A stretch of DNA of 64,000 nt from Methanosarcina acetivorans C2A (GTDB taxonomy: Archaea; Halobacteriota; Methanosarcinia; Methanosarcinales; Methanosarcinaceae), in assembly GCF_000007345.1 (NCBI RefSeq), contig NC_003552.1, positions 3,658,001 to 3,722,000 on the forward strand. Reading direction: 5' to 3'. Below, one piece after another: positions 1 to 64,000 of this stretch (positions are counted from its first letter, which is position 1; every line of letters starts with the position of its first letter). Position numbers and translations under genes: made by a program. The notes beneath the pieces were generated by a model. The model worked only from the letters and a program-made list of their open reading frames with translations, had not been told where the DNA came from and searched no databases.

Positions 1-106
1 TGAGCTGATCCGCTGCAGAGGCTCCTGTTGCGAGCAGAGCTAACAGCATCAAGAAAATAAAACCGGATGCTACGATCTTTTTAGTTGGCTTTATCTTGAA
101 ATCCAT
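1..106 (-). CDS. N-terminus of a secreted protein (partial)
   Basis: Only the first 35 codons are inside the window; the gene runs off the left edge. The reading begins MDFKIKPTKK, then a hydrophobic core (FIFLMLLALLATGASA) and an A-S-A-A-D junction, which is a typical Sec signal peptide with a cleavage site near residue 32. A strong Shine-Dalgarno (GAGGAGG) lies just upstream on the minus strand and fixes the start at 106. The product is exported, perhaps an envelope or S-layer-related protein, but nothing in the visible part says which. Confidence 0.75.
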   Translation of the reverse strand, partial: MDFKIKPTKKIVASGFIFLMLLALLATGASAADQL

Positions 107-442
107 ATATTTTCCTCCTCATTTTTACTTTGATACGAGAATACTCGTAATCAAAAAATTATAGAGTGTGTAAAAATATAAAGATTCTTATAATAAAGAT
201 CCAAAAAAAAGTGAATAAAAAAGGTTTAAAGCTTGATCATACTTTAATTTCTGCCATAAAACGTTATAACACTCTAAATTCAAAATTAACGTAGATCGTG
301 CTATATACTCTCCAGATCCGATAGTGGTGTCATCTACCATTGCAGGGTTGATATTTTTGAATAAAAAGCATTGATCCGGCTAGAAATCCCAAATCTGCTT
401 CCGAAAACCAGAATTAGCGATCTCGAGTCGTTTTTAGTCTCC
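107..442. other. AT-rich intergenic region
   Basis: This stretch holds the promoter side of the leftward secreted protein and the 3' side of the phosphoesterase pseudogene. It is AT-rich, with TATA-like stretches near 165-200. I see no gene or RNA in it. Confidence 0.5.
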
Positions 443-933
443 TCAGGGCATCCGTTCAAGTCTGGGTCTGCCATCTTCAATCACTACGTAGGTCAGGCTG
501 TCAATCATGTCCCCGCAGTCAAAGAGTTTACCGTCATCTCCTACCGGCTCATGGGTATGCCCCATAATCAGGTAATCCAGCCCTTCTTTGTTGACGAATT
601 CTCTTGCTTTCTCATGGATCTTCTCAATACGCTGGCGGTAATTTTTGCCCTCAATTTTTAATTCAAAAGGAGTTTTAATTAATTTTTGATACAGGTAAGG
701 AAACTTATCCACAAGCCAGCCGTACAGCCAGTGCCCGAACATCTGCTGTAAATCAAAGCGCCAGCCGTGACAATAGTAAATGTTGTTTGAAACAAAACTA
801 TCGGTAACCAGTACGGGAATTTTTACTTTTTTCCACAGCTTATAATCATGGTTTCCCCAGACGATCGTGGTGGGAACGACCTCTGCTACCGAAAGTAACG
901 CTTCATAAGTACTTTTCATAGGTTCCGTGCTTT

Positions 934-1962
934 TGTTTTATCCCGAAATTATTTCGCGCTAAATATGTCGGTTGTAATCCCTTATCTTTTGTGAAACTTA
1001 ATGGAAAAAAGATACGTTGGATCATTGCTCAAAAATCGAAAGGTGAATCTACCTCGACGATAGCTGAGATCCAGGGGATCTCAGCCCGTCGAGTTCAGCA
1101 GATCTACAAAGAATACGTTGAAACTGGTCAGCTTCCTCAAGTTGGCATTAATCTTGGAAGACCAAAGAACCCCTTATCCTCCTCTGATAAGGAATTGATT
1201 GACCAAACTTACTCTGATTATAAGTTTGGAGCCTGTTACCTTGAGATTCTCATCGAAGGCAAATATAATCGTAAGATATCTCATAACAGAATCCATAACT
1301 ATCTACTTAGCATGGACCTTGCCAAGGAAAACCGAAAAAAGAAACAGAGAAGAAAATGGTGTAGATACGAACGCGAACACAGCATGTCTGCTGCACACAT
1401 CGATTGGCATGAGAATCCCCTGTTAGGACTGCAAGTCTGTGCCATTCTTGATGATTCATCAAGAATGATAATTGCAGGTGGAGAGTACGTTCATTGCAAC
1501 ACGGAGAACACCATTAAAGTGATTGATGAACTTGTTAAAGAGTACTGGGACATATACCCTTTAAGAGAGCTCATTATGGATCATGGAAGTGAATTCGGAG
1601 CTCACAGGATTAATAAGGATGGTTCATGGGATAGTGACTTTAAAAGATGCATTGAAGAACTTGGAATCAAACCAATACTTGCAAGGGTAAGACATCCTCA
1701 GACAAACGGAAAAATAGAGAAATGGTTCGATACATATCAAAGGTTTAGAGGAGAGTTTGAATCATTTGAAGAATTCGTACAGTGGTATAACAAGAGGCCT
1801 CATGGAGCTTTGAAACTTGAACAGTTAGAATCGCCACAGGAAGCATTCTGGAATAGATTACCAGTTGAGGCAAAGTTCAGAATAGGAGTGAGATTGTTTG
1901 GGTGGTGAAAACATGGACAAGAGGAAAAAAGTTTCAAAGCGAAATTATTTCAGGACAAAACA
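934..1962 (+). mobile_element. IS481-family insertion sequence, copy 1 (1029 bp)
   Basis: The element begins TGTTTTATCCCGAAATTATT and its right end, read inward on the other strand, begins TGTTTTGTCCTGAAATAATT. This gives imperfect terminal inverted repeats with 5'-TG...CA-3' tips, as is usual for IS481. It is flanked by a perfect 15-bp direct repeat (919-933 and 1963-1977). Two further copies of exactly the same length occur at 12434-13462 and 60718-61746. It carries one transposase gene and interrupts the metallophosphoesterase. Confidence 0.93.
991..1908 (+). CDS. IS481-type transposase (DDE integrase)
   Basis: 305 residues. The N-terminal ~60 residues are a helix-turn-helix region (SKGESTSTIAEIQGISARRVQQIY). 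The catalytic core follows, with candidate acidic residues in HIDWHE (~133), MDHGSEF (~199) and TNGKIEKW (~240), the retroviral-integrase (rve) DDE pattern. The C-terminus has the YNKRPHGAL motif common in this group. The start is a GTG; the only nearby ATG is out of frame. It cuts and joins the element's ends. The protein is identical to copy 2 and differs from copy 3 by one residue (Lys for Gln near 71). Confidence 0.93.
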   Translation: MKLNGKKIRWIIAQKSKGESTSTIAEIQGISARRVQQIYKEYVETGQLPQVGINLGRPKNPLSSSDKELIDQTYSDYKFGACYLEILIEGKYNRKISHNRIHNYLLSMDLAKENRKKKQRRKWCRYEREHSMSAAHIDWHENPLLGLQVCAILDDSSRMIIAGGEYVHCNTENTIKVIDELVKEYWDIYPLRELIMDHGSEFGAHRINKDGSWDSDFKRCIEELGIKPILARVRHPQTNGKIEKWFDTYQRFRGEFESFEEFVQWYNKRPHGALKLEQLESPQEAFWNRLPVEAKFRIGVRLFGW

Positions 1963-2396
1963 TAGGTTCCGTGCTTTCGATAGTTTCAATGGGACAGCGC
2001 CACAAATCCAGGACATCCCCACAGATGATAAGTTCATCTGCGTTTGCTTTCACCAGCTCAAAAAACTCTTTTATTTTCGGGCAGTTTGTATCTTCGTAAC
2101 CGATGTGAAGATCGGATGCACAGTAGATTTTCATTTAAATTCCCCATTGATTTAAATCTAAAGATTACCTTTCATTGATGAATTTAAGGATGGAAGAAAA
2201 TGAGGAGAAGGAAGGATAAAGGAAAGGAGAAATAAGGAAAAGGAAAGGAGAAGGAAAGATACAGGGAAAAATGTTGAAGGAAAATGACATTTCGTGGCAA
2301 TAAAGAGCCTTCATTTCCTCCTGCACACTAACACTTCTCTAACACTTCTTTTTCAGAGGGTCACCTTTGAGGTCACCTTTGTGGTTACTTTTGGGA

Positions 2397-3887
2397 TCAC
2401 TTTTCCTGTGTGTGATCCGAAATCCAGTCCCCTATCACTTCTAGAGCAGTCGGAGAGATTGTTTCTTCAATAGTCGCGTACTCGAAAGGAGACCCTGTCT
2501 GAGCGGTCTGGAATAAATGATTGAGCCCTGGCAGTTCCTTTACCGTGTAGTCCTCATTCCCTCCTGCTTTGAGGGCTTCATCGATTGCCTTCAGATTTTC
2601 TCCAGGCGGCACCTGGAGGTCTTTTTCACCGTTTATCGCAAGTACCGGACATGTCACCCGCATTAAGGTCGAGCTTGGGTCATATGTAAGGAAAAAGCGC
2701 ATCCAGGGAGAGAGCAGAGTCTGGACCGAAGCGTTAACCCAGGTGTCAGAGGAAGCTTCAGAGTAGCCGGAATTCTGTTTTTCTTCTTCACTCATGTTTG
2801 CCACTTCATCCATTATAAGCTTCCGAAGTTTTTCTGCGGCAATGGTATCATCCTGTTCTTCTTTTACCACAGAGTACATGCTTTTCATAAGAGCAATATT
2901 CTGGGCTATTGTTTCATTGTCTACCCCTTCTGCCCTGGAAATAAGGTCATTCTGGAGGTACAGAATCTCTTCTCCGGGAATGCCCGTACCTGCCATAAGC
3001 ACTATGAATGCAACATCAGGTGACTCCACAGCCACTATCGGGGCAATCAAGCCTCCTTCGCTGTGCCCGATAAGCCCGATCCGGGAAGGGTCTATTTCTT
3101 CGCGGCTTTTCAGGTACTCAATCCCGGAGAGCACATCCCCTGCAAAATCTTCGGTAGTGGCCTGCGAGAAGCCTCCGGTTGACCCTCCAACACCCCGGTC
3201 ATCAACCCGGAGGACGGCAATTCCCCGGCGGGTCAGATAATCCGAAAGCACAAGGAACGGGCGGTGTCCCATAATCTCTTCGTCCCTGTTCTGGGCACCT
3301 GAACCCGTTATGAGAATTACTGCCGGAAACAGTCCCTCCGATCTGGGAAGAGTTAAAGTCCCTGCCAGCGTTACTCCTGCAGCTGTATTTTCATAAACGA
3401 CTTCTTCTTCATCGTAAGGATAGGGTTTAACAGGGTCCTGTTCTCTGCGAGTGTCAGGTTTTTCCTCAATACGATCAAGCACAAGAGGAAGGGTTAATTC
3501 GGCCTGCTTCCATTCTCCTTCGAGAGTTTTTCCGTCCTCTTTAAGTGTCCCTTCAAAAACTCCCCCAACAGATTTCGCTCCCAGGCGCAGATTTCCATCC
3601 TTATAAGTAACTGTATCTACAGAGATGCCACTAACTCCCTGGTCAAGGCTGTCCATAGTAGCATTAATAGAGCCATCAAGCATGGTGGAAATGTTGAACA
3701 AAAGTCTTAATTCGAGTCCTCCCTGAACCTCCAGACTTCCCATCCAGAGGCCTTCAACCTCTTCAATGTTTCCGATTTCTTCTCCAGACAGACCATCTTC
3801 TTGCAAACTATCAGGTTGTGAGATGCATCCGAGACACATTAAAGTAACAATTAATAAGACACTGAAAATCAAAATTTTACTATTCAT
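2397..3887 (-). CDS. alpha/beta-hydrolase lipoprotein
   Basis: 496 residues. The N-terminus is a lipoprotein-type signal ending in CLGC (lipid-attachment Cys at ~21), so the enzyme is probably anchored outside the membrane. Residues ~45-140 resemble the beta-rich leader domain of large secreted hydrolases. Residues ~165-490 are an alpha/beta-hydrolase: GSGAQNRDE (oxyanion region), GHSEGG with nucleophile Ser276, INGEKDLQVPP with the likely acid, and LPGLNHLF with the likely His. Family members are esterases or peptidase-like hydrolases; the substrate is unknown. It stands alone, facing left. The flanking 2185-2270 is a polypurine run and holds no gene. Confidence 0.85.
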   Translation of the reverse strand: MNSKILIFSVLLIVTLMCLGCISQPDSLQEDGLSGEEIGNIEEVEGLWMGSLEVQGGLELRLLFNISTMLDGSINATMDSLDQGVSGISVDTVTYKDGNLRLGAKSVGGVFEGTLKEDGKTLEGEWKQAELTLPLVLDRIEEKPDTRREQDPVKPYPYDEEEVVYENTAAGVTLAGTLTLPRSEGLFPAVILITGSGAQNRDEEIMGHRPFLVLSDYLTRRGIAVLRVDDRGVGGSTGGFSQATTEDFAGDVLSGIEYLKSREEIDPSRIGLIGHSEGGLIAPIVAVESPDVAFIVLMAGTGIPGEEILYLQNDLISRAEGVDNETIAQNIALMKSMYSVVKEEQDDTIAAEKLRKLIMDEVANMSEEEKQNSGYSEASSDTWVNASVQTLLSPWMRFFLTYDPSSTLMRVTCPVLAINGEKDLQVPPGENLKAIDEALKAGGNEDYTVKELPGLNHLFQTAQTGSPFEYATIEETISPTALEVIGDWISDHTQEK

Positions 3888-4840
3888 AACAGATCTCCCT
3901 TTTTGATTCTTTGCCCCTGCTTTACAAAGAATGATTTATGAACGGTGAGGTGCAAGTGCAGGTCCCTTCTCAAGAATTCAGCTTTACCTTCCCATTATTT
4001 TAGTTCCGTTTCATTTTTGATTCCAATTTTACCTTCTAATTTTACCTTCTAATTTTATATCCTTTCATTATTTTAACTCCAATTATTTTAATTCCCCGTT
4101 GAAGTCAAAATCCTGGATAGTTAATCAGGACAATTCAAGAAACCAGATAAAGAGTCTTTTTTGATCTGGCATTCCTCAGAATTGCCCTTTCAGCAGGCAT
4201 CCTTGAAGGAGGTATTCTTGTGTTTTCCTCAACTGTACTTGTCAACCGTCCGAATTTCGCTTCCCGAATTTCACTTTAAGAGCAAGAGGCCCGTTTCATT
4301 CGTTTCTCTCGCTCAAGAAGATTTAATTACAATATTTTTTACCCATACAACATTATTCACCTCTTCGTGTCGTTCTTGCTCCGCTCGACGCAGGAGAGCG
4401 GTCTTTTCCAAAAAGACAAAAAAGAAGGAGAAGAAAGATAAGAAAAAAGTCGAAAGCAAAAACGACTGATGGCATCTGTAAGAAACTAACATGTAAAAGT
4501 GATCAAGAAATGATAACTTCTGTTTCTTTTTTGCTTTTTTTGTTTATTTTTTCAGAGACTCCAGAAAAGCTGGCGGAGGCGCTGATAATTACTTGATTTG
4601 AAAACCAGTTTCCGGAGTTGGGGAAAGTACTCTCTTAATTGCAGTGCAATTTTATCAGGCGCTTATTCTCCAGAAGACTGGCTGGTCAGGAATCAGCGCG
4701 GCGCAGGGAAAGAAACTGAAGACTGCCAGCATCGGGCCGGACCAGATATACTTATTAATCACCAGACCTGCAGAGTTTGCGAAAAAGGATGAAATAAAAA
4801 AGGAAGATAAAATAAAAGAAGATGAAATAAAAATGTGGGA
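3888..4840. other. long intergenic region without a supported gene
   Basis: About 950 bases between two leftward genes. Open frames exist at 4161-4469, 4598-4792 and 4644-5096, but none has a convincing ribosome-binding site, a coding-like composition or a recognisable motif. The 3' part is A-rich (about 4785-4835). It may hold the terminator region of the DUF47 gene and the promoter of the hydrolase. Confidence 0.45.
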
Positions 4841-5530
4841 TTACCTTCTGAGGATCATGGACCTCAGGCGGTCGGCTGCGCTTGCGGACTTATCGGCAAT
4901 TCCTCCTATCCTTTCGACAAGCCCCATAAGGTGGCAGACGCCTGCCCCTCCGATCTCATCTTCGTGTTCGAAGATCTTTTTTAAGAGGGCTGTCTCAAGT
5001 ACATCCACATCGTGCTCCAGCTTTTCGACCTCGGGGACGATCTGCAAGGTCTCTTTGATTTCTTCTTTGCTGAAGGAAGTGGCAAGAAGCTTGTAAAGTT
5101 CGCCCACAAGCTTGTCATACACCCTGGCGGTTTTCAGGGAAGTTGCCATGAGTTCCAGAAAGCCTTCCTTAATTTCATCAGGGAGGTTTTTGCAGGGACG
5201 CAGGGTCATCCAGTAGGCTGAAGCCTGGGCAAAGTCAGCGATAGAGTCCTGCTGCTTGAGGAAAGAAAGAAGGTCTTTCTTGTTAACCGGCAGCCTGACG
5301 GAGGAGGGTATACTGGCCCTGATTTTCTGTTTGATTTTGTCGGCTTCATGTTCCAGAATATCGATTTCTTCGGTACGCTCATCAAGAAGGGCCTGATTTC
5401 CGTTGCAGTAAGCTTCCATTGCTTCAGCGAGCTTTTCAACGGCAAGCACCCCTTTTCTGGCGTGCATTTCGAGGGGGACGAAGGGAGATTCTGCGACCAC
5501 GTCGAGTACGGAACGGATGTAGTCTTTCAT
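4841..5530 (-). CDS. DUF47 / PhoU-like phosphate transport regulator
   Basis: 229 residues, almost all helical, in the length range of the TIGR00153/DUF47 family, a PhoU-like helical bundle thought to control low-affinity phosphate uptake. Recognisable stretches are the N-terminal [13 protein letters not shown], the [17 protein letters not shown] region with acidic and His residues that bind metal in PhoU proteins, and [10 protein letters not shown]. Its start codon overlaps the stop of the upstream PiT permease by four bases, so the two are translationally coupled. It probably gates that permease. Confidence 0.88.
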
Positions 5531-6555
5531 AAAAAGATCACCTCGAGCCCTACAAAGATTATTGCCGATGTAAGGGCAGCTATGGGGACTGTTGCTATCC
5601 AGGAAGAAATAATCCTCCAGATTACGCCAAGGTCAACGGCTGCAATACCTCCTGCAAGCCCCACGCCGATTACCGAACCTACAAGGGTGTGTGTGGTTGA
5701 TATCGGAAGGGAACTGTAACTGTGGAGCAGGACAACCGACGCGGTTGCAAACTGTGCGGAAAAGCCGCGCGTCGGGGTGAGTTCCGTGATCTTTGACCCT
5801 ATGGTTTCAACCACCTTATAGCCCCAGGTTGCCATACCTATTACCATGCCGAGACCGCCCATTACAAGCACCCAGATAGGGATTTCGGTTCCTGTTACTC
5901 CCATCACGTTAAGTGCGGCAGAGAGAGGACCTACAGCGTTTGCGACATCATTTGACCCGTGCGCAAATGCGATATAACAGGCAGTTATGAGCTGTAAGAA
6001 TATGAATTTTTTCTCGACGCTAGGCAGATCCGATGCTCTGTGCAGGTAAAGGCTCCTTATCATAGTAAAGATCAGAAACGCAAGAAAAGCTCCAAGAACC
6101 GGTGATATAAACCAGCTGGCAATAATTCTCGTGAGTTCTCCCCAGTGGATGTCAGAAAAAGAGATGCTACCATTATAAGCTGCAACCAGCCCGAAGCCGA
6201 GTACCGAACCAACAATAGAATGGCTGGTTGAAACGGGAAGATTGTAAAAAGTTGCGAGAGTTACCCAGAAACTTGCGGCAAGAATTGCAGCCAGCATCCC
6301 CAGCACCACGATATCCGGGTGGATGCTGCTGATCATATCAATGGGAACGATTCCCTTTGCAATTGTTGATGTAACCCGTTTTCCGAAGAACACGGCACCC
6401 AGGAATTCGAACACAGCGGCAATGACAATGACCTGCTTAATTGTTAGGGCACCCGTTCCTACTGAAGTCCCCATAGCATTTGCGAGGTCGTTTGCCCCTA
6501 TGTTCCAGGCCATATATAAGCCTGCAAGGATAATTGCTATGACAAGTAAATCCAT
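5527..6555 (-). CDS. pitA: PiT-family inorganic phosphate permease
   Basis: 342 residues, about ten hydrophobic segments. It carries the two inverted signature repeats of the PiT family: [14 protein letters not shown] near residue 22 and [17 protein letters not shown] near residue 200. It moves phosphate with a cation (H+ or Na+) across the membrane. At 342 residues it matches the shorter archaeal and bacterial Pit forms. It is the first gene of a two-gene operon with the DUF47 protein. The upstream region contains a palindrome TATAGATCTATA (6754-6765) in an AT-rich block that could be the promoter region. Confidence 0.92.
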
Positions 6556-7307
6556 TTTTTTCTTGCTCCGAGATTTTAAACTCCAAAACTGTTATAATTA
6601 TGAGGATTTTGTGATTTCTTCAACTTCATGCTTGATTTACGGAGTCTCAACGTGTTCTCCTAAATCCATGTCTCATCAATGTCTCTTATGGTATTCCAGA
6701 CAATGTCATTATATTTTATGTTTTCCATATATTTTAGAGTGCTCTATATAATCTATAGATCTATATATGACTATTTTTAATATATTCTTACTTTTCTTTT
6801 CGATTACAGAAATCCCTCAATAAGTTGTCTGACCTTCAACGAGCTTGTTTACAATATCAGCGCTTGAGTTCGATATAAGGAACTGATCCCTCAGGTATAC
6901 ATTTCATTTTTACAGGAAGTGTATTGTGGAGCAAATGCTGTAAGGCAAGGAAACTCTCAGAGTTGAAATGCAAAGAATAAGAACCTGTATTACATAGTTT
7001 GAAACAAAATGGAGCATTGCAAGAAATGCCGTTAATCAATTTCTAAGAAATCGGGACTATACCCTGATTTAAAATTTAGAAAATTCAAAAGTTGCCTGCA
7101 AAGCTGGCAACTGCGTAAGTTCTAATTATATAAGGGGCATTTTTAATTATATTAAGAATATTTTTAATTATAGTGCTTAATGCCTGAATAAGAGTCCTGA
7201 CCATTCTCTACACGCAGATCTTACTAATACATATTCATCGAATAATACATAACAAGCCGCGTAAGATTACAAAAAGTCAATTTTTATTTATCCGTAAACA
7301 GGATAAA
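6556..7307. other. divergent intergenic region between pitA and the NifX-like gene
   Basis: About 750 AT-rich bases. A TATA-like run and the palindrome TATAGATCTATA (6754-6765) lie some 200 bases upstream of pitA. An open frame at 6857-7039 on the minus strand has Cys-containing but unrecognised sequence and no Shine-Dalgarno, so I do not call it. Nothing else stands out. Confidence 0.4.
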
Positions 7308-7649
7308 ATGGAGATTAAAGCAATGAAAGTCGCTGTTATTTCAACTGACGGTAAGGTTATCAATCAGCATTTTGGAAAAGCATCCCGTTTTTACATATTT
7401 GAGATCGGCGAGGGCAAAATCCAATTCCTGGAAGTAAGAGAGTGCACACCTCTATGCGGCTCGGCAGATTACGGGAATCCGGAGGAGGTTTTGAATAAAA
7501 CAATTTCTGTGATTTTAGACTGTGAAGCTTTACTGTGCGCCAGGATCGGGAGCAAGCCGCAGGAAGAATTAAGGAAAAAAGGGATCGAACCAATAGAAGC
7601 TCCATATTTGATTGATGAAGCTTTAAACAATATCCTTACCGGTGAATAA
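7308..7649 (+). CDS. NifX/NafY-like dinitrogenase cofactor protein
   Basis: 113 residues (or 108 from the second start). It has the NifB/NifX/NafY fold: MKVAVISTDGKVINQHFGKASRFYIFEI at the N-terminus with the conserved H-F-G-x-A, and a C-terminal AL...G...PEEELRKKGI-type segment. Family members bind iron-molybdenum cofactor precursors or other Fe-S clusters. There is a second in-frame ATG at 7323 preceded by GGAG nine bases upstream, and family members usually begin MKVAV, so 7323 is the more likely start. No nif genes are nearby; it is a stand-alone paralog of unknown role. Confidence 0.82.
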   Translation: MEIKAMKVAVISTDGKVINQHFGKASRFYIFEIGEGKIQFLEVRECTPLCGSADYGNPEEVLNKTISVILDCEALLCARIGSKPQEELRKKGIEPIEAPYLIDEALNNILTGE

Positions 7650-7832
7650 ACAGAGAGTCTAAACAGAGTCCCGAATTTTCCATCCATAATGCATTTATTT
7701 TGCATGAAATCTCCATCACGCCTGGTTCCGGAAGGTTTCGTGGGCAGTCCTGCAACCTATAGTGGATGTAAGATCAAAAAGAAGTACAATCATTGTAGAT
7801 TTTTTCATACTCACATTATGTACAATCATACC

Positions 7833-8587
7833 GTGCGACAAGAAGTTATGTCATGAATTGCTAAGATGCTGCCCTTTCCATTTGGGGTAACCCTACCAGA
7901 ATGTGCGTCATCAGTAATGATGGGGTGCAGAGCTTCTGGGACAATGTGAGAACCTCTGAAAATCCAGTTCAGATAATTTGCTAGGGTAAGAGTTCCATGG
8001 GGAACGTAAAGTTAACCATCGTAAGAGTCGTAAAGTACGGCAAGCGAAATTGGATTGATACGCTTGGACCAAAATGGTACGAAATCAGGCTTTAACGGTT
8101 GGCATGACGTTCAAGCAAATGGACAAACGGTTTCCGGCTTATAGATGGCCCCTAAAGAACCCATAATTATTCATGACATAGAACTTGGTAAGCCCTATTT
8201 GTTCCCTTCAAAAGGGTAGAAACTTCGTAAGGAGCAACAACGACAAAGAGGGTAGAGGATTCAGTAAAAAGCGAATGCCAATCTTTAATGGATTGGATAG
8301 GGGTTCAAACTTTGCCCTGATCCGAAAGGATGCAGACTTACTGATGGTGTTTTCTTGTGTGAACGGAAACAAACTCACGAATGTAAGATACTCAAAGACA
8401 CCAGTAGGTGAGAGGCTTACAGACATTAATGTTAGTGGGCTGTTATCCAGAATCACAAAATCAGTTATGCAAAATAACTGATGCCTGATACAGAAAGGGT
8501 TTGAAAACACTCGAGCCGTATGAAGGGAAACTTTCACGTACGGTTCCTGGGGGAGAAAGGAGGAGTAATCCTCCCGACTTACCCGAC
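7833..8587 (+). ncRNA. ORF-less group II intron
   Basis: A 755-nt ribozyme. The 5' end starts GTGCGACAAG, matching the GUGYG consensus. A 34-nt domain V lies at 8513-8546: GAGCCGTA at the 5' arm, a GAAA tetraloop region, and TACGGTTC at the 3' arm. Domain VI follows (8550-8584), a GGAGGA/TCCTCC hairpin with an unpaired A in CTTACCC as the likely branch point, and a 3' end in ...CCCGAC. The 5' exon TCATACC (7826-7832) pairs in six of seven positions with GGTACGA (8076-8082), a candidate EBS1. No reverse transcriptase is encoded, so it must be mobilised in trans or be fixed. It sits in an IS630-type transposase gene. ORF-less introns are known from Methanosarcina. Confidence 0.88.
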
Positions 8588-9677
8588 ACAAATTAAACTT
8601 GAAGATAATGAGGCAAATTTCCTTCATAACTTTGTAAGAAAAGGGCATAAAAATGCAAGAGAACTAACTCGAGCCAGTATCCTCCTTCTATCAAACCAGC
8701 AAAAAGGAGTTACTGAGATAACAGAAACATTAGATGTTTCTAGGAATACTACTTTGAATATAAGGAAAAGATACCTTGAAGAAGGTCTTCCAAGTGCTCT
8801 TTCGGATAAACCAAGATCTGGTCAATCTGTAAAATATACTGAAAAACATGTTGCAGAAGTAATCGCTTTAGCCTGCAGCAGTTCTCCTGATGGAAGCAAG
8901 AGATGGTCTCTCTCCCTGCTTACTGAAGAACTAAGGAAAAAAGAAGGATTTAAAACAATAGGAAAAGAGAGTGTCAGGCTTATTTTGAAAAAAGCAAAAC
9001 TAAACCTTGGTTAAGAAGGATATAGTGTATTCAGACAATTGATTCTGAATATAGATACAGGATGTATGACATTCTTGATCTGTACGAAGAGGATTACGAT
9101 CCTAAAAAACCTCTTATCTGTCTTGATGAAAAGCCGAAGCAGCTGCTTATGGATAAGAGAATGAGCATTCCCATGAAATCTGGAAGCTCAGAAAAATATG
9201 ATTATGAGTATGTCAGGAATGGAACAGCAAACATATTTATGGCTGTAGAGTTCAAAGCAGGAAAAAGGTGACTCAGGTAACAAAAAATAGAACAATGAAG
9301 GATTTTGCACAATTCGTCAAAATTCTCGTTACCGAGGATTATTCTGAAGCTGAAGTTATCAGACTGGTTACGGATAACCTCAATATCCATAAATAAAGTC
9401 ATTTTACGAAACATTCTCCGAAGAGGAAGCAAACCAGATTCTGGACAAGATAGAATTCCATTACACACCAAAACATGCAAGTTGGCTTAATGCTGCAGAA
9501 ATAGAGATCAATGCGATGGATATAGAATGTACAGAGAGAAGAATCGGCGATATAGAGACGCTTAAGCATGAAGTGGGTGCATGGACAAAAAGAAGGAATG
9601 AGCACAAAAAGAAAATTGAATGGAAGTTTACAAGGAAGAATGCGGATGAGAAAATGTCAAAGTATTATGTGAAATAA
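8588..9677 (+). pseudogene. IS630-family transposase, decayed, interrupted by the group II intron
   Basis: The 3' exon resumes at ...QIKLEDNEANFL, followed by an HTH region (GVTEITETLDVSRNTT) to a stop at 9014. After frame changes, three later pieces continue the same protein: ICLDEKPKQLL (~9120, first catalytic D), LVTDNLNIHK (~9370, second D) and YTPKHASWLNAAEIEI (~9470, third acidic residue), ending at 9675-9677. At least three frameshifts or stops make it inactive. An open frame runs up to the intron's 5' edge and joins in phase as ...ATA CC|A CAA ATT, but I cannot fix the original start codon. Confidence 0.85.
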
Positions 9678-9736
9678 TTAAATGGTCATGACACTAGCGT
9701 ACAAAAAATTCAAGTTACTATGTCCCAAAAAATTAG

Positions 9737-9820
9737 TGTGAGGGGTGGGATTCGAACCCACGAACCCTTTCGAAAAGTATCTTAAGCTCATCGCCTTTGA
9801 TATATCTCGACAATCTTCGC
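9737..9820 (-). pseudogene. decayed tRNA-Leu(UAA)-like gene
   Basis: On the minus strand an 84-nt tRNA-like sequence ends in an intact T arm (GTGGG-TTCGAAT-CCCAC) and an acceptor strand CCCTCAC plus A. It contains the D-arm end CAAAGGCGATG and an anticodon loop CTTAAGA, giving UAA (Leu). However, the 5' acceptor strand (GCGAAGA) pairs in only four of seven positions, the D loop lacks GG, and the anticodon stem has two mismatches. I read this as a dead tRNA-Leu copy or fragment, possibly left by an element that integrated at a tRNA gene. A divergent but working tRNA is less likely. Confidence 0.55.
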
Positions 9821-9960
9821 ATATTGAATGAAATACTTAGTCTGCTTTTTGAGGGAGACCATTCCCATAACTTTTGATATTTTTTCCAGACAAATCTACA
9901 AAAAACGAAGAAGAAATGATACAAAAACAGAAAAACAGTCAGGTCAAGGGTTATAGGAAC

Positions 9961-10143
9961 CTAAATCTTTTTATTACCCATCAAACGTGAACGATATGCA
10001 AATCTTTGACATTCTTGGTAATCACCTTTGCAGTATTTCGATATCACTTCAGCAGGTAACTTACCTTTTTTTGGGGCAACTTCACATGTGTAGAATTCGT
10101 TATCGGAATCTGGATTCACTGTTATGAGATATCTGCAATACAT
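9961..10143 (-). CDS. 60-residue cysteine-containing hypothetical protein
   Basis: MYCRYLITVN at the start, with four Cys in all: C3, one in FYTCEV, and two in the SKYCKGDYQECQRF segment. It ends in basic residues. A Shine-Dalgarno (TTTGAGGTG) sits six bases before the ATG, which supports expression. I do not recognise a family. The spacing of the Cys could allow a single metal site, but this is inference. It lies alone between the tRNA-like remnant and the ABC exporter gene. Confidence 0.6.
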   Translation of the reverse strand: MYCRYLITVNPDSDNEFYTCEVAPKKGKLPAEVISKYCKGDYQECQRFAYRSRLMGNKKI

Positions 10144-10530
10144 TCAACACACCTCAAAGATGTTAACATTTGAATTCTCCGTACCCACATAAAACAATAT
10201 CTCTGCCGGAGCTTCAGCGTTTAATGTGCCAACTGGTTGTGTTTTAATCCTTTAGATTTCTCAGAGTTTTTTGTGCAAAATAAATTAGCAGGAGAATCAG
10301 GCTAATTTGTACGTATAATGAAACAATAGATAAGTATATATAGTCAACGTCCATACATTTACACTGATTCTTCCAGTAAATTAAAAAACAGTTTACGCTT
10401 TTGAGTCATGGACGAAGCGGACTTCAAACATTAATAGTGCTTCAAGGCTCATATAATAGATGATTGGGTCTATCAACTTTAAAAAAAGAGAAAAATGTAA
10501 TTTCAGAAACGTTCCAGGGAATTTGTTCTA
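10144..10530. other. intergenic region upstream of the ABC exporter
   Basis: AT-rich, with a TATA-like run (TAAGTATATATAG, near 10332) some 190 bases before the exporter start. Otherwise I see no gene, repeat or RNA. Confidence 0.4.
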
Positions 10531-12360
10531 ATGACCAGTAAGAATAATTCGCTTCAAATACTCTATTTCCTGTTCAGGCCACATAGGAAACTGTTAGGCA
10601 TCTATTTCGTAAGTCTTCTTGTCTTCAGCTTGTTGGATGTTTTGAGGGTGTTTCTCATCTATCCGCTTATTAACTATGGGCTCAACATTAATCAGAATTC
10701 CACTTTAATTGACAGGATTTATCAGTCTGTTAGCTTTGGAAATCTTCATCCATTTCTTGTATATGCTATTGTGCTCAGTATTATAAGTATAATAATTGCA
10801 GGAGTAGAAGTAAGCGTTTCATATCTTGGGAGCAAAACATTTGCTACTGTAAGAGATACAACTGATCGCTCGGTTTTTAATAAACTGAAAAATCGGCCAT
10901 ATGAATATTTTGCCAGCCATAAGCAGGGTGATATTCTATATATCGGGCAACAGGCAGTTGAACAGACAGGACTTGCTGTTTTTAATGTGGTGGGGTTTCT
11001 TCAGAATATACTGTTTTGTCTGTTCTACCTCTCATTTATTTTTATTTTGTCCTTTAAGATCAGTACCTTAATGCTGATTCTCGGAGCCATTTATGTTTTT
11101 TTCATGAAAAACATTATTTTTTCGAGGATTTACAAACATTCACTGGTTTTGAACCGCTTCGCACGTGCAAAATCGGTCATATATAACGAGTTTATTTCAG
11201 GAATTAAAACAATATTTATTACCGATTCAATCGATTTTTGGGCCGGCAATTATAATAAAGCGGTATATAATATTAGAAGAAGTTACGTATTTGCTATGAT
11301 TCTTCAACGACTTCCAGGCGCAGCAAATAACCTTCTAATTTTTCAGATTATTGCACTTGGGGCTGCAGGGCTTTATTATATAACTGATGGTCATTTTTTA
11401 CCATACATAGGAATATTTGGAACGCTCCTGCTTGCTCTTTACAGGACAATACCCGCCCTAAACGCTTGCCAGTCACAGTTTGGTACAATAGTACAGCAGC
11501 TTCCTGCAATTGAAGCCGTATACAATTTTCTGCAGGAGAACAATAGTGAGAGCATTTATCTTAATAATGTGCCGAAGAAAGAATTCCGGTTCCAAAACTC
11601 GATTATTTTCAAAAATGCCTTTTTCAGATACAATGACACTCAAAAATATACTATCAAGAACTTGTCGTTTACAATTAAAAAAAGCACAAAAACTGCAATC
11701 GTAGGTAATTCCGGTGCCGGAAAAACTACAATTGCAAACCTGCTAGCGCTTTTGTATCAGCCGACATCCGGAGAAATCATCATCGATGAAACAAATCTTA
11801 ATGAATTTAAACATTCGGATTATTTAAAGAGATTGGGGTATCTCGGGCAGGAGACATTTATTTATCACGACTCCATCAAAGAAAATATCAGGTTTGGTCT
11901 GGATTGCAATGATGACGAAATTATCGAAGCTGCAAAACTTGCCGATGCCCATGAATTCATTATGTCGACTTCTGAAGGTTACGAGACAATTATTGGTGAC
12001 CAGGGCATCAAACTTTCAGGAGGACAACGGCAACGTATTGCAATTGCACGGATAATCTTGCGAAAGCCTGAAATTTTGCTCCTGGATGAAGCAACAAGTT
12101 CACTTGATAACATAGCTGAACAGCGTGTGATGGAATCAATTGATAGAATCTCAAAGGATATGACAGTAATAACCATCGCACACCGGTTGTCCACGGTAAA
12201 AAATGCGGATGTAATTTATGTACTAAGAGAAGGAGAGATTGTTGAGAGTGGAAAACACGATGAGTTGCTTGAATTAAAGGGTGAGTATTATAACCTTTAT
12301 AACAAGGCACCTATATTTTCTAGCAGCTCTCCTGATTTATCAACTAAAGTTATATGTTAA
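10531..12360 (+). CDS. ABC exporter, fused membrane and ATPase domains
   Basis: 609 residues, a half-transporter that would work as a homodimer. Residues ~15-330 form a six-helix type I exporter domain. The ATPase domain follows with Walker A GNSGAGKTT near 391, Q-loop LGQETF, signature LSGGQRQRIAIAR near 494, Walker B ILLLDEATSSLD near 515 and H-loop IAHRLS. Relatives export lipids, peptides or drugs (MsbA-like); the substrate cannot be read from sequence. The gene is complete although an IS481 copy begins only 73 bases downstream. Spacing to any Shine-Dalgarno (CAGGGA) is long, so translation may be weak. Confidence 0.9.
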   Translation: MTSKNNSLQILYFLFRPHRKLLGIYFVSLLVFSLLDVLRVFLIYPLINYGLNINQNSTLIDRIYQSVSFGNLHPFLVYAIVLSIISIIIAGVEVSVSYLGSKTFATVRDTTDRSVFNKLKNRPYEYFASHKQGDILYIGQQAVEQTGLAVFNVVGFLQNILFCLFYLSFIFILSFKISTLMLILGAIYVFFMKNIIFSRIYKHSLVLNRFARAKSVIYNEFISGIKTIFITDSIDFWAGNYNKAVYNIRRSYVFAMILQRLPGAANNLLIFQIIALGAAGLYYITDGHFLPYIGIFGTLLLALYRTIPALNACQSQFGTIVQQLPAIEAVYNFLQENNSESIYLNNVPKKEFRFQNSIIFKNAFFRYNDTQKYTIKNLSFTIKKSTKTAIVGNSGAGKTTIANLLALLYQPTSGEIIIDETNLNEFKHSDYLKRLGYLGQETFIYHDSIKENIRFGLDCNDDEIIEAAKLADAHEFIMSTSEGYETIIGDQGIKLSGGQRQRIAIARIILRKPEILLLDEATSSLDNIAEQRVMESIDRISKDMTVITIAHRLSTVKNADVIYVLREGEIVESGKHDELLELKGEYYNLYNKAPIFSSSSPDLSTKVIC

Positions 12361-12433
12361 TGGACAAAAACTGCCATTACTGTTTCCGATTTCAAGTGAA
12401 TAATATTTATATTAATTAAAAAAATTCTACAAC

Positions 12434-13462
12434 TGTTTTGTCCTGAAATAATTTCGCTTTGAAACTTTTTTCCTCTTGTCCATGTTTTCACCACCCAAAC
12501 AATCTCACTCCTATTCTGAACTTTGCCTCAACTGGTAATCTATTCCAGAATGCTTCCTGTGGCGATTCTAACTGTTCAAGTTTCAAAGCTCCATGTGGCC
12601 TCTTGTTATACCACTGTACGAATTCTTCAAATGATTCAAACTCTCCTCTAAACCTTTGATATGTATCGAACCATTTCTCTATTTTTCCGTTTGTCTGAGG
12701 ATGTCTTACCCTTGCAAGTATTGGTTTGATTCCAAGTTCTTCAATGCATCTTTTAAAGTCACTATCCCATGAACCATCCTTATTAATCCTGTGAGCCCCG
12801 AATTCACTTCCATGATCCATAATGAGCTCTCTTAAAGGGTATATGTCCCAGTACTCTTTGACAAGTTCATCAATCACTTTAATGGTGTTCTCCGTGTTGC
12901 AATGAACGTACTCTCCACCTGCAATTATCATTCTTGATGAATCATCAAGAATGGCACAGACTTGCAGTCCTAACAGGGGATTCTCATGCCAATCGATGTG
13001 TGCAGCAGACATGCTGTGTTCGCGTTCGTATCTACACCATTTTCTTCTCTGTTTCTTTTTTCGGTTTTCCTTGGCAAGGTCCATGCTAAGTAGATAGTTA
13101 TGGATTCTGTTATGAGATATCTTACGATTATATTTGCCTTCGATGAGAATCTCAAGGTAACAGGCTCCAAACTTATAATCAGAGTAAGTTTGGTCAATCA
13201 ATTCCTTATCAGAGGAGGATAAGGGGTTCTTTGGTCTTCCAAGATTAATGCCAACTTGAGGAAGCTGACCAGTTTCAACGTATTCTTTGTAGATCTGCTG
13301 AACTCGACGGGCTGAGATCCCCTGGATCTCAGCTATCGTCGAGGTAGATTCACCTTTCGATTTTTGAGCAATGATCCAACGTATCTTTTTTCCATTAAGT
13401 TTCACAAAAGATAAGGGATTACAACCGACATATTTAGCGCGAAATAATTTCGGGATAAAACA
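12434..13462 (-). mobile_element. IS481-family insertion sequence, copy 2 (1029 bp)
   Basis: Same length, ends and transposase as copy 1, in the opposite orientation. Its flanks do not form a 15-bp duplication: AAAAATTCTACAAC on the left against AAAAATTCTTCGCT on the right, alike only for the first nine or so bases. Right of it lies a serine hydrolase that lacks its N-terminal half. Together these suggest the flanks have been reshuffled by recombination between copies or by deletion after insertion. Confidence 0.93.
12488..13405 (-). CDS. IS481-type transposase (copy 2)
   Basis: 305 residues, identical in sequence to the copy at 991-1908: N-terminal HTH, then the D-D-E core with HIDWHE, MDHGSEF and TNGKIEKW. 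It has a GTG start and no frameshift, so it should be active. Identity between copies 1 and 2 points to recent transposition or gene conversion. Confidence 0.93.
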   Translation of the reverse strand: MKLNGKKIRWIIAQKSKGESTSTIAEIQGISARRVQQIYKEYVETGQLPQVGINLGRPKNPLSSSDKELIDQTYSDYKFGACYLEILIEGKYNRKISHNRIHNYLLSMDLAKENRKKKQRRKWCRYEREHSMSAAHIDWHENPLLGLQVCAILDDSSRMIIAGGEYVHCNTENTIKVIDELVKEYWDIYPLRELIMDHGSEFGAHRINKDGSWDSDFKRCIEELGIKPILARVRHPQTNGKIEKWFDTYQRFRGEFESFEEFVQWYNKRPHGALKLEQLESPQEAFWNRLPVEAKFRIGVRLFGW

Positions 13463-13632
13463 AAAAATTCTTCGCTCAGTATTTGTTAAAGGTTGTTTTA
13501 AAGGTTGATGCCTAAAGAAACGAGATGGAGTGAGAATTTCATATTTTCGTTATTCTTGACCTGTTCCTGCGAATTATAAAGGACCGGAAACAATCCCTGA
13601 AACTGTTTTAATCCAGCTTTTAATAACTCAAA

Positions 13633-14268
13633 ATGCTGAGGAATGATGAAAATATAACTTCTAAATTTGCGATAGCTTTTATGAATGAAGGAGAACTTGA
13701 AGGGAAAAAAGTGCTTTCACCTTCGCTTATCCGGGAACTTTCCACCCCCCGCACTCCGGTTCCTAGCGGCTATGATAATGGAAGTTATGGCTACGGGCTT
13801 TACCTTTACGAGCACCGCGGTGTGGATGTAGTGGGACACAAGGGAGGCCTGGAAGGGTTTACCTGCCAGTTTTTAATGGTACCGGAGCACCTTTTTGCAG
13901 TGATCGTCATGACCAATACCTACGGCTCCGAACTTCACGAAAGTATTGAACAAGCAATGGAACTCTTCTTGCCCCTGGATACGGAAACGCCGGCAGACAG
14001 GCCGGAAGATACAGAAACAGTCGCATCTTTCCCGATAAGCGAAGAAGAGATGGCCTCTTATGAGGGCAGCTATTTCAACACCCCGAACCTTTCCCTGGAA
14101 CTTGTAGGAAAAGACGGCCAGATCTTCCTGAAACTGGGCGAACTTGAAACCCCTGTCAAAAAAGTCGGAGAGCATCGTTTCGCCACATATCACCCGCTTA
14201 CGCAGCAGCCTGTGGAATTCGTGCTTGTGCCTGGAGAAGACGGAAAAACTGCCTACCTGTGCATATAG
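13633..14268 (+). pseudogene. beta-lactamase-type serine hydrolase, N-terminal half missing
   Basis: 211 residues matching the C-terminal half of class C beta-lactamase/PBP4*-like serine hydrolases: FMNEGELEGKKVLSPSLIREL, then YGYGLYLYEHRGVDVVGHKGGLEGF, in which HKG is the K/H-T/S-G-like third catalytic motif. An extra C-terminal beta domain follows (SYFNTPNLSLELVGK...). The S-x-x-K and Y-x-N motifs that belong upstream are absent, and the 170 bases between the IS481 copy and the ATG do not encode them. The loss of the front half coincides with the IS481 copy, so the fragment is probably not functional. The open frame itself is intact. Confidence 0.82.
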
Positions 14269-14422
14269 CACGCCGGGCCCTTAAAAAAGTTTAAAATCCG
14301 GAAAGGAGAAATAACTGAGCCTTTGCCAATTTCACTATTAATGCTTTAAAATCAAATTAAAAGCACTAAACTTCCTTTTTTTTAAAAAAATTGCTTTTAC
14401 TTGCTCAGATATTCAACCTTCT

Positions 14423-16100
14423 AACCTGACTTCCCATCGAATTAGGCACATATTCCAAGCGCATCTAATATTTCTTTTTGCTTTTTTGTCCTTTCCATGA
14501 CAATTTGTTCTCCTTCTGACAGAAGGAGAATTTTGTTCTTTTCAAGTTGCACGATCAAGCTTTCAACAGAGAACTTCTTGTTGAGTTTTGCCTCTTTCAT
14601 TTCCTTCATCAGCTTCATTCTAATGATCAAAGAAACAAAGCAGATGAACAGATGCCCTTTTAAAGTGCTGTTTTTCTTGACATTTGCCGGTGGAACTTCT
14701 ATGTAATTTTTAAGGAAATAAAATCCTTTCTCAACTATATCTTTGCTTCTGTAAAGTGAAAGGCACTCATCCCACTCCAGATTTCCCCTATACAGCAGGA
14801 TGAATTTTCCCATCTTGTTTACTCGTTGTGACACTGCATTCTTCTTTACTTTAATTTCAAACTTATTGTCCTTGACTTTCCATGTCAAATAAGAAGCATA
14901 TCTCTTTGCCAGACTAATAAACACCATTTTAAGATCCATCCAACGTCTTAAATCTACCTTTTCAAGCATCTCAAGCGTTGCATGCAGACCTTTGAAAAAA
15001 CTATTTCTTTCCTGATGTTCTCGCTTTTGATCGTAATAGGCATAACCTTTTACGTTCAACTCTCCAACGTTAATGTCGACTTGCATCGTGAATATAGGTT
15101 CACCTTCGTAGACATTGAGATTTTGCGGGTCATATATCGTTTTGTGTATCTCGGACGTTTTTTCCTTCACACTTTTAATCGTTTGTGAAGGTGGGACTAT
15201 GAAAGAAAGATCGTTGGACACAAGTGATTCTATGTTAGCTGTTGAAATGAAGCCTTTGTCCATGATTAAAGTATAATCATGGACTCCTTCCTCCTGAAGC
15301 TTCTTGATCGTGTTTTTTAATGTAGTTACATCCGATATGCTTCCTGGATACAGATCGTACATCACAGGAATCCCTTTTTCCTTATCCACGATCATCGAGA
15401 AATTTATTTGTGGCAAATCGAGATTATCTCTGTTATAACCGTACTCCAGCAGGCTAATCATCTGTGAATAGGTCGAAATGGAGGTGATGTCATAAATGAG
15501 AGTATTGGAAGTGCATACCTCTTTTATCAAGGACTTTGCAAAATCAATATGTACAGCACTATTTCCAATAGAGTCCAGAAGGTTTGAAATGGATTGAGAG
15601 GAAAGAGGTAGTTCAGGATGATCCTTAGAGAGAACAGTACCTTCATACCATTCTTCAATGTGATCATAAGCTAGCGGTTTTATTATGTGATTCATCGCAA
15701 GAGTTAAGATCGACCACGCTTGTTTTTCTGAGAAGCTTTTGCTAAGCAGCAGATCAAGTTTTAACTCTCCTATGATTTTTAAGAGGGGAAGGTACTCTCC
15801 ATAGGAGAGTACCTTTTCAGGGATAGATATCAGTGGTTTCTTTTGAGAGCGAACTTTTATTGGTTGGTCGTTCACAAGTTTCCCAAGATACTTGCTTTTC
15901 TGTCGGATTTTCTTTTCTACAGGATCGTAATAAGGAGTGATCTCATAGAGGTATTCAATTCCTTTTATTACTTTGACTCTTGTAAATGGCTTCATTATGC
16001 GTAACAATTAGGCACATAAAAATATATACTTTTCGATAGATAGGGCACTGAAAATAAAGCAAAAAGAGGAGTTGTGCCTAAATTAGTGGGAAGTCAGGTT
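14423..16100 (-). mobile_element. IS1634-like insertion sequence (about 1.68 kb)
   Basis: Bounded by inverted repeats: AACCTGACTTCCCA... at 14423 and its complement ...TGGGAAGTCAGGTT ending at 16100, with further matching (AATTAGGCACA against AATTTAGGCACA) inside. It encodes one transposase (14442-16007). I see no clear target duplication beyond two bases. It abuts the 3' end of a second transposase gene, whose TGA stop lies in this element's terminal repeat, so it appears to have inserted into an older element. Confidence 0.82.
14442..16007 (-). CDS. IS1634-like transposase (DDE)
   Basis: 521 residues. The N-terminus FTRVKVIKGIEYLYEITPYYD is typical of IS1634-type proteins. Candidate catalytic Asp residues lie in LIYDITSI (~169) and LIMDKGFIS (~250), with the YRSKDIVEKGFYFLK motif (~405-420) supplying the Glu. 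Full length with a clean frame. It moves the surrounding element. Confidence 0.85.
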   Translation of the reverse strand: MLRIMKPFTRVKVIKGIEYLYEITPYYDPVEKKIRQKSKYLGKLVNDQPIKVRSQKKPLISIPEKVLSYGEYLPLLKIIGELKLDLLLSKSFSEKQAWSILTLAMNHIIKPLAYDHIEEWYEGTVLSKDHPELPLSSQSISNLLDSIGNSAVHIDFAKSLIKEVCTSNTLIYDITSISTYSQMISLLEYGYNRDNLDLPQINFSMIVDKEKGIPVMYDLYPGSISDVTTLKNTIKKLQEEGVHDYTLIMDKGFISTANIESLVSNDLSFIVPPSQTIKSVKEKTSEIHKTIYDPQNLNVYEGEPIFTMQVDINVGELNVKGYAYYDQKREHQERNSFFKGLHATLEMLEKVDLRRWMDLKMVFISLAKRYASYLTWKVKDNKFEIKVKKNAVSQRVNKMGKFILLYRGNLEWDECLSLYRSKDIVEKGFYFLKNYIEVPPANVKKNSTLKGHLFICFVSLIIRMKLMKEMKEAKLNKKFSVESLIVQLEKNKILLLSEGEQIVMERTKKQKEILDALGICA

Positions 16101-17620
16101 CTAAAAGCTCCTGGTGCTCTTATCAGATCATGTCTTCCAACTTTAAAAGCTGTAAGTGCCGTAAGTAATGCGGCAATATTGCTTATCGATACATAGATTT
16201 TAGCCCATTCACTTCCTCTGGTTGGTGTTTTTGATCTATTGTATCCAACAACATCGTTTGAATTTTTCCTTTCAACAGTGGTTCTTATATTGTACAATTT
16301 TCCAAGCAATTTATGATAAATTCTTGGGACGTATTGAGCTCTGAAGTGGTTCCCCTTTTCTGTTTTCAAGATATTTCCAACACTGTTCGCTCTTGCAGCT
16401 ATGACTGGAATAACCCCTTTCTCAATTACTGTTTCATTGGAAAGATGACTATCAGGTCCTGCATCAGCGATCACAAAAAACGGTTTTTCTGTTGCTGATT
16501 TCATACATTGATTTATTGTATCCTGAAATATGGTGTTGTCATTTTTGCTAGCATTTACTGCATCCCAATAAACAGGTAAACCCCACCAGCTATCAACAAT
16601 ACATGTATCAGTGTATCCTGTTCCTGATAATACATTAAATTTACCTGTTTTCTTGACATAATGTCCAGCATCTGGATCGGAAAGCTGTCCAGTCTCTTTA
16701 TTTTTCAAACCACTGCAATTACACTCAAAAAATCTTCGATCCCAAATCCAGATTTTGTCACCAATAAGGTTAAGATTTCTACATTCTTGGATCAGTAATT
16801 CTGCATATCTGTCCAGATAAGGATAAATTATTTTTAGGTTTCGTCGATAAGAAGAAAGAGTAATCTTTTCTCCGCTTTTGATTTTTAATTCATTCCTTAG
16901 AGCTTGGTTCTGGTTGTAATCTCTGATAAATGATTCAAGATTAGAATATCCAAGTTTGCATCTTGATAACTCTAGCTTGAAAATATTATTGAAAGATAAT
17001 TCTTCAAGTTGAGGTTTATACACCATTGATACCTGAATGTCATTAAAATAAGAACCAAGCAAAGGGTTTAATTCAAAAATGTTCCTCAAATATCCTCTAA
17101 ATTTTTTAAGATTTTGAAAAGCGAGTATTTGACTCAGAGGAAGAACATTCTCCATATAGTCCTTACTCTTCACAATTAAAGGTTTAACCTTGTAAGGGAC
17201 ATTAATTTTCCGTTTGAGGACATTTATCATGCCCTCAAAGAAATCAGACAGTACTCTTTGATACGTAGATATGACACAAAGTCTACTGTTTTCTGCTTTT
17301 TTCTTATTCTTTTTATCACTCTTCAGGAACATAATTTTAAATTTTGAATTTTTAAAAAGAAAATGGTCCTTGAAAGTGGTGATACATATCGTTTTTTCAA
17401 AAAAATTACCTATAAAGCTTGCAAGCGTTGACTGGTTAACGTGAACGGTAAGGATTCTGGAATTATCCTTTTTGTCTTCGAATTTTCTTCCAAATATCTT
17501 TTCATATTTTTTCCTGCCTTCAACACTCTTCAAGCTTACAACTATTGTTTTTGTAATCTCTAAAAAGTCACTCAACTGAAGCAAAAAATACTTATATCCC
17601 TTACCAACAATTTTTATCAT
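16094..17620 (-). CDS. IS4-like DDE transposase with altered C-terminus
   Basis: 508 residues. Candidate catalytic residues are in IWIWDRRFFE (~305), FFVIADAGPDS (~405) and IRTTVERKNSNDVVG (~460), in the DDE_Tnp_1 pattern. The last codons (...GAFRT, then TGA) lie in the terminal repeat of the neighbouring IS1634-like element. On the far side of that element the host sequence would instead give ...GAFRRLNI and a stop, so only a few C-terminal residues changed. Upstream, 17621-17687 is an imperfect inverted repeat that may be this element's end or operator. It may still be active. Confidence 0.78.
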   Translation of the reverse strand: MIKIVGKGYKYFLLQLSDFLEITKTIVVSLKSVEGRKKYEKIFGRKFEDKKDNSRILTVHVNQSTLASFIGNFFEKTICITTFKDHFLFKNSKFKIMFLKSDKKNKKKAENSRLCVISTYQRVLSDFFEGMINVLKRKINVPYKVKPLIVKSKDYMENVLPLSQILAFQNLKKFRGYLRNIFELNPLLGSYFNDIQVSMVYKPQLEELSFNNIFKLELSRCKLGYSNLESFIRDYNQNQALRNELKIKSGEKITLSSYRRNLKIIYPYLDRYAELLIQECRNLNLIGDKIWIWDRRFFECNCSGLKNKETGQLSDPDAGHYVKKTGKFNVLSGTGYTDTCIVDSWWGLPVYWDAVNASKNDNTIFQDTINQCMKSATEKPFFVIADAGPDSHLSNETVIEKGVIPVIAARANSVGNILKTEKGNHFRAQYVPRIYHKLLGKLYNIRTTVERKNSNDVVGYNRSKTPTRGSEWAKIYVSISNIAALLTALTAFKVGRHDLIRAPGAFRT

Positions 17621-17687
17621 GGATTATACCTTATTAAGGTTTATTTTTAGATTGGTACCTTAAAATAGGTTTAATTAGGTATAATCC
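17621..17687. repeat. inverted repeat upstream of the IS4-like transposase
   Basis: GGATTATACC (17621-17630) is the exact complement of GGTATAATCC (17678-17687). The arms extend imperfectly inward (TTATTAA against TTAATTA). It starts one base before the transposase ATG on the minus strand, so it could act as an operator or be a subterminal IS structure. Confidence 0.6.
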
Positions 17688-18295
17688 TTATTATTTGATT
17701 TGAAATAGTATTTTAAAGACCAATAAATAATATTTCGATGAAATAATCTTTTTTTATTGTTATTTTAAAAAAAGAAGTAATTTAAAGAAAAATGGTAAAA
17801 CCTCAGATAACTTTATTTCTCGTTTTGACATCCCCAAGGAGATGGAGGCCCTCCCAGATTGACCAAGATTCAAGAAGAATCTTTGATGAAACACTAGTAC
17901 ATCGATTCCATATATCCTCAATAAACCATGAATAAAAACAAGTGAACACAAATATTTTCAATTCGTGTTTATTCTTGTCCGCTTGTGGTTTTCTCATAGA
18001 AAAAACATTGACCAGTGCTGATTTCAAAGTCCAATTCTTCCCATAATTTGGAATCGATGTACTAGTATCGTGAAAAACCAAATGTTGAACATATATTTTA
18101 ATGACTACCATCAGATGATATTGTTTTGATCTAAATTGATGATCCATAATTAAGTTTTCATGGTACTAGATGCTTACATATGACAGGCAGGAAGGTACAA
18201 ACATCCCAACCCACCCTATAAGCCCCGCAAATCACCTGAGATTCAACCATATTTTAATGAACGGACATAAAACCGCAGTTTTGATTAGTGTTCAT
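17688..18295. other. region of unclear content with an 18-bp inverted repeat
   Basis: ACTAGTACATCGATTCCA (17893-17910) recurs as its exact complement at 18049-18066. An open frame at 17803-18147 (minus strand) spans both, contains ...HDTSTSIPNYGKNW..., and is not recognisable. It has no Shine-Dalgarno. I suspect a rearranged scrap of an older mobile gene, with the arms being an inverted duplication of the same coding segment. Confidence 0.4.
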
Positions 18296-18622
18296 CTAGT
18301 GTTCATCATAATTAGGGTCATCACTCCTGTTTCCCAACAATGTGATTACAATTAGACCGACTAACCCGCCACCCAACATTGATATATACCACCAATGGCT
18401 GCGATTTTTATAGGTCAATACCCTCCACGCTGCTACCCAATACATAACCGCGAACCCGGACGTAATCAGGAGACCAATAAAAAACAATATTGCCGCAAAC
18501 GATTCACTGATAGCCTCTACACAAAACATCGCCACGAGTGTTATTATCGTCACACCAATTGGTATAATAAATGCTTTAACAAGCATCTGATTTGGATTTT
18601 CTTTGTCATTATAGTTTATCAT
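18296..18622 (-). CDS. small three-helix membrane protein, hypothetical
   Basis: 108 residues. A polar N-terminus (MINYNDKENPNQ) is followed by three hydrophobic segments at about 18-36, 43-68 and 80-97, and an acidic tail (NRSDDPNYDEH). GGTGAT lies just before the ATG and can pair with 16S rRNA. No family recognised. It may pair with the zinc-ribbon microprotein encoded just upstream on the same strand (75-base gap). Confidence 0.6.
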   Translation of the reverse strand: MINYNDKENPNQMLVKAFIIPIGVTIITLVAMFCVEAISESFAAILFFIGLLITSGFAVMYWVAAWRVLTYKNRSHWWYISMLGGGLVGLIVITLLGNRSDDPNYDEH

Positions 18623-18696
18623 ATTATCACCATACCCTGAAAACAGAATTTACGAAAATAAAAATTTAAAAATTTAACATTTATTTAGTTATTTTT

Positions 18697-18804
18697 TCAA
18701 TGAGAAATAAAATAGCCGTTAACCTCATATCTTCTACCACATTTACAGACCCGTTCGTCGGTAAACGCCAGATACATCTCTTCATCACAATATTTGCACT
18801 TCAT
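18697..18804 (-). CDS. 35-residue zinc-ribbon microprotein
   Basis: MKCKYCDEEMYLAF at the start, then ...VCKCGRRYEV, ending GYFISH. The Cys arrangement is C-x2-C (3, 6) and C-x-C (20, 22), with 13 residues between the pairs, enough for one zinc knuckle or ribbon. The Shine-Dalgarno GGTGG is eight bases before the ATG. An overlapping ATG four bases earlier is in another frame. It lies directly upstream of the 108-residue membrane protein, on the same strand. Too small for most gene finders. Confidence 0.6.
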   Translation of the reverse strand: MKCKYCDEEMYLAFTDERVCKCGRRYEVNGYFISH

Positions 18805-19023
18805 TCATTTAACCACCAATTAAAAATGAAACCTCATGTATATGATTTTTTTTGAAATGTGATATAATATATTACAATTTTTTTCTGAGTGATACAATCA
18901 TATGAAATAAATTTAAAACTACAATGCATGTTACTTCATCTACGTTTTTTGAACAGTGAATTAAAAAGAAGGCTTATTAAGGTTTATTTCCCAGCTAAGA
19001 ACGTTCAGAGTATTTACTAACCC

Positions 19024-19317
19024 CTATATATTACATAGATTCATTTCAAGAGCCCATATATGAACTATTTTTCTATTAGGTTGATTTAACTCCCCCAGAT
19101 CAATAAATTCGCCGTCAGATTCAAGACCCGTCTCTTCTCTAAATTATCTTTTCGCCGAATCAATAGGGGATTCATGCTCTTCGGGCAACCCTTTGGGTGT
19201 CGACCACACACCATGGTCTTTTTTTGCCCAGATTGGACCACCGGGGTGAACCAGCATTACTTCGAGTCTCTCATCCCTGAACCTGAATAAAAGAATGCCA
19301 TTGCTATATGTACTCAT
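19024..19317 (-). pseudogene. NUDIX hydrolase, broken
   Basis: A strong Shine-Dalgarno (GGAGAGGGGAG) precedes ATG at 19317. The reading gives MSTYSNGILLFRF..., GVWSTPKGLPEEHESP, then an in-frame TAA immediately before FREETGLESDG, the core of the NUDIX box (G-x5-E-x7-REUxEE). The frame continues through LGELNQPNRKIVHIWALE and stops at 19024-19026, well short of the usual C-terminus. So a NUDIX NTP pyrophosphohydrolase carries at least one nonsense mutation and a truncation. Confidence 0.82.
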
Positions 19318-19423
19318 TTTTCTCCCCTCTCCAGAACATTTTGATCCGGCGTCATAATAAACTCGTGATACCTTCTTAATGAAGCAGAGTAGCCATTAAA
19401 TGAGATCTGAAATAACCTTATTT

Positions 19424-20216
19424 TTACCTGTGTCTTACACTGTGTCTTACAATCAGAACTGCTCCTGGCACTGCTCCAAGCGTCCAGAATAAATTCATGA
19501 AAGGAATTCTTTTTGACTGGATCGTAGAACCGACTCCTTCCTGTTTGCCTGCTGTTTCTTTATTACCTGATGCTTTGGTATCGCCTGTGTTATTTGGTTT
19601 GATTTATTGTACTCAACAATTCTTCCAGAGTAACCGTTTCAGCAGGGGTTATAGCGTTCCCATCCTCGGTTAATGTATATTTACCGCAGTAAAAATCCGT
19701 AACTATGAAGTGTTCAGGACCAATATCCTTTGTATGCGGGTTAGTGTCTTATCTCAGAAAGAGCAAAACCTTTTCGCCGGTGCTGAAACTTGGATCAGCA
19801 TCTGTAGTCATTCTGAAATCCCCAGCCGTCCCACCGGTGACTCTTACTATAAGCTCTCCAGACGATGACGGATTTTTCAGGTATTCATCAACACTTATCA
19901 CAATGTCAGTGTAAATGATGTCGTCAGGATATTCAAATTTATTAAGTAATTTAAGTGGTTGTTTCCCGTCTGCTGTGTTCCACCTGGATAGAAGTATTTC
20001 TTTAACTGTACCAATTACAATAGTATCGAAGTGGTCTCTTAGCTCCTCATGGGTATACCATATGAAGTCTATATATATGTTAAGACCAAGGGGTTCATTG
20101 CTATTGTTTTCGAGTTTGGTACCGTAGTTTGAAGGATCGGACAAAGTTAAAGCATATAATATCAACAAAGAAAGAACCCCAACCAGAAAAATTCCATATT
20201 TTATAATTTTTCTCAC
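19424..20216 (-). pseudogene. secreted or membrane-anchored protein, broken by a stop and a frameshift
   Basis: Starts with GTG at 20216 (GGAGG six bases upstream). A signal-anchor (KYGIFLVGVLSLLILYAL) is followed by an extracellular domain (FDTIVIGTVKEIL..., IVISVDEYLKNPSSSGELIVRVTGG...) to a stop at 19749. The same frame continues past this TAA (DTNPHTKDIGPEHFIVTDFYCGKYTL) to about 19600. A frame change then opens a polar linker and a last hydrophobic stretch (MNLFWTLGAVPGAVLIV) with a basic tail, a C-terminal anchor. The pattern is of a once-anchored surface protein now decaying. Family not recognised. Confidence 0.7.
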
Positions 20217-20528
20217 GGTTAGCCTCCGATTTATGGAGTTAAAATCAGGTTTGGCTTAATACATTTAACAGAAATTAATAACTTATTGATAAATAGTTAT
20301 AGGCTTTTTCTGGACAGATTCACAAAATGGCTTTTTTAATCTCCTTTTAAACTTCATAATTCTCCCTTTCTTTGATTGTTAGAGATTATGGTCAGAAAAC
20401 TTATAAGAAATTAATAAAAATAAGTTTAACCAGTTCAAGAAATCGACTTTGCTGCTGATAAAGGCTGAGAGCCTCAATCAAGATCGTCGAATATAACCCA
20501 GAAGCGTATATATTTTTGGGGTGATAGA
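20217..20528. other. divergent promoter region
   Basis: AT-rich spacer between two divergent exported-protein genes. It contains a 27-bp block (20372-20398) that recurs with three differences at 58870-58896, also upstream of an exported-protein gene. No gene seen. Confidence 0.45.
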
Positions 20529-21722
20529 ATGGTTAAGAATGCAGGATATAGAATGTTTCAGAAAAATGCAGGGTATAGAATGTTCCGGATACTTCTTATT
20601 TTAATTCTGTTTTCGCAGTTTTCGAATGTAGCCGTTGCAGCAGCACCTGCAGAACAATGGAACAGGTCTTTTGGCGGAGATGGTGAAGATAGCTCCTGGT
20701 GTGTTCGACAAACTTCAGACGATGGGTATATCGTTGCAGGGATAAGCTCCTCATACGGCAAAGGTACGAAAGGTTATCCGGATGCCTGGCTTATCAAGGT
20801 TGACGAAAAGGGGAATCCGCAGTGGAATAAAACTTTCGGAGGGACGTATTTTGATGAGGGATACTTTGCCAGCCAGACCTCGGATGGCGGTTATGTGTTA
20901 TCAGGCTATACGTTTCCTTCCGGCTATGCTGAACCCTGGCTGGTCAGGACCGACAGTAATGGAAATGAGGTCTGGAACAAGGTCTCAGATGAAATCACTC
21001 ACGAGGATTATCTCAAATATAAGGCTGAACGTGCCTCGGATTGGGGATACATAATTGTAGATACGGTTGAGTATGAGATTGAAAATAATTACGAAGTGAT
21101 TGTTGAGAGCGATATTAGATTAACTAAATATGACATAAACGGAAACCAGCAGTGGAATAAGACTTTTGGTAAAAAGAATAGTTCTGAATTCTCAGGTTCT
21201 GCTAAGCAGATCCCTGACGGTGGATACGTAATTGCCGGCTCAATATATCAAAGTGAAACAAAAAACGATGATATCTGGCTTATCAAGACCGATGAATATG
21301 GTAAGGAGCAGTGGAATAAGACCTTTGGCGGACCGAGAGATGATGCTGCAATCTCGATTTCGATGACTTCAGACGATGGTTATGTGTTGACCGGAAGATA
21401 TAATGATTCTTTTTCTTATGTTATAGATGGTTCTGCTTTCATACTTAAAACGGATAGCGAAGGTAATCAGGAGTGGATAAAAGTATTTCCAAATTGCACG
21501 CTCTATTCCGGTCAGCAGACTTCAGACGGCGGGTACATAGCCGCAGGCGTTAAAAATGAAAATGCCTGGTTGGTTAAACTGGAAGGTGATAGAGAAGGTG
21601 TTGACTATGGGAATGGGGAAGGTGTTGATTATAAGGATCTATCAGACAGCAGCTTCAGCCCGATAAAAAATCACGTCTATGATATTTTCCCATGGGTTTT
21701 TCCCATGAAACCACTTAAGTAA
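20529..21722 (+). CDS. secreted beta-propeller-like repeat protein
   Basis: 397 residues. After a signal peptide (RILLILILFSQFSNVAVAAAP) come about six repeats of the form W-N-[KR]-[ST]-F-G-G...S-x-D-G-G-Y-[VI]-[LVI]-x-G...W-L-[IV]-[KR]-x-D-x-x-G-x-x-x-W, the delta-60/propeller-like repeat common in methanogen surface proteins. The start region holds a near-exact tandem duplication, KNAGYRMFQ then KNAGYRMFR, made by a 27-bp repeat, so the real start may be a later ATG (20553 or 20580). GGGGTGAT before 20529 supports the first. Likely extracellular; function unknown. Confidence 0.8.
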   Translation: MVKNAGYRMFQKNAGYRMFRILLILILFSQFSNVAVAAAPAEQWNRSFGGDGEDSSWCVRQTSDDGYIVAGISSSYGKGTKGYPDAWLIKVDEKGNPQWNKTFGGTYFDEGYFASQTSDGGYVLSGYTFPSGYAEPWLVRTDSNGNEVWNKVSDEITHEDYLKYKAERASDWGYIIVDTVEYEIENNYEVIVESDIRLTKYDINGNQQWNKTFGKKNSSEFSGSAKQIPDGGYVIAGSIYQSETKNDDIWLIKTDEYGKEQWNKTFGGPRDDAAISISMTSDDGYVLTGRYNDSFSYVIDGSAFILKTDSEGNQEWIKVFPNCTLYSGQQTSDGGYIAAGVKNENAWLVKLEGDREGVDYGNGEGVDYKDLSDSSFSPIKNHVYDIFPWVFPMKPLK

Positions 21723-21786
21723 ATAGGTTTTTGGCTCTGTAGAAATCCTTAATTTGATGCAAATTATTTCTATAACTTTTTTATTT

Positions 21787-22526
21787 GGTATTGGTAGTTA
21801 ATTATAGTTATATATTATGAAAACCTATATTTTTGCATGAACTGCCCAAGATGCAAAAATTCCAATCACACAAAAAACGGTATAGTTTGTGGACGTCAAC
21901 GTTACAAATGCCACGATTGTGGATATAACTATTCAGTCGAGCTAAAATCAACAGCTAGTTCTCCTTTAGTTAAGAGACAGGCTTTGCAACTTTATCTTGA
22001 GGGATTAGGATTTCGCTCAATAGGACGATTTTTAGGGGTAAGTCATGTTTCTGTCCAAAAATGGATAAAGAAATTTGGTCAGGAGATAGAGGAGCTAAAA
22101 AGCGAAAATGAGAAATCTATTGTTGAACTGGATGAGATGCACACTTACATCGGTAACAAAAAAAATATTGCTGGATCTGGATTGCTGTTGATAGAGTTGG
22201 GAAAAAGTTCATCAACTGCTCTTTTGGTAGCAGAGGAACGAAAACTGGACAACTACTCTGGGAAAAATTAAAGAAGAAAGAGATTGGAGAAGTGATGACT
22301 GATCCCTGGAGGGCATATGCAGAGTTTATTCCTGAAACTATTCATACTCAATCCAAAGCAGAAACGTATACAGTTGAAGGATATAACGGCATATTAAGAC
22401 ACTTTCTGGCAAGGTTGAGACGAAAGATAAAGTGTTATACGAAGAGTCTTGAAATGCTAAAGTACTCTGTTCTTCTATTGATGAAACACAGAAATAAAGA
22501 GTTATCTATATTTAATTAACAATACC
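21787..22526 (+). mobile_element. IS1-family element (about 740 bp)
   Basis: Bounded by short inverted repeats, GGTATTG...TTAATTA at 21787 and its complement ...CAATACC at 22526. The length and the zinc-ribbon plus HTH plus DDE transposase fit IS1. Its right end abuts the 3' end of an IS5-like transposase remnant, into or beside which it inserted. No exact target duplication seen. Confidence 0.75.
21837..22519 (+). pseudogene. IS1-family transposase with a frame change at an A8 run
   Basis: The first part (21837-22271) has a zinc ribbon (CPRCKNSNHTKNG...CHDCGYNY), an HTH (GFRSIGRFLGVSHVSVQKWI) and the first catalytic Asp in VELDEMHTY. After the run of eight A near 22158 the correct continuation is in the -1 frame: YCWIWIAVDRVGKKFINCSF..., then VMTDPWRAYAEF (second Asp) and KAETYTVEGYNGILRHFLARL, to the stop at 22519. 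Slippage by -1 on the A run would restore a full protein. It is either a disabling one-base change or a programmed frameshift; the classic IS1 site lies earlier, before the first Asp. Confidence 0.8.
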
Positions 22527-23302
22527 TAATTTTTATTTCTTTGACATGATTAAAGAACCTTCTCGCCCTTAGTGCTTCTCCAAACTTCCTTTTGACAACA
22601 GAAAACGTTGTTTCCGCTATGTTCCGTTTATTGTATTTAATTTTATCAAATCTTAAATTCAATTGTTTTCTGTATTTTCCTTTGATTTTCTTTCTCTTTC
22701 TTACTCTTAAAGGTATGATTGAGTCTGCTTTGATTTCTTCCCTAATTAAGACATGAATTTTTTCAGAATCATATCCTTTATTCATCACATAACATTCAGA
22801 TTTTCTTGACTTATTTGATTGTCCTATCAGAGCTTTTGCATGTTTGACATCATGATCTGTTTTCTGACTAATTTTCCATCCTAATACTACTTTTTTATCA
22901 ATGTCTACTGATATTGAAGTTTTCAGGAAGCTCCTTCGAGCTTCCCTATTCTTCGAGAATGATAATGACTTGCATAAGAACTCGTAAATCCAGTTGCATC
23001 GATTGCTGTGATCGATTCATTTTCTCCAGTGAATAATATAGCTTTAGAGTTCTTGACAAAATTATGTTAAATAATGACGAAAGAATTCTGGATAGAAACT
23101 TTTGAAGAGTAGTGTAATGAGGAATCTTATCAATGTCAAATTTTTCCTTTATTAATGTTCATGAGGTCAATAAGTTCTACAAAATCACGATAATCTGTAC
23201 TATATACTCTTTCAATAAAACAAGAACAAGAAGCTGATATTGAGTATAAACATGTTTGGAATATTTACAGGAGTAAAGGTTCAGTCTGGAAGACTGAACC
23301 AT
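22516..23302 (-). pseudogene. IS5-like transposase, decayed
   Basis: From ATG at 23302 on the minus strand the reading is MVQSSRLNLYSCKYSKHVYTQ..., then, across several frame changes, DYRDFVELIDLMN, IDKIPHYTTLQKF, AIDATGFTSSYASHYH (first catalytic Asp), SVDIDKKVVLGWK and a final open part MNKGYDSEKIHVLIREE...RNIAETTFSVVKRKFGE (terminal Glu) to 22516. This is an IS5/DDE_Tnp_1-type transposase with at least five frameshifts or stops. An IS1 element abuts its 3' end. A perfect 9-bp hairpin (23278-23300) covers the first codons. Confidence 0.8.
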
Positions 23303-23729
23303 TTTAAGACTGAGATCAATAAAATTGATATACTCATTTGATGACAATAGCAATTGCTCCTCGTTTTTTGTGGGGACAAAAAATAAGGAACATTTTTACA
23401 ATCTTATTTTTATATATTTTTGGGTGAAAATTGAATTATGTACAACCGATGCAATTAGCCTCCCAGCCTTTGATGTATTGGATTTGCATAATCGAGCTGA
23501 GAAATAGGATCCTATAAAGTATCGGTTGATACAAACAATCTTTTCTGGATTATATAGTGTGGCTTAATCTCGATATATGACTCGATTTCAGTGTGAAAAT
23601 TGCCCATAAATTCGACAATCGAAACATTTATCATCATTTGACTCATAGTAAAAAATAGACCTTGAGTAAATTATATACTATCAGTAAATTTACGGGTATA
23701 TCAATTTCAGATGAACAAAGTGATGTAAA
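23303..23729. other. intergenic region upstream of a TetR gene
   Basis: Contains the palindrome GTATC-GGTT-GATAC (23519-23532) and, nearer the gene, two AGTAAATT direct repeats (about 23665 and 23682) that could be operator half-sites. The open frame 23325-23507 has no motif or ribosome-binding site and is not called. Confidence 0.4.
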
Positions 23730-24422
23730 ATGGCACTGGCAGAAAGAAGACAGCGAGAAAGAGATCAGAGACGTGAAGATATCATTAATGCAGCTGAAAA
23801 ACTTTTCTTTTCACGAGGTTACGATAACGTCTCAATGGACGAGATTGCAAGCGAAGTTGAGTTGAGTAAGCCTGCATTGTATTATTACTTCAAAGATAAA
23901 GAGTCGCTTTTTTTTGCTGTCGTTAACCGTGGAGTCAAAATCTTCCGTGATATTACCACGGAGGAATTGAAAAACTCGCAGACCAGTGGTCTCAAGGTCG
24001 GAGCAATAAACCTGGCAACAGCCCGGTTTAATCAGGAATATCCCGACTATGCTAAAGCCCATGTTCATTTCTGGTCAGGAAGATTTGATCTGTCGAATGA
24101 CAAAGATTTGAGTCCTGATGCAAAAGAGATCATTGAGTTCTCCTGTGAGAACTACAGGATAATACATTCCATAATAAAAAACGGGATCGAGGATGGGACC
24201 TTTAGATCAGATGCAAATCCACTCTTGACGGCTGTCTTAATTGGCTTGATCAGCATAGGTATTCCGCACATGAGTCCCTCTATAAAAACGTTCATGGAAA
24301 CTCATGGGATTACTGCGCAACAATTCAATCTGGAAGTTGCAGATCTTGCGTACCGCATGGTCATGCATATCCAAGAGGGGGATGAAAATATCCGTTCCAG
24401 AAAGTCAGGTTCCGATATATGA
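23730..24422 (+). CDS. TetR/AcrR-family transcriptional regulator
   Basis: 230 residues. Residues ~15-65 form the TetR DNA-binding domain: RREDIINAAEKLFFSRGYDNVSMDEIASEVELSKPALYYYFKDKESLF, with the conserved Y-x-Y-F-x-x-K. The C-terminal ~150 residues are a helical ligand-binding domain of unknown specificity. The 86-base gap to the following DUF3795 gene, on the same strand, suggests co-transcription. It may regulate its own promoter through the repeats upstream. Confidence 0.9.
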   Translation: MALAERRQRERDQRREDIINAAEKLFFSRGYDNVSMDEIASEVELSKPALYYYFKDKESLFFAVVNRGVKIFRDITTEELKNSQTSGLKVGAINLATARFNQEYPDYAKAHVHFWSGRFDLSNDKDLSPDAKEIIEFSCENYRIIHSIIKNGIEDGTFRSDANPLLTAVLIGLISIGIPHMSPSIKTFMETHGITAQQFNLEVADLAYRMVMHIQEGDENIRSRKSGSDI

Positions 24423-24507
24423 TATGGGATAGCATAGTCGAAGCAATGACTGCTTCAGGACTCAGATGATCGAATACGAGAACACTAAGGTATAGGAAGG
24501 TAACTTT

Positions 24508-24963
24508 ATGGGTTTGGAAGAATTGAAAGAATTGAAAGAATTGACCGCACCATGCGGTCTGGACTGCTTTAATTGTCCTTTTTATCTGGCAAATGATAAC
24601 GAAGAGCTCCGAAAACAAATACAGGCTGGGGCTTTATCAGGCGGATATACCCTGTCAGAGGGAGAAGCTGTTTGTAAAGGATGTAGAAGGGAAAACGGCC
24701 TCATCCCTATTCGTCGTACGCATGAGCTGGGACTGTGCAAAGTATATAAGTGCATCAGTCTCAAAGACATTGAGTCGTGTGCCGACTGTTCGGATTTTCC
24801 TTGCGACAACCTTCATCCTTGGGCAGACCTTGCATCGGTGGTCCCGCATAACACAAAGGTGTATAATCTGGCGCTGATAAGGAAGATGGGCCTGGAGAAA
24901 TGGGCTCAAGAGAAAGCAAAGTCTGTCAGGGAGACATACTTCAATCATAAGTTCGACATTTAG
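24508..24963 (+). CDS. DUF3795 cysteine-rich protein
   Basis: 151 residues with ten Cys residues in the DUF3795 arrangement: APCGLDCFNCPFY near 13-25, VCKGCRRENG near 53, CKVYKCI, and ESCADCSDFPCDNLHP near 93. Such proteins probably bind Fe-S clusters or zinc; no function is established. AGGAAGGT seven bases before the ATG supports the start. The sequence repeats EELKELKEL at the N-terminus because of a 12-bp duplication. Same strand as the TetR gene upstream. Confidence 0.82.
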   Translation: MGLEELKELKELTAPCGLDCFNCPFYLANDNEELRKQIQAGALSGGYTLSEGEAVCKGCRRENGLIPIRRTHELGLCKVYKCISLKDIESCADCSDFPCDNLHPWADLASVVPHNTKVYNLALIRKMGLEKWAQEKAKSVRETYFNHKFDI

Positions 24964-25198
24964 AGTTATAGAAATTTGATACCTAATTCAGTGTTTTTCT
25001 GCTAAACTGCATATGGGCATATGAAAGAAATTGTAGAATTCATCCCAAAACCAATTTTATTTCCACATCAATAAGAGTTTCAGAACGATTTTCCCAATAA
25101 GAAGATAGGTTGATCGTTTCAAATTCGAGATTTAGGGACGTACTTCTGAGTTTTGGGATGAGCGCGTAGATTAAATTCCGGTAAGCGGCGGTGATTGG

Positions 25199-25432
25199 GT
25201 GAGTAAAAAAGTACATGTACGAATCCAGGCTGGAGCTCTCTGTGGGGCCATGGAAGAGATTTCTGAGCAGACCGTAGAAATCGGTGAGAACCTTACCTAC
25301 GAAAATCTGCTCGATATATTGGGAATAAATGATGGAACTGTAATCGTATTAAACGAAGGTAATGCTGTTCCCCTTGACGGGATAATAAGTTCCGACAAAC
25401 TTACAGTCATGAGAGTTGTTTCAGGGGGCTGA
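25199..25432 (+). CDS. ubiquitin-like sulfur carrier / small modifier (MoaD/ThiS-like)
   Basis: 77 residues ending in VSGG, the C-terminal di-glycine of beta-grasp proteins such as ThiS, MoaD and archaeal SAMPs. The middle (LTYENLLDILGINDGTVIVLNEGNAVPLDGIISSDKLTVMRVV) fits ThiS-like proteins. The start is GTG with GGCGGTGATT upstream. Activated by an E1-like enzyme at the di-glycine, it would carry sulfur for thiamine, tungstopterin/molybdopterin or tRNA, or be conjugated to proteins. The partner E1 is not in the window. Confidence 0.8.
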   Translation: MSKKVHVRIQAGALCGAMEEISEQTVEIGENLTYENLLDILGINDGTVIVLNEGNAVPLDGIISSDKLTVMRVVSGG

Positions 25433-25665
25433 CCTCCATAAAAGGCAGAATCCCTTTTTTCTTGGCTTTTTTTACGTTCTCTTCACACACTTGAAATATG
25501 TATAAATAAACGTCCTTTCCTCCACTGCTGCCCTTCAGTCGCTCGGTTTTCCTATCAAACTTCCGGCTCTATTTTTTCATCTGGATAGCATAGCAAGCAG
25601 GGAGAAACTCTTAAGTTTGGAGTTCCGAAAGGAATGATCGAAACTTTTCTTGCTGAATATTACAT

Positions 25666-26331
25666 TTATGCTTCCGGTGCAGTATTGCAATCCTCAAACC
25701 ATTTACAATCTCTCGGGCACTCTGCCTGTTCTCCCTTTCCCGTCATTCCGAATAAATTCCGGAGTATCTCGATCCAGCGAGAACGGACTTCTTCCCAATC
25801 AACGCCCAGAAGAATAAGAACCCGCATTCCGTTGAACATCGACACAATAGCGACTGCGAGGGTACGCGGATCTGCCCCGGACGGAATAAGGCCTTTCCGC
25901 TGCTGTTCTGCAATTTCAAGGGCTGGCTGATCAAGCCCGCGCTTCATGCCTTCGACCGACCTTTTCTGGACTTCAGGTTTGCGTACTGTCATCCCGAGAA
26001 TTTCAAAGTATAATGCATGTATTTTAATATCAGGTGACATAATTTGATCGAAGGTTTCTATCCACGAATCAACCGGGCATAAATCCGAGTTCCGGGTTGT
26101 TTTTATATCACGATACTGCGTCTGGAGGTAATTTGCACTTTCTATAACCAGCTCATCCTTATTTTTAAAATAACGGTAGAGTGCGGGTTTGCTGACATCA
26201 AGGCGGCGGGCAATATCTTCCATCGTAGTGTTACAGTATCCTTTCTCATACATTACCTCCAGCCCTGCTTCAACAATTCTTTTTTTTGCTTCTTCCCTGT
26301 ACTCAGGAAGCATTTTTGACAACACAATCAC
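25666..26331 (-). CDS. TetR-family regulator of the methyltransferase-amidohydrolase operon
   Basis: 221 residues. DNA-binding domain at ~12-58 (AKKRIVEAGLEVMYEKGYCNTTMEDIARRLDVSKPALYRYFKNKDEL); the rest is a helical ligand-binding domain with a Cys-containing C-terminus (CPRDCKWFEDC). It is transcribed divergently from the methyltransferase gene at 26520. The intergenic region carries a perfect palindrome, AAAGTTAC-N6-GTAACTTT (26381-26402), the obvious operator, so it probably represses both itself and that operon. Confidence 0.9.
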   Translation of the reverse strand: MIVLSKMLPEYREEAKKRIVEAGLEVMYEKGYCNTTMEDIARRLDVSKPALYRYFKNKDELVIESANYLQTQYRDIKTTRNSDLCPVDSWIETFDQIMSPDIKIHALYFEILGMTVRKPEVQKRSVEGMKRGLDQPALEIAEQQRKGLIPSGADPRTLAVAIVSMFNGMRVLILLGVDWEEVRSRWIEILRNLFGMTGKGEQAECPRDCKWFEDCNTAPEA

Positions 26332-26380
26332 CTTCTCAAACTTTAGTGTTAACTCATATATAACTTACTAATGGAATACT

Positions 26381-26402
26381 AAAGTTACCAATAAGTAACT
26401 TT
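26381..26402. promoter_or_regulatory. operator palindrome AAAGTTAC-N6-GTAACTTT
   Basis: Two perfect 8-bp arms with a 6-base spacer, 50 bases from the TetR start and 118 from the methyltransferase start. A weaker related element (TAGTGTTAACT...TAACTTACTA, 26344-26371) lies next to it. A 22-bp palindrome in a divergent TetR intergenic region is the expected binding site for the TetR dimer. Confidence 0.7.
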
Positions 26403-26519
26403 AACTACTATCAAGTATTATTGATACTATAGCCGGCTAACTATGATGAAAAAAGTTAGAAAAAATTGGGAAAATCAGGATCAGGAAAACAGAATCAAGT
26501 TCAGAGAGGATGAAATTTT

Positions 26520-27464
26520 ATGGAAAAACCGGAAAACACGGAAAACATGGAAAACAAAAATTTTGAAACTGGCGAGAAGAAAAAAAGATCAAGTATTACA
26601 GCCGAGAATGTAGCTTTCGTTAGAGCTCTCGAATCTTGCAAACCAGAAGGCGAAAGTATCTGTTATGACCCGTATGCCTCCCGATTTCTTAGCCAGCAAT
26701 ATTTGATGTTTATGGAATTGGCAGCTCGTGACCCTTCCAGAATCCCGTTTCCCGGAGTACACAATTCGCTTTCGGCAAGAGTCAGATATTTTGATGATTT
26801 TGTAAAAAGATCTATTGACGAAGGGCTTGAGCAGCTGGTAATCCTGGGTGCAGGGTACGATACCCGGGCATACAGGATCGAAGGACTGAAGGATAAGGTT
26901 AGAGTTTTTGAGATAGACCACCCTGAAACTCAAAGCGTGAAAATGGGAAAGATAAAAGATATTTTCGGCTCTCTCCCGGATCATGTCGAATATGTTTCAG
27001 TTGATTTCGAGACCGAAGACTTCGGTCAGCGGTTGCTGGAACACGGATACGGAAGGTCACGTAAGACTGTCTTCATCATGGAAGGGCTCATCTACTACCT
27101 CCCGCCGAAAGCAGTTGATGAGATGCTGGCCTTTATCGCAAAAAATTCGGGCACCGGGAGCGCTATTATCTTTGATTATGTCCACGAATCCAGTATCGAT
27201 AGAACGGACGGAATATGCGGCGTGCAGTGTACGGCATGTGATCAGCAGGCAATAAAGAGTGCCGCAAGCGACATGGCACAGCAGGGAGAGCCTTATAAGT
27301 TCGGCATTAAGGAAGGAATGATTGAGGCATTCATAACCAAACGCGGATTTTCCCGGGTTTGCAATGTAACCAGTGAGGATTATAAAAAAGCCTACTTCCG
27401 GGGAATCAATGAAAAACGGCCAGTATGCTGTTTATCGTATTTTGTCCATGCGATGGTTGAGTAA
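26520..27464 (+). CDS. SAM-dependent methyltransferase (LCMT/TIGR00027-like)
   Basis: 314 residues. It shows the leucine-carboxyl-methyltransferase-like fold: AFVRALESCKPEGESICYDPYASRFL near 33-60, motif I LVILGAGYDTRAYR near 115, the acidic VFEIDHPETQSVK that binds the SAM ribose, and VFIMEGLIYYLPP near 190. Members methylate carboxyl or hydroxyl groups of small molecules such as polyketides, though the substrate here is unknown. GAGGATG precedes the ATG. It leads a two-gene operon with the amidohydrolase 64 bases downstream, under likely TetR control. Confidence 0.88.
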   Translation: MEKPENTENMENKNFETGEKKKRSSITAENVAFVRALESCKPEGESICYDPYASRFLSQQYLMFMELAARDPSRIPFPGVHNSLSARVRYFDDFVKRSIDEGLEQLVILGAGYDTRAYRIEGLKDKVRVFEIDHPETQSVKMGKIKDIFGSLPDHVEYVSVDFETEDFGQRLLEHGYGRSRKTVFIMEGLIYYLPPKAVDEMLAFIAKNSGTGSAIIFDYVHESSIDRTDGICGVQCTACDQQAIKSAASDMAQQGEPYKFGIKEGMIEAFITKRGFSRVCNVTSEDYKKAYFRGINEKRPVCCLSYFVHAMVE

Positions 27465-27528
27465 GATCCTATCAGCTGTTGCCAGGGACCAGTAAACAAT
27501 AAAAAATGAAACTTTTAGGAGATTAATT

Positions 27529-29121
27529 ATGGAAAACACTGTTGATGCAAAAAAAGATTCAACTATTGCATTCACGGGTGGCCGGATACTCACTATGGAC
27601 TCTGAGCAAAAATACGCAGAGGCCGTAGTCATTAGAGGGGACCGCATTGCCGCAGTTGGTGGCACGTATATCCTGAAATCTTTTCCCGATGCAGAAATTC
27701 GTGACCTCAAAAACCGTTATTTACTTCCTGCTTTCATTGATTCCCATAACCACCTGTCCTCATTCGGTTGCTTTTTCCCTACCTGGGCGAACCTGATAGG
27801 TTTAACGGAAAAAGAAGCCATACTGAAGGCCATTCGGAGGCAGGTCCGAAAAGAACCGGGAACAGGATGGATTGTCGGCTTCGGCTGGTTCGATGCCAGA
27901 ATGGGTGGAGCCGACCTGACAAAAAAAGATCTGGACGAGGTTAGCTCCGACAGGCCGGTTCTTCTCATCCAGACTACATTCCATCAAAGCGTAGTAAATA
28001 CCCGGGCACTGGGGCTTCTGGGCATCAATCAATCGACTCCTGATCCACGCTGCGGGATTATTTTTCGGGAAAGTGACGGGACGCCGACAGGAGTGCTTGT
28101 AGAGTATGCCCAGGCTCCGGTGTTCAAACTGGTGATGGAAGCTGACACGGAAACACTTGCAGACCTCATCGAGGCACGTGCTAAAGAGCTTCTCCAATTT
28201 GGCATCACTGCCATTCACGACCCTGGCGCCACCCCGGCTGCAGAGGCGGCATACAGGCAGCTCCACGCCGAAGGACGGCTTCCTGTCTCGGTGCTGATGA
28301 TGCCTCATGGAGAGACCCTTCTTGATAATCGGCTGAGAGATCGGCTTCAAGGACAGGTCACCGGGACAGGAGACGAAAGGCTGCGTGTGGGCCCTATCAA
28401 ATTATTCGCTGACGGAGCAACAGCGGAAACAGTAGCCTTTTCTCTAAAAATCGGAGGGCAGACCATAAACAGTGGATGCTACAGAGATGATTTTGAGGAG
28501 ATGCTCTTTGCAGCGACAGAAAAGGGATTCCGGGTATGCGTCCACTCATTTGGGAACGCAACAACCGATGCAGTGCTTACGGCATTTGAGAATGCCGCTC
28601 TTCGAGCCCCAGCCGGATTTGAAATGAGACCCCGCCTGGAACACGTGACCCTCATAAACGCGTTGCAGATCAGACGCCTTGCTTCCATGGGCGGATGTGC
28701 ATGCATTCAGCCTCAGTTTCTGTCCCGGGCGCAAAATACAAAGCAGGTTATGTTAGAAGATGGAAAGTGGTACGCCTACGGTGACCTTGTAAAGGGTGGA
28801 GTAATTGTAGCTTCCAGCAGTGATGATCCCGGGGGATTTATGGATGCTCGTGACCCGATTAAGGGCTCTGTGATGGGATCAACTATGAGCGACGGAGAAG
28901 GCAATGTCATCTTCCCGGATCAGGTGCTTCCTTTTGAGCAGTGGCTCTGGATGTACACTGCCGGTGGTGCTTACGCCGGTGGGCAGGAAAAAGAGCGTGG
29001 CATACTGAAAAAAGGTATGGTCGCGGATCTTGTAATCCTCGAGGGCAGCCTTGACTCAAAAAATCCTACTGTTGTCGCTGAAACCTGGGCAGCAGGTAAG
29101 CAGGTATATACGAAAGAGTAA
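27529..29121 (+). CDS. amidohydrolase, YtcJ-like (amidohydrolase family 3)
   Basis: 530 residues. N-terminal beta domain (IAFTGGRILTMDSEQ...AVVIRGDRIAAVG), then the metal motif H-x-H in FIDSHNHLSSFG near 71-75, further His at VHSFGNATTD and RLEHVTLI (near 370), and Asp in ASSSDDPGG (near 430). The C-terminus is GMVADLVIL. It hydrolyses an amide, imide or related bond of an unknown small molecule. AGGAG lies eight bases before the ATG. It probably acts with the upstream methyltransferase on the same compound, which may be the TetR ligand; that link is inference. Confidence 0.88.
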   Translation: MENTVDAKKDSTIAFTGGRILTMDSEQKYAEAVVIRGDRIAAVGGTYILKSFPDAEIRDLKNRYLLPAFIDSHNHLSSFGCFFPTWANLIGLTEKEAILKAIRRQVRKEPGTGWIVGFGWFDARMGGADLTKKDLDEVSSDRPVLLIQTTFHQSVVNTRALGLLGINQSTPDPRCGIIFRESDGTPTGVLVEYAQAPVFKLVMEADTETLADLIEARAKELLQFGITAIHDPGATPAAEAAYRQLHAEGRLPVSVLMMPHGETLLDNRLRDRLQGQVTGTGDERLRVGPIKLFADGATAETVAFSLKIGGQTINSGCYRDDFEEMLFAATEKGFRVCVHSFGNATTDAVLTAFENAALRAPAGFEMRPRLEHVTLINALQIRRLASMGGCACIQPQFLSRAQNTKQVMLEDGKWYAYGDLVKGGVIVASSSDDPGGFMDARDPIKGSVMGSTMSDGEGNVIFPDQVLPFEQWLWMYTAGGAYAGGQEKERGILKKGMVADLVILEGSLDSKNPTVVAETWAAGKQVYTKE

Positions 29122-29169
29122 ATCCGGCCCGGAATCCTGGAAGTTATGAATATGAGAGAAAAATAAAAA

Positions 29170-29730
29170 GGCTTTTCGCTATTTCATGTGGGTAACTCAA
29201 ATTCAAGTTTCCCTAATTTTAGATAGATCATATTAATAAAATATTGTACGTTTTTAAATCCTCTTGCATTTCTTTTTTGCAACTGTACTATACTGTTAAT
29301 TCCTTCGAGTATTCCATTATTTATCTTTGAATCAAAATAGTTCAGTATTCCATTCCAATGCTTTTTAACAGTATTTGCTGCTTCAGTTATTGGAGTTAAT
29401 CTGTTATGAGTTGCCCAGAAATACCATTTTTTGAGATATTGTGTAGCTTCTTTCCTATTTTTTGAATCCCAAAACTCTTGAAGACTTAACTTTACATTAT
29501 ATGCTCTTACCGTTTTCAGGTTTTGACTCTTAAGAGCTAGAAACCTTTCTTGGCTTTTCGCTGTTTCGAGTGGGTAACTTACATTCATCTCTAAAATGTC
29601 GAAGCAGCATATCTAAAATTTAGAAACATTTATGGTTGAAAATCACATTCAAGATCGATGTTTCTCGTTTTGGCCTAGCTACTTTCTAACTGAGTAATTA
29701 TTTTCAATCCACACAAAATAGCGAAGAGCC
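29170..29730 (-). mobile_element. ISL3-family deletion derivative (561 bp)
   Basis: Terminal inverted repeats GGCTTTTCGCTATTTCATGT at 29170 and, read inward from 29730, GGCTCTTCGCTATTTTGTGT. A perfect 8-bp target duplication AATAAAAA flanks it (29162-29169 and 29731-29738), the size usual for ISL3. Only the C-terminal part of the transposase remains. A second, nearly identical copy of the left terminal repeat lies inside at 29552-29580, so the structure is a mosaic of two ends. It needs a transposase in trans to move. Confidence 0.85.
29184..29588 (-). pseudogene. ISL3-family transposase, C-terminal fragment
   Basis: 134 residues, of which about the last 110 match the C-terminus of ISL3 transposases: LQEFWDSKNRKEATQYLKKWYFWATHNRL, then NGILEGINSIVQLQKRNARGFKNVQYFINMIYLK, with the Glu of the DDE triad in ILEGIN. 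The N-terminal HTH, zinc region and both Asp are gone. The first residues (YPLETAKSQERF) are translated from an internal terminal repeat. Confidence 0.85.
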
Positions 29731-29796
29731 AATAAAAAGAATCGAAAATAAAAAGAATCAAAAATAAAAAGAATCGAAAATAAAAAGAGTCGAAAA
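29731..29796. repeat. 16-bp tandem repeat (about four copies)
   Basis: Unit approximately AATAAAAAGAATCGAA, repeated four times with small differences, immediately right of the ISL3 derivative; the target duplication AATAAAAA is its first half-unit. Simple-sequence expansion, no spacer structure. Confidence 0.75.
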
Positions 29797-30403
29797 AACT
29801 AAGGAATTGAGCTTATTCCGGGGCAAGGGATCTTACCCTCAATATTTTAATCATTTCTTTAAGAAACCCATTAAAAAACTGCAGAAATTTAGCTTTACTG
29901 AAAAAAGAAGCCAGAATCCATGCTGCTCTTGCAATTTAGAGAAAGTAAATTCAAGGAAAATTTATGAAGCAAGTGGAGTCTCCAGATCCAAAGTGTACAA
30001 TGATCTCAAGGATCAGGAATGAATTTATGCTTTCTCTTGACGAGATTGTCTGTGAAATCCTTACTTTAAGCCCTGAAGATGAAGCAGTTACTTCCAAAGG
30101 TACCGTGAATATGAAATTTTGAGATATCGTAAATATTCAGGTAGCTTTTCAAAGGCTGTAATTTCTTCCTCTTTCCAGGAAGGAAAATCTCCATTTTTCC
30201 CGATTTTTTATACTATTTCCAAGACCGTTTTTGCACAGCGATGTCCATTTATTAGCAAGCGGTCTCCATCAAGATCGAAATATTTGTACTGTCAATTACA
30301 TAAATAACATATAATATATAAAAATTTAGTAGAGATTTCATCTGAAATAAAATTAAACTTCATGTACTGCTGGTTAAATTTAGTTTTAAGGAGACCTGAA
30401 AAA
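29797..30403. other. gene-poor stretch with a possible regulator fragment
   Basis: An open frame ending at 30022 contains KIYEASGVSRSKVYNDLKDQE, which resembles the winged-helix part of TrmB-type regulators, followed by decayed sequence; it looks like a leftover fragment. Positions 30320-30360 match 33371-33411 at 36 of 41 bases, a shared promoter-like block in front of two surface-protein genes. No other gene seen. Confidence 0.4.
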
Positions 30404-31347
30404 ATGGCATTACTACCTAAAAAACTCAGTTACAATTTTTAACACTTACGTGTTTTCTTTTTCTTGTTTTAAGCGGAACAGCAGCAAAACTTCAGGGGAA
30501 AGTATAGTTGGAGGTCCTTATATCGGAGGCAACTACTGGTCAAACCCCAGCGGGACAGGCTTTTCCGAAAACTGTACGGACGTTGACAAAGACGGAATTG
30601 CAGACTCCACCTATGAAATCAAAAACGGAACCTTTGACTACCTGCCACTAACGGAGATTCCGGCCACAACAACCACAACGACCACAACCAAACACAAAAG
30701 TTCTGCTAACTATGCCCGTCCAGTGGTAGTTCCGGAGTCACAGGCGTTGACAGTGCACGGAAAAGGGTTACTGCAGGAACCCAGATCAGCTTTAGCTTCA
30801 ATAATCCTGTTTCCGGCATACTGGGAATCAGTTTCACTCCACTTCAGTACTTCGGAAATGTCATCATAAGGATTGAAACTCATGATAATGGAAGTTCCGA
30901 AGCTGGTCTTGACGGAGAAATCTACCAGCAGATGAATATTCTTGTAGGAAACGAAAGGTTTGAAAGTGAAAGCAACATCAACGGAGCATCCCTTAACTTC
31001 AGGGTATCAAAGAGCTGGATCGAAGAAAACGATGTCGACGTATCCACAATAACGATAAACAGGTACCATGACGATGAATGAAATGCGCTTCTTACGGAAA
31101 TGACCGGAGAAGATGATGAGTACTACGATTTCACTGCAGAAACTCCTGGCTTCTCTTGATATGCGGTTACGGGGATAAACTCAGCACTGAAATAATCACT
31201 CCTTCCGAAGAGAAAGAAAACAGGACAGTCACCGGAGATGAGCAAACAACTGACGGTGATGAGAAAGCACCAGGATTTGAAAGTGCCTTTGCGGTTCTTG
31301 GGGTCCTTGCTTCGGTATTTTTTGCAAACAAGAGAATCATGAAATAA
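30404..31347 (+). pseudogene. PGF-CTERM surface protein, heavily decayed
   Basis: AAGGAGA precedes ATG at 30404. After frame corrections the pieces are a signal peptide (TLTCFLFLVLSGTAA), a NosD/beta-helix end (GGNYWSNPSGTGFSENCTDVDKDGIADSTYEI), a T-rich linker, a PGF-pre-PGF-like domain (NNPVSGILGISFTP...GNVIIRIE...VSKSWIEENDVD) and a C-terminal PGF-CTERM tail (APGFESAFAVLGVLASVFFANKR), the signal for archaeosortase processing and lipid anchoring. At least four frameshifts or stops and probably a large internal deletion separate them. Formerly a lipid-anchored S-layer-associated protein. Confidence 0.78.
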
Positions 31348-31475
31348 GTAGTCCGAAACATAAAGAGATTAACAATTTGGAAAAGCAGAGAAGCACTTTA
31401 CATTCCCTTCTTTTTTCTAAACCCCCATTTGACCGATAGGCACTCACACTTGCCGTAGTTTGTTTCGCCCATCAC

Positions 31476-32225
31476 TCATTCCTCCTCATTTAAAATTCTT
31501 ATGTATTCTTCTACTAGGGATTTTCCCATTCCCAGAATTTGTGCAATTTCCTCACTTTTCATCGTTTTGCTAAGCTTTTCTACCTTCTTGTATGCTTTAA
31601 TGTACCTATCACACGCTTCCTGCGTGTGATTTGTCATTCTTGCAATATCCGGTGTTTGATATCCTTTTATGTACAAGTTTAGTATAATCCTCTTGTGAGT
31701 GACTGCTCTACCAATATCATGTATGATTCCTCTTGTTGGCAATATCTCGCCTGTTCTTTGCATATACTCCTTTGCCTGTTTGCTTACCGTACCCGTGGAA
31801 ACATTTAGCAGATATGCCATATCAGAATGTGTTAGCAGTGCTTCCTGTTCATATGCCTCTTTAAATATCCTAACCACTTTTGTTTCCATTATTTCTCTAT
31901 CTGAATACCCTTCCTTCTTCATCTCCAGGTCATCTTTGGAAATCAAGGTCAAAACAATTGGTGTTAATGGTGTTTTCTTACTGTTTTTACCATAATTCGG
32001 CTTCTCTGAAGCCTTTGCTCCATACCACAAAATCTGTCCAACTTCTAGTTTCCATGGCTCTCTATAAGATTTCCTCACCACTTCCACGAGATCATTGGCA
32101 AACATTTCCTGAATTTTGTCACCTGCAATAAACTGGTAATCATTTTGTATCAGATCCAGAACTGAACCTTTCAGGGAGCTTGTTACCTTTGTTTCAATCA
32201 TTGAAGGTACTTTCATCTTCTCCAT
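31476..32225 (-). CDS. DUF1670 protein (HTH), downstream member of pair
   Basis: 249 residues. The region ~110-150 (KEAYEQEALLTHSDMAYLLNVSTGTVSKQAKEYMQRTGEILPTRG) reads as a helix-turn-helix, followed by the DUF1670 hallmark IHDIGRAVTHKRIILNLYIKGYQTPDIARMTNHTQEA. It overlaps the upstream DUF1670 gene by 13 bases, so the two are coupled paralogs. DUF1670 proteins occur mainly in methanogens and Archaeoglobus, have no known job, and look like DNA-binding regulators or parts of a mobile system. Confidence 0.75.
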   Translation of the reverse strand: MEKMKVPSMIETKVTSSLKGSVLDLIQNDYQFIAGDKIQEMFANDLVEVVRKSYREPWKLEVGQILWYGAKASEKPNYGKNSKKTPLTPIVLTLISKDDLEMKKEGYSDREIMETKVVRIFKEAYEQEALLTHSDMAYLLNVSTGTVSKQAKEYMQRTGEILPTRGIIHDIGRAVTHKRIILNLYIKGYQTPDIARMTNHTQEACDRYIKAYKKVEKLSKTMKSEEIAQILGMGKSLVEEYIRILNEEE

Positions 32226-33058
32226 CTCCCCGAACTGTTTTTTGGACCTGTTTCCGTGTTCATTCTGCTGATCTCTTTTTTTCCAAAAATGCTATGAAGC
32301 TGGTCTAAACGTTCCTGATATTCCTCGGTAGAATAAGTCTCAATCAGCTCTTTGTATTCCTGAATTGTTTTTTCAGAAAGCCCTGTTATGATCCTGAGTT
32401 CTTCATCTTCGAATCCCTCTTCAGTCAGCACCAGTATTCTTGCAAAATCCTTTACATAACGCATTATGGCTTCGCCACTATGTTGGGTCTTTCTCTCGAT
32501 CTCAGTATATTCGTACCCTTTAAGATATAGCTCCAGAATCCGTTTTTTGTGGCTTACTCCGGGACCTATATCCTTCCATTTTCCTCTGGTTGGAACCAGT
32601 TCTCCATTCTCTTCCAGCGCTTCTATATGTCGTGAAATTGTCTTTGTACTCTCTCCCAGAAGAATTGCGATGTCAGCCTGGGTGAGCAAAGCGCCCTGAG
32701 TGTGTGCTTCATTACTTATGCGCATGATCCGTTTATCCAGCAGCTCTCGCTGGTTCTTAACTTTGCAGTCTTCAGGGTCGTAGATAGTGATAATGACAGA
32801 AACCAGATTCATCTCATTAACTGGTACGCCAGGAGGAACGTCTTTGGAAACTCCATGGAAGATAATCTGGCCTTCTTTGCGCTGACTGCTGAAATATAGG
32901 TCAATGTAAGAAATGAAGAGCTCAGACAGAGATCTGCAAACAGCACGAGGAAAGGAATAATCCTGCATCAGTTCATTGTAAAGTTGAGTCTGTAATTGGC
33001 GATTAAAAGTTGAGAGATATTCTTTTGGGATTTTCAAGACCATTAGTGCCACCAACAA
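32213..33058 (-). CDS. DUF1670 protein (HTH), upstream member of pair
   Basis: 281 residues with the same architecture as its neighbour: an N-terminal helical domain (LSTFNRQLQTQLYNELMQDYSF), a middle beta region, an HTH (GALLTQADIAILLGESTKTISRHIEALEENGELVPTRG), the motif WKDIGPGVSHKKRILELYLKGYEYTEIERKTQHSGEA, and a second HTH-like segment (LRIITGLSEKTIQEYKELI). The two proteins probably bind DNA and may form a heteromer, given the overlapping genes; that is inference. Start at 33058 is not backed by a strong Shine-Dalgarno, and MVLKIP a few codons in is an alternative. Confidence 0.75.
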   Translation of the reverse strand: MLVALMVLKIPKEYLSTFNRQLQTQLYNELMQDYSFPRAVCRSLSELFISYIDLYFSSQRKEGQIIFHGVSKDVPPGVPVNEMNLVSVIITIYDPEDCKVKNQRELLDKRIMRISNEAHTQGALLTQADIAILLGESTKTISRHIEALEENGELVPTRGKWKDIGPGVSHKKRILELYLKGYEYTEIERKTQHSGEAIMRYVKDFARILVLTEEGFEDEELRIITGLSEKTIQEYKELIETYSTEEYQERLDQLHSIFGKKEISRMNTETGPKNSSGRWRR

Positions 33059-33454
33059 TGTTTTGGTGACAAGAGTAGATAAACAATCGGTCAGAAGGGG
33101 GTATTTTCCATTATTTTACGTACACTTTTTAACTGTTTTGTTTTTTAGCTGTCTTTTTTTATCCTGAAAGGTCATTTTTTAATCGTGGAAAAAAATTTTT
33201 AGTCATCTTAGTGTTTTAAAATTAAGGAATTTTGAAGCTTTGAACCCTGCCCTATATGACAAGTTTTTAAGTTTGATCAGCCTTACACATCCACGCTCAT
33301 CTATTTGCAAGCAGGATTTTTCATACTCACATTATTTATACAATAAATGCAGATATAATGCGCAATCTGTAAAAATTCAGTACATGTTTTATCTGAAATA
33401 AAATTAAACTTAGCTTGCAAAGGACATAATTCATGTGAGAGGTGACATTAATAA
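33059..33454. other. divergent promoter region of the DUF1670 pair and a surface protein
   Basis: AT-rich. It holds the block 33371-33411 shared with 30320-30360, and a stretch (33314-33335, ATTTTTCATACTCACATTAT) that also occurs at 7803-7820 in front of the group II intron. No gene seen. Confidence 0.45.
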
Positions 33455-35686
33455 ATGAACATATTTGCTAAAAAATGTTATTTGCGATTATTTACGATTA
33501 CTATCTTTATAGCTCTTGTTTTGAATGGAATAGTAGCCATCGGATCGGCAGCTCCCACGCTTATATATCCATCTGCAGATGAATATGTAACCCTGGATGC
33601 CAGCAACTCCTTAACTTTTAATTGGACAGAAGTTGATGGTGCCACAAATTACCATCTTGAAGTGTCCAGGTATTCTGACTTCCATACCTTAACAAGGGAC
33701 AGGACGACCACGAATACTTACTATTATGTGGCTGTAGAACAGAATGCCACCTATTATTGGAGAGTGAGCGCATACGTGAACGGGAACTGGGAAAACCCCA
33801 GTAGCTACGGCGTATTCTACACATTTGAGGAACCAGAACCGCTAGTTCCCACGCTAATATATCCATCTGCTGATGAATATGTAACTCTGGATGCCAGTAA
33901 CTCCTTAACTTTTAATTGGACAGAAGTTGATGGTGCCACAAATTACCATCTTGAAGTGTCCAGGTATCCTGACTTCCATACATTAACGAGGGATAGGACA
34001 ACCACGAATACTTACTATTATGTGGCTGTAGAACAGAATGCTACATATTATTGGAGAGTGAGTGCATACGTGAACGGGGACTGGGAAGAACCCTGTAACT
34101 ACAGCGTATTCTACACATTTGAGGAACCAGAACCGCCAGCTCCCACGCTAATATATCCATCTGCTGATGAATATGTAACCCTGGATGCCAGTAACTCCTT
34201 AACTTTTAATTGGACAGAAGTTGAAGATGCCACAAATTACCATCTTGAAGTGTCCAGGTATTCTGACTTCCATACCTTAACAAGGGATAGGACAACCACG
34301 AATACTTACTATTATGTGGCTGTAGAACAGAATGCCACCTATTATTGGAGAGTGAGCGCATACGTGAACGGGGACTGGGAAGAACCCTGTAACTACAGCG
34401 TATTCTACACATTTGAGGAAACAGAACCAGGGACAGGAAACTTAACTTATTTGACAATAGGACCGTCCGGATGTAACTATACGGTTGACGGTGATGATGA
34501 TCAGGTGCAGATTAATCAAGCACTCGCTGCAGTAGATGCACTCGGTGGAGGTACGGTTGAGCTTGTAGGTCCTTTTACTTATGATATTACGGAAACTATT
34601 CTCATTGGAGATAATACTAGACTGATCAGTACTACGGGTGCAGTCATTAGGTTGAATGATGATTGTATGTGGAACTCCATGGTGCCTGTGATTGGTCAGT
34701 TGGATGGTACTTATACAGCAACCCATGACGTAGAGATCTGTGGCCTGGAATTCGATTGTAATGAAGCAAACCTTACACACCTTGGAACTTACGACAGCAA
34801 TAACCTCGAAAGAAAATGGGGTAAGGGTTTCTACAATGCAATCTATATCAGAGGAGGGACTTCAGAAGCAAACTTTGCATACAACATCTCAATCCATGAT
34901 AACCACTTCTATGATGGCATGGGAGATTCGGCAAGAATTTTCAATGCAAGAAACTTCACATACTATGCAAACGAAGCGGAGAATATGCAGCATGCTACCG
35001 TCTACTGTGCTCAGGTCTTAGGAGCAGACATCTATGATAATGAGATCGAGCATATTACCAATGCGGGTATAAGGTTCGACAACTCAGAAGATGCAATTAT
35101 CCACGACAACATCCTAAGAGACTACACAGGCACAACCAGTGCACCCAAGTATGGTAGTGAAGGTATTCAGATCGGTAATCAGGATGCCATCAGCCGACTG
35201 ACCAACAATATCACCATCTACGACAACGATATCCAAGGCGGACTTGATGCTATCCAGCTGATGGATGCATTAGGCACAGCTGGAACAACTGCCCAGACAG
35301 TCCTCATCTACAACAACACAATCCACGATAGTGGGATATGTACCTGGGCAAAGTACAATGGTGCTATCTCAGTCTGGAATTGGGGCAATGGATTAACCAT
35401 CTACCACAACCAGATCAATGACTCCTACGGAGCAGGTATCCTGGTCTACAACGCTTACTCAGGTTGTACAATGGACGTGTACGAGAACAACATAGTAGGC
35501 GTCTACGACACACTTGCTACCAACCCAACATACCGGTTAGGTGTTACTGGGTATGGTATTCTCAACTACATAGGATCTGCCTACATGGATGTAAATGCCA
35601 CCAGTAACTACATAACAGGATGTAGCACAGGAGCATACTACGGAGTGACTCCAACTTCCACGGCATCCGAACCTAATGTCTGGTGA
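33455..35686 (+). CDS. surface protein: three 98-residue repeats plus beta-helix, probably truncated
   Basis: 743 residues. Signal peptide (LFTITIFIALVLNGIVAIGSAAP), then three nearly identical 98-residue FN3-like repeats (DNA units 33554-33847, 33848-34141, 34142-34435), each with FNWTEV-x-x-ATNYHLEVSRY and ATYYWRVSAYVNG. From ~330 on is a right-handed beta-helix of the NosD/pectate-lyase kind (many N-I-x-I-x-D-N-x-I rungs). The frame stops at PNVW, but a PKD-like domain (AYFTFDVTSGAAPLTVN...) and more follow at once in other frames (35690-36050), so a frameshift probably removed its C-terminus and cell anchor. Confidence 0.82.
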   Translation: MNIFAKKCYLRLFTITIFIALVLNGIVAIGSAAPTLIYPSADEYVTLDASNSLTFNWTEVDGATNYHLEVSRYSDFHTLTRDRTTTNTYYYVAVEQNATYYWRVSAYVNGNWENPSSYGVFYTFEEPEPLVPTLIYPSADEYVTLDASNSLTFNWTEVDGATNYHLEVSRYPDFHTLTRDRTTTNTYYYVAVEQNATYYWRVSAYVNGDWEEPCNYSVFYTFEEPEPPAPTLIYPSADEYVTLDASNSLTFNWTEVEDATNYHLEVSRYSDFHTLTRDRTTTNTYYYVAVEQNATYYWRVSAYVNGDWEEPCNYSVFYTFEETEPGTGNLTYLTIGPSGCNYTVDGDDDQVQINQALAAVDALGGGTVELVGPFTYDITETILIGDNTRLISTTGAVIRLNDDCMWNSMVPVIGQLDGTYTATHDVEICGLEFDCNEANLTHLGTYDSNNLERKWGKGFYNAIYIRGGTSEANFAYNISIHDNHFYDGMGDSARIFNARNFTYYANEAENMQHATVYCAQVLGADIYDNEIEHITNAGIRFDNSEDAIIHDNILRDYTGTTSAPKYGSEGIQIGNQDAISRLTNNITIYDNDIQGGLDAIQLMDALGTAGTTAQTVLIYNNTIHDSGICTWAKYNGAISVWNWGNGLTIYHNQINDSYGAGILVYNAYSGCTMDVYENNIVGVYDTLATNPTYRLGVTGYGILNYIGSAYMDVNATSNYITGCSTGAYYGVTPTSTASEPNVW

Positions 35687-36050
35687 GAGGAAGAATGAAG
35701 GTACTGATGAGGCATACTTCACCTTTGATGTTACCTCAGGAGCGGCACCTTTAACAGTCAACTCTACAGATGCGTCAACTAATGCCACTGTCTATGAATG
35801 GACTATAGTGCGAGAAGGTGCCGACTTTATAGGAATCTCCTATGAACAGAACCCGACATATATATCGGTGAAGCAGGTAACTATACAGTCACACCTGATA
35901 CAGACACCGACTCTTATAGTATAACTACAACAGTAACCGAGCCATGAGAAGAAAAGTTCAATGTGGATATTACCATCGAGGACGATGAGCTGGTTATCCG
36001 TATAGGCGGATTTACTTTATCTGAGCTTTCAGTCCTTAATGGCGTATTCT
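35687..36050 (+). pseudogene. frameshifted C-terminal part of the surface protein
   Basis: In the +1 frame after 35686 comes a PKD-type domain (FDVTSGAAPLTVNSTDASTNATVYEW); another frame change then gives GEAGNYTVTPDTDTDSYSITTTVTEP, a TGA, and EEKFNVDITIEDDELVIRIGGFTLSELSVLNG. These are the downstream remains of the gene at 33455, no longer read in phase. Confidence 0.7.
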
Positions 36051-36189
36051 GATCATCCCATTCTCGGTAGGTTGAATAGGTGATTAAATTTGGGAGCAAT
36101 AACTTCTTTGCTCTCTTCTCTTTTTTCCAAGCTTTGATCTAACAGTTCAAATTCTAGTTTTACCGAAACTATTGTCTAGACAGCAACTG

Positions 36190-36500
36190 TTAAGGAGGAG
36201 CTTACCTGGGAGGCAACTACTGGGCAAACCCCAACGGGAAAGGCTTTTCCGAAAACTGTACGGATGCTTATAAGGACGGAATTGTAGACTCTTCATATGA
36301 AATCAAAAATGGGACCTTTGATTATTTGCCCCTTACAATTGTCCCCACTTCCACAACCAAACATAACAGCTCTATCAGCTACTTTCCATCGAGTGTAAGT
36401 TCCGAAGTCATAGGTATTGACACTGCCCAGAAAAGGGTTGCTGCAGGAAGCCAGGCTACCTTCGGATTCAATAATCCTGTTTTCTGGATACTGGGCCTGA
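36190..36500 (+). pseudogene. second NosD/PGF-pre-PGF surface-protein fragment
   Basis: GGAYLGGNYWANPNGKGFSENCTDAYKDGIVDSSYEI, then YLPLTIVPTSTTKHN and GSQATFGFNNPVFWILGL. This is the same segment as in the pseudogene at 30404 and close to it in sequence, but here without start, signal peptide or C-terminal anchor. It is an orphan fragment, probably from duplication or recombination among these surface genes. Confidence 0.7.
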
Positions 36501-36742
36501 TTAATCGGCTATTTATTAAGAATATCCGAAAGCGACCCTTTTGTTTTACGATGTTACAGAAATGTTTATTGAAAACTACTGCTTCATGCCAGTTTTATCG
36601 CTGGTTCTTTTTCTGTCTTTAGACCAGTTTGTATTCTTCATACAACTATTTAATGGAGAGATTCCTGTTTGTGGAGTCAGCTCAACTTGATAAATTGACG
36701 TATTTTTCTAAGCTTTTATATAATTTAATGTGAAAGTAACAT

Positions 36743-36870
36743 ACAATTGAATCAAATTTACAATTGAATCAAATTTACAATTGAATCAAATTTACAATTG
36801 AATCAAATTTACAATTGAATCAAATTTACAATTGAATCAAATTTACAATTGAATCAAATTTACAATTGAA
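36743..36870 (+). repeat. seven perfect 17-bp direct repeats (ACAATTGAATCAAATTT)
   Basis: Seven exact head-to-tail units (36743-36861) and a partial eighth (ACAATTGAA). Each contains CAATTG. There are no spacers, so this is not CRISPR. The array ends 82 bases before the symporter start and could be a cluster of binding sites (iterons) or a simple slipped-strand expansion in the promoter region. Confidence 0.9.
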
Positions 36871-36951
36871 CCCTATTCAATTAAACCAAATTCCTGAAAA
36901 AAAGGATGTAAACTTTTGAATTCCCTAACGATTTTTTTATTGTGATCCCCC

Positions 36952-38511
36952 ATGAAAGATAAGGACAACCGTTATATTCCGAACCCGAGGGAGTTCGCTC
37001 AGGAAATTGCAGAGGAAACACGAACGCTTCGCCATGAAATCACTGGCGGAATCATGCGCATTTATTACCCTCTGGATTTCAGGCGCAACAATTCCCTGAA
37101 AACCCTGAGTAACCAGCTCCGTGATTTACTTGAGAAGAAACTCTGGCTAAAGATTCTCATAGGCATGGGACTCGGCATCTTTCTGGGACTATTTCTCGGG
37201 CCTTTTGGAGGGTACGTCGATCCCGCTTATGCAGAGATTATAAGTGAATGGATTGCCATTCCGGGTTATATCTTCCTCGGGCTTCTGAAGATGATTGTGG
37301 TCCCTCTCGTTTTTGCCTCCATTATCCTTGGGGTGGCTTCAAGCCAGAGCATGAGCGCCCTAAAAAAGACAGGAGTTTCAACAGCAATTTATTTTGTAAT
37401 TACGACTGCAATCGCAGCTGCTATTGGGCTTGGAATGGCGCTTTACATCCATCCCGGGCAGTTTATAAGCGGGGACCTTATTGAAAGTGCAATGGGAAGT
37501 GAGGTTCAGGTAGATACGTCTGCTTTGAATATCGATACTTCGATTCTGACCCTCCCCGCATCGCTTATCGGGGGGCTTCTCCCTTCGAATCCCCTTGGAG
37601 CTCTGGCTAGTGGGGAAATGCTGCAGGTTGTGATCGTTGCAATAATCATAGGTATTGCTCTTGTGTCTCTGAATAAGGAACAGTCAACTCCAATGGTTGG
37701 TGTCCTTAACTCTGTGCAGGCTGTCTGTATGACTGTGGTCAAATGGAGCATGAGTCTTGCCCCTATTGCAGTTTTCGGGCTACTCACCAAGTTTACTATC
37801 AAACTGGGCATCGAAGCCCTGCTCGGAATGATGGTATATGTGGGCACCGTACTTGCAAGCCTGCTGCTCCTCATGTGCCTGAACCTCCTTATTGTCTCCG
37901 TTGTTGCAAGGTATAATCCTTTTAAGTTCCTTAAAGCCATAAGGGATGTTATGCTCCTCGCTTTTTCCACGTCCAGTTCGGCTGCAGTTATGCCCTTATC
38001 TATCAAGACTGCAGAAGAAAAGTTAGGGGTAAAACCTTCGATCTCACAGTTCGTAGTCCCTCTGGGAGCCACGGTCAATATGAACGGGACTGCGCTTTAT
38101 CAGGGTGTAGCTACAGTTTTTCTGGCTGAAGTTTTCGGGATAGAGCTCGGGCCTTTCCAGCTCCTTGTAGTAATGGTTATGGCTGTTGCAGCATCCATTG
38201 GTACGCCTTCGATTCCGGGGGTAGGAATTGTTGTCCTTGCCCTGATTCTCAACAGCGTGGGGATTCCTACGAGCGGGATAGCTCTTATAATGGGAGTCGA
38301 CAGAATACTTGACATGAGCAGGACCGCAGTGAATGTAGCAGGCGACCTTGTGGCATGCAAGGTTATGAATCGCCTGGGCGGAGGAAGAACAGCTGAACAA
38401 AAGGCCAGTGAAATAGCTGAAGTAAAAGTTGAAAAAGTCCCTGAAGATAAATTTGAGGACAAAGCTAAGGCAAATAAAGATATTACAGCATCTGAAAGCT
38501 CAAATACTTAA
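36952..38511 (+). CDS. dicarboxylate/glutamate:cation symporter (DAACS family)
   Basis: 519 residues. The core (~55-480) has the eight helices and two hairpins of DctA/GltP proteins, with the serine-rich hairpin FSTSSSAAVMPLS near 340 and NMNGTALYQG near 378, where Na+ and substrate bind. The substrate is a C4-dicarboxylate or acidic amino acid. The first ~55 residues are a charged soluble extension and the last ~40 a charged tail, both longer than usual. No good Shine-Dalgarno lies before 36952; the transcript may be leaderless or the start further in. The iteron array upstream may regulate it. Confidence 0.9.
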   Translation: MKDKDNRYIPNPREFAQEIAEETRTLRHEITGGIMRIYYPLDFRRNNSLKTLSNQLRDLLEKKLWLKILIGMGLGIFLGLFLGPFGGYVDPAYAEIISEWIAIPGYIFLGLLKMIVVPLVFASIILGVASSQSMSALKKTGVSTAIYFVITTAIAAAIGLGMALYIHPGQFISGDLIESAMGSEVQVDTSALNIDTSILTLPASLIGGLLPSNPLGALASGEMLQVVIVAIIIGIALVSLNKEQSTPMVGVLNSVQAVCMTVVKWSMSLAPIAVFGLLTKFTIKLGIEALLGMMVYVGTVLASLLLLMCLNLLIVSVVARYNPFKFLKAIRDVMLLAFSTSSSAAVMPLSIKTAEEKLGVKPSISQFVVPLGATVNMNGTALYQGVATVFLAEVFGIELGPFQLLVVMVMAVAASIGTPSIPGVGIVVLALILNSVGIPTSGIALIMGVDRILDMSRTAVNVAGDLVACKVMNRLGGGRTAEQKASEIAEVKVEKVPEDKFEDKAKANKDITASESSNT

Positions 38512-38678
38512 CTTCTCAAAAAATCCTTTTTTCTAACTTTATCTTAACTTTTTCTGCCCTGAATACCCTGGAAAATAATTTCAGGGTTTTTTAACAGGGA
38601 TTTTAATTTTTTTAACAGGGATTTTAAATAGATTAAGGACTTTTAAATATATTTGGAGATTTTAAATAGATTTGAAGA

Positions 38679-38704
38679 CTCTGAGGCTGCGGCAGCTTCA
38701 GAGA
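38679..38704 (-). terminator. hairpin over the AOR stop codon
   Basis: CTCTGA-A-GCTG-CCG-CAGC-C-TCAGAG on the minus strand, a strong stem with one bulge pair. It includes the TGA stop of the oxidoreductase gene. No long T-run follows, so it may stabilise the 3' end of the message more than terminate it. Confidence 0.5.
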
Positions 38705-40470
38705 GCCTTAACTCCTCTTTTTTCTACATACATTTCAATTGCTTTCCTGACCCTTGCTTCTTCGAGCTTTCCTGTAGTTGAGGCTGTCTCAAAAAACCTT
38801 TTCGGGAGAGTAAGGTTTTCGAACTTGAAACCGAATTTCTTTTTTAATTCGTATTTTTTCCTGAAGATGTCCTTTCCAAGTTCTTTGAGTTCTTCTTCGG
38901 TTCTTTCTATCCCTATGCATTTCAGGGCCTGAACCATGTTTTCGTATGTATAGACATTTCTGGCAAAGAGACAGGCAACCATGCAGTTCAGGACGCTGCG
39001 GCGGTCTTCTTCATCGATAATATAGTCGACAATTTTCTCATCCGATACAGGCTGGTTAAACGCTTTCTGATCTGCGGAATAACCTGCACTGTCCAGGTGG
39101 GAATGCCGGGCTCCGACCGAAAGCCCAAGCATGTTTCCAAGCCCTGTGTGGTAGCCGGGAATCTCGAGCCCCCCCAAGCGGATTGCAAAATCTTCTCCCC
39201 CGTATTTTTTGGAGGCATAATCCACCCCCTTTCCAAGGTCTGAATAAAATTCGTTAGGGGCCTGGACTACCAGCTCTATTGCTCGAAGGTATGTTGCTTT
39301 GTCACCCCAGGAAAATTTGAGTCCCAGGGTCTCACTGGTGGAAATCTTCCCACGCTGCTGCATCTCCGTAACCCAGGCAAGTATAACTCCCATGCTGATT
39401 ATATCCACCCCGGCTTTTTCGCAAGCGTCAATTAGTTCGAGTACGGCTTCAGGGTCCGTAACGCCAAGATTAGAACCAAGAGCGTAGATTAATTCAAAGT
39501 CGTAGGAAATGTTGAGGGTTTCATATTCATGGGCTTTTGAGAACTGACGCTTCAGCATGGCTACATGGACGCAGCCTATGGGACATCCGGCGCAAGAAAC
39601 CCTACGGATCAGGTACTTTTCCGCAAAGTTCTCTCCCGAGATGTCTTCTACCCCTTCGATTGAGGTTGCCTGCAGGTTTCGTGTAGGGAGACCTTTGAGT
39701 TCATTTAAGACCAGGATATTTTCGCTTGTGCCAAGGTTGTGGTATTTTTCCATCAGCCCGGTTTTCACAATTGTCTCGTAAAGGTTTCCGTACATTTTTT
39801 TGTAGGCATTGTGGTCAGGGCTTCTAAGTTCCTGGTGTCCTGCAACAAGAAGAGCCTTGAGTTTCTTTGCTCCGAAAACTGTCCCGAGCCCGAGTCGCCC
39901 GAAGTGTCTGTAGGTATCAACGTTTACACTTGCATACGTAACTCCTTTCTCCCCTGCAGGCCCTATCCTGATAATGCTGCGCCTTCCTGCACCGGGTTCC
40001 ACCCTGCGGAGGATCTGCCCCACATCGATCGCAGAAGAGAGGTTCCATATGGAGGATGCGTCCCTGAAAGCAACCTTGTCATCGTGTACCGTCACATACA
40101 CAGGATATTTGGAAGAGCCTTTGATAACGATTGTTTCAAATCCTGCATAGCGCAGGGACATGGCAAGGTGCCCTCCCGCATAGGACTCTCCAAGTTCCCC
40201 GTTAAGGGGGGAGCGGAAAAGCGCTACGGTTTTGGTACAGGTGGGATACACGCCTGAGAGAGGTCCGGTGCTGAGAATTACCGGCATTTCGGGGTCAAGA
40301 GGTTCTGTACCTTCTTTATATTCTTCGAGCATGAGATTTGTGGCAACTCCTATGCCTCCGAGGTATTTTTCATAGAGGTCCGGTCTTTCCTCAATGTGAT
40401 AAGTCTGATTGGTCAGGTCAATGTAAAGCACGTTTTTAAGACCCGGAATAGCGTACTGTTCTGTTGTCAT
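38698..40470 (-). CDS. aor: aldehyde:ferredoxin oxidoreductase (tungsten enzyme)
   Basis: 590 residues, the normal length for this family. N-terminal domain with the AOR fold (VLYIDLTNQTYHIEERPDLYEKYLGGIGVATNLM), GESYAGGHLAMSLRYAGFETIVIKG near 95-120, cluster ligands CAGCPIGC near 299 and a further Cys in NCMVACLFARN near 510, and LGLSVGARHSHLDSAGYS near 460. It holds a tungstopterin and a 4Fe-4S cluster and oxidises aldehydes, giving electrons to ferredoxin. The start overlaps the stop of the ferredoxin gene by four bases, so the two form one translational unit. Confidence 0.92.
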   Translation of the reverse strand: MTTEQYAIPGLKNVLYIDLTNQTYHIEERPDLYEKYLGGIGVATNLMLEEYKEGTEPLDPEMPVILSTGPLSGVYPTCTKTVALFRSPLNGELGESYAGGHLAMSLRYAGFETIVIKGSSKYPVYVTVHDDKVAFRDASSIWNLSSAIDVGQILRRVEPGAGRRSIIRIGPAGEKGVTYASVNVDTYRHFGRLGLGTVFGAKKLKALLVAGHQELRSPDHNAYKKMYGNLYETIVKTGLMEKYHNLGTSENILVLNELKGLPTRNLQATSIEGVEDISGENFAEKYLIRRVSCAGCPIGCVHVAMLKRQFSKAHEYETLNISYDFELIYALGSNLGVTDPEAVLELIDACEKAGVDIISMGVILAWVTEMQQRGKISTSETLGLKFSWGDKATYLRAIELVVQAPNEFYSDLGKGVDYASKKYGGEDFAIRLGGLEIPGYHTGLGNMLGLSVGARHSHLDSAGYSADQKAFNQPVSDEKIVDYIIDEEDRRSVLNCMVACLFARNVYTYENMVQALKCIGIERTEEELKELGKDIFRKKYELKKKFGFKFENLTLPKRFFETASTTGKLEEARVRKAIEMYVEKRGVKAL

Positions 40471-40985
40471 TTTTTCACCTCAGGCTCTTTTTTCCCGTAA
40501 AGCTCCTTATGGGAAGCAGTAGGGCCTTCAGGGCTCGTATCTTCAACAGGGCTCGTATCCGTGACCTTTAATTCCCCGCTGTCTTCGACCTCAATCATTT
40601 CAAGGACATCATGCGGGCAGAACTTTGTGCAGACCCCGCAGTGTTTGCAGATGACTGCTTTTTTTTCTGCATCCAGATGAATTGCCCCAACTATGCAGGC
40701 TTCGATACAGTTTCCGCAGCCGTCGCAGATTTCTTTGTTAAGAGTAACGCCTCCCCCTTTCCTTTTAGTCAGCGCACCAAGAGGGCAGGCTCTCATGCAC
40801 GGAGGGTCAACACAGGCGTGACAGACAATCATAGCATAAGCAGTTTCGATTCCGCCACGAGTCTGGATGTTAATTCTGCTGTTTTTCAAAGATATGGTAT
40901 CGTACCAGGTCCTTGCACAGGCCATCATACAGGAATAGCAGCCTATGCAGCGGGCCGGGTTTGCAACCTTTAGCCTTTTTGCCAT
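40467..40985 (-). CDS. polyferredoxin electron partner of the AOR
   Basis: 172 residues with four 4Fe-4S cluster motifs: CIGCYSCMMAC near 17, CHACVDPPCMRACPLGAL near 67, CDGCGNCIEACIVGAI near 105 and CKHCGVCTKFCPHDVL near 126. This is the HycB/DmsB-like layout found beside AOR-family genes. It carries electrons from the oxidoreductase into the ferredoxin pool. First gene of the operon, overlapping the AOR start by four bases. The acidic C-terminus (SPVEDTSPEGP) is variable linker. Confidence 0.9.
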   Translation of the reverse strand: MAKRLKVANPARCIGCYSCMMACARTWYDTISLKNSRINIQTRGGIETAYAMIVCHACVDPPCMRACPLGALTKRKGGGVTLNKEICDGCGNCIEACIVGAIHLDAEKKAVICKHCGVCTKFCPHDVLEMIEVEDSGELKVTDTSPVEDTSPEGPTASHKELYGKKEPEVKK

Positions 40986-41193
40986 GGCACTCCCACTCCG
41001 GATTCCCTTTTACAAAAAATAGGTTCCCTCGGTTTATATAATGTAGTATTGAAATGCAACAGGAACCGGATCCAGAATTTATTGAATATTTGAAAAATGG
41101 CAAGGATCTCTTTTCCAGAATAGCTGCTTGAAAAAACCTATTATTTGAATGTAAATAGAAAGGTCTTTATTGTGAGATCACATAGGTAGGATA

Positions 41194-41376
41194 GTGGATT
41201 CCGGTTTGTTGAATCGTCGAACAAATAGTTATCGGAGATATTTGGTCTGGATGATTCGCATGCAACAAGACGAAATGATACAGCAAAACAAAATGATGCA
41301 GCAAAATAAAGTGATAATTGGTACTTTCGGCGTACTTTTTATTTTGTTAGCGCTAGTCAGTTTGTACTGGATCTGA
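41194..41376 (+). CDS. tiny single-helix membrane protein (Q-rich N-terminus)
   Basis: 60 residues from the GTG at 41194, or 41 from an inner ATG (41251, with GGAGAT upstream). The last part, MMQQNKVIIGTFGVLFILLALV, is one hydrophobic helix preceded by a Q/N-rich stretch. It resembles the 26-residue protein at 43892 almost position by position (QQN-x-VI-x-GT...), which makes chance unlikely. Function unknown. Probably inserted in the membrane with the N-terminus inside. Confidence 0.6.
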   Translation: MDSGLLNRRTNSYRRYLVWMIRMQQDEMIQQNKMMQQNKVIIGTFGVLFILLALVSLYWI

Positions 41377-42011
41377 CTGGACTGGATCAAACTCAAATCC
41401 CCTGTGGCAAAGGGATAGGAGTCCATTAAGGAAGCAAGGATTCAATTCTTTGAAAAAAAAGCTTTCTTCGGGCATACCTGATATTGTTTCCCGTGAAGCT
41501 CAGATCCAAAAATCGTTTTAGAAATGGAACCGGGTTTTTTGTGGTTCCGATCAGTACCTAGAGTTCATCCTGGTCCTCAGGGAGTCCAAGGTGCCCTTGA
41601 TTTTCCCTGGAGGGCGTACAGGTTGATAACTGTTCCAGCTTATGGCCGGCCCGGCAGAGGACGTTGTAGAAAAATGGCCCTGGCTCAAACAGCGGAACAT
41701 GACCCATCATACACTTTATAACAGGCCCGGAAAAGAAGCCCGAGAAGAAGACGTTGTTGTAAGAGGGGTTTGGAAAGGCCTGGAAAAAGGTGAAAAGACA
41801 GGAAGTGCAGGGTGTGTGAACCTGCAAAAGAGTAATCGTGGAGAGGCCCTGAACGACGAGGGAGACAAGAAGGGAAACTTAGTTTCTCTCGGATTCAGGG
41901 TTACTTTTTTTCGAATAAATTATTCTAGTTTACTTTTCTTCAAACAGTATAACTTTTTTAGTACTGTAGTTGAGTACTGGAGGTGTTCATAGCGGACTGT
42001 TTTTGTATTTT
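41377..42011. other. region without a supported gene
   Basis: Several open frames on both strands (for example 41524-41721 and 41642-41992) overlap one another and carry no motif. The sequence is richer in GC than the spacers around it, so a lost gene is possible, but I cannot identify it. Confidence 0.4.
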
Positions 42012-43608
42012 AACCTTAATTTGACAGTATCCACTAATTGATATTGAAAATCTATCCTATTCTTAGCTCAAACTAATTTGACACAAGGTTATGAATCCAT
42101 CTAATTTTATAATAAATTCTATGGAATAGTGCCCATTTTTGTTACAATTAAACTATTGATCTTATCAAAATTAGCAAAAATATAATTTCTGAGTCCATTT
42201 TTCACGAACTTTATTGTAAGTGTCAAATTTTTCAAGCTTTTTTTGATGAATTTTGTGGATTTGTGCTTGATTTCCTCAAATTCATATCGCATCAGCGATA
42301 TGAATAATTGAGCAATAAATCCCAGTATAATAGCTCCATGAATGCTATTTTCTGACCAAACCCTTAACGGCTTAATCTGTATTTCGTTTTTAAGCGAGTT
42401 GAATATTTTCTCTATAGAGTCCTTTTCTCGATATATTTCCAGTGCCTTTTCAAGTGTCAAATTCTTGTTTGATTTAAGGCAGAAAAATCCTTCTCTTCCA
42501 TTAATTATGGAACTCTTTAGGAGTTCTATCGCTTCATCATCACTAAGCTCTTCGAGCTTAGTCTTAAAAGAATAGTCAATCTCAATCAACTCATTGTTTA
42601 TTCTGAATTTTTTGGGAAGCTTTTTATTTTTGACAATTATCTCCTGTATCTCTTTTGCTTCCTGTAACTTCTTCAGAACAGTTCTTGCCTTTGCTTCCAA
42701 TTGTTTTTCTTGTAATGATTCTGATAAATAGAAATACTTAATGCTATTTGGCTTGACTATTTTTATCCCATAAATTCCTTTCTCAGAATCTATCTGTTCT
42801 GCTTTAGTTACATCAAATTTCTCAATGATTTTATCGTCACTTGAATTCAGTTTCATGGAAGTAAGATATGTCATCTTATCTTCCTGTATCAGCTTTATGT
42901 TTTCAACTGTATTAGCGCCTTTATCAAAAACAATAAGAGATCCTTTTTTGAGTTTACTTTTTACCTTGTTATACGTCTCAGGAAAATGTTTCAGATCAAG
43001 AACATTTCCTTTGTTTACTGTAACTCCAATGGGTATGTTAATTGATTTTTTGAGTTCGCTTACTCCAACTGTTATCTGAAGCTTATCAGGTCTATGATCT
43101 CTGCTATATCCAAACTTTCCAAGCTTGGATTTTGTGCCGTAAAGAGTTATACTTGTCCAGTCAAGGTTTATATCTGTCTCTTCAAAATCATAAACGGAAA
43201 ATAGATTGCCTAAAATATCAGAAAGAATCTCCTCTTTGTTGCGCCCCAGGATCTCAAGTGTTCTGTAAAGAACCTTTTCATGAAAACTCTCGAGATTCAA
43301 AATCTCGAGAATTTCTTTCTGATTTAACCATTTGCCAGCTTCTTTAATGCTAAAATTCTCGGTGAGCTTGTAGCTCACCAAGCCTATTAATAAACTATTG
43401 AGATCTAAACCTCGGCTTTTATGCTTACCAAAAACATCAGAGAAATTAAGTTTTTCATAAAAGTATTGGACAGCAAGCATCGAGCCGATAGGAACACATA
43501 TATTCTTGTTAGGAATAGTAGGGAATGCTCTTATTTTTGTTTTTAGATTCATCAAACCAATAACGAAAATAAGAGTATTTATTTTTATAGAAATGTCAAA
43601 CTAAGGTT
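42012..43608 (-). mobile_element. IS4/IS1634-like insertion sequence (about 1.6 kb)
   Basis: Inverted repeats AACCTTAATTTGACA (42012-42026) and TGTCAAACTAAGGTT (43594-43608), 14 of 15 positions matching, with TTTT outside both. It encodes one 478-residue transposase. No target duplication is evident. It separates the two tiny related membrane-protein genes at 41194 and 43892. Confidence 0.78.
42119..43555 (-). CDS. IS4-superfamily transposase
   Basis: 478 residues. N-terminal region PNKNICVPIGSMLAVQYFYEKLNFSDVF, then the catalytic core with candidate Asp in INLDWTSITLYG (~130) and LIVFDKGANTVENI (~210) and Glu in YREKDSIEKIFNSLK (~385-395), the Y-(2)-R-(3)-E-(6)-K signature of IS4-type proteins. 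Full length, no frameshift. The DNA is AT-richer than its neighbours, as expected for mobile DNA. Confidence 0.85.
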   Translation of the reverse strand: MMNLKTKIRAFPTIPNKNICVPIGSMLAVQYFYEKLNFSDVFGKHKSRGLDLNSLLIGLVSYKLTENFSIKEAGKWLNQKEILEILNLESFHEKVLYRTLEILGRNKEEILSDILGNLFSVYDFEETDINLDWTSITLYGTKSKLGKFGYSRDHRPDKLQITVGVSELKKSINIPIGVTVNKGNVLDLKHFPETYNKVKSKLKKGSLIVFDKGANTVENIKLIQEDKMTYLTSMKLNSSDDKIIEKFDVTKAEQIDSEKGIYGIKIVKPNSIKYFYLSESLQEKQLEAKARTVLKKLQEAKEIQEIIVKNKKLPKKFRINNELIEIDYSFKTKLEELSDDEAIELLKSSIINGREGFFCLKSNKNLTLEKALEIYREKDSIEKIFNSLKNEIQIKPLRVWSENSIHGAIILGFIAQLFISLMRYEFEEIKHKSTKFIKKSLKNLTLTIKFVKNGLRNYIFANFDKINSLIVTKMGTIP

Positions 43609-43891
43609 TTAAAACTGTATGTATTAATGTATTTATTTTTAGGGTTATGTATTTCATGGCCACTTTTTTTGGAGACAATACTTCCAAGAAAAATATTTCA
43701 GGTTTCGACACTGAAAAAAATAGCTTATTCTACTCCTGCACATAAGATTACTACGTAAAAAAATTCCTTAACAAATTAAAATGGAAAGCTATTTATCCTA
43801 ATCTTACATAAATAATACTGAAGATTCTGATTTTTATAATTATAAATTCACTATCGGAGATTTTAACGAATCTCTATATGGAAGGTTTCCC

Positions 43892-43972
43892 ATGCAGCAG
43901 AACAATGTGATAGTTGGCACGTATACCCTGATGTTTATGTTAGTTGTGGCTATCGCCATGCTGTTGGTATAA
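43892..43972 (+). CDS. 26-residue membrane microprotein
   Basis: Reads MQQNNVIVGTYTLMFMLV... and ends AMLLV. One hydrophobic helix behind a Q-Q-N-N start. GGAAGG lies six bases before the ATG, a good Shine-Dalgarno for so small a frame. Its first ten residues correspond to the C-terminal segment of the protein at 41194 (QQNKVIIGTF), so it belongs to the same unnamed microprotein family. Too short for standard gene calling. Confidence 0.6.
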   Translation: MQQNNVIVGTYTLMFMLVVAIAMLLV

Positions 43973-44355
43973 AACTAACTCCCCATGGTGTTTTAACGAC
44001 GGTTTCTGGCATATCCTAAAATCGACAACAAGAAACGATCTGGCCTGATATTTTTTGGGGCCTATCCTGAAATTATGTATTTATTTTCCCTACAAATTGA
44101 GTATCTGGAAAGCTTCTGCTGAAGAAGTTGTCGAAAGAAGGAGTTTTAGGGTTGTTTAATATCCTTTATGAAAGGATTCAAGGACATTTTGTTTTCCTGA
44201 TGTCCTGAAGGTATCTTATTTTCTTAGCAACTTTTTAACTTCAGAATAATTGTAATAGACTCATGGCTTGAAGTTTCTTCTCTTAACTTCTTTAGTATAC
44301 AGTATTACTTTTTTTCATCCATTTCTTGTTTGAGGACATGCTTCAAGGACATGCT
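43973..44355. other. intergenic region
   Basis: AT-rich spacer downstream of the microprotein and of the leftward amidotransferase gene. A short tandem repeat (GGACATGCTTCA, twice) is at 44334-44357. No gene seen. Confidence 0.4.
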
Positions 44356-45060
44356 TCAGTGAGTAATTGTTTTTTCAAGGTTGTCCAGCAACCTGAACGT
44401 TAATTTTCTGGATTCTTTAAGGAAATCGGTTCTGTTCAGCATTTCGTCTTCTTTCTGGATGTATTTTCCTTCAATGAGTTCATCTCTGCAATTTTCAATT
44501 ACGTTTTTGATTGTCTGGTTGCTCATTTCCAGATGAAACTGCAACCCGATTACTCTGTTTTCATAAATGAACCCCTGGTTTTTGCAGGCTTCGTTTTCAA
44601 AGAGCCTCTTGGCCCCACCCGGCAGGCTGAAGGTGTCTCCATGCCAGTGAAACGCAGGGAAGTCCTCAGGAATGCCTTCGAGGAGCGGGATTTCGGCTTT
44701 CTCAGCTCTTTCCGCAGATACCGGGAACCACCCAATCTCTTTATAATTATTCTTAAATACTTCCGCCTTCAGGACATCAGCCAGCAGCTGGGCTCCGAGA
44801 CAGATCCCAAGCACTGCTTTTCCTCCTGTAATGGCTTTTTCGAGAAAGGCTTTTTCTTCCCTCAGCCAGGTGTATTTTTCATACTCGTAAATATTCATGG
44901 GCCCTCCCATGACTATGAGGAGGTCGAAAGTCTCGATTTTCGGGAAACTTTCGTTTTCGTATAAGTGGGTAGTTGACAGGAAATGATTTTTCTGTGCTAT
45001 CCATTCGGTAATGGTCCCGGGAGTTTCAAAATTTACGTGCTGGATACAGTGGATTTTCAT
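44356..45060 (-). CDS. class I glutamine amidotransferase-like protein
   Basis: 234 residues. The GATase triad is visible: Cys in GICLGAQLLAD near 97, His in GLQFHLEMSN near 172, and Glu two residues on. MGGPMNIYEYEKYTWLREEK near 51-70 and FHWHGDTFSLP near 138 are characteristic of the stand-alone GMP-synthase-like group. It hydrolyses glutamine or gamma-glutamyl compounds; the partner synthetase is not adjacent, so the pathway is unknown. Confidence 0.87.
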   Translation of the reverse strand: MKIHCIQHVNFETPGTITEWIAQKNHFLSTTHLYENESFPKIETFDLLIVMGGPMNIYEYEKYTWLREEKAFLEKAITGGKAVLGICLGAQLLADVLKAEVFKNNYKEIGWFPVSAERAEKAEIPLLEGIPEDFPAFHWHGDTFSLPGGAKRLFENEACKNQGFIYENRVIGLQFHLEMSNQTIKNVIENCRDELIEGKYIQKEDEMLNRTDFLKESRKLTFRLLDNLEKTITH

Positions 45061-45169
45061 GTTGAATTCCTTCTGTTTGATATGTTTTTTAATAAAAATT
45101 AGTCAAGTCAGGAAATATATAATAATTTGTAAGCTTGTTCTTGCATGGAATAAATTTCAGAAGCTCAAA

Positions 45170-45823
45170 TCAAAAACTAGGAAGTTCAAATCCAAGCTCG
45201 GATAAATTTTTAAATATCCTTATGCACGGATATTGCGAAAACTCTTTTTCGTCTGTTGTTCCTGTGGTAATTCCCGCAAAATCAACATTTGCTGCCAGGG
45301 CTGTTTTGGCATCTACAAGACTATCTCCGATATACAGCACGTTATTTTGCTGTGCATTAAGGCTGTCAATTGCGAGTAAAAGGCCTTCTGGGGATGGTTT
45401 TGGCGTTTTAACATCCTCTCCTCCAACAATAATGTCTACAAGATCTGAAATGCCGTGCGTATTTAAAGTCTCCACGATCCTGTAGTGGTATTTTGTAGTT
45501 ACGATCCCCGTATTGAGTCCATCATGTTTTAACTGCCGCAGTGTGCTAATAGTGTCATCAAAAAGAACGGTGTTTTTTGACATGACCTCATCGGCTTTTT
45601 CCTTAAATAATATTTTAAAACGACTTATAAGGGCTTTATCCTTATTCGCCGTCAGCTGTACGAACGCCTCATCCAGTGATAAACCGACAGTCCTTTTTAT
45701 GCTTTCAATATCACAGCCGGCAAGGCCCAGCTCACTAAAAGCGTGGTTAAAACTCGATACAATACCATCCGTTGCATCGGCAAGTGTGTAGTCAAAATCA
45801 AAAATTATGGTGTTATATTTCAT
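45170..45823 (-). CDS. HAD-family phosphatase (phosphoglycolate phosphatase-like)
   Basis: 217 residues from the ATG at 45823, chosen because family members begin right before the first motif and the 62 codons upstream look non-coding; an in-frame start at 46009 exists. Motif I is FDFDYTLADATDG (nucleophile Asp and acid Asp), motif II IVTTKY, motif III Lys in KTPKPSPEG, motif IV YIGDSLVDAKTALAA. The cap is helical. A phosphatase for small phosphorylated metabolites, perhaps phosphoglycolate. Monocistronic, behind the amidotransferase on the same strand. Confidence 0.85.
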   Translation of the reverse strand: MKYNTIIFDFDYTLADATDGIVSSFNHAFSELGLAGCDIESIKRTVGLSLDEAFVQLTANKDKALISRFKILFKEKADEVMSKNTVLFDDTISTLRQLKHDGLNTGIVTTKYHYRIVETLNTHGISDLVDIIVGGEDVKTPKPSPEGLLLAIDSLNAQQNNVLYIGDSLVDAKTALAANVDFAGITTGTTDEKEFSQYPCIRIFKNLSELGFELPSF

Positions 45824-46200
45824 TTCTTCCACTCTTGGTTCTTCGGTACTGAAACAGCATATTTTACAGCACCTTTTCTTCCGGAAATTAAGATTTTGGG
45901 AGTCTTTACCATGAGGACTATTAGTTATAAATACTATTTTTTTCTCTATACTACCTGCAGATGGGAAGAGACCTTGAAGACAACTTTTGTTGATCATAAT
46001 GCTGATCATAAATTACATATAAAAATAATTCCACACATATCCAATGTTTTAAGTACTTCATTATGTTTTAGAATGTAATTTTTGTTAAGATATATCCAAC
46101 ACATATGAAATCCTGTCTGTTGTGAGTTAAGATTATATGATGCATGATTTCCATTAATTGAAAACCTGATTCACTGGAAAAAATAGAGGTAGTTTAGGGA

Positions 46201-47655
46201 ATGAAAAAATATGATGTAATTGTTGTCGGGGCTGGCGTAAGCGGGCTTCTGGCTGCGCTGACACTTTCCAAACATGGGAAGAAGGTTCTTGTTCTTGAGA
46301 AAGAACGGCATCTTGGGGGAAACTGCAACAGCTATATGGTAGATGGGTATCAGGTGGATACAGGGGCACATGCGATAACCCATCTGATTGAAGGCCCTCT
46401 TCCAAGGCTGATGGATAATTACTTTGATTTTTTGCCTGTATTTGAGGAATACGGGCACTACTATGTCAGGACTGAAAATGCCTTTACCAAAGTTCCTTCG
46501 AACCTGAAAGATTTTGTAACTTTTGACGCGCTTCCGAGAAAGGACAGGCTTATCCTTTCCCAGACCCTTACGAAAGCTCTTACGCTTTCTTCTTTCGGGA
46601 TAGACCTGTCGGACCAGTCGGTGTATGACTTCCTCCCGAAAAACCTTTGCAAAGATACCTATGACTTCGTGGACACGATCTCAGGTTTTCTTTCGGGAAA
46701 GTCAATGAAAGAGACCTCTGCCCAGCGTATTCTTTCTGGCAGCAGTTTTGTCAGGGACAGCATTACACAGGAGCAGTTTGATGCCATGATCGGAAGATTG
46801 GAGCCAAAAAAACGCCAATCAACCGAGTCAATTCTTTCGTCGGTGCTCCCGTACCATCTCCATGCCTCTCTTCAGTCCCGTATGGACAGAGTTGCCCAGC
46901 CTCTTGCCTCGCTTGAAAGACTTGCTACAAACAAGGTAAATTATTCCCAGGGCTATCCGAGAAAAGGGTTGAAGGCTCTGCTGAATGCCATCCTTTATTC
47001 CCTTCCTGACACGGTAGAAATAAAAGCTGAGTGCGAAGTAAAAAGTATCCTGGTACAGGATGGGAAGATCTCGGGTGTGGAGGCTGACGAAATCTATCCG
47101 GCGGATCTTGTTATCTATACGGGCTTTGCAACCGATCTCCCAAGACTTATAAAGGACCTGCCGCCGGATTATAATGAAGAGCTTAAAGGAATCGTGCATA
47201 CAAAAAGTCTGACCATCTGGCTTGGTCTGAAAGAAGAGCTCCCCGAGTTCAACTATACGGGCTCAGAAATCTGGTTTAAAGACTTTGCCTACTGGGCAAT
47301 GCCCATAAGCAATTATGACCCGTCCCTTGCCCCGAAGGACAAGCAGCTGGTAGGTTTTTCCTTTGTGATAAATGCGGATAGGACCGAAGAGCACGAGCTC
47401 AAAAAAGCCTATGACACCATTTTCCGTGCCCTTCCAAACATCGAAAAATACATTGATATGCAGCACGAGCAGATTATGGTGCCCGAAAAAGCCGCAGTCA
47501 CAATTAACGGCAAATTCGCAGATATCCGGACTCCGATCAAAAACCTCTACATTGCAGGCACGGATACGGACAAACGCAGCATGGGGATTACCAGGGCATC
47601 GTACTCGATAATCGAGCTTTTAAAAATCCTCAATGAGGATGGAAAGCTCCATTGA
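46201..47655 (+). CDS. CrtI/phytoene-dehydrogenase-like FAD oxidoreductase
   Basis: 484 residues. The N-terminal Rossmann motif VVGAGVSGLLAALTLSKHGKKVLVLEKERHLGGN binds FAD; the C-terminus PIKNLYIAGTDTDKRSMGITRASYSIIELLK is the matching FAD motif of the phytoene desaturase/carotenoid isomerase group. In archaea such enzymes reduce or desaturate isoprenoids, including lipid side chains and quinone-like carriers, but the substrate here is open. The start is close behind a weak GGTAGTTTAGGG. A Rieske protein gene lies 270 bases downstream on the same strand. Confidence 0.85.
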   Translation: MKKYDVIVVGAGVSGLLAALTLSKHGKKVLVLEKERHLGGNCNSYMVDGYQVDTGAHAITHLIEGPLPRLMDNYFDFLPVFEEYGHYYVRTENAFTKVPSNLKDFVTFDALPRKDRLILSQTLTKALTLSSFGIDLSDQSVYDFLPKNLCKDTYDFVDTISGFLSGKSMKETSAQRILSGSSFVRDSITQEQFDAMIGRLEPKKRQSTESILSSVLPYHLHASLQSRMDRVAQPLASLERLATNKVNYSQGYPRKGLKALLNAILYSLPDTVEIKAECEVKSILVQDGKISGVEADEIYPADLVIYTGFATDLPRLIKDLPPDYNEELKGIVHTKSLTIWLGLKEELPEFNYTGSEIWFKDFAYWAMPISNYDPSLAPKDKQLVGFSFVINADRTEEHELKKAYDTIFRALPNIEKYIDMQHEQIMVPEKAAVTINGKFADIRTPIKNLYIAGTDTDKRSMGITRASYSIIELLKILNEDGKLH

Positions 47656-47928
47656 GCACTAAATTCAAACTAAAAATCGAGATTCCCTAATTTACTTCCT
47701 TTTTCTCTTCTTTCTCTTTTTATCTCATTTTTTTCTCTTTTTTATCCGCTTTTCATGTCCTTTTGATCCTTTATTCTCTTTTCATTCCTGTATTCGTTCT
47801 TTCTGATTTCAGCAAAACTTATACAGACAGCCAGCCTAATGATAAAATAGAACAAAAAGAAGTTCCGAATCAAGAGCGGACCCGGAATAAATTTAATCTT
47901 ATAATTCCGGTTTCTGGTGGTTGGTAAA

Positions 47929-48279
47929 ATGTCTTCTGAAAAAGTGCCTGAAAAGGGTTCGAATCCTGATTTTGAACCTCCCTGGTTTTATGCAGCCGAC
48001 GAGAACAGCCTGAAAGAAGGAAAACTTCTGCACGTTGAACCCGGGGGAAGAAATGTCTTGCTCCTTAAGACTGAAGGGGAAATCCATGCTTTCACAAACA
48101 TCTGTCCTCATGCAAGGTGCCCTATGGATAGGGGCAGGCTGGAAGAATTTACGTTAACATGCCTCTGCCACGGCAGGAGATTTGATGTAAGGACAGGGGA
48201 GTGCCTCAATGATTCGCTACAGTTGAAACGGTATAAGTGGAAACTTGAGGGCGGAAAGATTGGGGTGAAAATCGAATAA
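47929..48279 (+). CDS. Rieske-type 2Fe-2S ferredoxin
   Basis: 116 residues from ATG 47929, which has GGTGG seven bases before it; an in-frame GTG at 47917 overlaps that site and is less likely. The Rieske ligands are CPHARCPMDRG (C-x-H) near 63 and LTCLCHGRRFD (C-x2-H) near 81. It resembles the soluble ferredoxin subunits of aromatic dioxygenases and nitrite reductase small subunits. It probably passes electrons to an oxidoreductase. The CrtI-like flavoprotein upstream is one candidate partner. Confidence 0.85.
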   Translation: MSSEKVPEKGSNPDFEPPWFYAADENSLKEGKLLHVEPGGRNVLLLKTEGEIHAFTNICPHARCPMDRGRLEEFTLTCLCHGRRFDVRTGECLNDSLQLKRYKWKLEGGKIGVKIE

Positions 48280-48433
48280 AAGCGGAACGCGGCTGAGAGT
48301 GAAAAACAAATACTGATCTTGACATGAACCTTTGCCTCGAAAACATGAATCGGGAATCTGTTAATAAAGGATTTGTCAGTTAAAAAACTATATCTGCAGA
48401 TTAAAAACTACATTAGTAACAGGAGGAGACAGG

Positions 48434-48700
48434 ATTAACGGAAATTCAGATATTAAAGGAGTTTTGAGCCTTTTTTTCGGGCTGATCAGTGTATTTCTTG
48501 CTCTTTCTTTCTGGTTAGGGATTGGTAGCCTGTTCTTTACGTCATTTGCTATACCTTTCGCCCTTGCAGGTATTGTCCTTGCCAGGTCCCGTCTCAAAAA
48601 AAGTCCAGACTCAACAGCAAAAGCAGGGTTGACAGCAAGTGTGTTTGGCTTTCTGTTGAATCTGGCATCATTCGTTCTGTTTCTTGTCTTTTTCAGATAA
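48434..48700 (+). CDS. small two-helix membrane protein (DUF4190-like)
   Basis: About 88 residues: two or three hydrophobic segments (GVLSLFFGLISVFLAL..., FFTSFAIPFALAGIVLARSRLK, and the C-terminal GLTASVFGFLLNLASFVLFLV), the pattern of DUF4190-like proteins. The conservative start is TTG at 48464, but that leaves only three bases after GGAG. The same frame is open back to an ATT at 48434, six bases after a strong AGGAGGA; this gives a more usual N-terminus (NGNSDIKGVLSLF). I prefer 48434 but both are possible. Confidence 0.65.
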   Translation: MNGNSDIKGVLSLFFGLISVFLALSFWLGIGSLFFTSFAIPFALAGIVLARSRLKKSPDSTAKAGLTASVFGFLLNLASFVLFLVFFR

Positions 48701-48864
48701 GCCCTGTTCTCACATTTTTTACTTTGAATTGAATTTGCTCTCTACTGAAGGCTTTTTAGTTTTCTATTGAATATTATTTTTTAAAATATTTATTTGGATT
48801 TCATTTAGGAGCTTTACCAAACATTATTTATATTTAAACCTTTTTTTTAAATTATTCTCGGGCA

Positions 48865-48879
48865 AATTATATATATATC
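48865..48879 (+). promoter_or_regulatory. probable TATA box of mtmCB
   Basis: AATTATATATATATC about 120-135 bases before the mtmC start, the only strong TATA element in the gap. A long 5' leader would follow, as is common for methyltransferase operons in Methanosarcina. Confidence 0.45.
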
Positions 48880-49000
48880 AGTTTTATTTGATAGGAAGTT
48901 ATTTATAGATTAGATAGGTAAGAAGATTCCGTCAGCCGGCAAACAGGGCAGGTTTCCTGTACCGGACGAAAGTCATAAAACAGAAAGAAGTGATGATGGG

Positions 49001-49654
49001 ATGACAAATACCGAAATTTTTGAAAAACTAACCAACGCGATCGTAACTCAAAACATCGCAGGCTGTGTACAGTTAACCCAGGAAGCCCTGGATGCAGGAA
49101 TTCCGCCTATTGACATTATCACAAAGGGCCTCTCCCCGGGTATGAAGATCATCGGGGATAAGTTCGAAGCCGCAGAGATCTTTCTGCCTCAGATCATGAT
49201 GTCTGCAAAAGCCATGAGCAGTGCAATGGAAATACTTACTCCAGAACTTGAAAAGAGCAAAGTAGAAGGAGAAGAAACCGGGCTTGCAATCACCTTCGTT
49301 GCAGAAGGAGACATCCACGACATCGGACACCGCCTTGTCACAACCATGCTCGGAGCAAACGGCTTTGAAATCCTTGATCTTGGGGTCGATGTCCTCAATG
49401 AAAACGTTGTGGAAGAGGCTGCAAAGCACAAAGGGCAAAAGGTTATCCTCGTTGGCTCGGCCCTTATGACCACCTCCATGCTCGGCCAGAAAGACCTCAT
49501 GGACAGGCTCAGGGAAGAAAAGCTCAGGGACAGCTTAAAGTGCATGTTCGGAGGAGCCCCTGTATCCAGTAAATGGATCGAGGAGATCGGGGCGGACGCT
49601 ACCGCAGAAAACGCTGCCGAAGCTGCAAAAGTTGCACTTAACATAATGAAATAA
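49001..49654 (+). CDS. mtmC: monomethylamine corrinoid protein MtmC
   Basis: 217 residues. Helical N-terminal domain (TNTEIFEKLTNAIVTQNIAGCVQLTQEALDAGI), then a B12-binding Rossmann domain with the cobalt-ligand motif GDIHDIGHR near 107 and SALMTTS near 152. It accepts the methyl group from MtmB on its corrinoid and passes it to MtbA for coenzyme M methylation. The assignment to MtmC rather than MtbC or MttC rests on the immediate mtmB downstream (19-base gap, one operon). Confidence 0.93.
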   Translation: MTNTEIFEKLTNAIVTQNIAGCVQLTQEALDAGIPPIDIITKGLSPGMKIIGDKFEAAEIFLPQIMMSAKAMSSAMEILTPELEKSKVEGEETGLAITFVAEGDIHDIGHRLVTTMLGANGFEILDLGVDVLNENVVEEAAKHKGQKVILVGSALMTTSMLGQKDLMDRLREEKLRDSLKCMFGGAPVSSKWIEEIGADATAENAAEAAKVALNIMK

Positions 49655-49673
49655 GCCTGGGAGGCAAAAGCAC

Positions 49674-51050
49674 ATGACATTCAAAAAATCGTTTGACTGC
49701 TATGACTTTTACGACAGGGCCAAAGTAGGAGAGAAGTGCACCCAGGATGACTGGGACCTTATGAAAATCCCCATGAAGGCGATGGAGCTCAAGCAGAAGT
49801 ACGGGCTTGACTTCAAGGGAGAATTCGTCCCGACAGACAGGGATATGATGGAAAAGCTCTTCCAGGCAGGATTTGAAATGCTGCTTGAGTGCGGTATATA
49901 CTGTACCGACACACACAGGATTGTAAAGTATACAGAAGACGAAATCTGGGACGCAATCAACAACGTCCAGAAGGAATTCACCCTCGGTACCGGCAGGGAT
50001 GCAGTAAACGTAAGGAAGAGAAGTGTCGGGGACAAGAGAAAGCCAATTGTACAGGGTGGTCCCACAGGCTCTCCGATTTCCGAAGATGTGTTCATGCCAG
50101 TCCACATGAGCTATGCCCTTGAAAAGGAAGTAGACACAATCGTTAACGGTGTAATGACCTCGGTTCGCGGGAAACCTCCGGTCCCAAAAAGCCCGTATGA
50201 GGTCCTTGCAGCAAAGACAGAAACCAGACTTATTAAACAGGCATGCGCCATGGCTGGAAGGCCTGGCATGGCTGTCTAGGGCCCAGAGACCTCCCTGTCC
50301 GCTCAGGGAAACATCTCAGCCGACTGCGCAGGCGGGATGCAGAGCACTGACAGCCACGAGGTCTCGCAACTTAACGAACTTAAAATTGACCTGGACGCAA
50401 TAGCCGTTATTGCCCACTATAATGCAAACAGCGACATCATTATGGACGAACAGATGCCGATCTTCGGAGGATACGCAGGCGGCATTGAAGAAACCACAAT
50501 TGTAGACGTTGCAACTCATATCAACGCCTTTGTCATGAGCAATGCAAGCTGGCACCTGGACGGGCCGGTCCACATCCGCTGGGGTTCAACTAACACCAGA
50601 GAAACCCTTACAATCGCAGGCTGGGCATGTGCAACTATTTCCGAGTTTACGGATATGCTCTCAGGCAACCAGTACTACCCCTGTGCAGGGCCCGGTACGG
50701 AGATGTGCCTCCTCGAGGCTTCAGCCCAGTCCATCACTGACACGGCATCAGGAAGAGAAATCCTCTCCGGTGTTGCCTCAGCAAAGGGTGTTGTTACTGA
50801 CAAGACCACGGGTATGGAAGCCAGGATGATGGGAGAAGTTGCAAGGGCAACTGCAGGTGCGGAAATCACAGAGATTAACAAAATCCTCGACAAACTCGTA
50901 GCCCTCTACGAGAAGAATTACGCAAGCGCACCGGCTGGAAAGACCTTCCAGGAGTGCTACGACGTGAAGACAGTAACCCCGACTGAAGAGTACATGCAGA
51001 TCTATGACGGAGCAAGGAAGAAGCTCGAAGAACTAGGACTTGTATTCTAA
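49674..51050 (+). CDS. mtmB: monomethylamine methyltransferase MtmB with pyrrolysine
   Basis: 458 residues when the in-frame TAG at 50277-50279 is read as pyrrolysine, residue 202. The sequence is continuous across it: ...MAGRPGMAV, UAG, GPETSLSAQGNISADCAGGM..., with no frame change, and MtmB proteins are 458 long with pyrrolysine at exactly this position. Standard translation would split it into two frames (49674-50279 and 50337-51050). A TIM barrel enzyme, it moves a methyl group from monomethylamine to the corrinoid of MtmC. GGGAGG precedes the ATG. The bases after the UAG are the place where a PYLIS-type stem-loop has been described. Confidence 0.96.
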
Positions 51051-51085
51051 GCCGAAAATTGAATAATTTATCTTCAAAAAATTAA

Positions 51086-51116
51086 GGTCCGGGAGTTCTA
51101 TTCCTGGATCTTTTTT
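51086..51116 (+). terminator. stem-loop with T-run after mtmB
   Basis: GGTCCGGGA pairs with TCCTGGATC (two G-U pairs) across a short loop, followed by TTTTTT. It starts 36 bases after the mtmB stop and is a convincing transcription terminator for mtmCB. Confidence 0.7.
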
Positions 51117-51188
51117 CTTACGGCTCAATCGGCTCAATCGGTCAAGTCAAATTTTCAGTTTCAGTTTCAGTTTCAAGGGCTTAAGTCT

Positions 51189-51434
51189 TTATGTGCTCTT
51201 AGAACCCCTTGTACAGTAATACATGTTTTCTAACCCCATGCTGCTTGCTACCGGACATGTCGGGCATATGCATCCATTTTCTTCGTTTATACAGCTGCTT
51301 TTTTCTATTGTTTCAAAGCAAAATCCACCCTTTTCCCCACATTCAACCCAGGAAGGACATTCAGGACAGAGACACATTAATGTGACCATTTGTTCCTGTT
51401 CAGCAATTGATGGAATATGCGTTTCTTCATCCAT
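51189..51434 (-). CDS. DUF2769 cysteine-rich protein
   Basis: 81 residues with nine Cys: CLCPECPSWVEC, FCFE, SCINEENGCICPTCPV and YYCTRG. This matches DUF2769, a small family common in methanogens, probably binding zinc or an Fe-S cluster. A strong GAGGGGGG seven bases before the ATG supports the start at 51434. It is convergent with mtmB, with the terminator between. Confidence 0.8.
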   Translation of the reverse strand: MDEETHIPSIAEQEQMVTLMCLCPECPSWVECGEKGGFCFETIEKSSCINEENGCICPTCPVASSMGLENMYYCTRGSKST

Positions 51435-52428
51435 ATGGTTCCCCCCTCTTCAAGAAGCTTCCACTTCCCTGCTTTAAGGTTCAGAAGCTTAGAATTACTC
51501 TGTTGTAATATTGTCTTCTATTTCTAAAATACCTATCCTGAATATTATTCCCACTTTCCGCAGTAAATTTTCGCATATTCACATTTTTTCCTGCTATCGA
51601 TTTTCAATAAAACGTGGATTTATTGGACTTTTATGCAGGAGGTAAAGCAGCTATATGGTGTATCATAGAGACAAAAAACGATATCATTCAATTTTCACCA
51701 AGTTCAATTAAAAGTCCAAATTAATTTGATTTGTTTCAAAAACGCTATCAGGGAAAATATTGATTTTTGAAAAAATACTGCGGAATGTGGATTATTGAAT
51801 TAGGTATCGACAAAATTGGACAAAGGAAATTTTTCAGGATTGACTGAAGAAAAAGGTTATCGGAGATTGGTAGGGAGGAAGGTTGGAAAGAACCAACTGG
51901 AAAAGGAAGGAGCAGGGGATTGGTCGGGAAGGAAGGAAGGATGGAAGGAACCAACTGGAAAAGGAAGGTAGCAGGGGATTGGATGGGAAAGGAAAGGGAC
52001 CGGGAGAAACAAAGCAGGAGGCAACTATAGGGGAAGCGGACAAAGAAGTTGACTGCAAGGAAATAGAAATGGAAGATGAGAGGGTAGTTGCTCACGAGCC
52101 ACGTTAGGAACGGACAGGAAGAAGGGATGAAACCTATCCTTCTAGAGTAATCGTTTCGATTCTCGTGTGTGTGTGAAATGAGGCTTTGATAATCTCGCAA
52201 GCAACCGGTATCTTACTACCGTACAATCATATATATAATTTTTGGTGTTGCTGCAGTTATTCCAGTTTAGGGCTACCCGAAATCGATCCCGGATTTGTTT
52301 GAAAATATTCTTATTTCTAAAGAAAAATAGGGAGAATTCTTCAGATCACTTTTCTTATCTTTTCCATAACAAAGCTAATATCCTCACATATCCATACTTA
52401 ATTAAGAGAGAATCTGGGGGCATGCAGG
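51435..52428. other. long intergenic region with a polypurine direct repeat
   Basis: At about 51871-51925 and 51928-51985 lies an imperfect ~55-bp direct repeat rich in GGAAGG and containing ACCAACTGGAAAAGGAAGG and GCAGGGGATTGG. Open frames here are artefacts of the purine-rich strand. The last part (from about 52220) is the promoter side of the first 23-residue-repeat gene. Confidence 0.5.
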
Positions 52429-53307
52429 ATTCTACCTCTTGATGAAGACGAAGCGTTAGTGATAGGGCTGGCTTCAGTCGAGGAAAAAGACGAAGCCAGT
52501 ATATTAGAGATACTTTACTACCTGTCAGAGCTTGCAGTAAAATATGCAAGAGAAGGACTGGAAAGTGATACCAAAAGATTAATCGAACGTATAAAGGAGA
52601 TAGGAATAGCGTCAGCGCTTTCTGGATTGGAACTGGTTGTTACAAATACCCTTCTTCTTTACTCCCCTGTTGCAAAAGAAGCTTGCAGAAAGGGGTTGGA
52701 AAATGCCGTTGTCAGTATTGCCCTCGCTATTGGTGAAATTGGAAAGGCAGCCGGAGGGCAGAAAATGGAGGTTCCCGCAAAGATTGCAGCTTCCTGCCTT
52801 GGAGAGATGGGCAATACTGCAGCCTTTACAAGGACCAGGAAAGAAACGATAGCAGTTATTTTCGCTCTGGGGGAGATTGGAAAAAGCGTAACGAATCAAA
52901 GCCTGGGAGACGCCGCAAATAGCACGGTGACTATACTCGGGGAAACGGGGAAAGTTGCAGTAAACCAGAACTTCGAGGATGCAGCCTTAAACGCCGAACT
53001 TCTGTTACAGGAAATAGGGACAGGGGCAATTGAAAAGAACCTGAAAGAAACTGCTGATTCAAGTGTGCGTTTACTCGGGGACATTGGAAGGACTGCCGAC
53101 ATGCAGGGGCTTGAAAGGGTATTGCTCCAGGCAGCTTATTCTCTTGAAACCATCAAGTTTGATGCTCAGGACCGCTATCTTGTGAGTGCATCTCTCATAG
53201 CCGAAGTGGCTCTCATGGATTTTGATAATTTAGGTCTCGATAAACTGGAAGAAAAACTGAACAAAAATTGGAGAAGGAAGAGAAAGTTTCCTGACATTGA
53301 GTTATAA
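52429..53307 (+). CDS. 23-residue-repeat protein 1
   Basis: About 292 residues. After an N-terminal cap (LDEDEALVIGLASVEEKDEAS...), residues ~95-240 are six exact 23-residue units of the form G-E-[IM]-G-K-x-A-x-x-Q-x-[LM]-E-x-A-x-x-x-A-x-x-L-L. No signal peptide or membrane helix, so cytosolic. The annotated-type start would be GTG 52459, but that cuts off cap residues present in all paralogs; the frame is open back to ATT 52429, preceded by GGGGGC. First of five same-strand paralogs (52429, 53459, 59680, 62050, 63618). Probably an alpha-solenoid for protein binding; function unknown. Confidence 0.75.
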   Translation: MLPLDEDEALVIGLASVEEKDEASILEILYYLSELAVKYAREGLESDTKRLIERIKEIGIASALSGLELVVTNTLLLYSPVAKEACRKGLENAVVSIALAIGEIGKAAGGQKMEVPAKIAASCLGEMGNTAAFTRTRKETIAVIFALGEIGKSVTNQSLGDAANSTVTILGETGKVAVNQNFEDAALNAELLLQEIGTGAIEKNLKETADSSVRLLGDIGRTADMQGLERVLLQAAYSLETIKFDAQDRYLVSASLIAEVALMDFDNLGLDKLEEKLNKNWRRKRKFPDIEL

Positions 53308-53458
53308 GTTTTTTCGAGCCTTTTAAATGAATTCCAGGTAAAAACTCAAATGCCTGAACTATGCAACATCTGCTTCTAATATGGAAGAGGCCTGAATGCC
53401 GGCTAGACCGTCTGAGACATAGACGTTTTTCCGGGGATAAAAAAATTGGGGTGTTTAA

Positions 53459-54295
53459 GTGTCTATTTTAAACGAAAATGGGGCAATAGACCTAGGCTTA
53501 AGCTCGGTTAAGGAAAACGATGAACTGGGTGTACTGAGGTCTATAGATTTTTTGACAGAACAGGGGACGAAATATATAAATCAAGGGCTTGAACTCGATG
53601 CAAAAAGAGCTATAATCAGCATAAGAGACATCGGAAATGCAGCCGCCCTTCAAAAAATGGAGCTTGGGGTTTTAATATCCCTCATTTCGCTGGGGAGGAT
53701 GGCTGAGGCTGCAAGAGAACAGAAAATGTCCGATACGGGGTTCAGTATCATTTACTCCCTCTGTGCAGTCGGAAAGTCTGCCGTCGGACAGGAAATGGAG
53801 GCAGCAGTCAGGATCGCAGTTGCCTACCTCGGAGAGATTGCAAGCTCTGCATCCCTGCACAGGATGAAAAGGGAATCTCTAGTATCTTCTCTTGCGATAG
53901 GAGTGATAGGAAAAGAAATGTTCCGGCAAAAGAATGAAAAGGTTCCGGAGGACGGAGGTCTTCTATCTCCGGTATCAAGTATACCGCTGCCTCTTCCTCA
54001 GGGTAAAGATGAGCAATTCTTATCTGATGAGTTTCAAGGTACTCTGGGCTTCCTTACGGAACACAGAGGAGAGATTCATCCTCTCCAGTATCTTCCTGTT
54101 TATGCCGAGAAACAGTTTCCAAATGCCGATCTCCGAAATTTCGAAAATGTTATTATAAAGGCTGCTGATGCCCTCGGAACGATAATGCTTGAGCCAAAAG
54201 AAAAGTTTCTGGTAAGTTATATGCTTGTGTCAAAGCTTTCTATTGAGACCTTTAATGGTTCTGAGTACATACACGAAGCCGAATCTTTTGAATGA
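53459..54295 (+). CDS. 23-residue-repeat protein 2
   Basis: 278 residues. Cap with AIDLGLSSVKENDELGVLRSIDFL, then four exact 23-residue units beginning RDIGNAAALQKMELG (~60), GRMAEAAREQ, CAVGKSAVGQ and GEIASSASLH, and a start of a fifth (GVIGKEMFRQ). A non-repeat insertion of about 60 residues rich in P, L and Q (LLSPVSSIPLPLPQGKDEQ) follows, then a C-terminal helix region (IIKAADALGTIMLEPKEKF) that matches the C-terminus of protein 1. GTG start with GGGGTG five bases before. 150 bases separate it from protein 1. Confidence 0.75.
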   Translation: MSILNENGAIDLGLSSVKENDELGVLRSIDFLTEQGTKYINQGLELDAKRAIISIRDIGNAAALQKMELGVLISLISLGRMAEAAREQKMSDTGFSIIYSLCAVGKSAVGQEMEAAVRIAVAYLGEIASSASLHRMKRESLVSSLAIGVIGKEMFRQKNEKVPEDGGLLSPVSSIPLPLPQGKDEQFLSDEFQGTLGFLTEHRGEIHPLQYLPVYAEKQFPNADLRNFENVIIKAADALGTIMLEPKEKFLVSYMLVSKLSIETFNGSEYIHEAESFE

Positions 54296-54308
54296 GTTCG
54301 GAAAGAGA

Positions 54309-54716
54309 TCACTCTGTACCGACTTCGTTGAGAATTACAACTCCGCCAATACCCGCCAGACGATCAGTTGTTTCAATCCAGCTGTCGACGTCAAAGCAGA
54401 CCTGATTCAAAGGAAACTGAGCGTTCTGATCATTGTGGCAATACCTGTGAATTAGCTGGGCTGCGCCAAGACCAAAGGCAGACTTTCCAAGACCCCTGTC
54501 ACTGACTATGGTCATATCATAACTTTCGTTGTACAGCTTGACTCTGTTGACGATAGTTTTAATAAAGTCATAGCTCTGGTTAAGCTTCAGATCGTTTTTG
54601 TAGATGGGCTGCCACTTCTTGTGAAAAGTCTCATTCCAAATCTTATCGAAGGCTGCAATGAGCTTGGGATCGAAGGAAGGCTTCATTCTGATTCCGCTCA
54701 AGGTTTCAAGCTTCAT
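54309..54716 (-). pseudogene. P-loop ATPase, truncated after Walker B
   Basis: 135 residues. Walker A-like SDRGLGKSAFG near 90 and Walker B-like GGVVILNE near 127, after an N-terminal helical part (KLIAAFDKIWNETFHKKWQPIYKNDLKLNQSYDFIKTI). The protein stops right after Walker B at VGTE, so sensor and arginine-finger regions are missing. Such proteins are frequent in archaeal viruses, plasmids and integrated elements. The start overlaps the AbrB-like gene by four bases (ATGA). Truncation occurs where the repeat-protein gene begins. Confidence 0.65.
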
Positions 54717-54868
54717 ACTATCACTTCCCCGCGAGTGAACTTGACACCGTTGGGTTCGTCAGAGAGTAGGAATTCGTCGCCCTTTGCCCATCCTTTGGCT
54801 TCCACGATCGATTTTGGGATGATCAGCCAATAGCTGCCATTGGTATTGTTTTTCTGTAGTTTTGCCAT
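54713..54868 (-). CDS. AbrB/SpoVT-type small DNA-binding protein
   Basis: 51 residues: MAKLQKNNTNGSYWLIIPKSIV, then EAKGWAKGDEFLLSDEPNGVKFTR. The pattern x-G-S-x-x-[LI]-x-[IL]-P-K-x-[IV]...GW-x-x-G-D-x-[LVF] is the AbrB-type swapped-hairpin domain. It is translationally coupled to the P-loop ATPase fragment downstream. Together they look like regulator-plus-ATPase cargo of a former virus or plasmid. Too short for usual gene calling. Confidence 0.7.
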   Translation of the reverse strand: MAKLQKNNTNGSYWLIIPKSIVEAKGWAKGDEFLLSDEPNGVKFTRGEVIV

Positions 54869-54916
54869 ATTTCCGGCGATATCCTTTCAAATATATATAG
54901 TTGATTGGCTATTGGG

Positions 54917-55144
54917 CTAATATCGAGACAGGACTTCAAATATATCTTTATTCTTAACGTTTAGAAGCCATCTGCAAGCCCAAGACTGGACGATCAGACC
55001 AAGGATAGTATGATTTACCCTTTCCTTCGCATCCTCTTTTTCCTGCACATCCCTGTCAATAGTAATATCCAGGATATCTCCTTCCTTGCTGTCTTCAGGC
55101 ACCCCAACACAAGAAATTGCATGCGCTGTCAGTCGAGAAGTCAA
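54917..55144 (-). pseudogene. DUF3006-like fragment
   Basis: Only CVGVPEDSKEGDILDITIDRDVQEKEDAKERV resembles the C-terminal half of DUF3006 proteins (small beta domains where LP-x-x-x-KEGDVL is typical). The rest reads as unrelated sequence. Probably a remnant. Confidence 0.4.
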
Positions 55145-55229
55145 AAAATGGGAAATTGGCAGTCAAGAAGAAATTGCATACTCTATATGTGAATGAGTTC
55201 AGAGATGGGAAATTGGTAGTCAGGAAGAA

Positions 55230-55716
55230 ATGAGCTGGTCCGTATCAAATATCGTTCTACTTCTCAAATCAAAAATATCTCATATTCCTGGAAACAAAGA
55301 AATTTTTGATATGATTGAATCTATAATGTATGAAAAAGACCTTGCAAAACAGTATAGAACTCTATCTATTGTCATCGGGTTGATTCCAACTGTAAATGTG
55401 GTACCAGCAGAACCTGTTATAGAAAAGATCAACACGTTGGAAAGAAAGATTGACGATATCATTATTCTACGTAGAACCTGGAGTACATGAAGATCTTATT
55501 CTACATATTGGGCCTATGACTCCATATGGAGGAGCGGAGTATGTTTTAACCATTCCTTTACAGGGAGTATCAAATTCTGAGATCCAGGAAGATTTAAAAG
55601 AAGTAACAGGTAAAAAAATAAGTCAACTGTCCATGTTTCCCAAAAAGGCAAGGCAAATCGTGGAAGAATATATGGTCAAGAATAAGATGGAAGATTTACT
55701 CAATAAATTACGCTGA
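55230..55716 (+). pseudogene. hypothetical protein split by a frameshift
   Basis: The first frame (55230-55490) begins MSWSVSNIVLLLKSKI and runs to NTLERKIDDI; the second (55450-55716) continues SLFYVEPGVHEDLILHIGPMTPYGG...MFPKKARQIVEEYMVKNKMEDLL. A one-base change near 55465 would join them into about 160 residues. AGGAAG lies before the first ATG. The upstream sequence contains a repeated ATGGGAAATTGG...AAGAAAT (about 55147 and 55203). Family unknown. Confidence 0.5.
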
Positions 55717-55763
55717 TTTTTAAATTCTGGCATGATCGATTTTTTTGTGCAGCAATCAACCTT

Positions 55764-57401
55764 TCAGGTTGATATCAGTTGCTGCCACCCTCCAAGTTGT
55801 TCCCATCTTATTTCTTCCCCATGTGGGATCGGATAATCAAATTCTCGTTTGAACACAATTATCGTCTGAACGTCATGTTCCATGCCATTTTCTAAATCGA
55901 GAGTTGCTTCATAATTGAATGGTTTCCGGTACGTTAGATTAATATCTTCTTCATAAATTAGTGAATAAGGTATTTCTGTGTCCACATCTGGTTTATATTC
56001 CCTCGAAAGGATCTGGACTCTGGCTGGGATAACATCAGTTTGTGAATTTTCAGCAAAACTGTAGTCATAGGCCTGTTTATTTCTGTAATTAATATCCATC
56101 GATAGAGTAACCTGTGTGTGCGTTTCATTAATTTTAGAGGAATTATACCAGCTGAAATCAGTAATTTCTACATTGTTCCCGGAAAAACCAGATTCAAACG
56201 GGAAGTACCAGGCAACAATTGCAATCAAAGATATTATAGTTAAAATGCCTAAGCCTATAAGGGCTTTTTTCAACAGGGATCTTTTCTGTAAGTAATATGC
56301 AAGGCCGGCTCCTGCCAGAAGAATAAAGATATAAATTGGTATGGAGGAAGAAGGGAGGTTATCGTCTCCTTTTTTATTATTTAAAAAAATATTCTCCTTG
56401 ATAGTGTTGCTTTTGTTTGAATCGTGTAAATAGAATATGCCGTACTCCTTATTAGAACTAAAAGTGTTGTTTATGACAAGGTTATTGCTGGAATAGTCCA
56501 TTGAAATAGCATTGGAATTGTTAGAGAAGAAATTTCTAATTAAAGTATTTGTATCAGAAGCCTGAAGATAGACACCAGAGTTTCCATTTTCTATGAGAAT
56601 GTTATCTTTTAAGTTATTTGACTCTGAGATCCATAAAAGAAAGCCAGATTGTTTGTTGTTGCCAGCAATGTTATCCACTATTATATTTTCGAGAGAGACG
56701 ATTAGACAAAGCCCGTATTTGTTCGTAAAAAACTGGTTATTTGTTAAGTTATTGGCATTTGCTTTACGGAGAGCAATCCCATAGTTTTCATTGTTACTGG
56801 CATTGTTGTTGGCTAAAGTATTTTGATTTGATAGATTCAGGTAAAGCCCACGTTTATTTCCAATGATGAGATTATTCGTCAAATCATTGTCTTTCGAATT
56901 AATCAGATAGATCCCATGCAGAGTGTTTGCAAATAGAGTATTATTCTCAATGCTACATCCGGAAGAGGCATTTAGAACAAGACCATCCTGAACATTTGAA
57001 ATGATATTATTTTGAACAAGCGAATTACCGGCCCCGTCCAATAAGATTCCAGATACTTGGTTTTCGCCACTGTTCCCGGAAATTGTCAGGTCAGTTATTT
57101 CTACATTGTCTGATGTAACATGGACTATCGGTAGAGAAGAAACTTCAGAGTTTATAATTACATCTTCCGGGTTGCGAGAAATAGAACCGATTTTTAATTG
57201 TTTATCGATAGTAAGAGTTTCCGAATAGTTTCCTTTGTAGATCAGGATTGAGTCATTTTCCTGTGCAAAGTTTATCGCTTCCTGTATAGAAGAAAAATTA
57301 CTATCATTCCCAATATTTGCGTCCACTGTAATTGTAATGGCAGATGCACAGTTGATTGAAAAAATAATCAGCAATATGGTAAATAAATTTTTGAGTTCCA
57401 T
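55764..57401 (-). CDS. membrane-anchored beta-helix protein (NosD-like)
   Basis: 545 residues from ATG 57401, which has AGGAGG eight bases before it. Signal peptide (NLFTILLIIFSINCASA), then ~30-340 a right-handed beta-helix with classic NosD rungs (N-x-I-x-x-N-x-x-G-I-x-L), as in SIQEAINFAQENDSILIYKGNYSETL. Two hydrophobic segments near 350-405 (PIYIFILLAGAGLAYYL, GILTIISLIAIVAWYF) anchor it, and a C-terminal ~130-residue domain ends GEEIRWEQLGGWQQL. NosD-like proteins bind carbohydrate or metal at the surface. Confidence 0.82.
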   Translation of the reverse strand: MELKNLFTILLIIFSINCASAITITVDANIGNDSNFSSIQEAINFAQENDSILIYKGNYSETLTIDKQLKIGSISRNPEDVIINSEVSSLPIVHVTSDNVEITDLTISGNSGENQVSGILLDGAGNSLVQNNIISNVQDGLVLNASSGCSIENNTLFANTLHGIYLINSKDNDLTNNLIIGNKRGLYLNLSNQNTLANNNASNNENYGIALRKANANNLTNNQFFTNKYGLCLIVSLENIIVDNIAGNNKQSGFLLWISESNNLKDNILIENGNSGVYLQASDTNTLIRNFFSNNSNAISMDYSSNNLVINNTFSSNKEYGIFYLHDSNKSNTIKENIFLNNKKGDDNLPSSSIPIYIFILLAGAGLAYYLQKRSLLKKALIGLGILTIISLIAIVAWYFPFESGFSGNNVEITDFSWYNSSKINETHTQVTLSMDINYRNKQAYDYSFAENSQTDVIPARVQILSREYKPDVDTEIPYSLIYEEDINLTYRKPFNYEATLDLENGMEHDVQTIIVFKREFDYPIPHGEEIRWEQLGGWQQLIST

Positions 57402-57481
57402 ATTATAACACCTCCTAATTGAAGAGGTAAAAAATAAAGAGTAAACCAAAAGGTTCACTCCAAATTTATTATTTCATACTC

Positions 57482-58630
57482 TTATCCCAAGTAGTAATAT
57501 CCAATTGAGGAGGTGTCACTTGATTCTATGTACTCATAGATATTTTCTTCGTAGTTGAAAGTAGTATCAATTGAATTATACCAATACATCGTATTTGATC
57601 CAGTCCAAGTATTTGGATCATTTAATTGGAAGTATGGATTTATACCGTCGGAGTCGTATCCTCTAAGAACTACTGCATGGCAAGTACCCCATCTGCTTTC
57701 TTCTATAAGAAAGAACGGTCTTCCGCGATCAATCATATCTTCAATTTGATCGACTGTATAGGAGAGTGATCCAGTTCTTAAACCTTTGATTAAAGATACT
57801 CCTTGATGATCCAGATAATCTTGAGCTTCTCCAGCACTCATAGGATCACAACCATTATAATTCCAGATGCTCCATATAGTTGGATGGTTACCGGACCAGT
57901 ATTCTTCAAGCATTGCAGCAGAAGCCTCACCACAAGCTTGGCTTGCAGCATCGTAGTCACCTTCTTTGTCATATATTTCCCATTGACTTCTTTGAGGAAC
58001 GGTCAGATACTTACTACTTTTGATTGTTGCAGTTGGACTAACATTTTCATACATACTGATAGACGGTCCCAAGAGACCTATATTACATTCAACTCCATTC
58101 TTTATAACTTTCCCAACAATACATCCGTTTCCATCTTCATAGAATTCTCCATGTAGGTTGTATTTTCCCTTTTTATCTTGAAGATCAACGTGCGTTGCGT
58201 ACATCTCTCTTGCACCTTCTTAACGGGTCATTGTCATGTTATCTACTTTAGAGTAAATAGGTTTGGCTCCCTTTGGAACATCCCATCCTATGAATACTTG
58301 AGTTGCTTCACCGAATAATTGAACTTTCACATTTTTCCCATCAAGTGTAATTACACCTTCAAGAATAACAAAATTGTTCTCATCGATGGTGCCTGACAGA
58401 CTCGCTGTAGCTTGTTTTTTGGTGGCGTTTTCTGTGCTTAAGTCATTGATCTTTATATCATTTGTAGGAATGTATAGAACTCCAGGTTTTTGGTCAAGTG
58501 TTAAAGTAACCTGTTTGGGATCCAAACTTTCAAAAGCTGTACCTTTCTGTGCACCCACGGCTGGTATCAGCGCTATACCAACCATCATTATCAAAAGAAA
58601 TATTCCTATTCCCATTTTGTTTCTATTCAT
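57482..58630 (-). pseudogene. secreted C39-type cysteine peptidase gene interrupted by one ochre codon
   Basis: From ATG 58630 (AGGAG upstream) the reading gives a signal peptide (GIFLLIMMVGIALIPAVGA) and a beta-rich domain to ...DNMTMTR. A single TAA (58220-58222) follows, and the same frame then runs on without gap (EGAREMYATHVDLQDKKG...) to 57482. The second part is a C39_2-type papain-fold peptidase: QACGEASAAMLEEYW (Cys), WGTCHAVVLRGYD (His) and FQLNDP (Asp). One intact gene would encode about 382 residues. It is probably a nonsense mutation; two coupled genes are less likely, since the second lacks an export signal. TAA excludes pyrrolysine. Confidence 0.75.
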
Positions 58631-59679
58631 CCATCTAACTCCTAAAAGTTGTTTTTCCCTTAGGAGTCAGGATCAGGCAAGCTTAAATACAGACAAAGCT
58701 AACATAATCACTGCCTTTTAGGGTGTATTTTATGGAGTTCGTATGAACCTGGAAAGTACTTTTGAACTCCATAAATCCCTTTTATCCAACTCCTTATAAG
58801 TTTTATGACCATCCCCATTAACAATCTACCTTTCATACTCATTTTGAGCCTGCAATTTTTCCCCGAACGTTGATTGTTAAAGATCGTGGTCAGAAATTAT
58901 ATATCCGAGCATCCCTCCATTCGCATTCAAGCAATCATATAATAACGAAAATAGCATGACATGGGTTCATTTTAAATTATATTTGTGAAGGTCCCACAGA
59001 CCCGTGGCAAGGAAATAGCACGAAGACCGGGTCATCCCTGCTTCACCCCAAAAACACCCCTCACTTCGTCACTTCGGATATTTCCTCTTTGTTACTTTGA
59101 GAATTATTGCCCGAACTACCCTGTTTTTTACAAAGTGATGGCAAAAACAGGAACTTTTTCTATTTCTGTTAAAATATAAAGTTGTGATTTAGCCGATCTT
59201 ATTCATCGTAGGGTCGGCTCGCTCCCAGCCTTTGACAAAAATACGTTTATTTCTGTGAATATTTATTCATACAGACTACGCCAAAATCGTAAAAGCAATA
59301 TATTAATATACTTTTGTTGGAATGTCTTCACCTTTTGGATAGTTCAGATTTGAATTTTTAAATTCCCAAAAAATCTATCCTAATTTTTATTCCGGCATTT
59401 GGCAGAGTCATGCTGGCTCTATTCGAATACTGACAGGAAGTATTGTAAATCTCCAAACAATTTCAGAAACGTTATATTCGATTAGATACTGAACTAACAC
59501 ATAGAGTAAGCCAGGCAATATAGTCCTGTATATCAATCGTATTAGTGGAATTGTTTTATGCTGTGGTCTTAAACGGCAATGTCTTAAACGGCAATAAAGG
59601 ATAACAATTATTGTATGTATTCAGAAAAACGAGCCTTAAGCTTGATTACAAAAGTAGACTGATAAAGAGGGGCAAAAAG
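58631..59679. other. long intergenic region
   Basis: About 1 kb. A 27-bp block at 58870-58896 recurs at 20372-20398 with three differences. An open frame at 58985-59179 has no motif. AT-rich sequence with TATA-like runs near 59290-59310 may hold the promoter of the repeat-protein gene at 59680. No RNA gene recognised. Confidence 0.4.
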
Positions 59680-60567
59680 ATGATCACATTAAACGAAGCA
59701 GAGGCAGTCGACATAGGTTTGTCTTCAGTTGCGGAAAAAAATGAGAGCAGAGTTTTCCAGGCCCTGGATTCCCTTACAGGAATTGCAGAAGATTTTCTCT
59801 CTGAAAACGAAGAGGCAGATGCTGACAGAGTCATCCTCTCAATTTCGGATATCGCACAGGCAGCTGCAGAGGAAAGAATGGAACTTGTTACTATCAACTC
59901 AGTTCTTGCTCTCGGGAAACTGGCAAAAATTGCCGCAAAAAAAGGCTATGAGTCTATCCTGAAAAGGACTATGATAGAGACAGGGAAGCTTGGGAGAACG
60001 GCAGCTGCAGGTTCGCTTGAAGCAGGCTCAAAGGTCGCTGCTACCACCATGATGGAAATCTGGAATCTTTCCCCTCCTGAAAAGAAAGATCAGGAAGAAA
60101 TGGTTGCCTTTTCTCTGCTCTTAAGAGATATAGGGGCTGCTGCTGCAGTGCAGGGGATGGAAGAAGCTTTGCTTAACGCAATAACCTGCCTTGGAGAAGT
60201 TGGAAAAAAGGTAGCTTCAGAGAGCCTTGAGGCCGAAACTATCAGCACCCTTCTGCTGCTTGAGGAAATAGGTACTCTTGCTGCGGAAAAATACTATGAT
60301 GAGGCCCTGAGTTCAGTAGCCCTCTCAATTGAAGATACAGGCAAACTTTCTTTGAAGAAAAAACTTCGTGAGGCCGTGCTCCAGAGCCAGTGGGCGCTCG
60401 AAACCCTGAAAGTACAGGCTGAAGAAAAAGCCCTGACCAATTCTCCGATTGTTACGGAAATGGCTCTTGATAGCTTTAAACTCCCGGGAGTTTCGGAAAC
60501 CATTGAAAAAACCGAGAAACTTCAGGAGATAAAGGAGCTTCAAGAAAAGGTTTATTCAAACCTCTAA
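59680..60567 (+). CDS. 23-residue-repeat protein 3
   Basis: 295 residues from ATG 59680, with GAGGGG eight bases upstream; an earlier in-frame start (59611) adds residues absent from the paralogs. Cap: MITLNEAEAVDIGLSSVAEKNESRVFQALDSL. From ~60 come eight consecutive units, all 23 residues except one of 24: SDIAQAAAEERME, GKLAKIAAKKGYE, GKLGRTAAAGSLE, MEIWNLSPPEKKD, RDIGAAAAVQGME, GEVGKKVASESLE, EEIGTLAAEKYYD, EDTGKLSLKKKLR. No transmembrane or signal segment. The longest uninterrupted array of the five paralogs. Confidence 0.78.
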   Translation: MITLNEAEAVDIGLSSVAEKNESRVFQALDSLTGIAEDFLSENEEADADRVILSISDIAQAAAEERMELVTINSVLALGKLAKIAAKKGYESILKRTMIETGKLGRTAAAGSLEAGSKVAATTMMEIWNLSPPEKKDQEEMVAFSLLLRDIGAAAAVQGMEEALLNAITCLGEVGKKVASESLEAETISTLLLLEEIGTLAAEKYYDEALSSVALSIEDTGKLSLKKKLREAVLQSQWALETLKVQAEEKALTNSPIVTEMALDSFKLPGVSETIEKTEKLQEIKELQEKVYSNL

Positions 60568-60717
60568 TTTGAGATGAAACGCAGAAATACTACTTTTTCC
60601 TTCCTTTTTACTTATTTTTGCTCCCTTTATTGAGTTGTATTTTTTTACCAGTTATCTTTTTCCAACTATCCATTTCAACTAACTCTCTTTTTGACCAATT
60701 GTCCTTTTTAAATCGAT

Positions 60718-61746
60718 TGTTTTATCCCGAAATTATTTCGCGCTAAATATGTCGGTTGTAATCCCTTATCTTTTGTGAAACTTAATGGAAAAAAGATACG
60801 TTGGATCATTGCTCAAAAATCGAAAGGTGAATCTACCTCGACGATAGCTGAGATCCAGGGGATCTCAGCCCGTCGAGTTCAGCAGATCTACAAAGAATAC
60901 GTTGAAACTGGTCAGCTTCCTCAAGTTGGCATTAATCTTGGAAGACCAAAGAACCCCTTATCCTCCTCTGATCAGGAATTGATTGACCAAACTTACTCTG
61001 ATTATAAGTTTGGAGCCTGTTACCTTGAGATTCTCATCGAAGGCAAATATAATCGTAAGATATCTCATAACAGAATCCATAACTACCTACTTAGCATGGA
61101 CCTTGCCAAGGAAAACCGAAAAAAGAAACAGAGAAGAAAATGGTGTAGATACGAACGCGAACACAGCATGTCTGCTGCACACATCGATTGGCATGAGAAT
61201 CCCCTGTTAGGACTGCAAGTCTGTGCCATTCTTGATGATTCATCAAGAATGATAATTGCAGGTGGAGAGTACGTTCATTGCAACACGGAGAACACCATTA
61301 AAGTGATTGATGAACTTGTCAAAGAGTACTGGGACATATACCCTTTAAGAGAGCTCATTATGGATCATGGAAGTGAATTCGGGGCTCACAGGATTAATAA
61401 GGATGGTTCATGGGATAGTGACTTTAAAAGATGCATTGAAGAACTTGGAATCAAACCAATACTTGCAAGGGTAAGACATCCTCAGACAAACGGAAAAATA
61501 GAGAAATGGTTCGATACATATCAAAGGTTTAGAGGAGAGTTTGAATCATTTGAAGAATTCGTACAGTGGTATAACAAGAGGCCACATGGAGCTTTGAAAC
61601 TTGAACAGTTAGAATCGCCACAGGAAGCATTCTGGAATAGATTACCAGTTGAGGCAAAGTTCAGAATAGGAGTGAGATTGTTTGGGTGGTGAAAACATGG
61701 ACAAGAGGAAAAAAGTTTCAAAGCGAAATTATTTCAGGACAAAACA
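60718..61746 (+). mobile_element. IS481-family insertion sequence, copy 3 (1029 bp)
   Basis: Same ends as copies 1 and 2. A perfect 15-bp target duplication CCTTTTTAAATCGAT lies at 60703-60717 and 61747-61761. It sits between repeat-protein genes 3 and 4, in a local tandem-repeat array, and interrupts no gene. Confidence 0.95.
60775..61692 (+). CDS. IS481-type transposase (copy 3)
   Basis: 305 residues, same domains as the other two copies. One difference: SSDQELID near 71 where the others have Lys. The nucleotide sequence also has a few silent changes, so this copy is slightly diverged from the identical pair at 991 and 12488. Confidence 0.93.
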   Translation: MKLNGKKIRWIIAQKSKGESTSTIAEIQGISARRVQQIYKEYVETGQLPQVGINLGRPKNPLSSSDQELIDQTYSDYKFGACYLEILIEGKYNRKISHNRIHNYLLSMDLAKENRKKKQRRKWCRYEREHSMSAAHIDWHENPLLGLQVCAILDDSSRMIIAGGEYVHCNTENTIKVIDELVKEYWDIYPLRELIMDHGSEFGAHRINKDGSWDSDFKRCIEELGIKPILARVRHPQTNGKIEKWFDTYQRFRGEFESFEEFVQWYNKRPHGALKLEQLESPQEAFWNRLPVEAKFRIGVRLFGW

Positions 61747-61852
61747 CCTTTTTAAATCGATTCAATCCTTTTTAACCAGCTTTCTTTTTGACTAATTATC
61801 CTTTTTAAATCGATTCAATCCTTTTTAACCAGTTTTCTTTTTGACTAATTAT
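61747..61852. repeat. two 53-bp tandem repeats beside IS481 copy 3
   Basis: Units 61747-61799 and 61800-61852 start CCTTTTTAAATCGATTCAAT and differ by one base, and a degenerate third part follows to about 61910. The left flank of the element (about 60640-60717) is a related T-rich sequence, so the element inserted into an existing array. Confidence 0.8.
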
Positions 61853-62049
61853 CCTTTTTAGACTAATTTTTGAATCGATTTTTGAATCAATTTTCGAACC
61901 GATTCTCATTTTAAACCCTATTTTTCTCCCAATTCCCATTATTTTAGTCCGGCTTTTGAAGAAGATGAAGAGATATCGGTAAAATACGAAAAAGTAATAA
62001 GCTGCGGATTCATAATTTGTAATAACGGCTGTGAAACTGGAGGCTAAAT

Positions 62050-62649
62050 GTGCTTTTAACAGAAGAAATCCTTCTGCTTGAGCCAGGACTTGAAGCTGTC
62101 AGGGTTCGAGAAGAGGCTCGGCTTCTCAGGATAATAGATGAGCTGAGTGAGCTTGGCGTAAGATTTTTTTCCGGTCGGCTCCCTCAGGAGGTGGCAGGCG
62201 AGACTATCGCGTGCATAAAATCCCTGGGGCTGGCAGCAGCTGATGAAAATATGACAGCCTGCGTCCTTAACTCTGCGGCTTCCCTCGGACTTGTCGGACA
62301 GGAAGCAGCAAGAAATGGAGTGGGTGACGCGGTGCTGGAGGCTGTTCTTGCTCTTAAGGCTCTGGGTGAAAAAACAGCTGACATGGAAACTCTTTTTTCT
62401 CTTCGACTGATAGCTATTTCCCTAAAAGAAGTCGGAAAAGAGGCTGTCAGACATGAGATGGAAAATGAAGCTATTGCAAGCCAATTTTGTTTAAAAGAGC
62501 TCCATGATTTTTGTATGGATTCGGAAAATGAAATTAGGACCTTCAATGAAGATTTTTTTTCTTTAATCAGGGACATCGGAAGGTGCGCTGCAGATGCAGG
62601 ACTTGAAAAAGCCGCAATAAATGCCGCAGCCCTGATGGAAGATTTCTAA
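62050..62649 (+). CDS. 23-residue-repeat protein 4
   Basis: 199 residues from GTG 62050 (GGAGG six bases before; an out-of-frame ATG overlaps at 62048). Cap: LLTEEILLLEPGLEAVRVREEARLLRIIDELSELG, related to the other caps. Units of 23: KSLGLAAADENMT, GLVGQEAARNGVG, KALGEKTADMETL, KEVGKEAVRHEME, then a diverged stretch and RDIGRCAADAGLEKAAINAAALMEDF at the end. Shorter than the other complete paralogs. Confidence 0.75.
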   Translation: MLLTEEILLLEPGLEAVRVREEARLLRIIDELSELGVRFFSGRLPQEVAGETIACIKSLGLAAADENMTACVLNSAASLGLVGQEAARNGVGDAVLEAVLALKALGEKTADMETLFSLRLIAISLKEVGKEAVRHEMENEAIASQFCLKELHDFCMDSENEIRTFNEDFFSLIRDIGRCAADAGLEKAAINAAALMEDF

Positions 62650-63617
62650 TTTTTCGAATTTACTCCGAGGGACCCTGTCGAGATGCTGTAAAACAATTCT
62701 TTAAAGCATCTCTTTATCTTTTTTCAACTCAAGAGCAAATTCGGAGGGTACTCTTTCGTTTTTATGGCTTTCCCATATATACTTTATATATCAGTCTTAA
62801 AAATTATTTATTCTTGCAGGGGGAAGGTAGGAGTAGAACCCTTTCCCCTGCCCCGGAGATTGTGCTGTTTGTACTCACACTGCTTTTGTACTCACCCGGG
62901 TAAATATGCCAGAATCCGGTTGAGTTTTTTTAATTATATGATATATATTATGCAGGAAATGTATATAACTCTTTTCCATTTATACAAATGTTTATCTGCT
63001 TTGATCAATTAGGTCGGTACCTTTTCAGAGGACCGAGTACATAAACATATATAAAAACCCATGACTTTATAAAATCATTAATATTAAGTATAAAGAAACA
63101 ATCCCACTTTTAAATTAATATTTAGTCTTTTATCAATTGGTAACTATTATTTGGAATATCCTGAAAGAATCCCCATATTTAATTTCCTGCATCCTGCAGG
63201 CAGGGTTGAACCCGCTATCCAATCCAGATAACAATACTCCTGTAACCTCTGGAAATCGTTTTTTCTACAGTTTATAGGATATCAATACCATTTTTCCCGG
63301 ATGTCCGTCAATTTTTTTCGGTCTCTTTCCCTTGCTGACCTTTTGTTTATTTTTGTTAATCCTTAGATCTTCCTTTGTCATATCTATCTGTCAGATACCG
63401 GCAGATATCCTCAGCAGTTTTTTACTATTGTTTTTCCTCTTTATACTTCTTTTTGGGAAAGACTGCTTTCCTGCGCCAAACTTTAACATAAAAATCTGTA
63501 AACTCTCTAGAAATTTCCACAAATATAGGAAGACTAATATCGGAGTATTCCTATATAAATAATTTAATTCTTAAAACCAGCATTTTTTACAGTATTTGAC
63601 TGCAAAGGGGTTTAAAC
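62650..63617. other. long intergenic region between repeat-protein genes
   Basis: About 970 bases, AT-rich. Open frames at 62764-63012 and 63332-63562 are hydrophobic by composition only and have no ribosome-binding site. No RNA or repeat recognised. Confidence 0.4.
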
Positions 63618-64000
63618 ATGTTCTCATTGAACGAACAAAAAGCTATTGAACTTGGAGAATCTGGAGAAAAGGCAGTAAGGGAACAAAACGAGTATGATGC
63701 ACTCCAATATATTGAATACCTCCGAGAACTCGGAAAAGAACTGTTCAACGGAGATTTTGAAACTGATTTAAAAAGGGTTGCGATTTCACTCAGGAATATA
63801 GGCAACAGAGCCGTTCAGAAACAGATGGAAACTGTTGCATCCAATGCTGTAGAAGTTATTGGTACTCTTGCGGATCCTTCCATCGAAAAAAACTTCTCTA
63901 ATGCCCTCTGGTCTTTCTCAAAAGCCGCGCAGGAAATAGGAAAAGGGGCCTCACAAGCAGCGATGCTGGAGTCGGCAGGAAAAGCGGTTAAGGTTCTTGA
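63618..64000 (+). CDS. 23-residue-repeat protein 5 (partial, runs off the window)
   Basis: 127 codons are visible. Start ATG 63618 with AAAGGGG nine bases before. Cap MFSLNEQKAIELGESGEKAVREQNEYDALQYIEYLRELG, then units of 23: RNIGNRAVQKQME, GTLADPSIEKNFS, QEIGKGASQAAML, with a fourth beginning at the edge. Fifth member of the family on the same strand. Confidence 0.75.
   Translation, partial: MFSLNEQKAIELGESGEKAVREQNEYDALQYIEYLRELGKELFNGDFETDLKRVAISLRNIGNRAVQKQMETVASNAVEVIGTLADPSIEKNFSNALWSFSKAAQEIGKGASQAAMLESAGKAVKVL

Follow-up and report, generated by a model that had tools for sequence, protein, structure and literature searches.

An mtmB2 gene of Methanosarcina with an in-frame UAG very probably read as pyrrolysine, and a possible nitrogen-linked role of its operon

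With the standard code, this locus of Methanosarcina acetivorans C2A holds two open reading frames, one of 201 amino acids that ends in TAG (49674-50279) and one of 237 amino acids that starts with ATG and ends in TAA (50337-51050), and the question is whether these are two genes or one. We are all but certain that they form a single gene, mtmB2, which is the second gene for monomethylamine methyltransferase in this Methanosarcina and in which UAG at codon 202 is read as pyrrolysine via tRNA-Pyl(CUA), with a probable partial stop. Pyrrolysine was first seen in MtmB. The gene and its UAG decoding are already known and our reading adds little to them; the amber codon in the methylamine methyltransferase genes of M. 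acetivorans has been described (PMC2933860). The window, which means the whole stretch of 64,000 nucleotides that we analyzed (G000:C1:3658001-3722000), belongs to a genome of a single contig with 5,751,492 bases.

One frame of 458 codons

The two open reading frames lie in the same 458-codon frame, whose sole break is the TAG, and the second one starts at codon 222, leaving out the TAG and 19 sense codons. An earlier note on this DNA had joined them in this way and had said that the second fragment begins 20 codons late, and its numbers are exact. Its remark that automatic calling would give two fragments is plausible, since MtmB1 of Methanosarcina mazei is tabulated as two loci, MM_1437 and MM_1436, the latter with the label “C-terminal domain” (PMC7465815). 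Annotating mtmB2 requires UAG to be taken as pyrrolysine, and UAG taken as a stop produces two false fragments. At the local base composition, the 256 codons after the TAG would stay open with a probability of about 1e-5, but chance is irrelevant for this frame because of homology.

The read-through protein matched the MtmB profile PF05369 with 786.7 bits (cut-off 25) over positions 2-450 of 450, and phmmer aligned it with MtmB1 of Methanosarcina barkeri (PDB 1tv2) without gaps, residues 1-458 on 1-458, at an E-value of 7.5e-298. Both proteins (PDB 1l2q, 1nth, 1tv2, 1tv3 and 1tv4 for M. barkeri MtmB1) have 458 residues, are collinear throughout and have a UAG-encoded residue 202, which is pyrrolysine in the M. 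barkeri structure (PMC9842639). They differ by about 29 substitutions, counted by eye on the alignment, and ours is the mtmB2-type copy. Family, length and UAG position all agree with the identity as MtmB that the earlier note had proposed.

The same genome contains another mtmB at G000:C1:171203-172549, also with one in-frame TAG. The gene in the window is the second paralogue (mtmB2-type), and the other copy is the one nearer the pyl genes. This mtmB1 resembles mtmB2 in having the same frame, the same TAG, a PYLIS_1 match and an mtmC partner, and the two genes differ at 21 amino acids and 126 nucleotides. Unlike mtmB2, mtmB1 lies some 10-15 kb from pylD, pylC, pylB, pylS and tRNA-Pyl, with ramA in between, and has no GGTA-N6-TTCC element upstream of its mtmC. 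In the window, mtmC2 is located directly upstream of mtmB2 with a gap of 19 nt. The features are collected in Table 1.

Table 1. Features at and around mtmB2, in positions of the window
Feature	Position	Strand	Basis
GGTA-N6-TTCC element, about 80 nt upstream of mtmC2	48917..48930	+	Exact in 9 loci; putative function
mtmC2, cognate corrinoid protein, 217 aa	49001..49654	+	TIGR02370, 299.5 bits (cut-off 215.3); B12-binding domains
GGAGG, likely ribosome-binding site, 9 nt before the mtmB2 ATG	49660..49664	+	Read from the sequence
mtmB2, monomethylamine:corrinoid methyltransferase, 458 codons through TAG	49674..51050	+	PF05369; MtmB1 structures 1tv2 and 1l2q; translation
In-frame UAG, codon 202, predicted pyrrolysine	50277..50279	+	Sequence and translation; TAG in 77/77 related loci covering the codon
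PYLIS_1 (RF01982) match starting at the UAG	50277..50376	+	99.4 bits (gathering score 70)
sRNA154 (RF02906), convergent neighbour downstream of mtmB2, about 1 kb away	52075..52207	-	153.2 bits (gathering score 88)
GGTA-N6-TACC palindrome, NrpR-operator pattern, abutting the sRNA154 5' end	52207..52220	+	Only exact match within the window

Codon 202 and the sequence on its two sides

We fetched 78 related loci from the best 80 of 87 places, with search patterns none of which spans codon 202. TAG was found at codon 202 in every one of the 77 loci that cover it (L079 begins after the codon), but these are not 77 independent events, because they are close relatives and several come from one genome. 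For comparison by position we used 64 full-length ungapped rows, consisting of the window, its own paralogue and 62 of the 78 loci. Invariant positions in these rows amounted to 69 of 201 before the TAG, 9 of 19 in codons 203-221 and 91 of 237 from codon 222 on. Glu229, Glu259 and Gln333, which we take to be the active-site residues around pyrrolysine, are invariant in all 64.

Compared with the paralogue of the same genome, dN and dS were 0.013 and 0.46 for codons 1-201, 0.05 and 1.09 for codons 203-221, and 0.035 and 0.38 for codons 222-458. Against eight other loci, dN was 0.05-0.18 and dS 0.8-2.7 outside codons 203-221, while the short stretch 203-221 gave 0-0.11 and 0.4-1.5, respectively. 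Purifying selection thus acts on both sides of the TAG.

These results bear on two other explanations. The first is that two proteins are made, with ribosomes terminating after codon 201 and starting anew at the ATG that is codon 222. The 237-codon frame does start with ATG at 50337, preceded by AGGCGGG, and 34 of the 64 full-length rows have Met as residue 222. In the remaining 30, including the paralogue, it is Gln, and therefore there is no conserved start. Moreover, the purine-rich AGGCGGG abuts the ATG with zero spacing, residues 203-221 are conserved like the remainder, and in the known MtmB1 structure a single chain carries residue 202 inside its barrel; taken together, we find this explanation extremely improbable. 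The second is that translation really ends at the TAG and that mtmB2 is a pseudogene in decay, yielding a fragment of 201 residues. UAG does act as a stop at other places in the genome, as in pylB, which ends in TAG here and is also stated to do so in PMC2933860; UAG thus has both meanings, stop and pyrrolysine, in this genome. A decaying gene is, however, scarcely compatible with the selection that goes on past the TAG or with the same TAG in the paralogue and in all the related loci covering the codon (77/77, from the best 80 of 87 places), and we give this explanation almost no weight.

Separately, 23 matches to TAG-less MtmB homologues (31-35% identity) were observed, of which 21 have Met and 2 have Leu where Pyl-type MtmB has residue 202. 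They are located in L096-L107 and in the flanks of L020, L022, L028-L030, L033-L035, L063, L067 and L071; in 11 of the loci the TAG-less homologue is found on the other strand from a Pyl-type mtmB, roughly 4 kb away at most. A non-Pyl MtmB, MtqB of Methanococcoides methylutens Q3c, was characterised in 2026. It is a homologue of MtmB, but unlike the Pyl-type MtmB it has no pyrrolysine, and the substrates that it demethylates are tetramethylammonium and choline (PMC13044021).

Pyrrolysine machinery, partial termination and PYLIS

The earlier note had named the presence of pyl genes as a check of the decoding, and pylT, pylS, pylB, pylC and pylD were all found in the same genome. A tRNA-Pyl with CTA anticodon is present, PylS, PylB, PylC and PylD exceed their NCBIfam cut-offs, and RamA does likewise. 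The genome has matches to two mtmB, three mtbB (TIGR02368, dimethylamine) and two mttB (TIGR02369, trimethylamine), each with one in-frame TAG. Among 111 genomes of the family, MtmB matches occur in 96 (some may be non-Pyl homologues) and PylS over its cut-off in 99. PylS accompanies MtmB in 92 of the 96, and the four genomes without it (G001, G013, G073 and G094) are only 66-76% complete. Read-through with a residue other than pyrrolysine, or a TAG that arose from sequencing error, is no more credible than the two explanations above, with no supporting point found in the analysis and with tRNA-Pyl (CTA anticodon), the pyl set and the recurrence of the TAG in other genomes against it.

For the reading of UAG as pyrrolysine, the following mechanism is proposed, in which the chemistry, the identity of residue 202 and the need for pylT are taken from the literature on MtmB1 and M. 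acetivorans. PylB, PylC and PylD would make pyrrolysine, and PylS would charge tRNA-Pyl(CUA) with it. Pyl-tRNA(CUA) would then compete with termination at codon 202, and a share of the ribosomes probably stops at the UAG and leaves a 201-residue by-product. In full-length MtmB2, predicted to be a TIM barrel, Pyl202 would bind and activate monomethylamine, and the methyl group would pass to the corrinoid of the operon partner MtmC2, feeding methanogenesis and freeing ammonium. We infer that the mtmB2 copy itself is expressed and decoded in this way.

When pylT is deleted, M. acetivorans can use none of mono-, di- and trimethylamine for growth (PMC2933860). In the same species, most of the product of a reporter with an introduced UAG was terminated, and 20-30% was full-length and contained pyrrolysine (PMC2933860). 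The earlier note had regarded a protein ending at residue 201 as refuting the decoding, which is unsound: a 201-residue product would not refute it, because the reporter UAG gave both products side by side. Regarding direct evidence, the literature searched, as far as the excerpts go, yielded no peptide evidence for the MtmB2 copy; a search on the putative locus tag MA2972 had no match, and one on ambiguous amber decoding in M. acetivorans returned nothing on the topic. In M. barkeri MS, only MtmB1 was isolated as an abundant protein (PMC2933860).

PYLIS_1 matches were obtained for both mtmB genes of the genome and for the loci of two sets (16/16 and 8/8). At the 15 Rfam pairs in 57 distinct rows, 84% of the cells were standard pairs, compared with 33-52% when the pairing was slid. 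Double changes in these rows occurred at 3 pairs, against 1-3 in the slid controls, and in 9 Methanosarcina-like rows 84% were paired, with a double change at 2 pairs against 0-2. Synonymous conservation of codons 203-235 was 0.505 and not above the whole-gene bins (0.44-0.62). The alifold energy of the PYLIS stretch ranked 177th of 425 windows, while the minimum free energy of our sequence alone ranked 16th of 425. Neither a structure conserved beyond what the coding sequence explains nor a need for PYLIS as a structured signal is supported here by the double changes, the synonymous sites or the middling alifold rank. PYLIS has been described as not essential, with some enhancement and limited covariance, and replacing it lowered the full-length product (PMC2933860).

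An element upstream of mtmC2, sRNA154 and nitrogen

An upstream element together with sRNA154 bears on why Methanosarcina retains a second mtmCB and makes a nitrogen-scavenging role directly testable. The GGTA-N6-TTCC element differs at one base from the NrpR-operator pattern GGTA-N6-TACC (PMC3177094). In a first sample of 22 upstream regions (the window, the own mtmCB1 and 20 loci), a looser form of the element was present in two, the window and L072, with variants in L007 (one base off) and L073 (two). We added 8 further mtmC loci (L138-L145), picked by eye and mostly for their distance from pylS, and GGTA-N6-TTCC was located at the same distance in 7 of them. The exception is L141, which is apparently the same gene as L059, the contigs being equally long and the upstream letters alike. 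As a result, the exact element is known from nine loci (the window, L072, L138, L139, L140 and L142-L145), besides the variants of L007 and L073, and from none of 11 upstream regions classed as mtmCB1-type; the contrast of 9 and 0 is partly circular, because the types were sorted by upstream sequences. Shuffling gave an expectation of 0.022 exact elements among the nine loci, for a motif chosen after being seen. A pattern combining a TATATAT box with the element found 24 places in 18 of 30 Methanosarcina genomes and missed the site of the window, where no TATATAT is near enough, and the upstream regions were read instead.

Downstream of mtmB2 lies the second landmark, sRNA154, with the GGTA-N6-TACC palindrome at its 5' end. 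The window is expected to hold 0.40 such palindromes, and the position of the palindrome matters more than its presence because 31 of 100 shuffled windows have at least one. Among the eight mtmCB2-type loci that could be judged, six have sRNA154 downstream (the window, L139, L140, L142, L143 and L145); at L138 and L144 it was not found within about 1.9-2.5 kb downstream, and L072 ends inside mtmB. It was found in none of 16 comparison loci, most of them mtmCB1-type and several incomplete.

The arrangement is like that of M. mazei, where a second monomethylamine methyltransferase operon, mtmC2B2 (MM3334-3336), is near sRNA154, which is located between MM3337 and MM3338 (PMC3510493, PMC3177094). 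This is another species, and it is in M. mazei that the regulation has been studied; the ArsR-type MM2441 is one regulator put forward there for the mtmCB2 operon (PMC3510493).

The element common to mtmCB2-type operons and the frequent neighbourhood of sRNA154, which is nitrogen-regulated, fit a nitrogen-scavenging role. It is possible, if somewhat short of probable, that the mtmCB2 operon encodes an isozyme under nitrogen control: a repressor of the NrpR type would bind GGTA-N6-TTCC near the start of the operon, and mtmCB2 and sRNA154 would be turned on together under nitrogen limitation, with the pyrrolysine enzyme serving to harvest ammonium from monomethylamine rather than to use it as a carbon source. 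We infer the control of mtmCB2 by NrpR from the likeness of the element to the operator pattern.

The remainder of the window contains several other features. Group II intron matches were found at 7870-8004 (RF02012) and 8511-8587 (RF00029), and a search for RAGATH-16 (RF03047) gave no match. An open reading frame of 478 codons on the minus strand (42119-43555) is DDE-transposase-like and ends in TAG, and read-through would add only three codons to it. Another that ends in TAG, at 13633-14268, weakly matches the C-terminal part of a beta-lactamase family (PF00144, 28.2 bits, cut-off 27). Three open reading frames at 52459-53307, 53459-54295 and 59611-60567 are alike by eye and have no Pfam match. 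Two integrase-core-like frames of 305 codons each (991-1908 and 60775-61692) have identical Pfam scores and are probably copies of one insertion sequence, and a third frame of 305 codons lies on the minus strand at 12488-13405.
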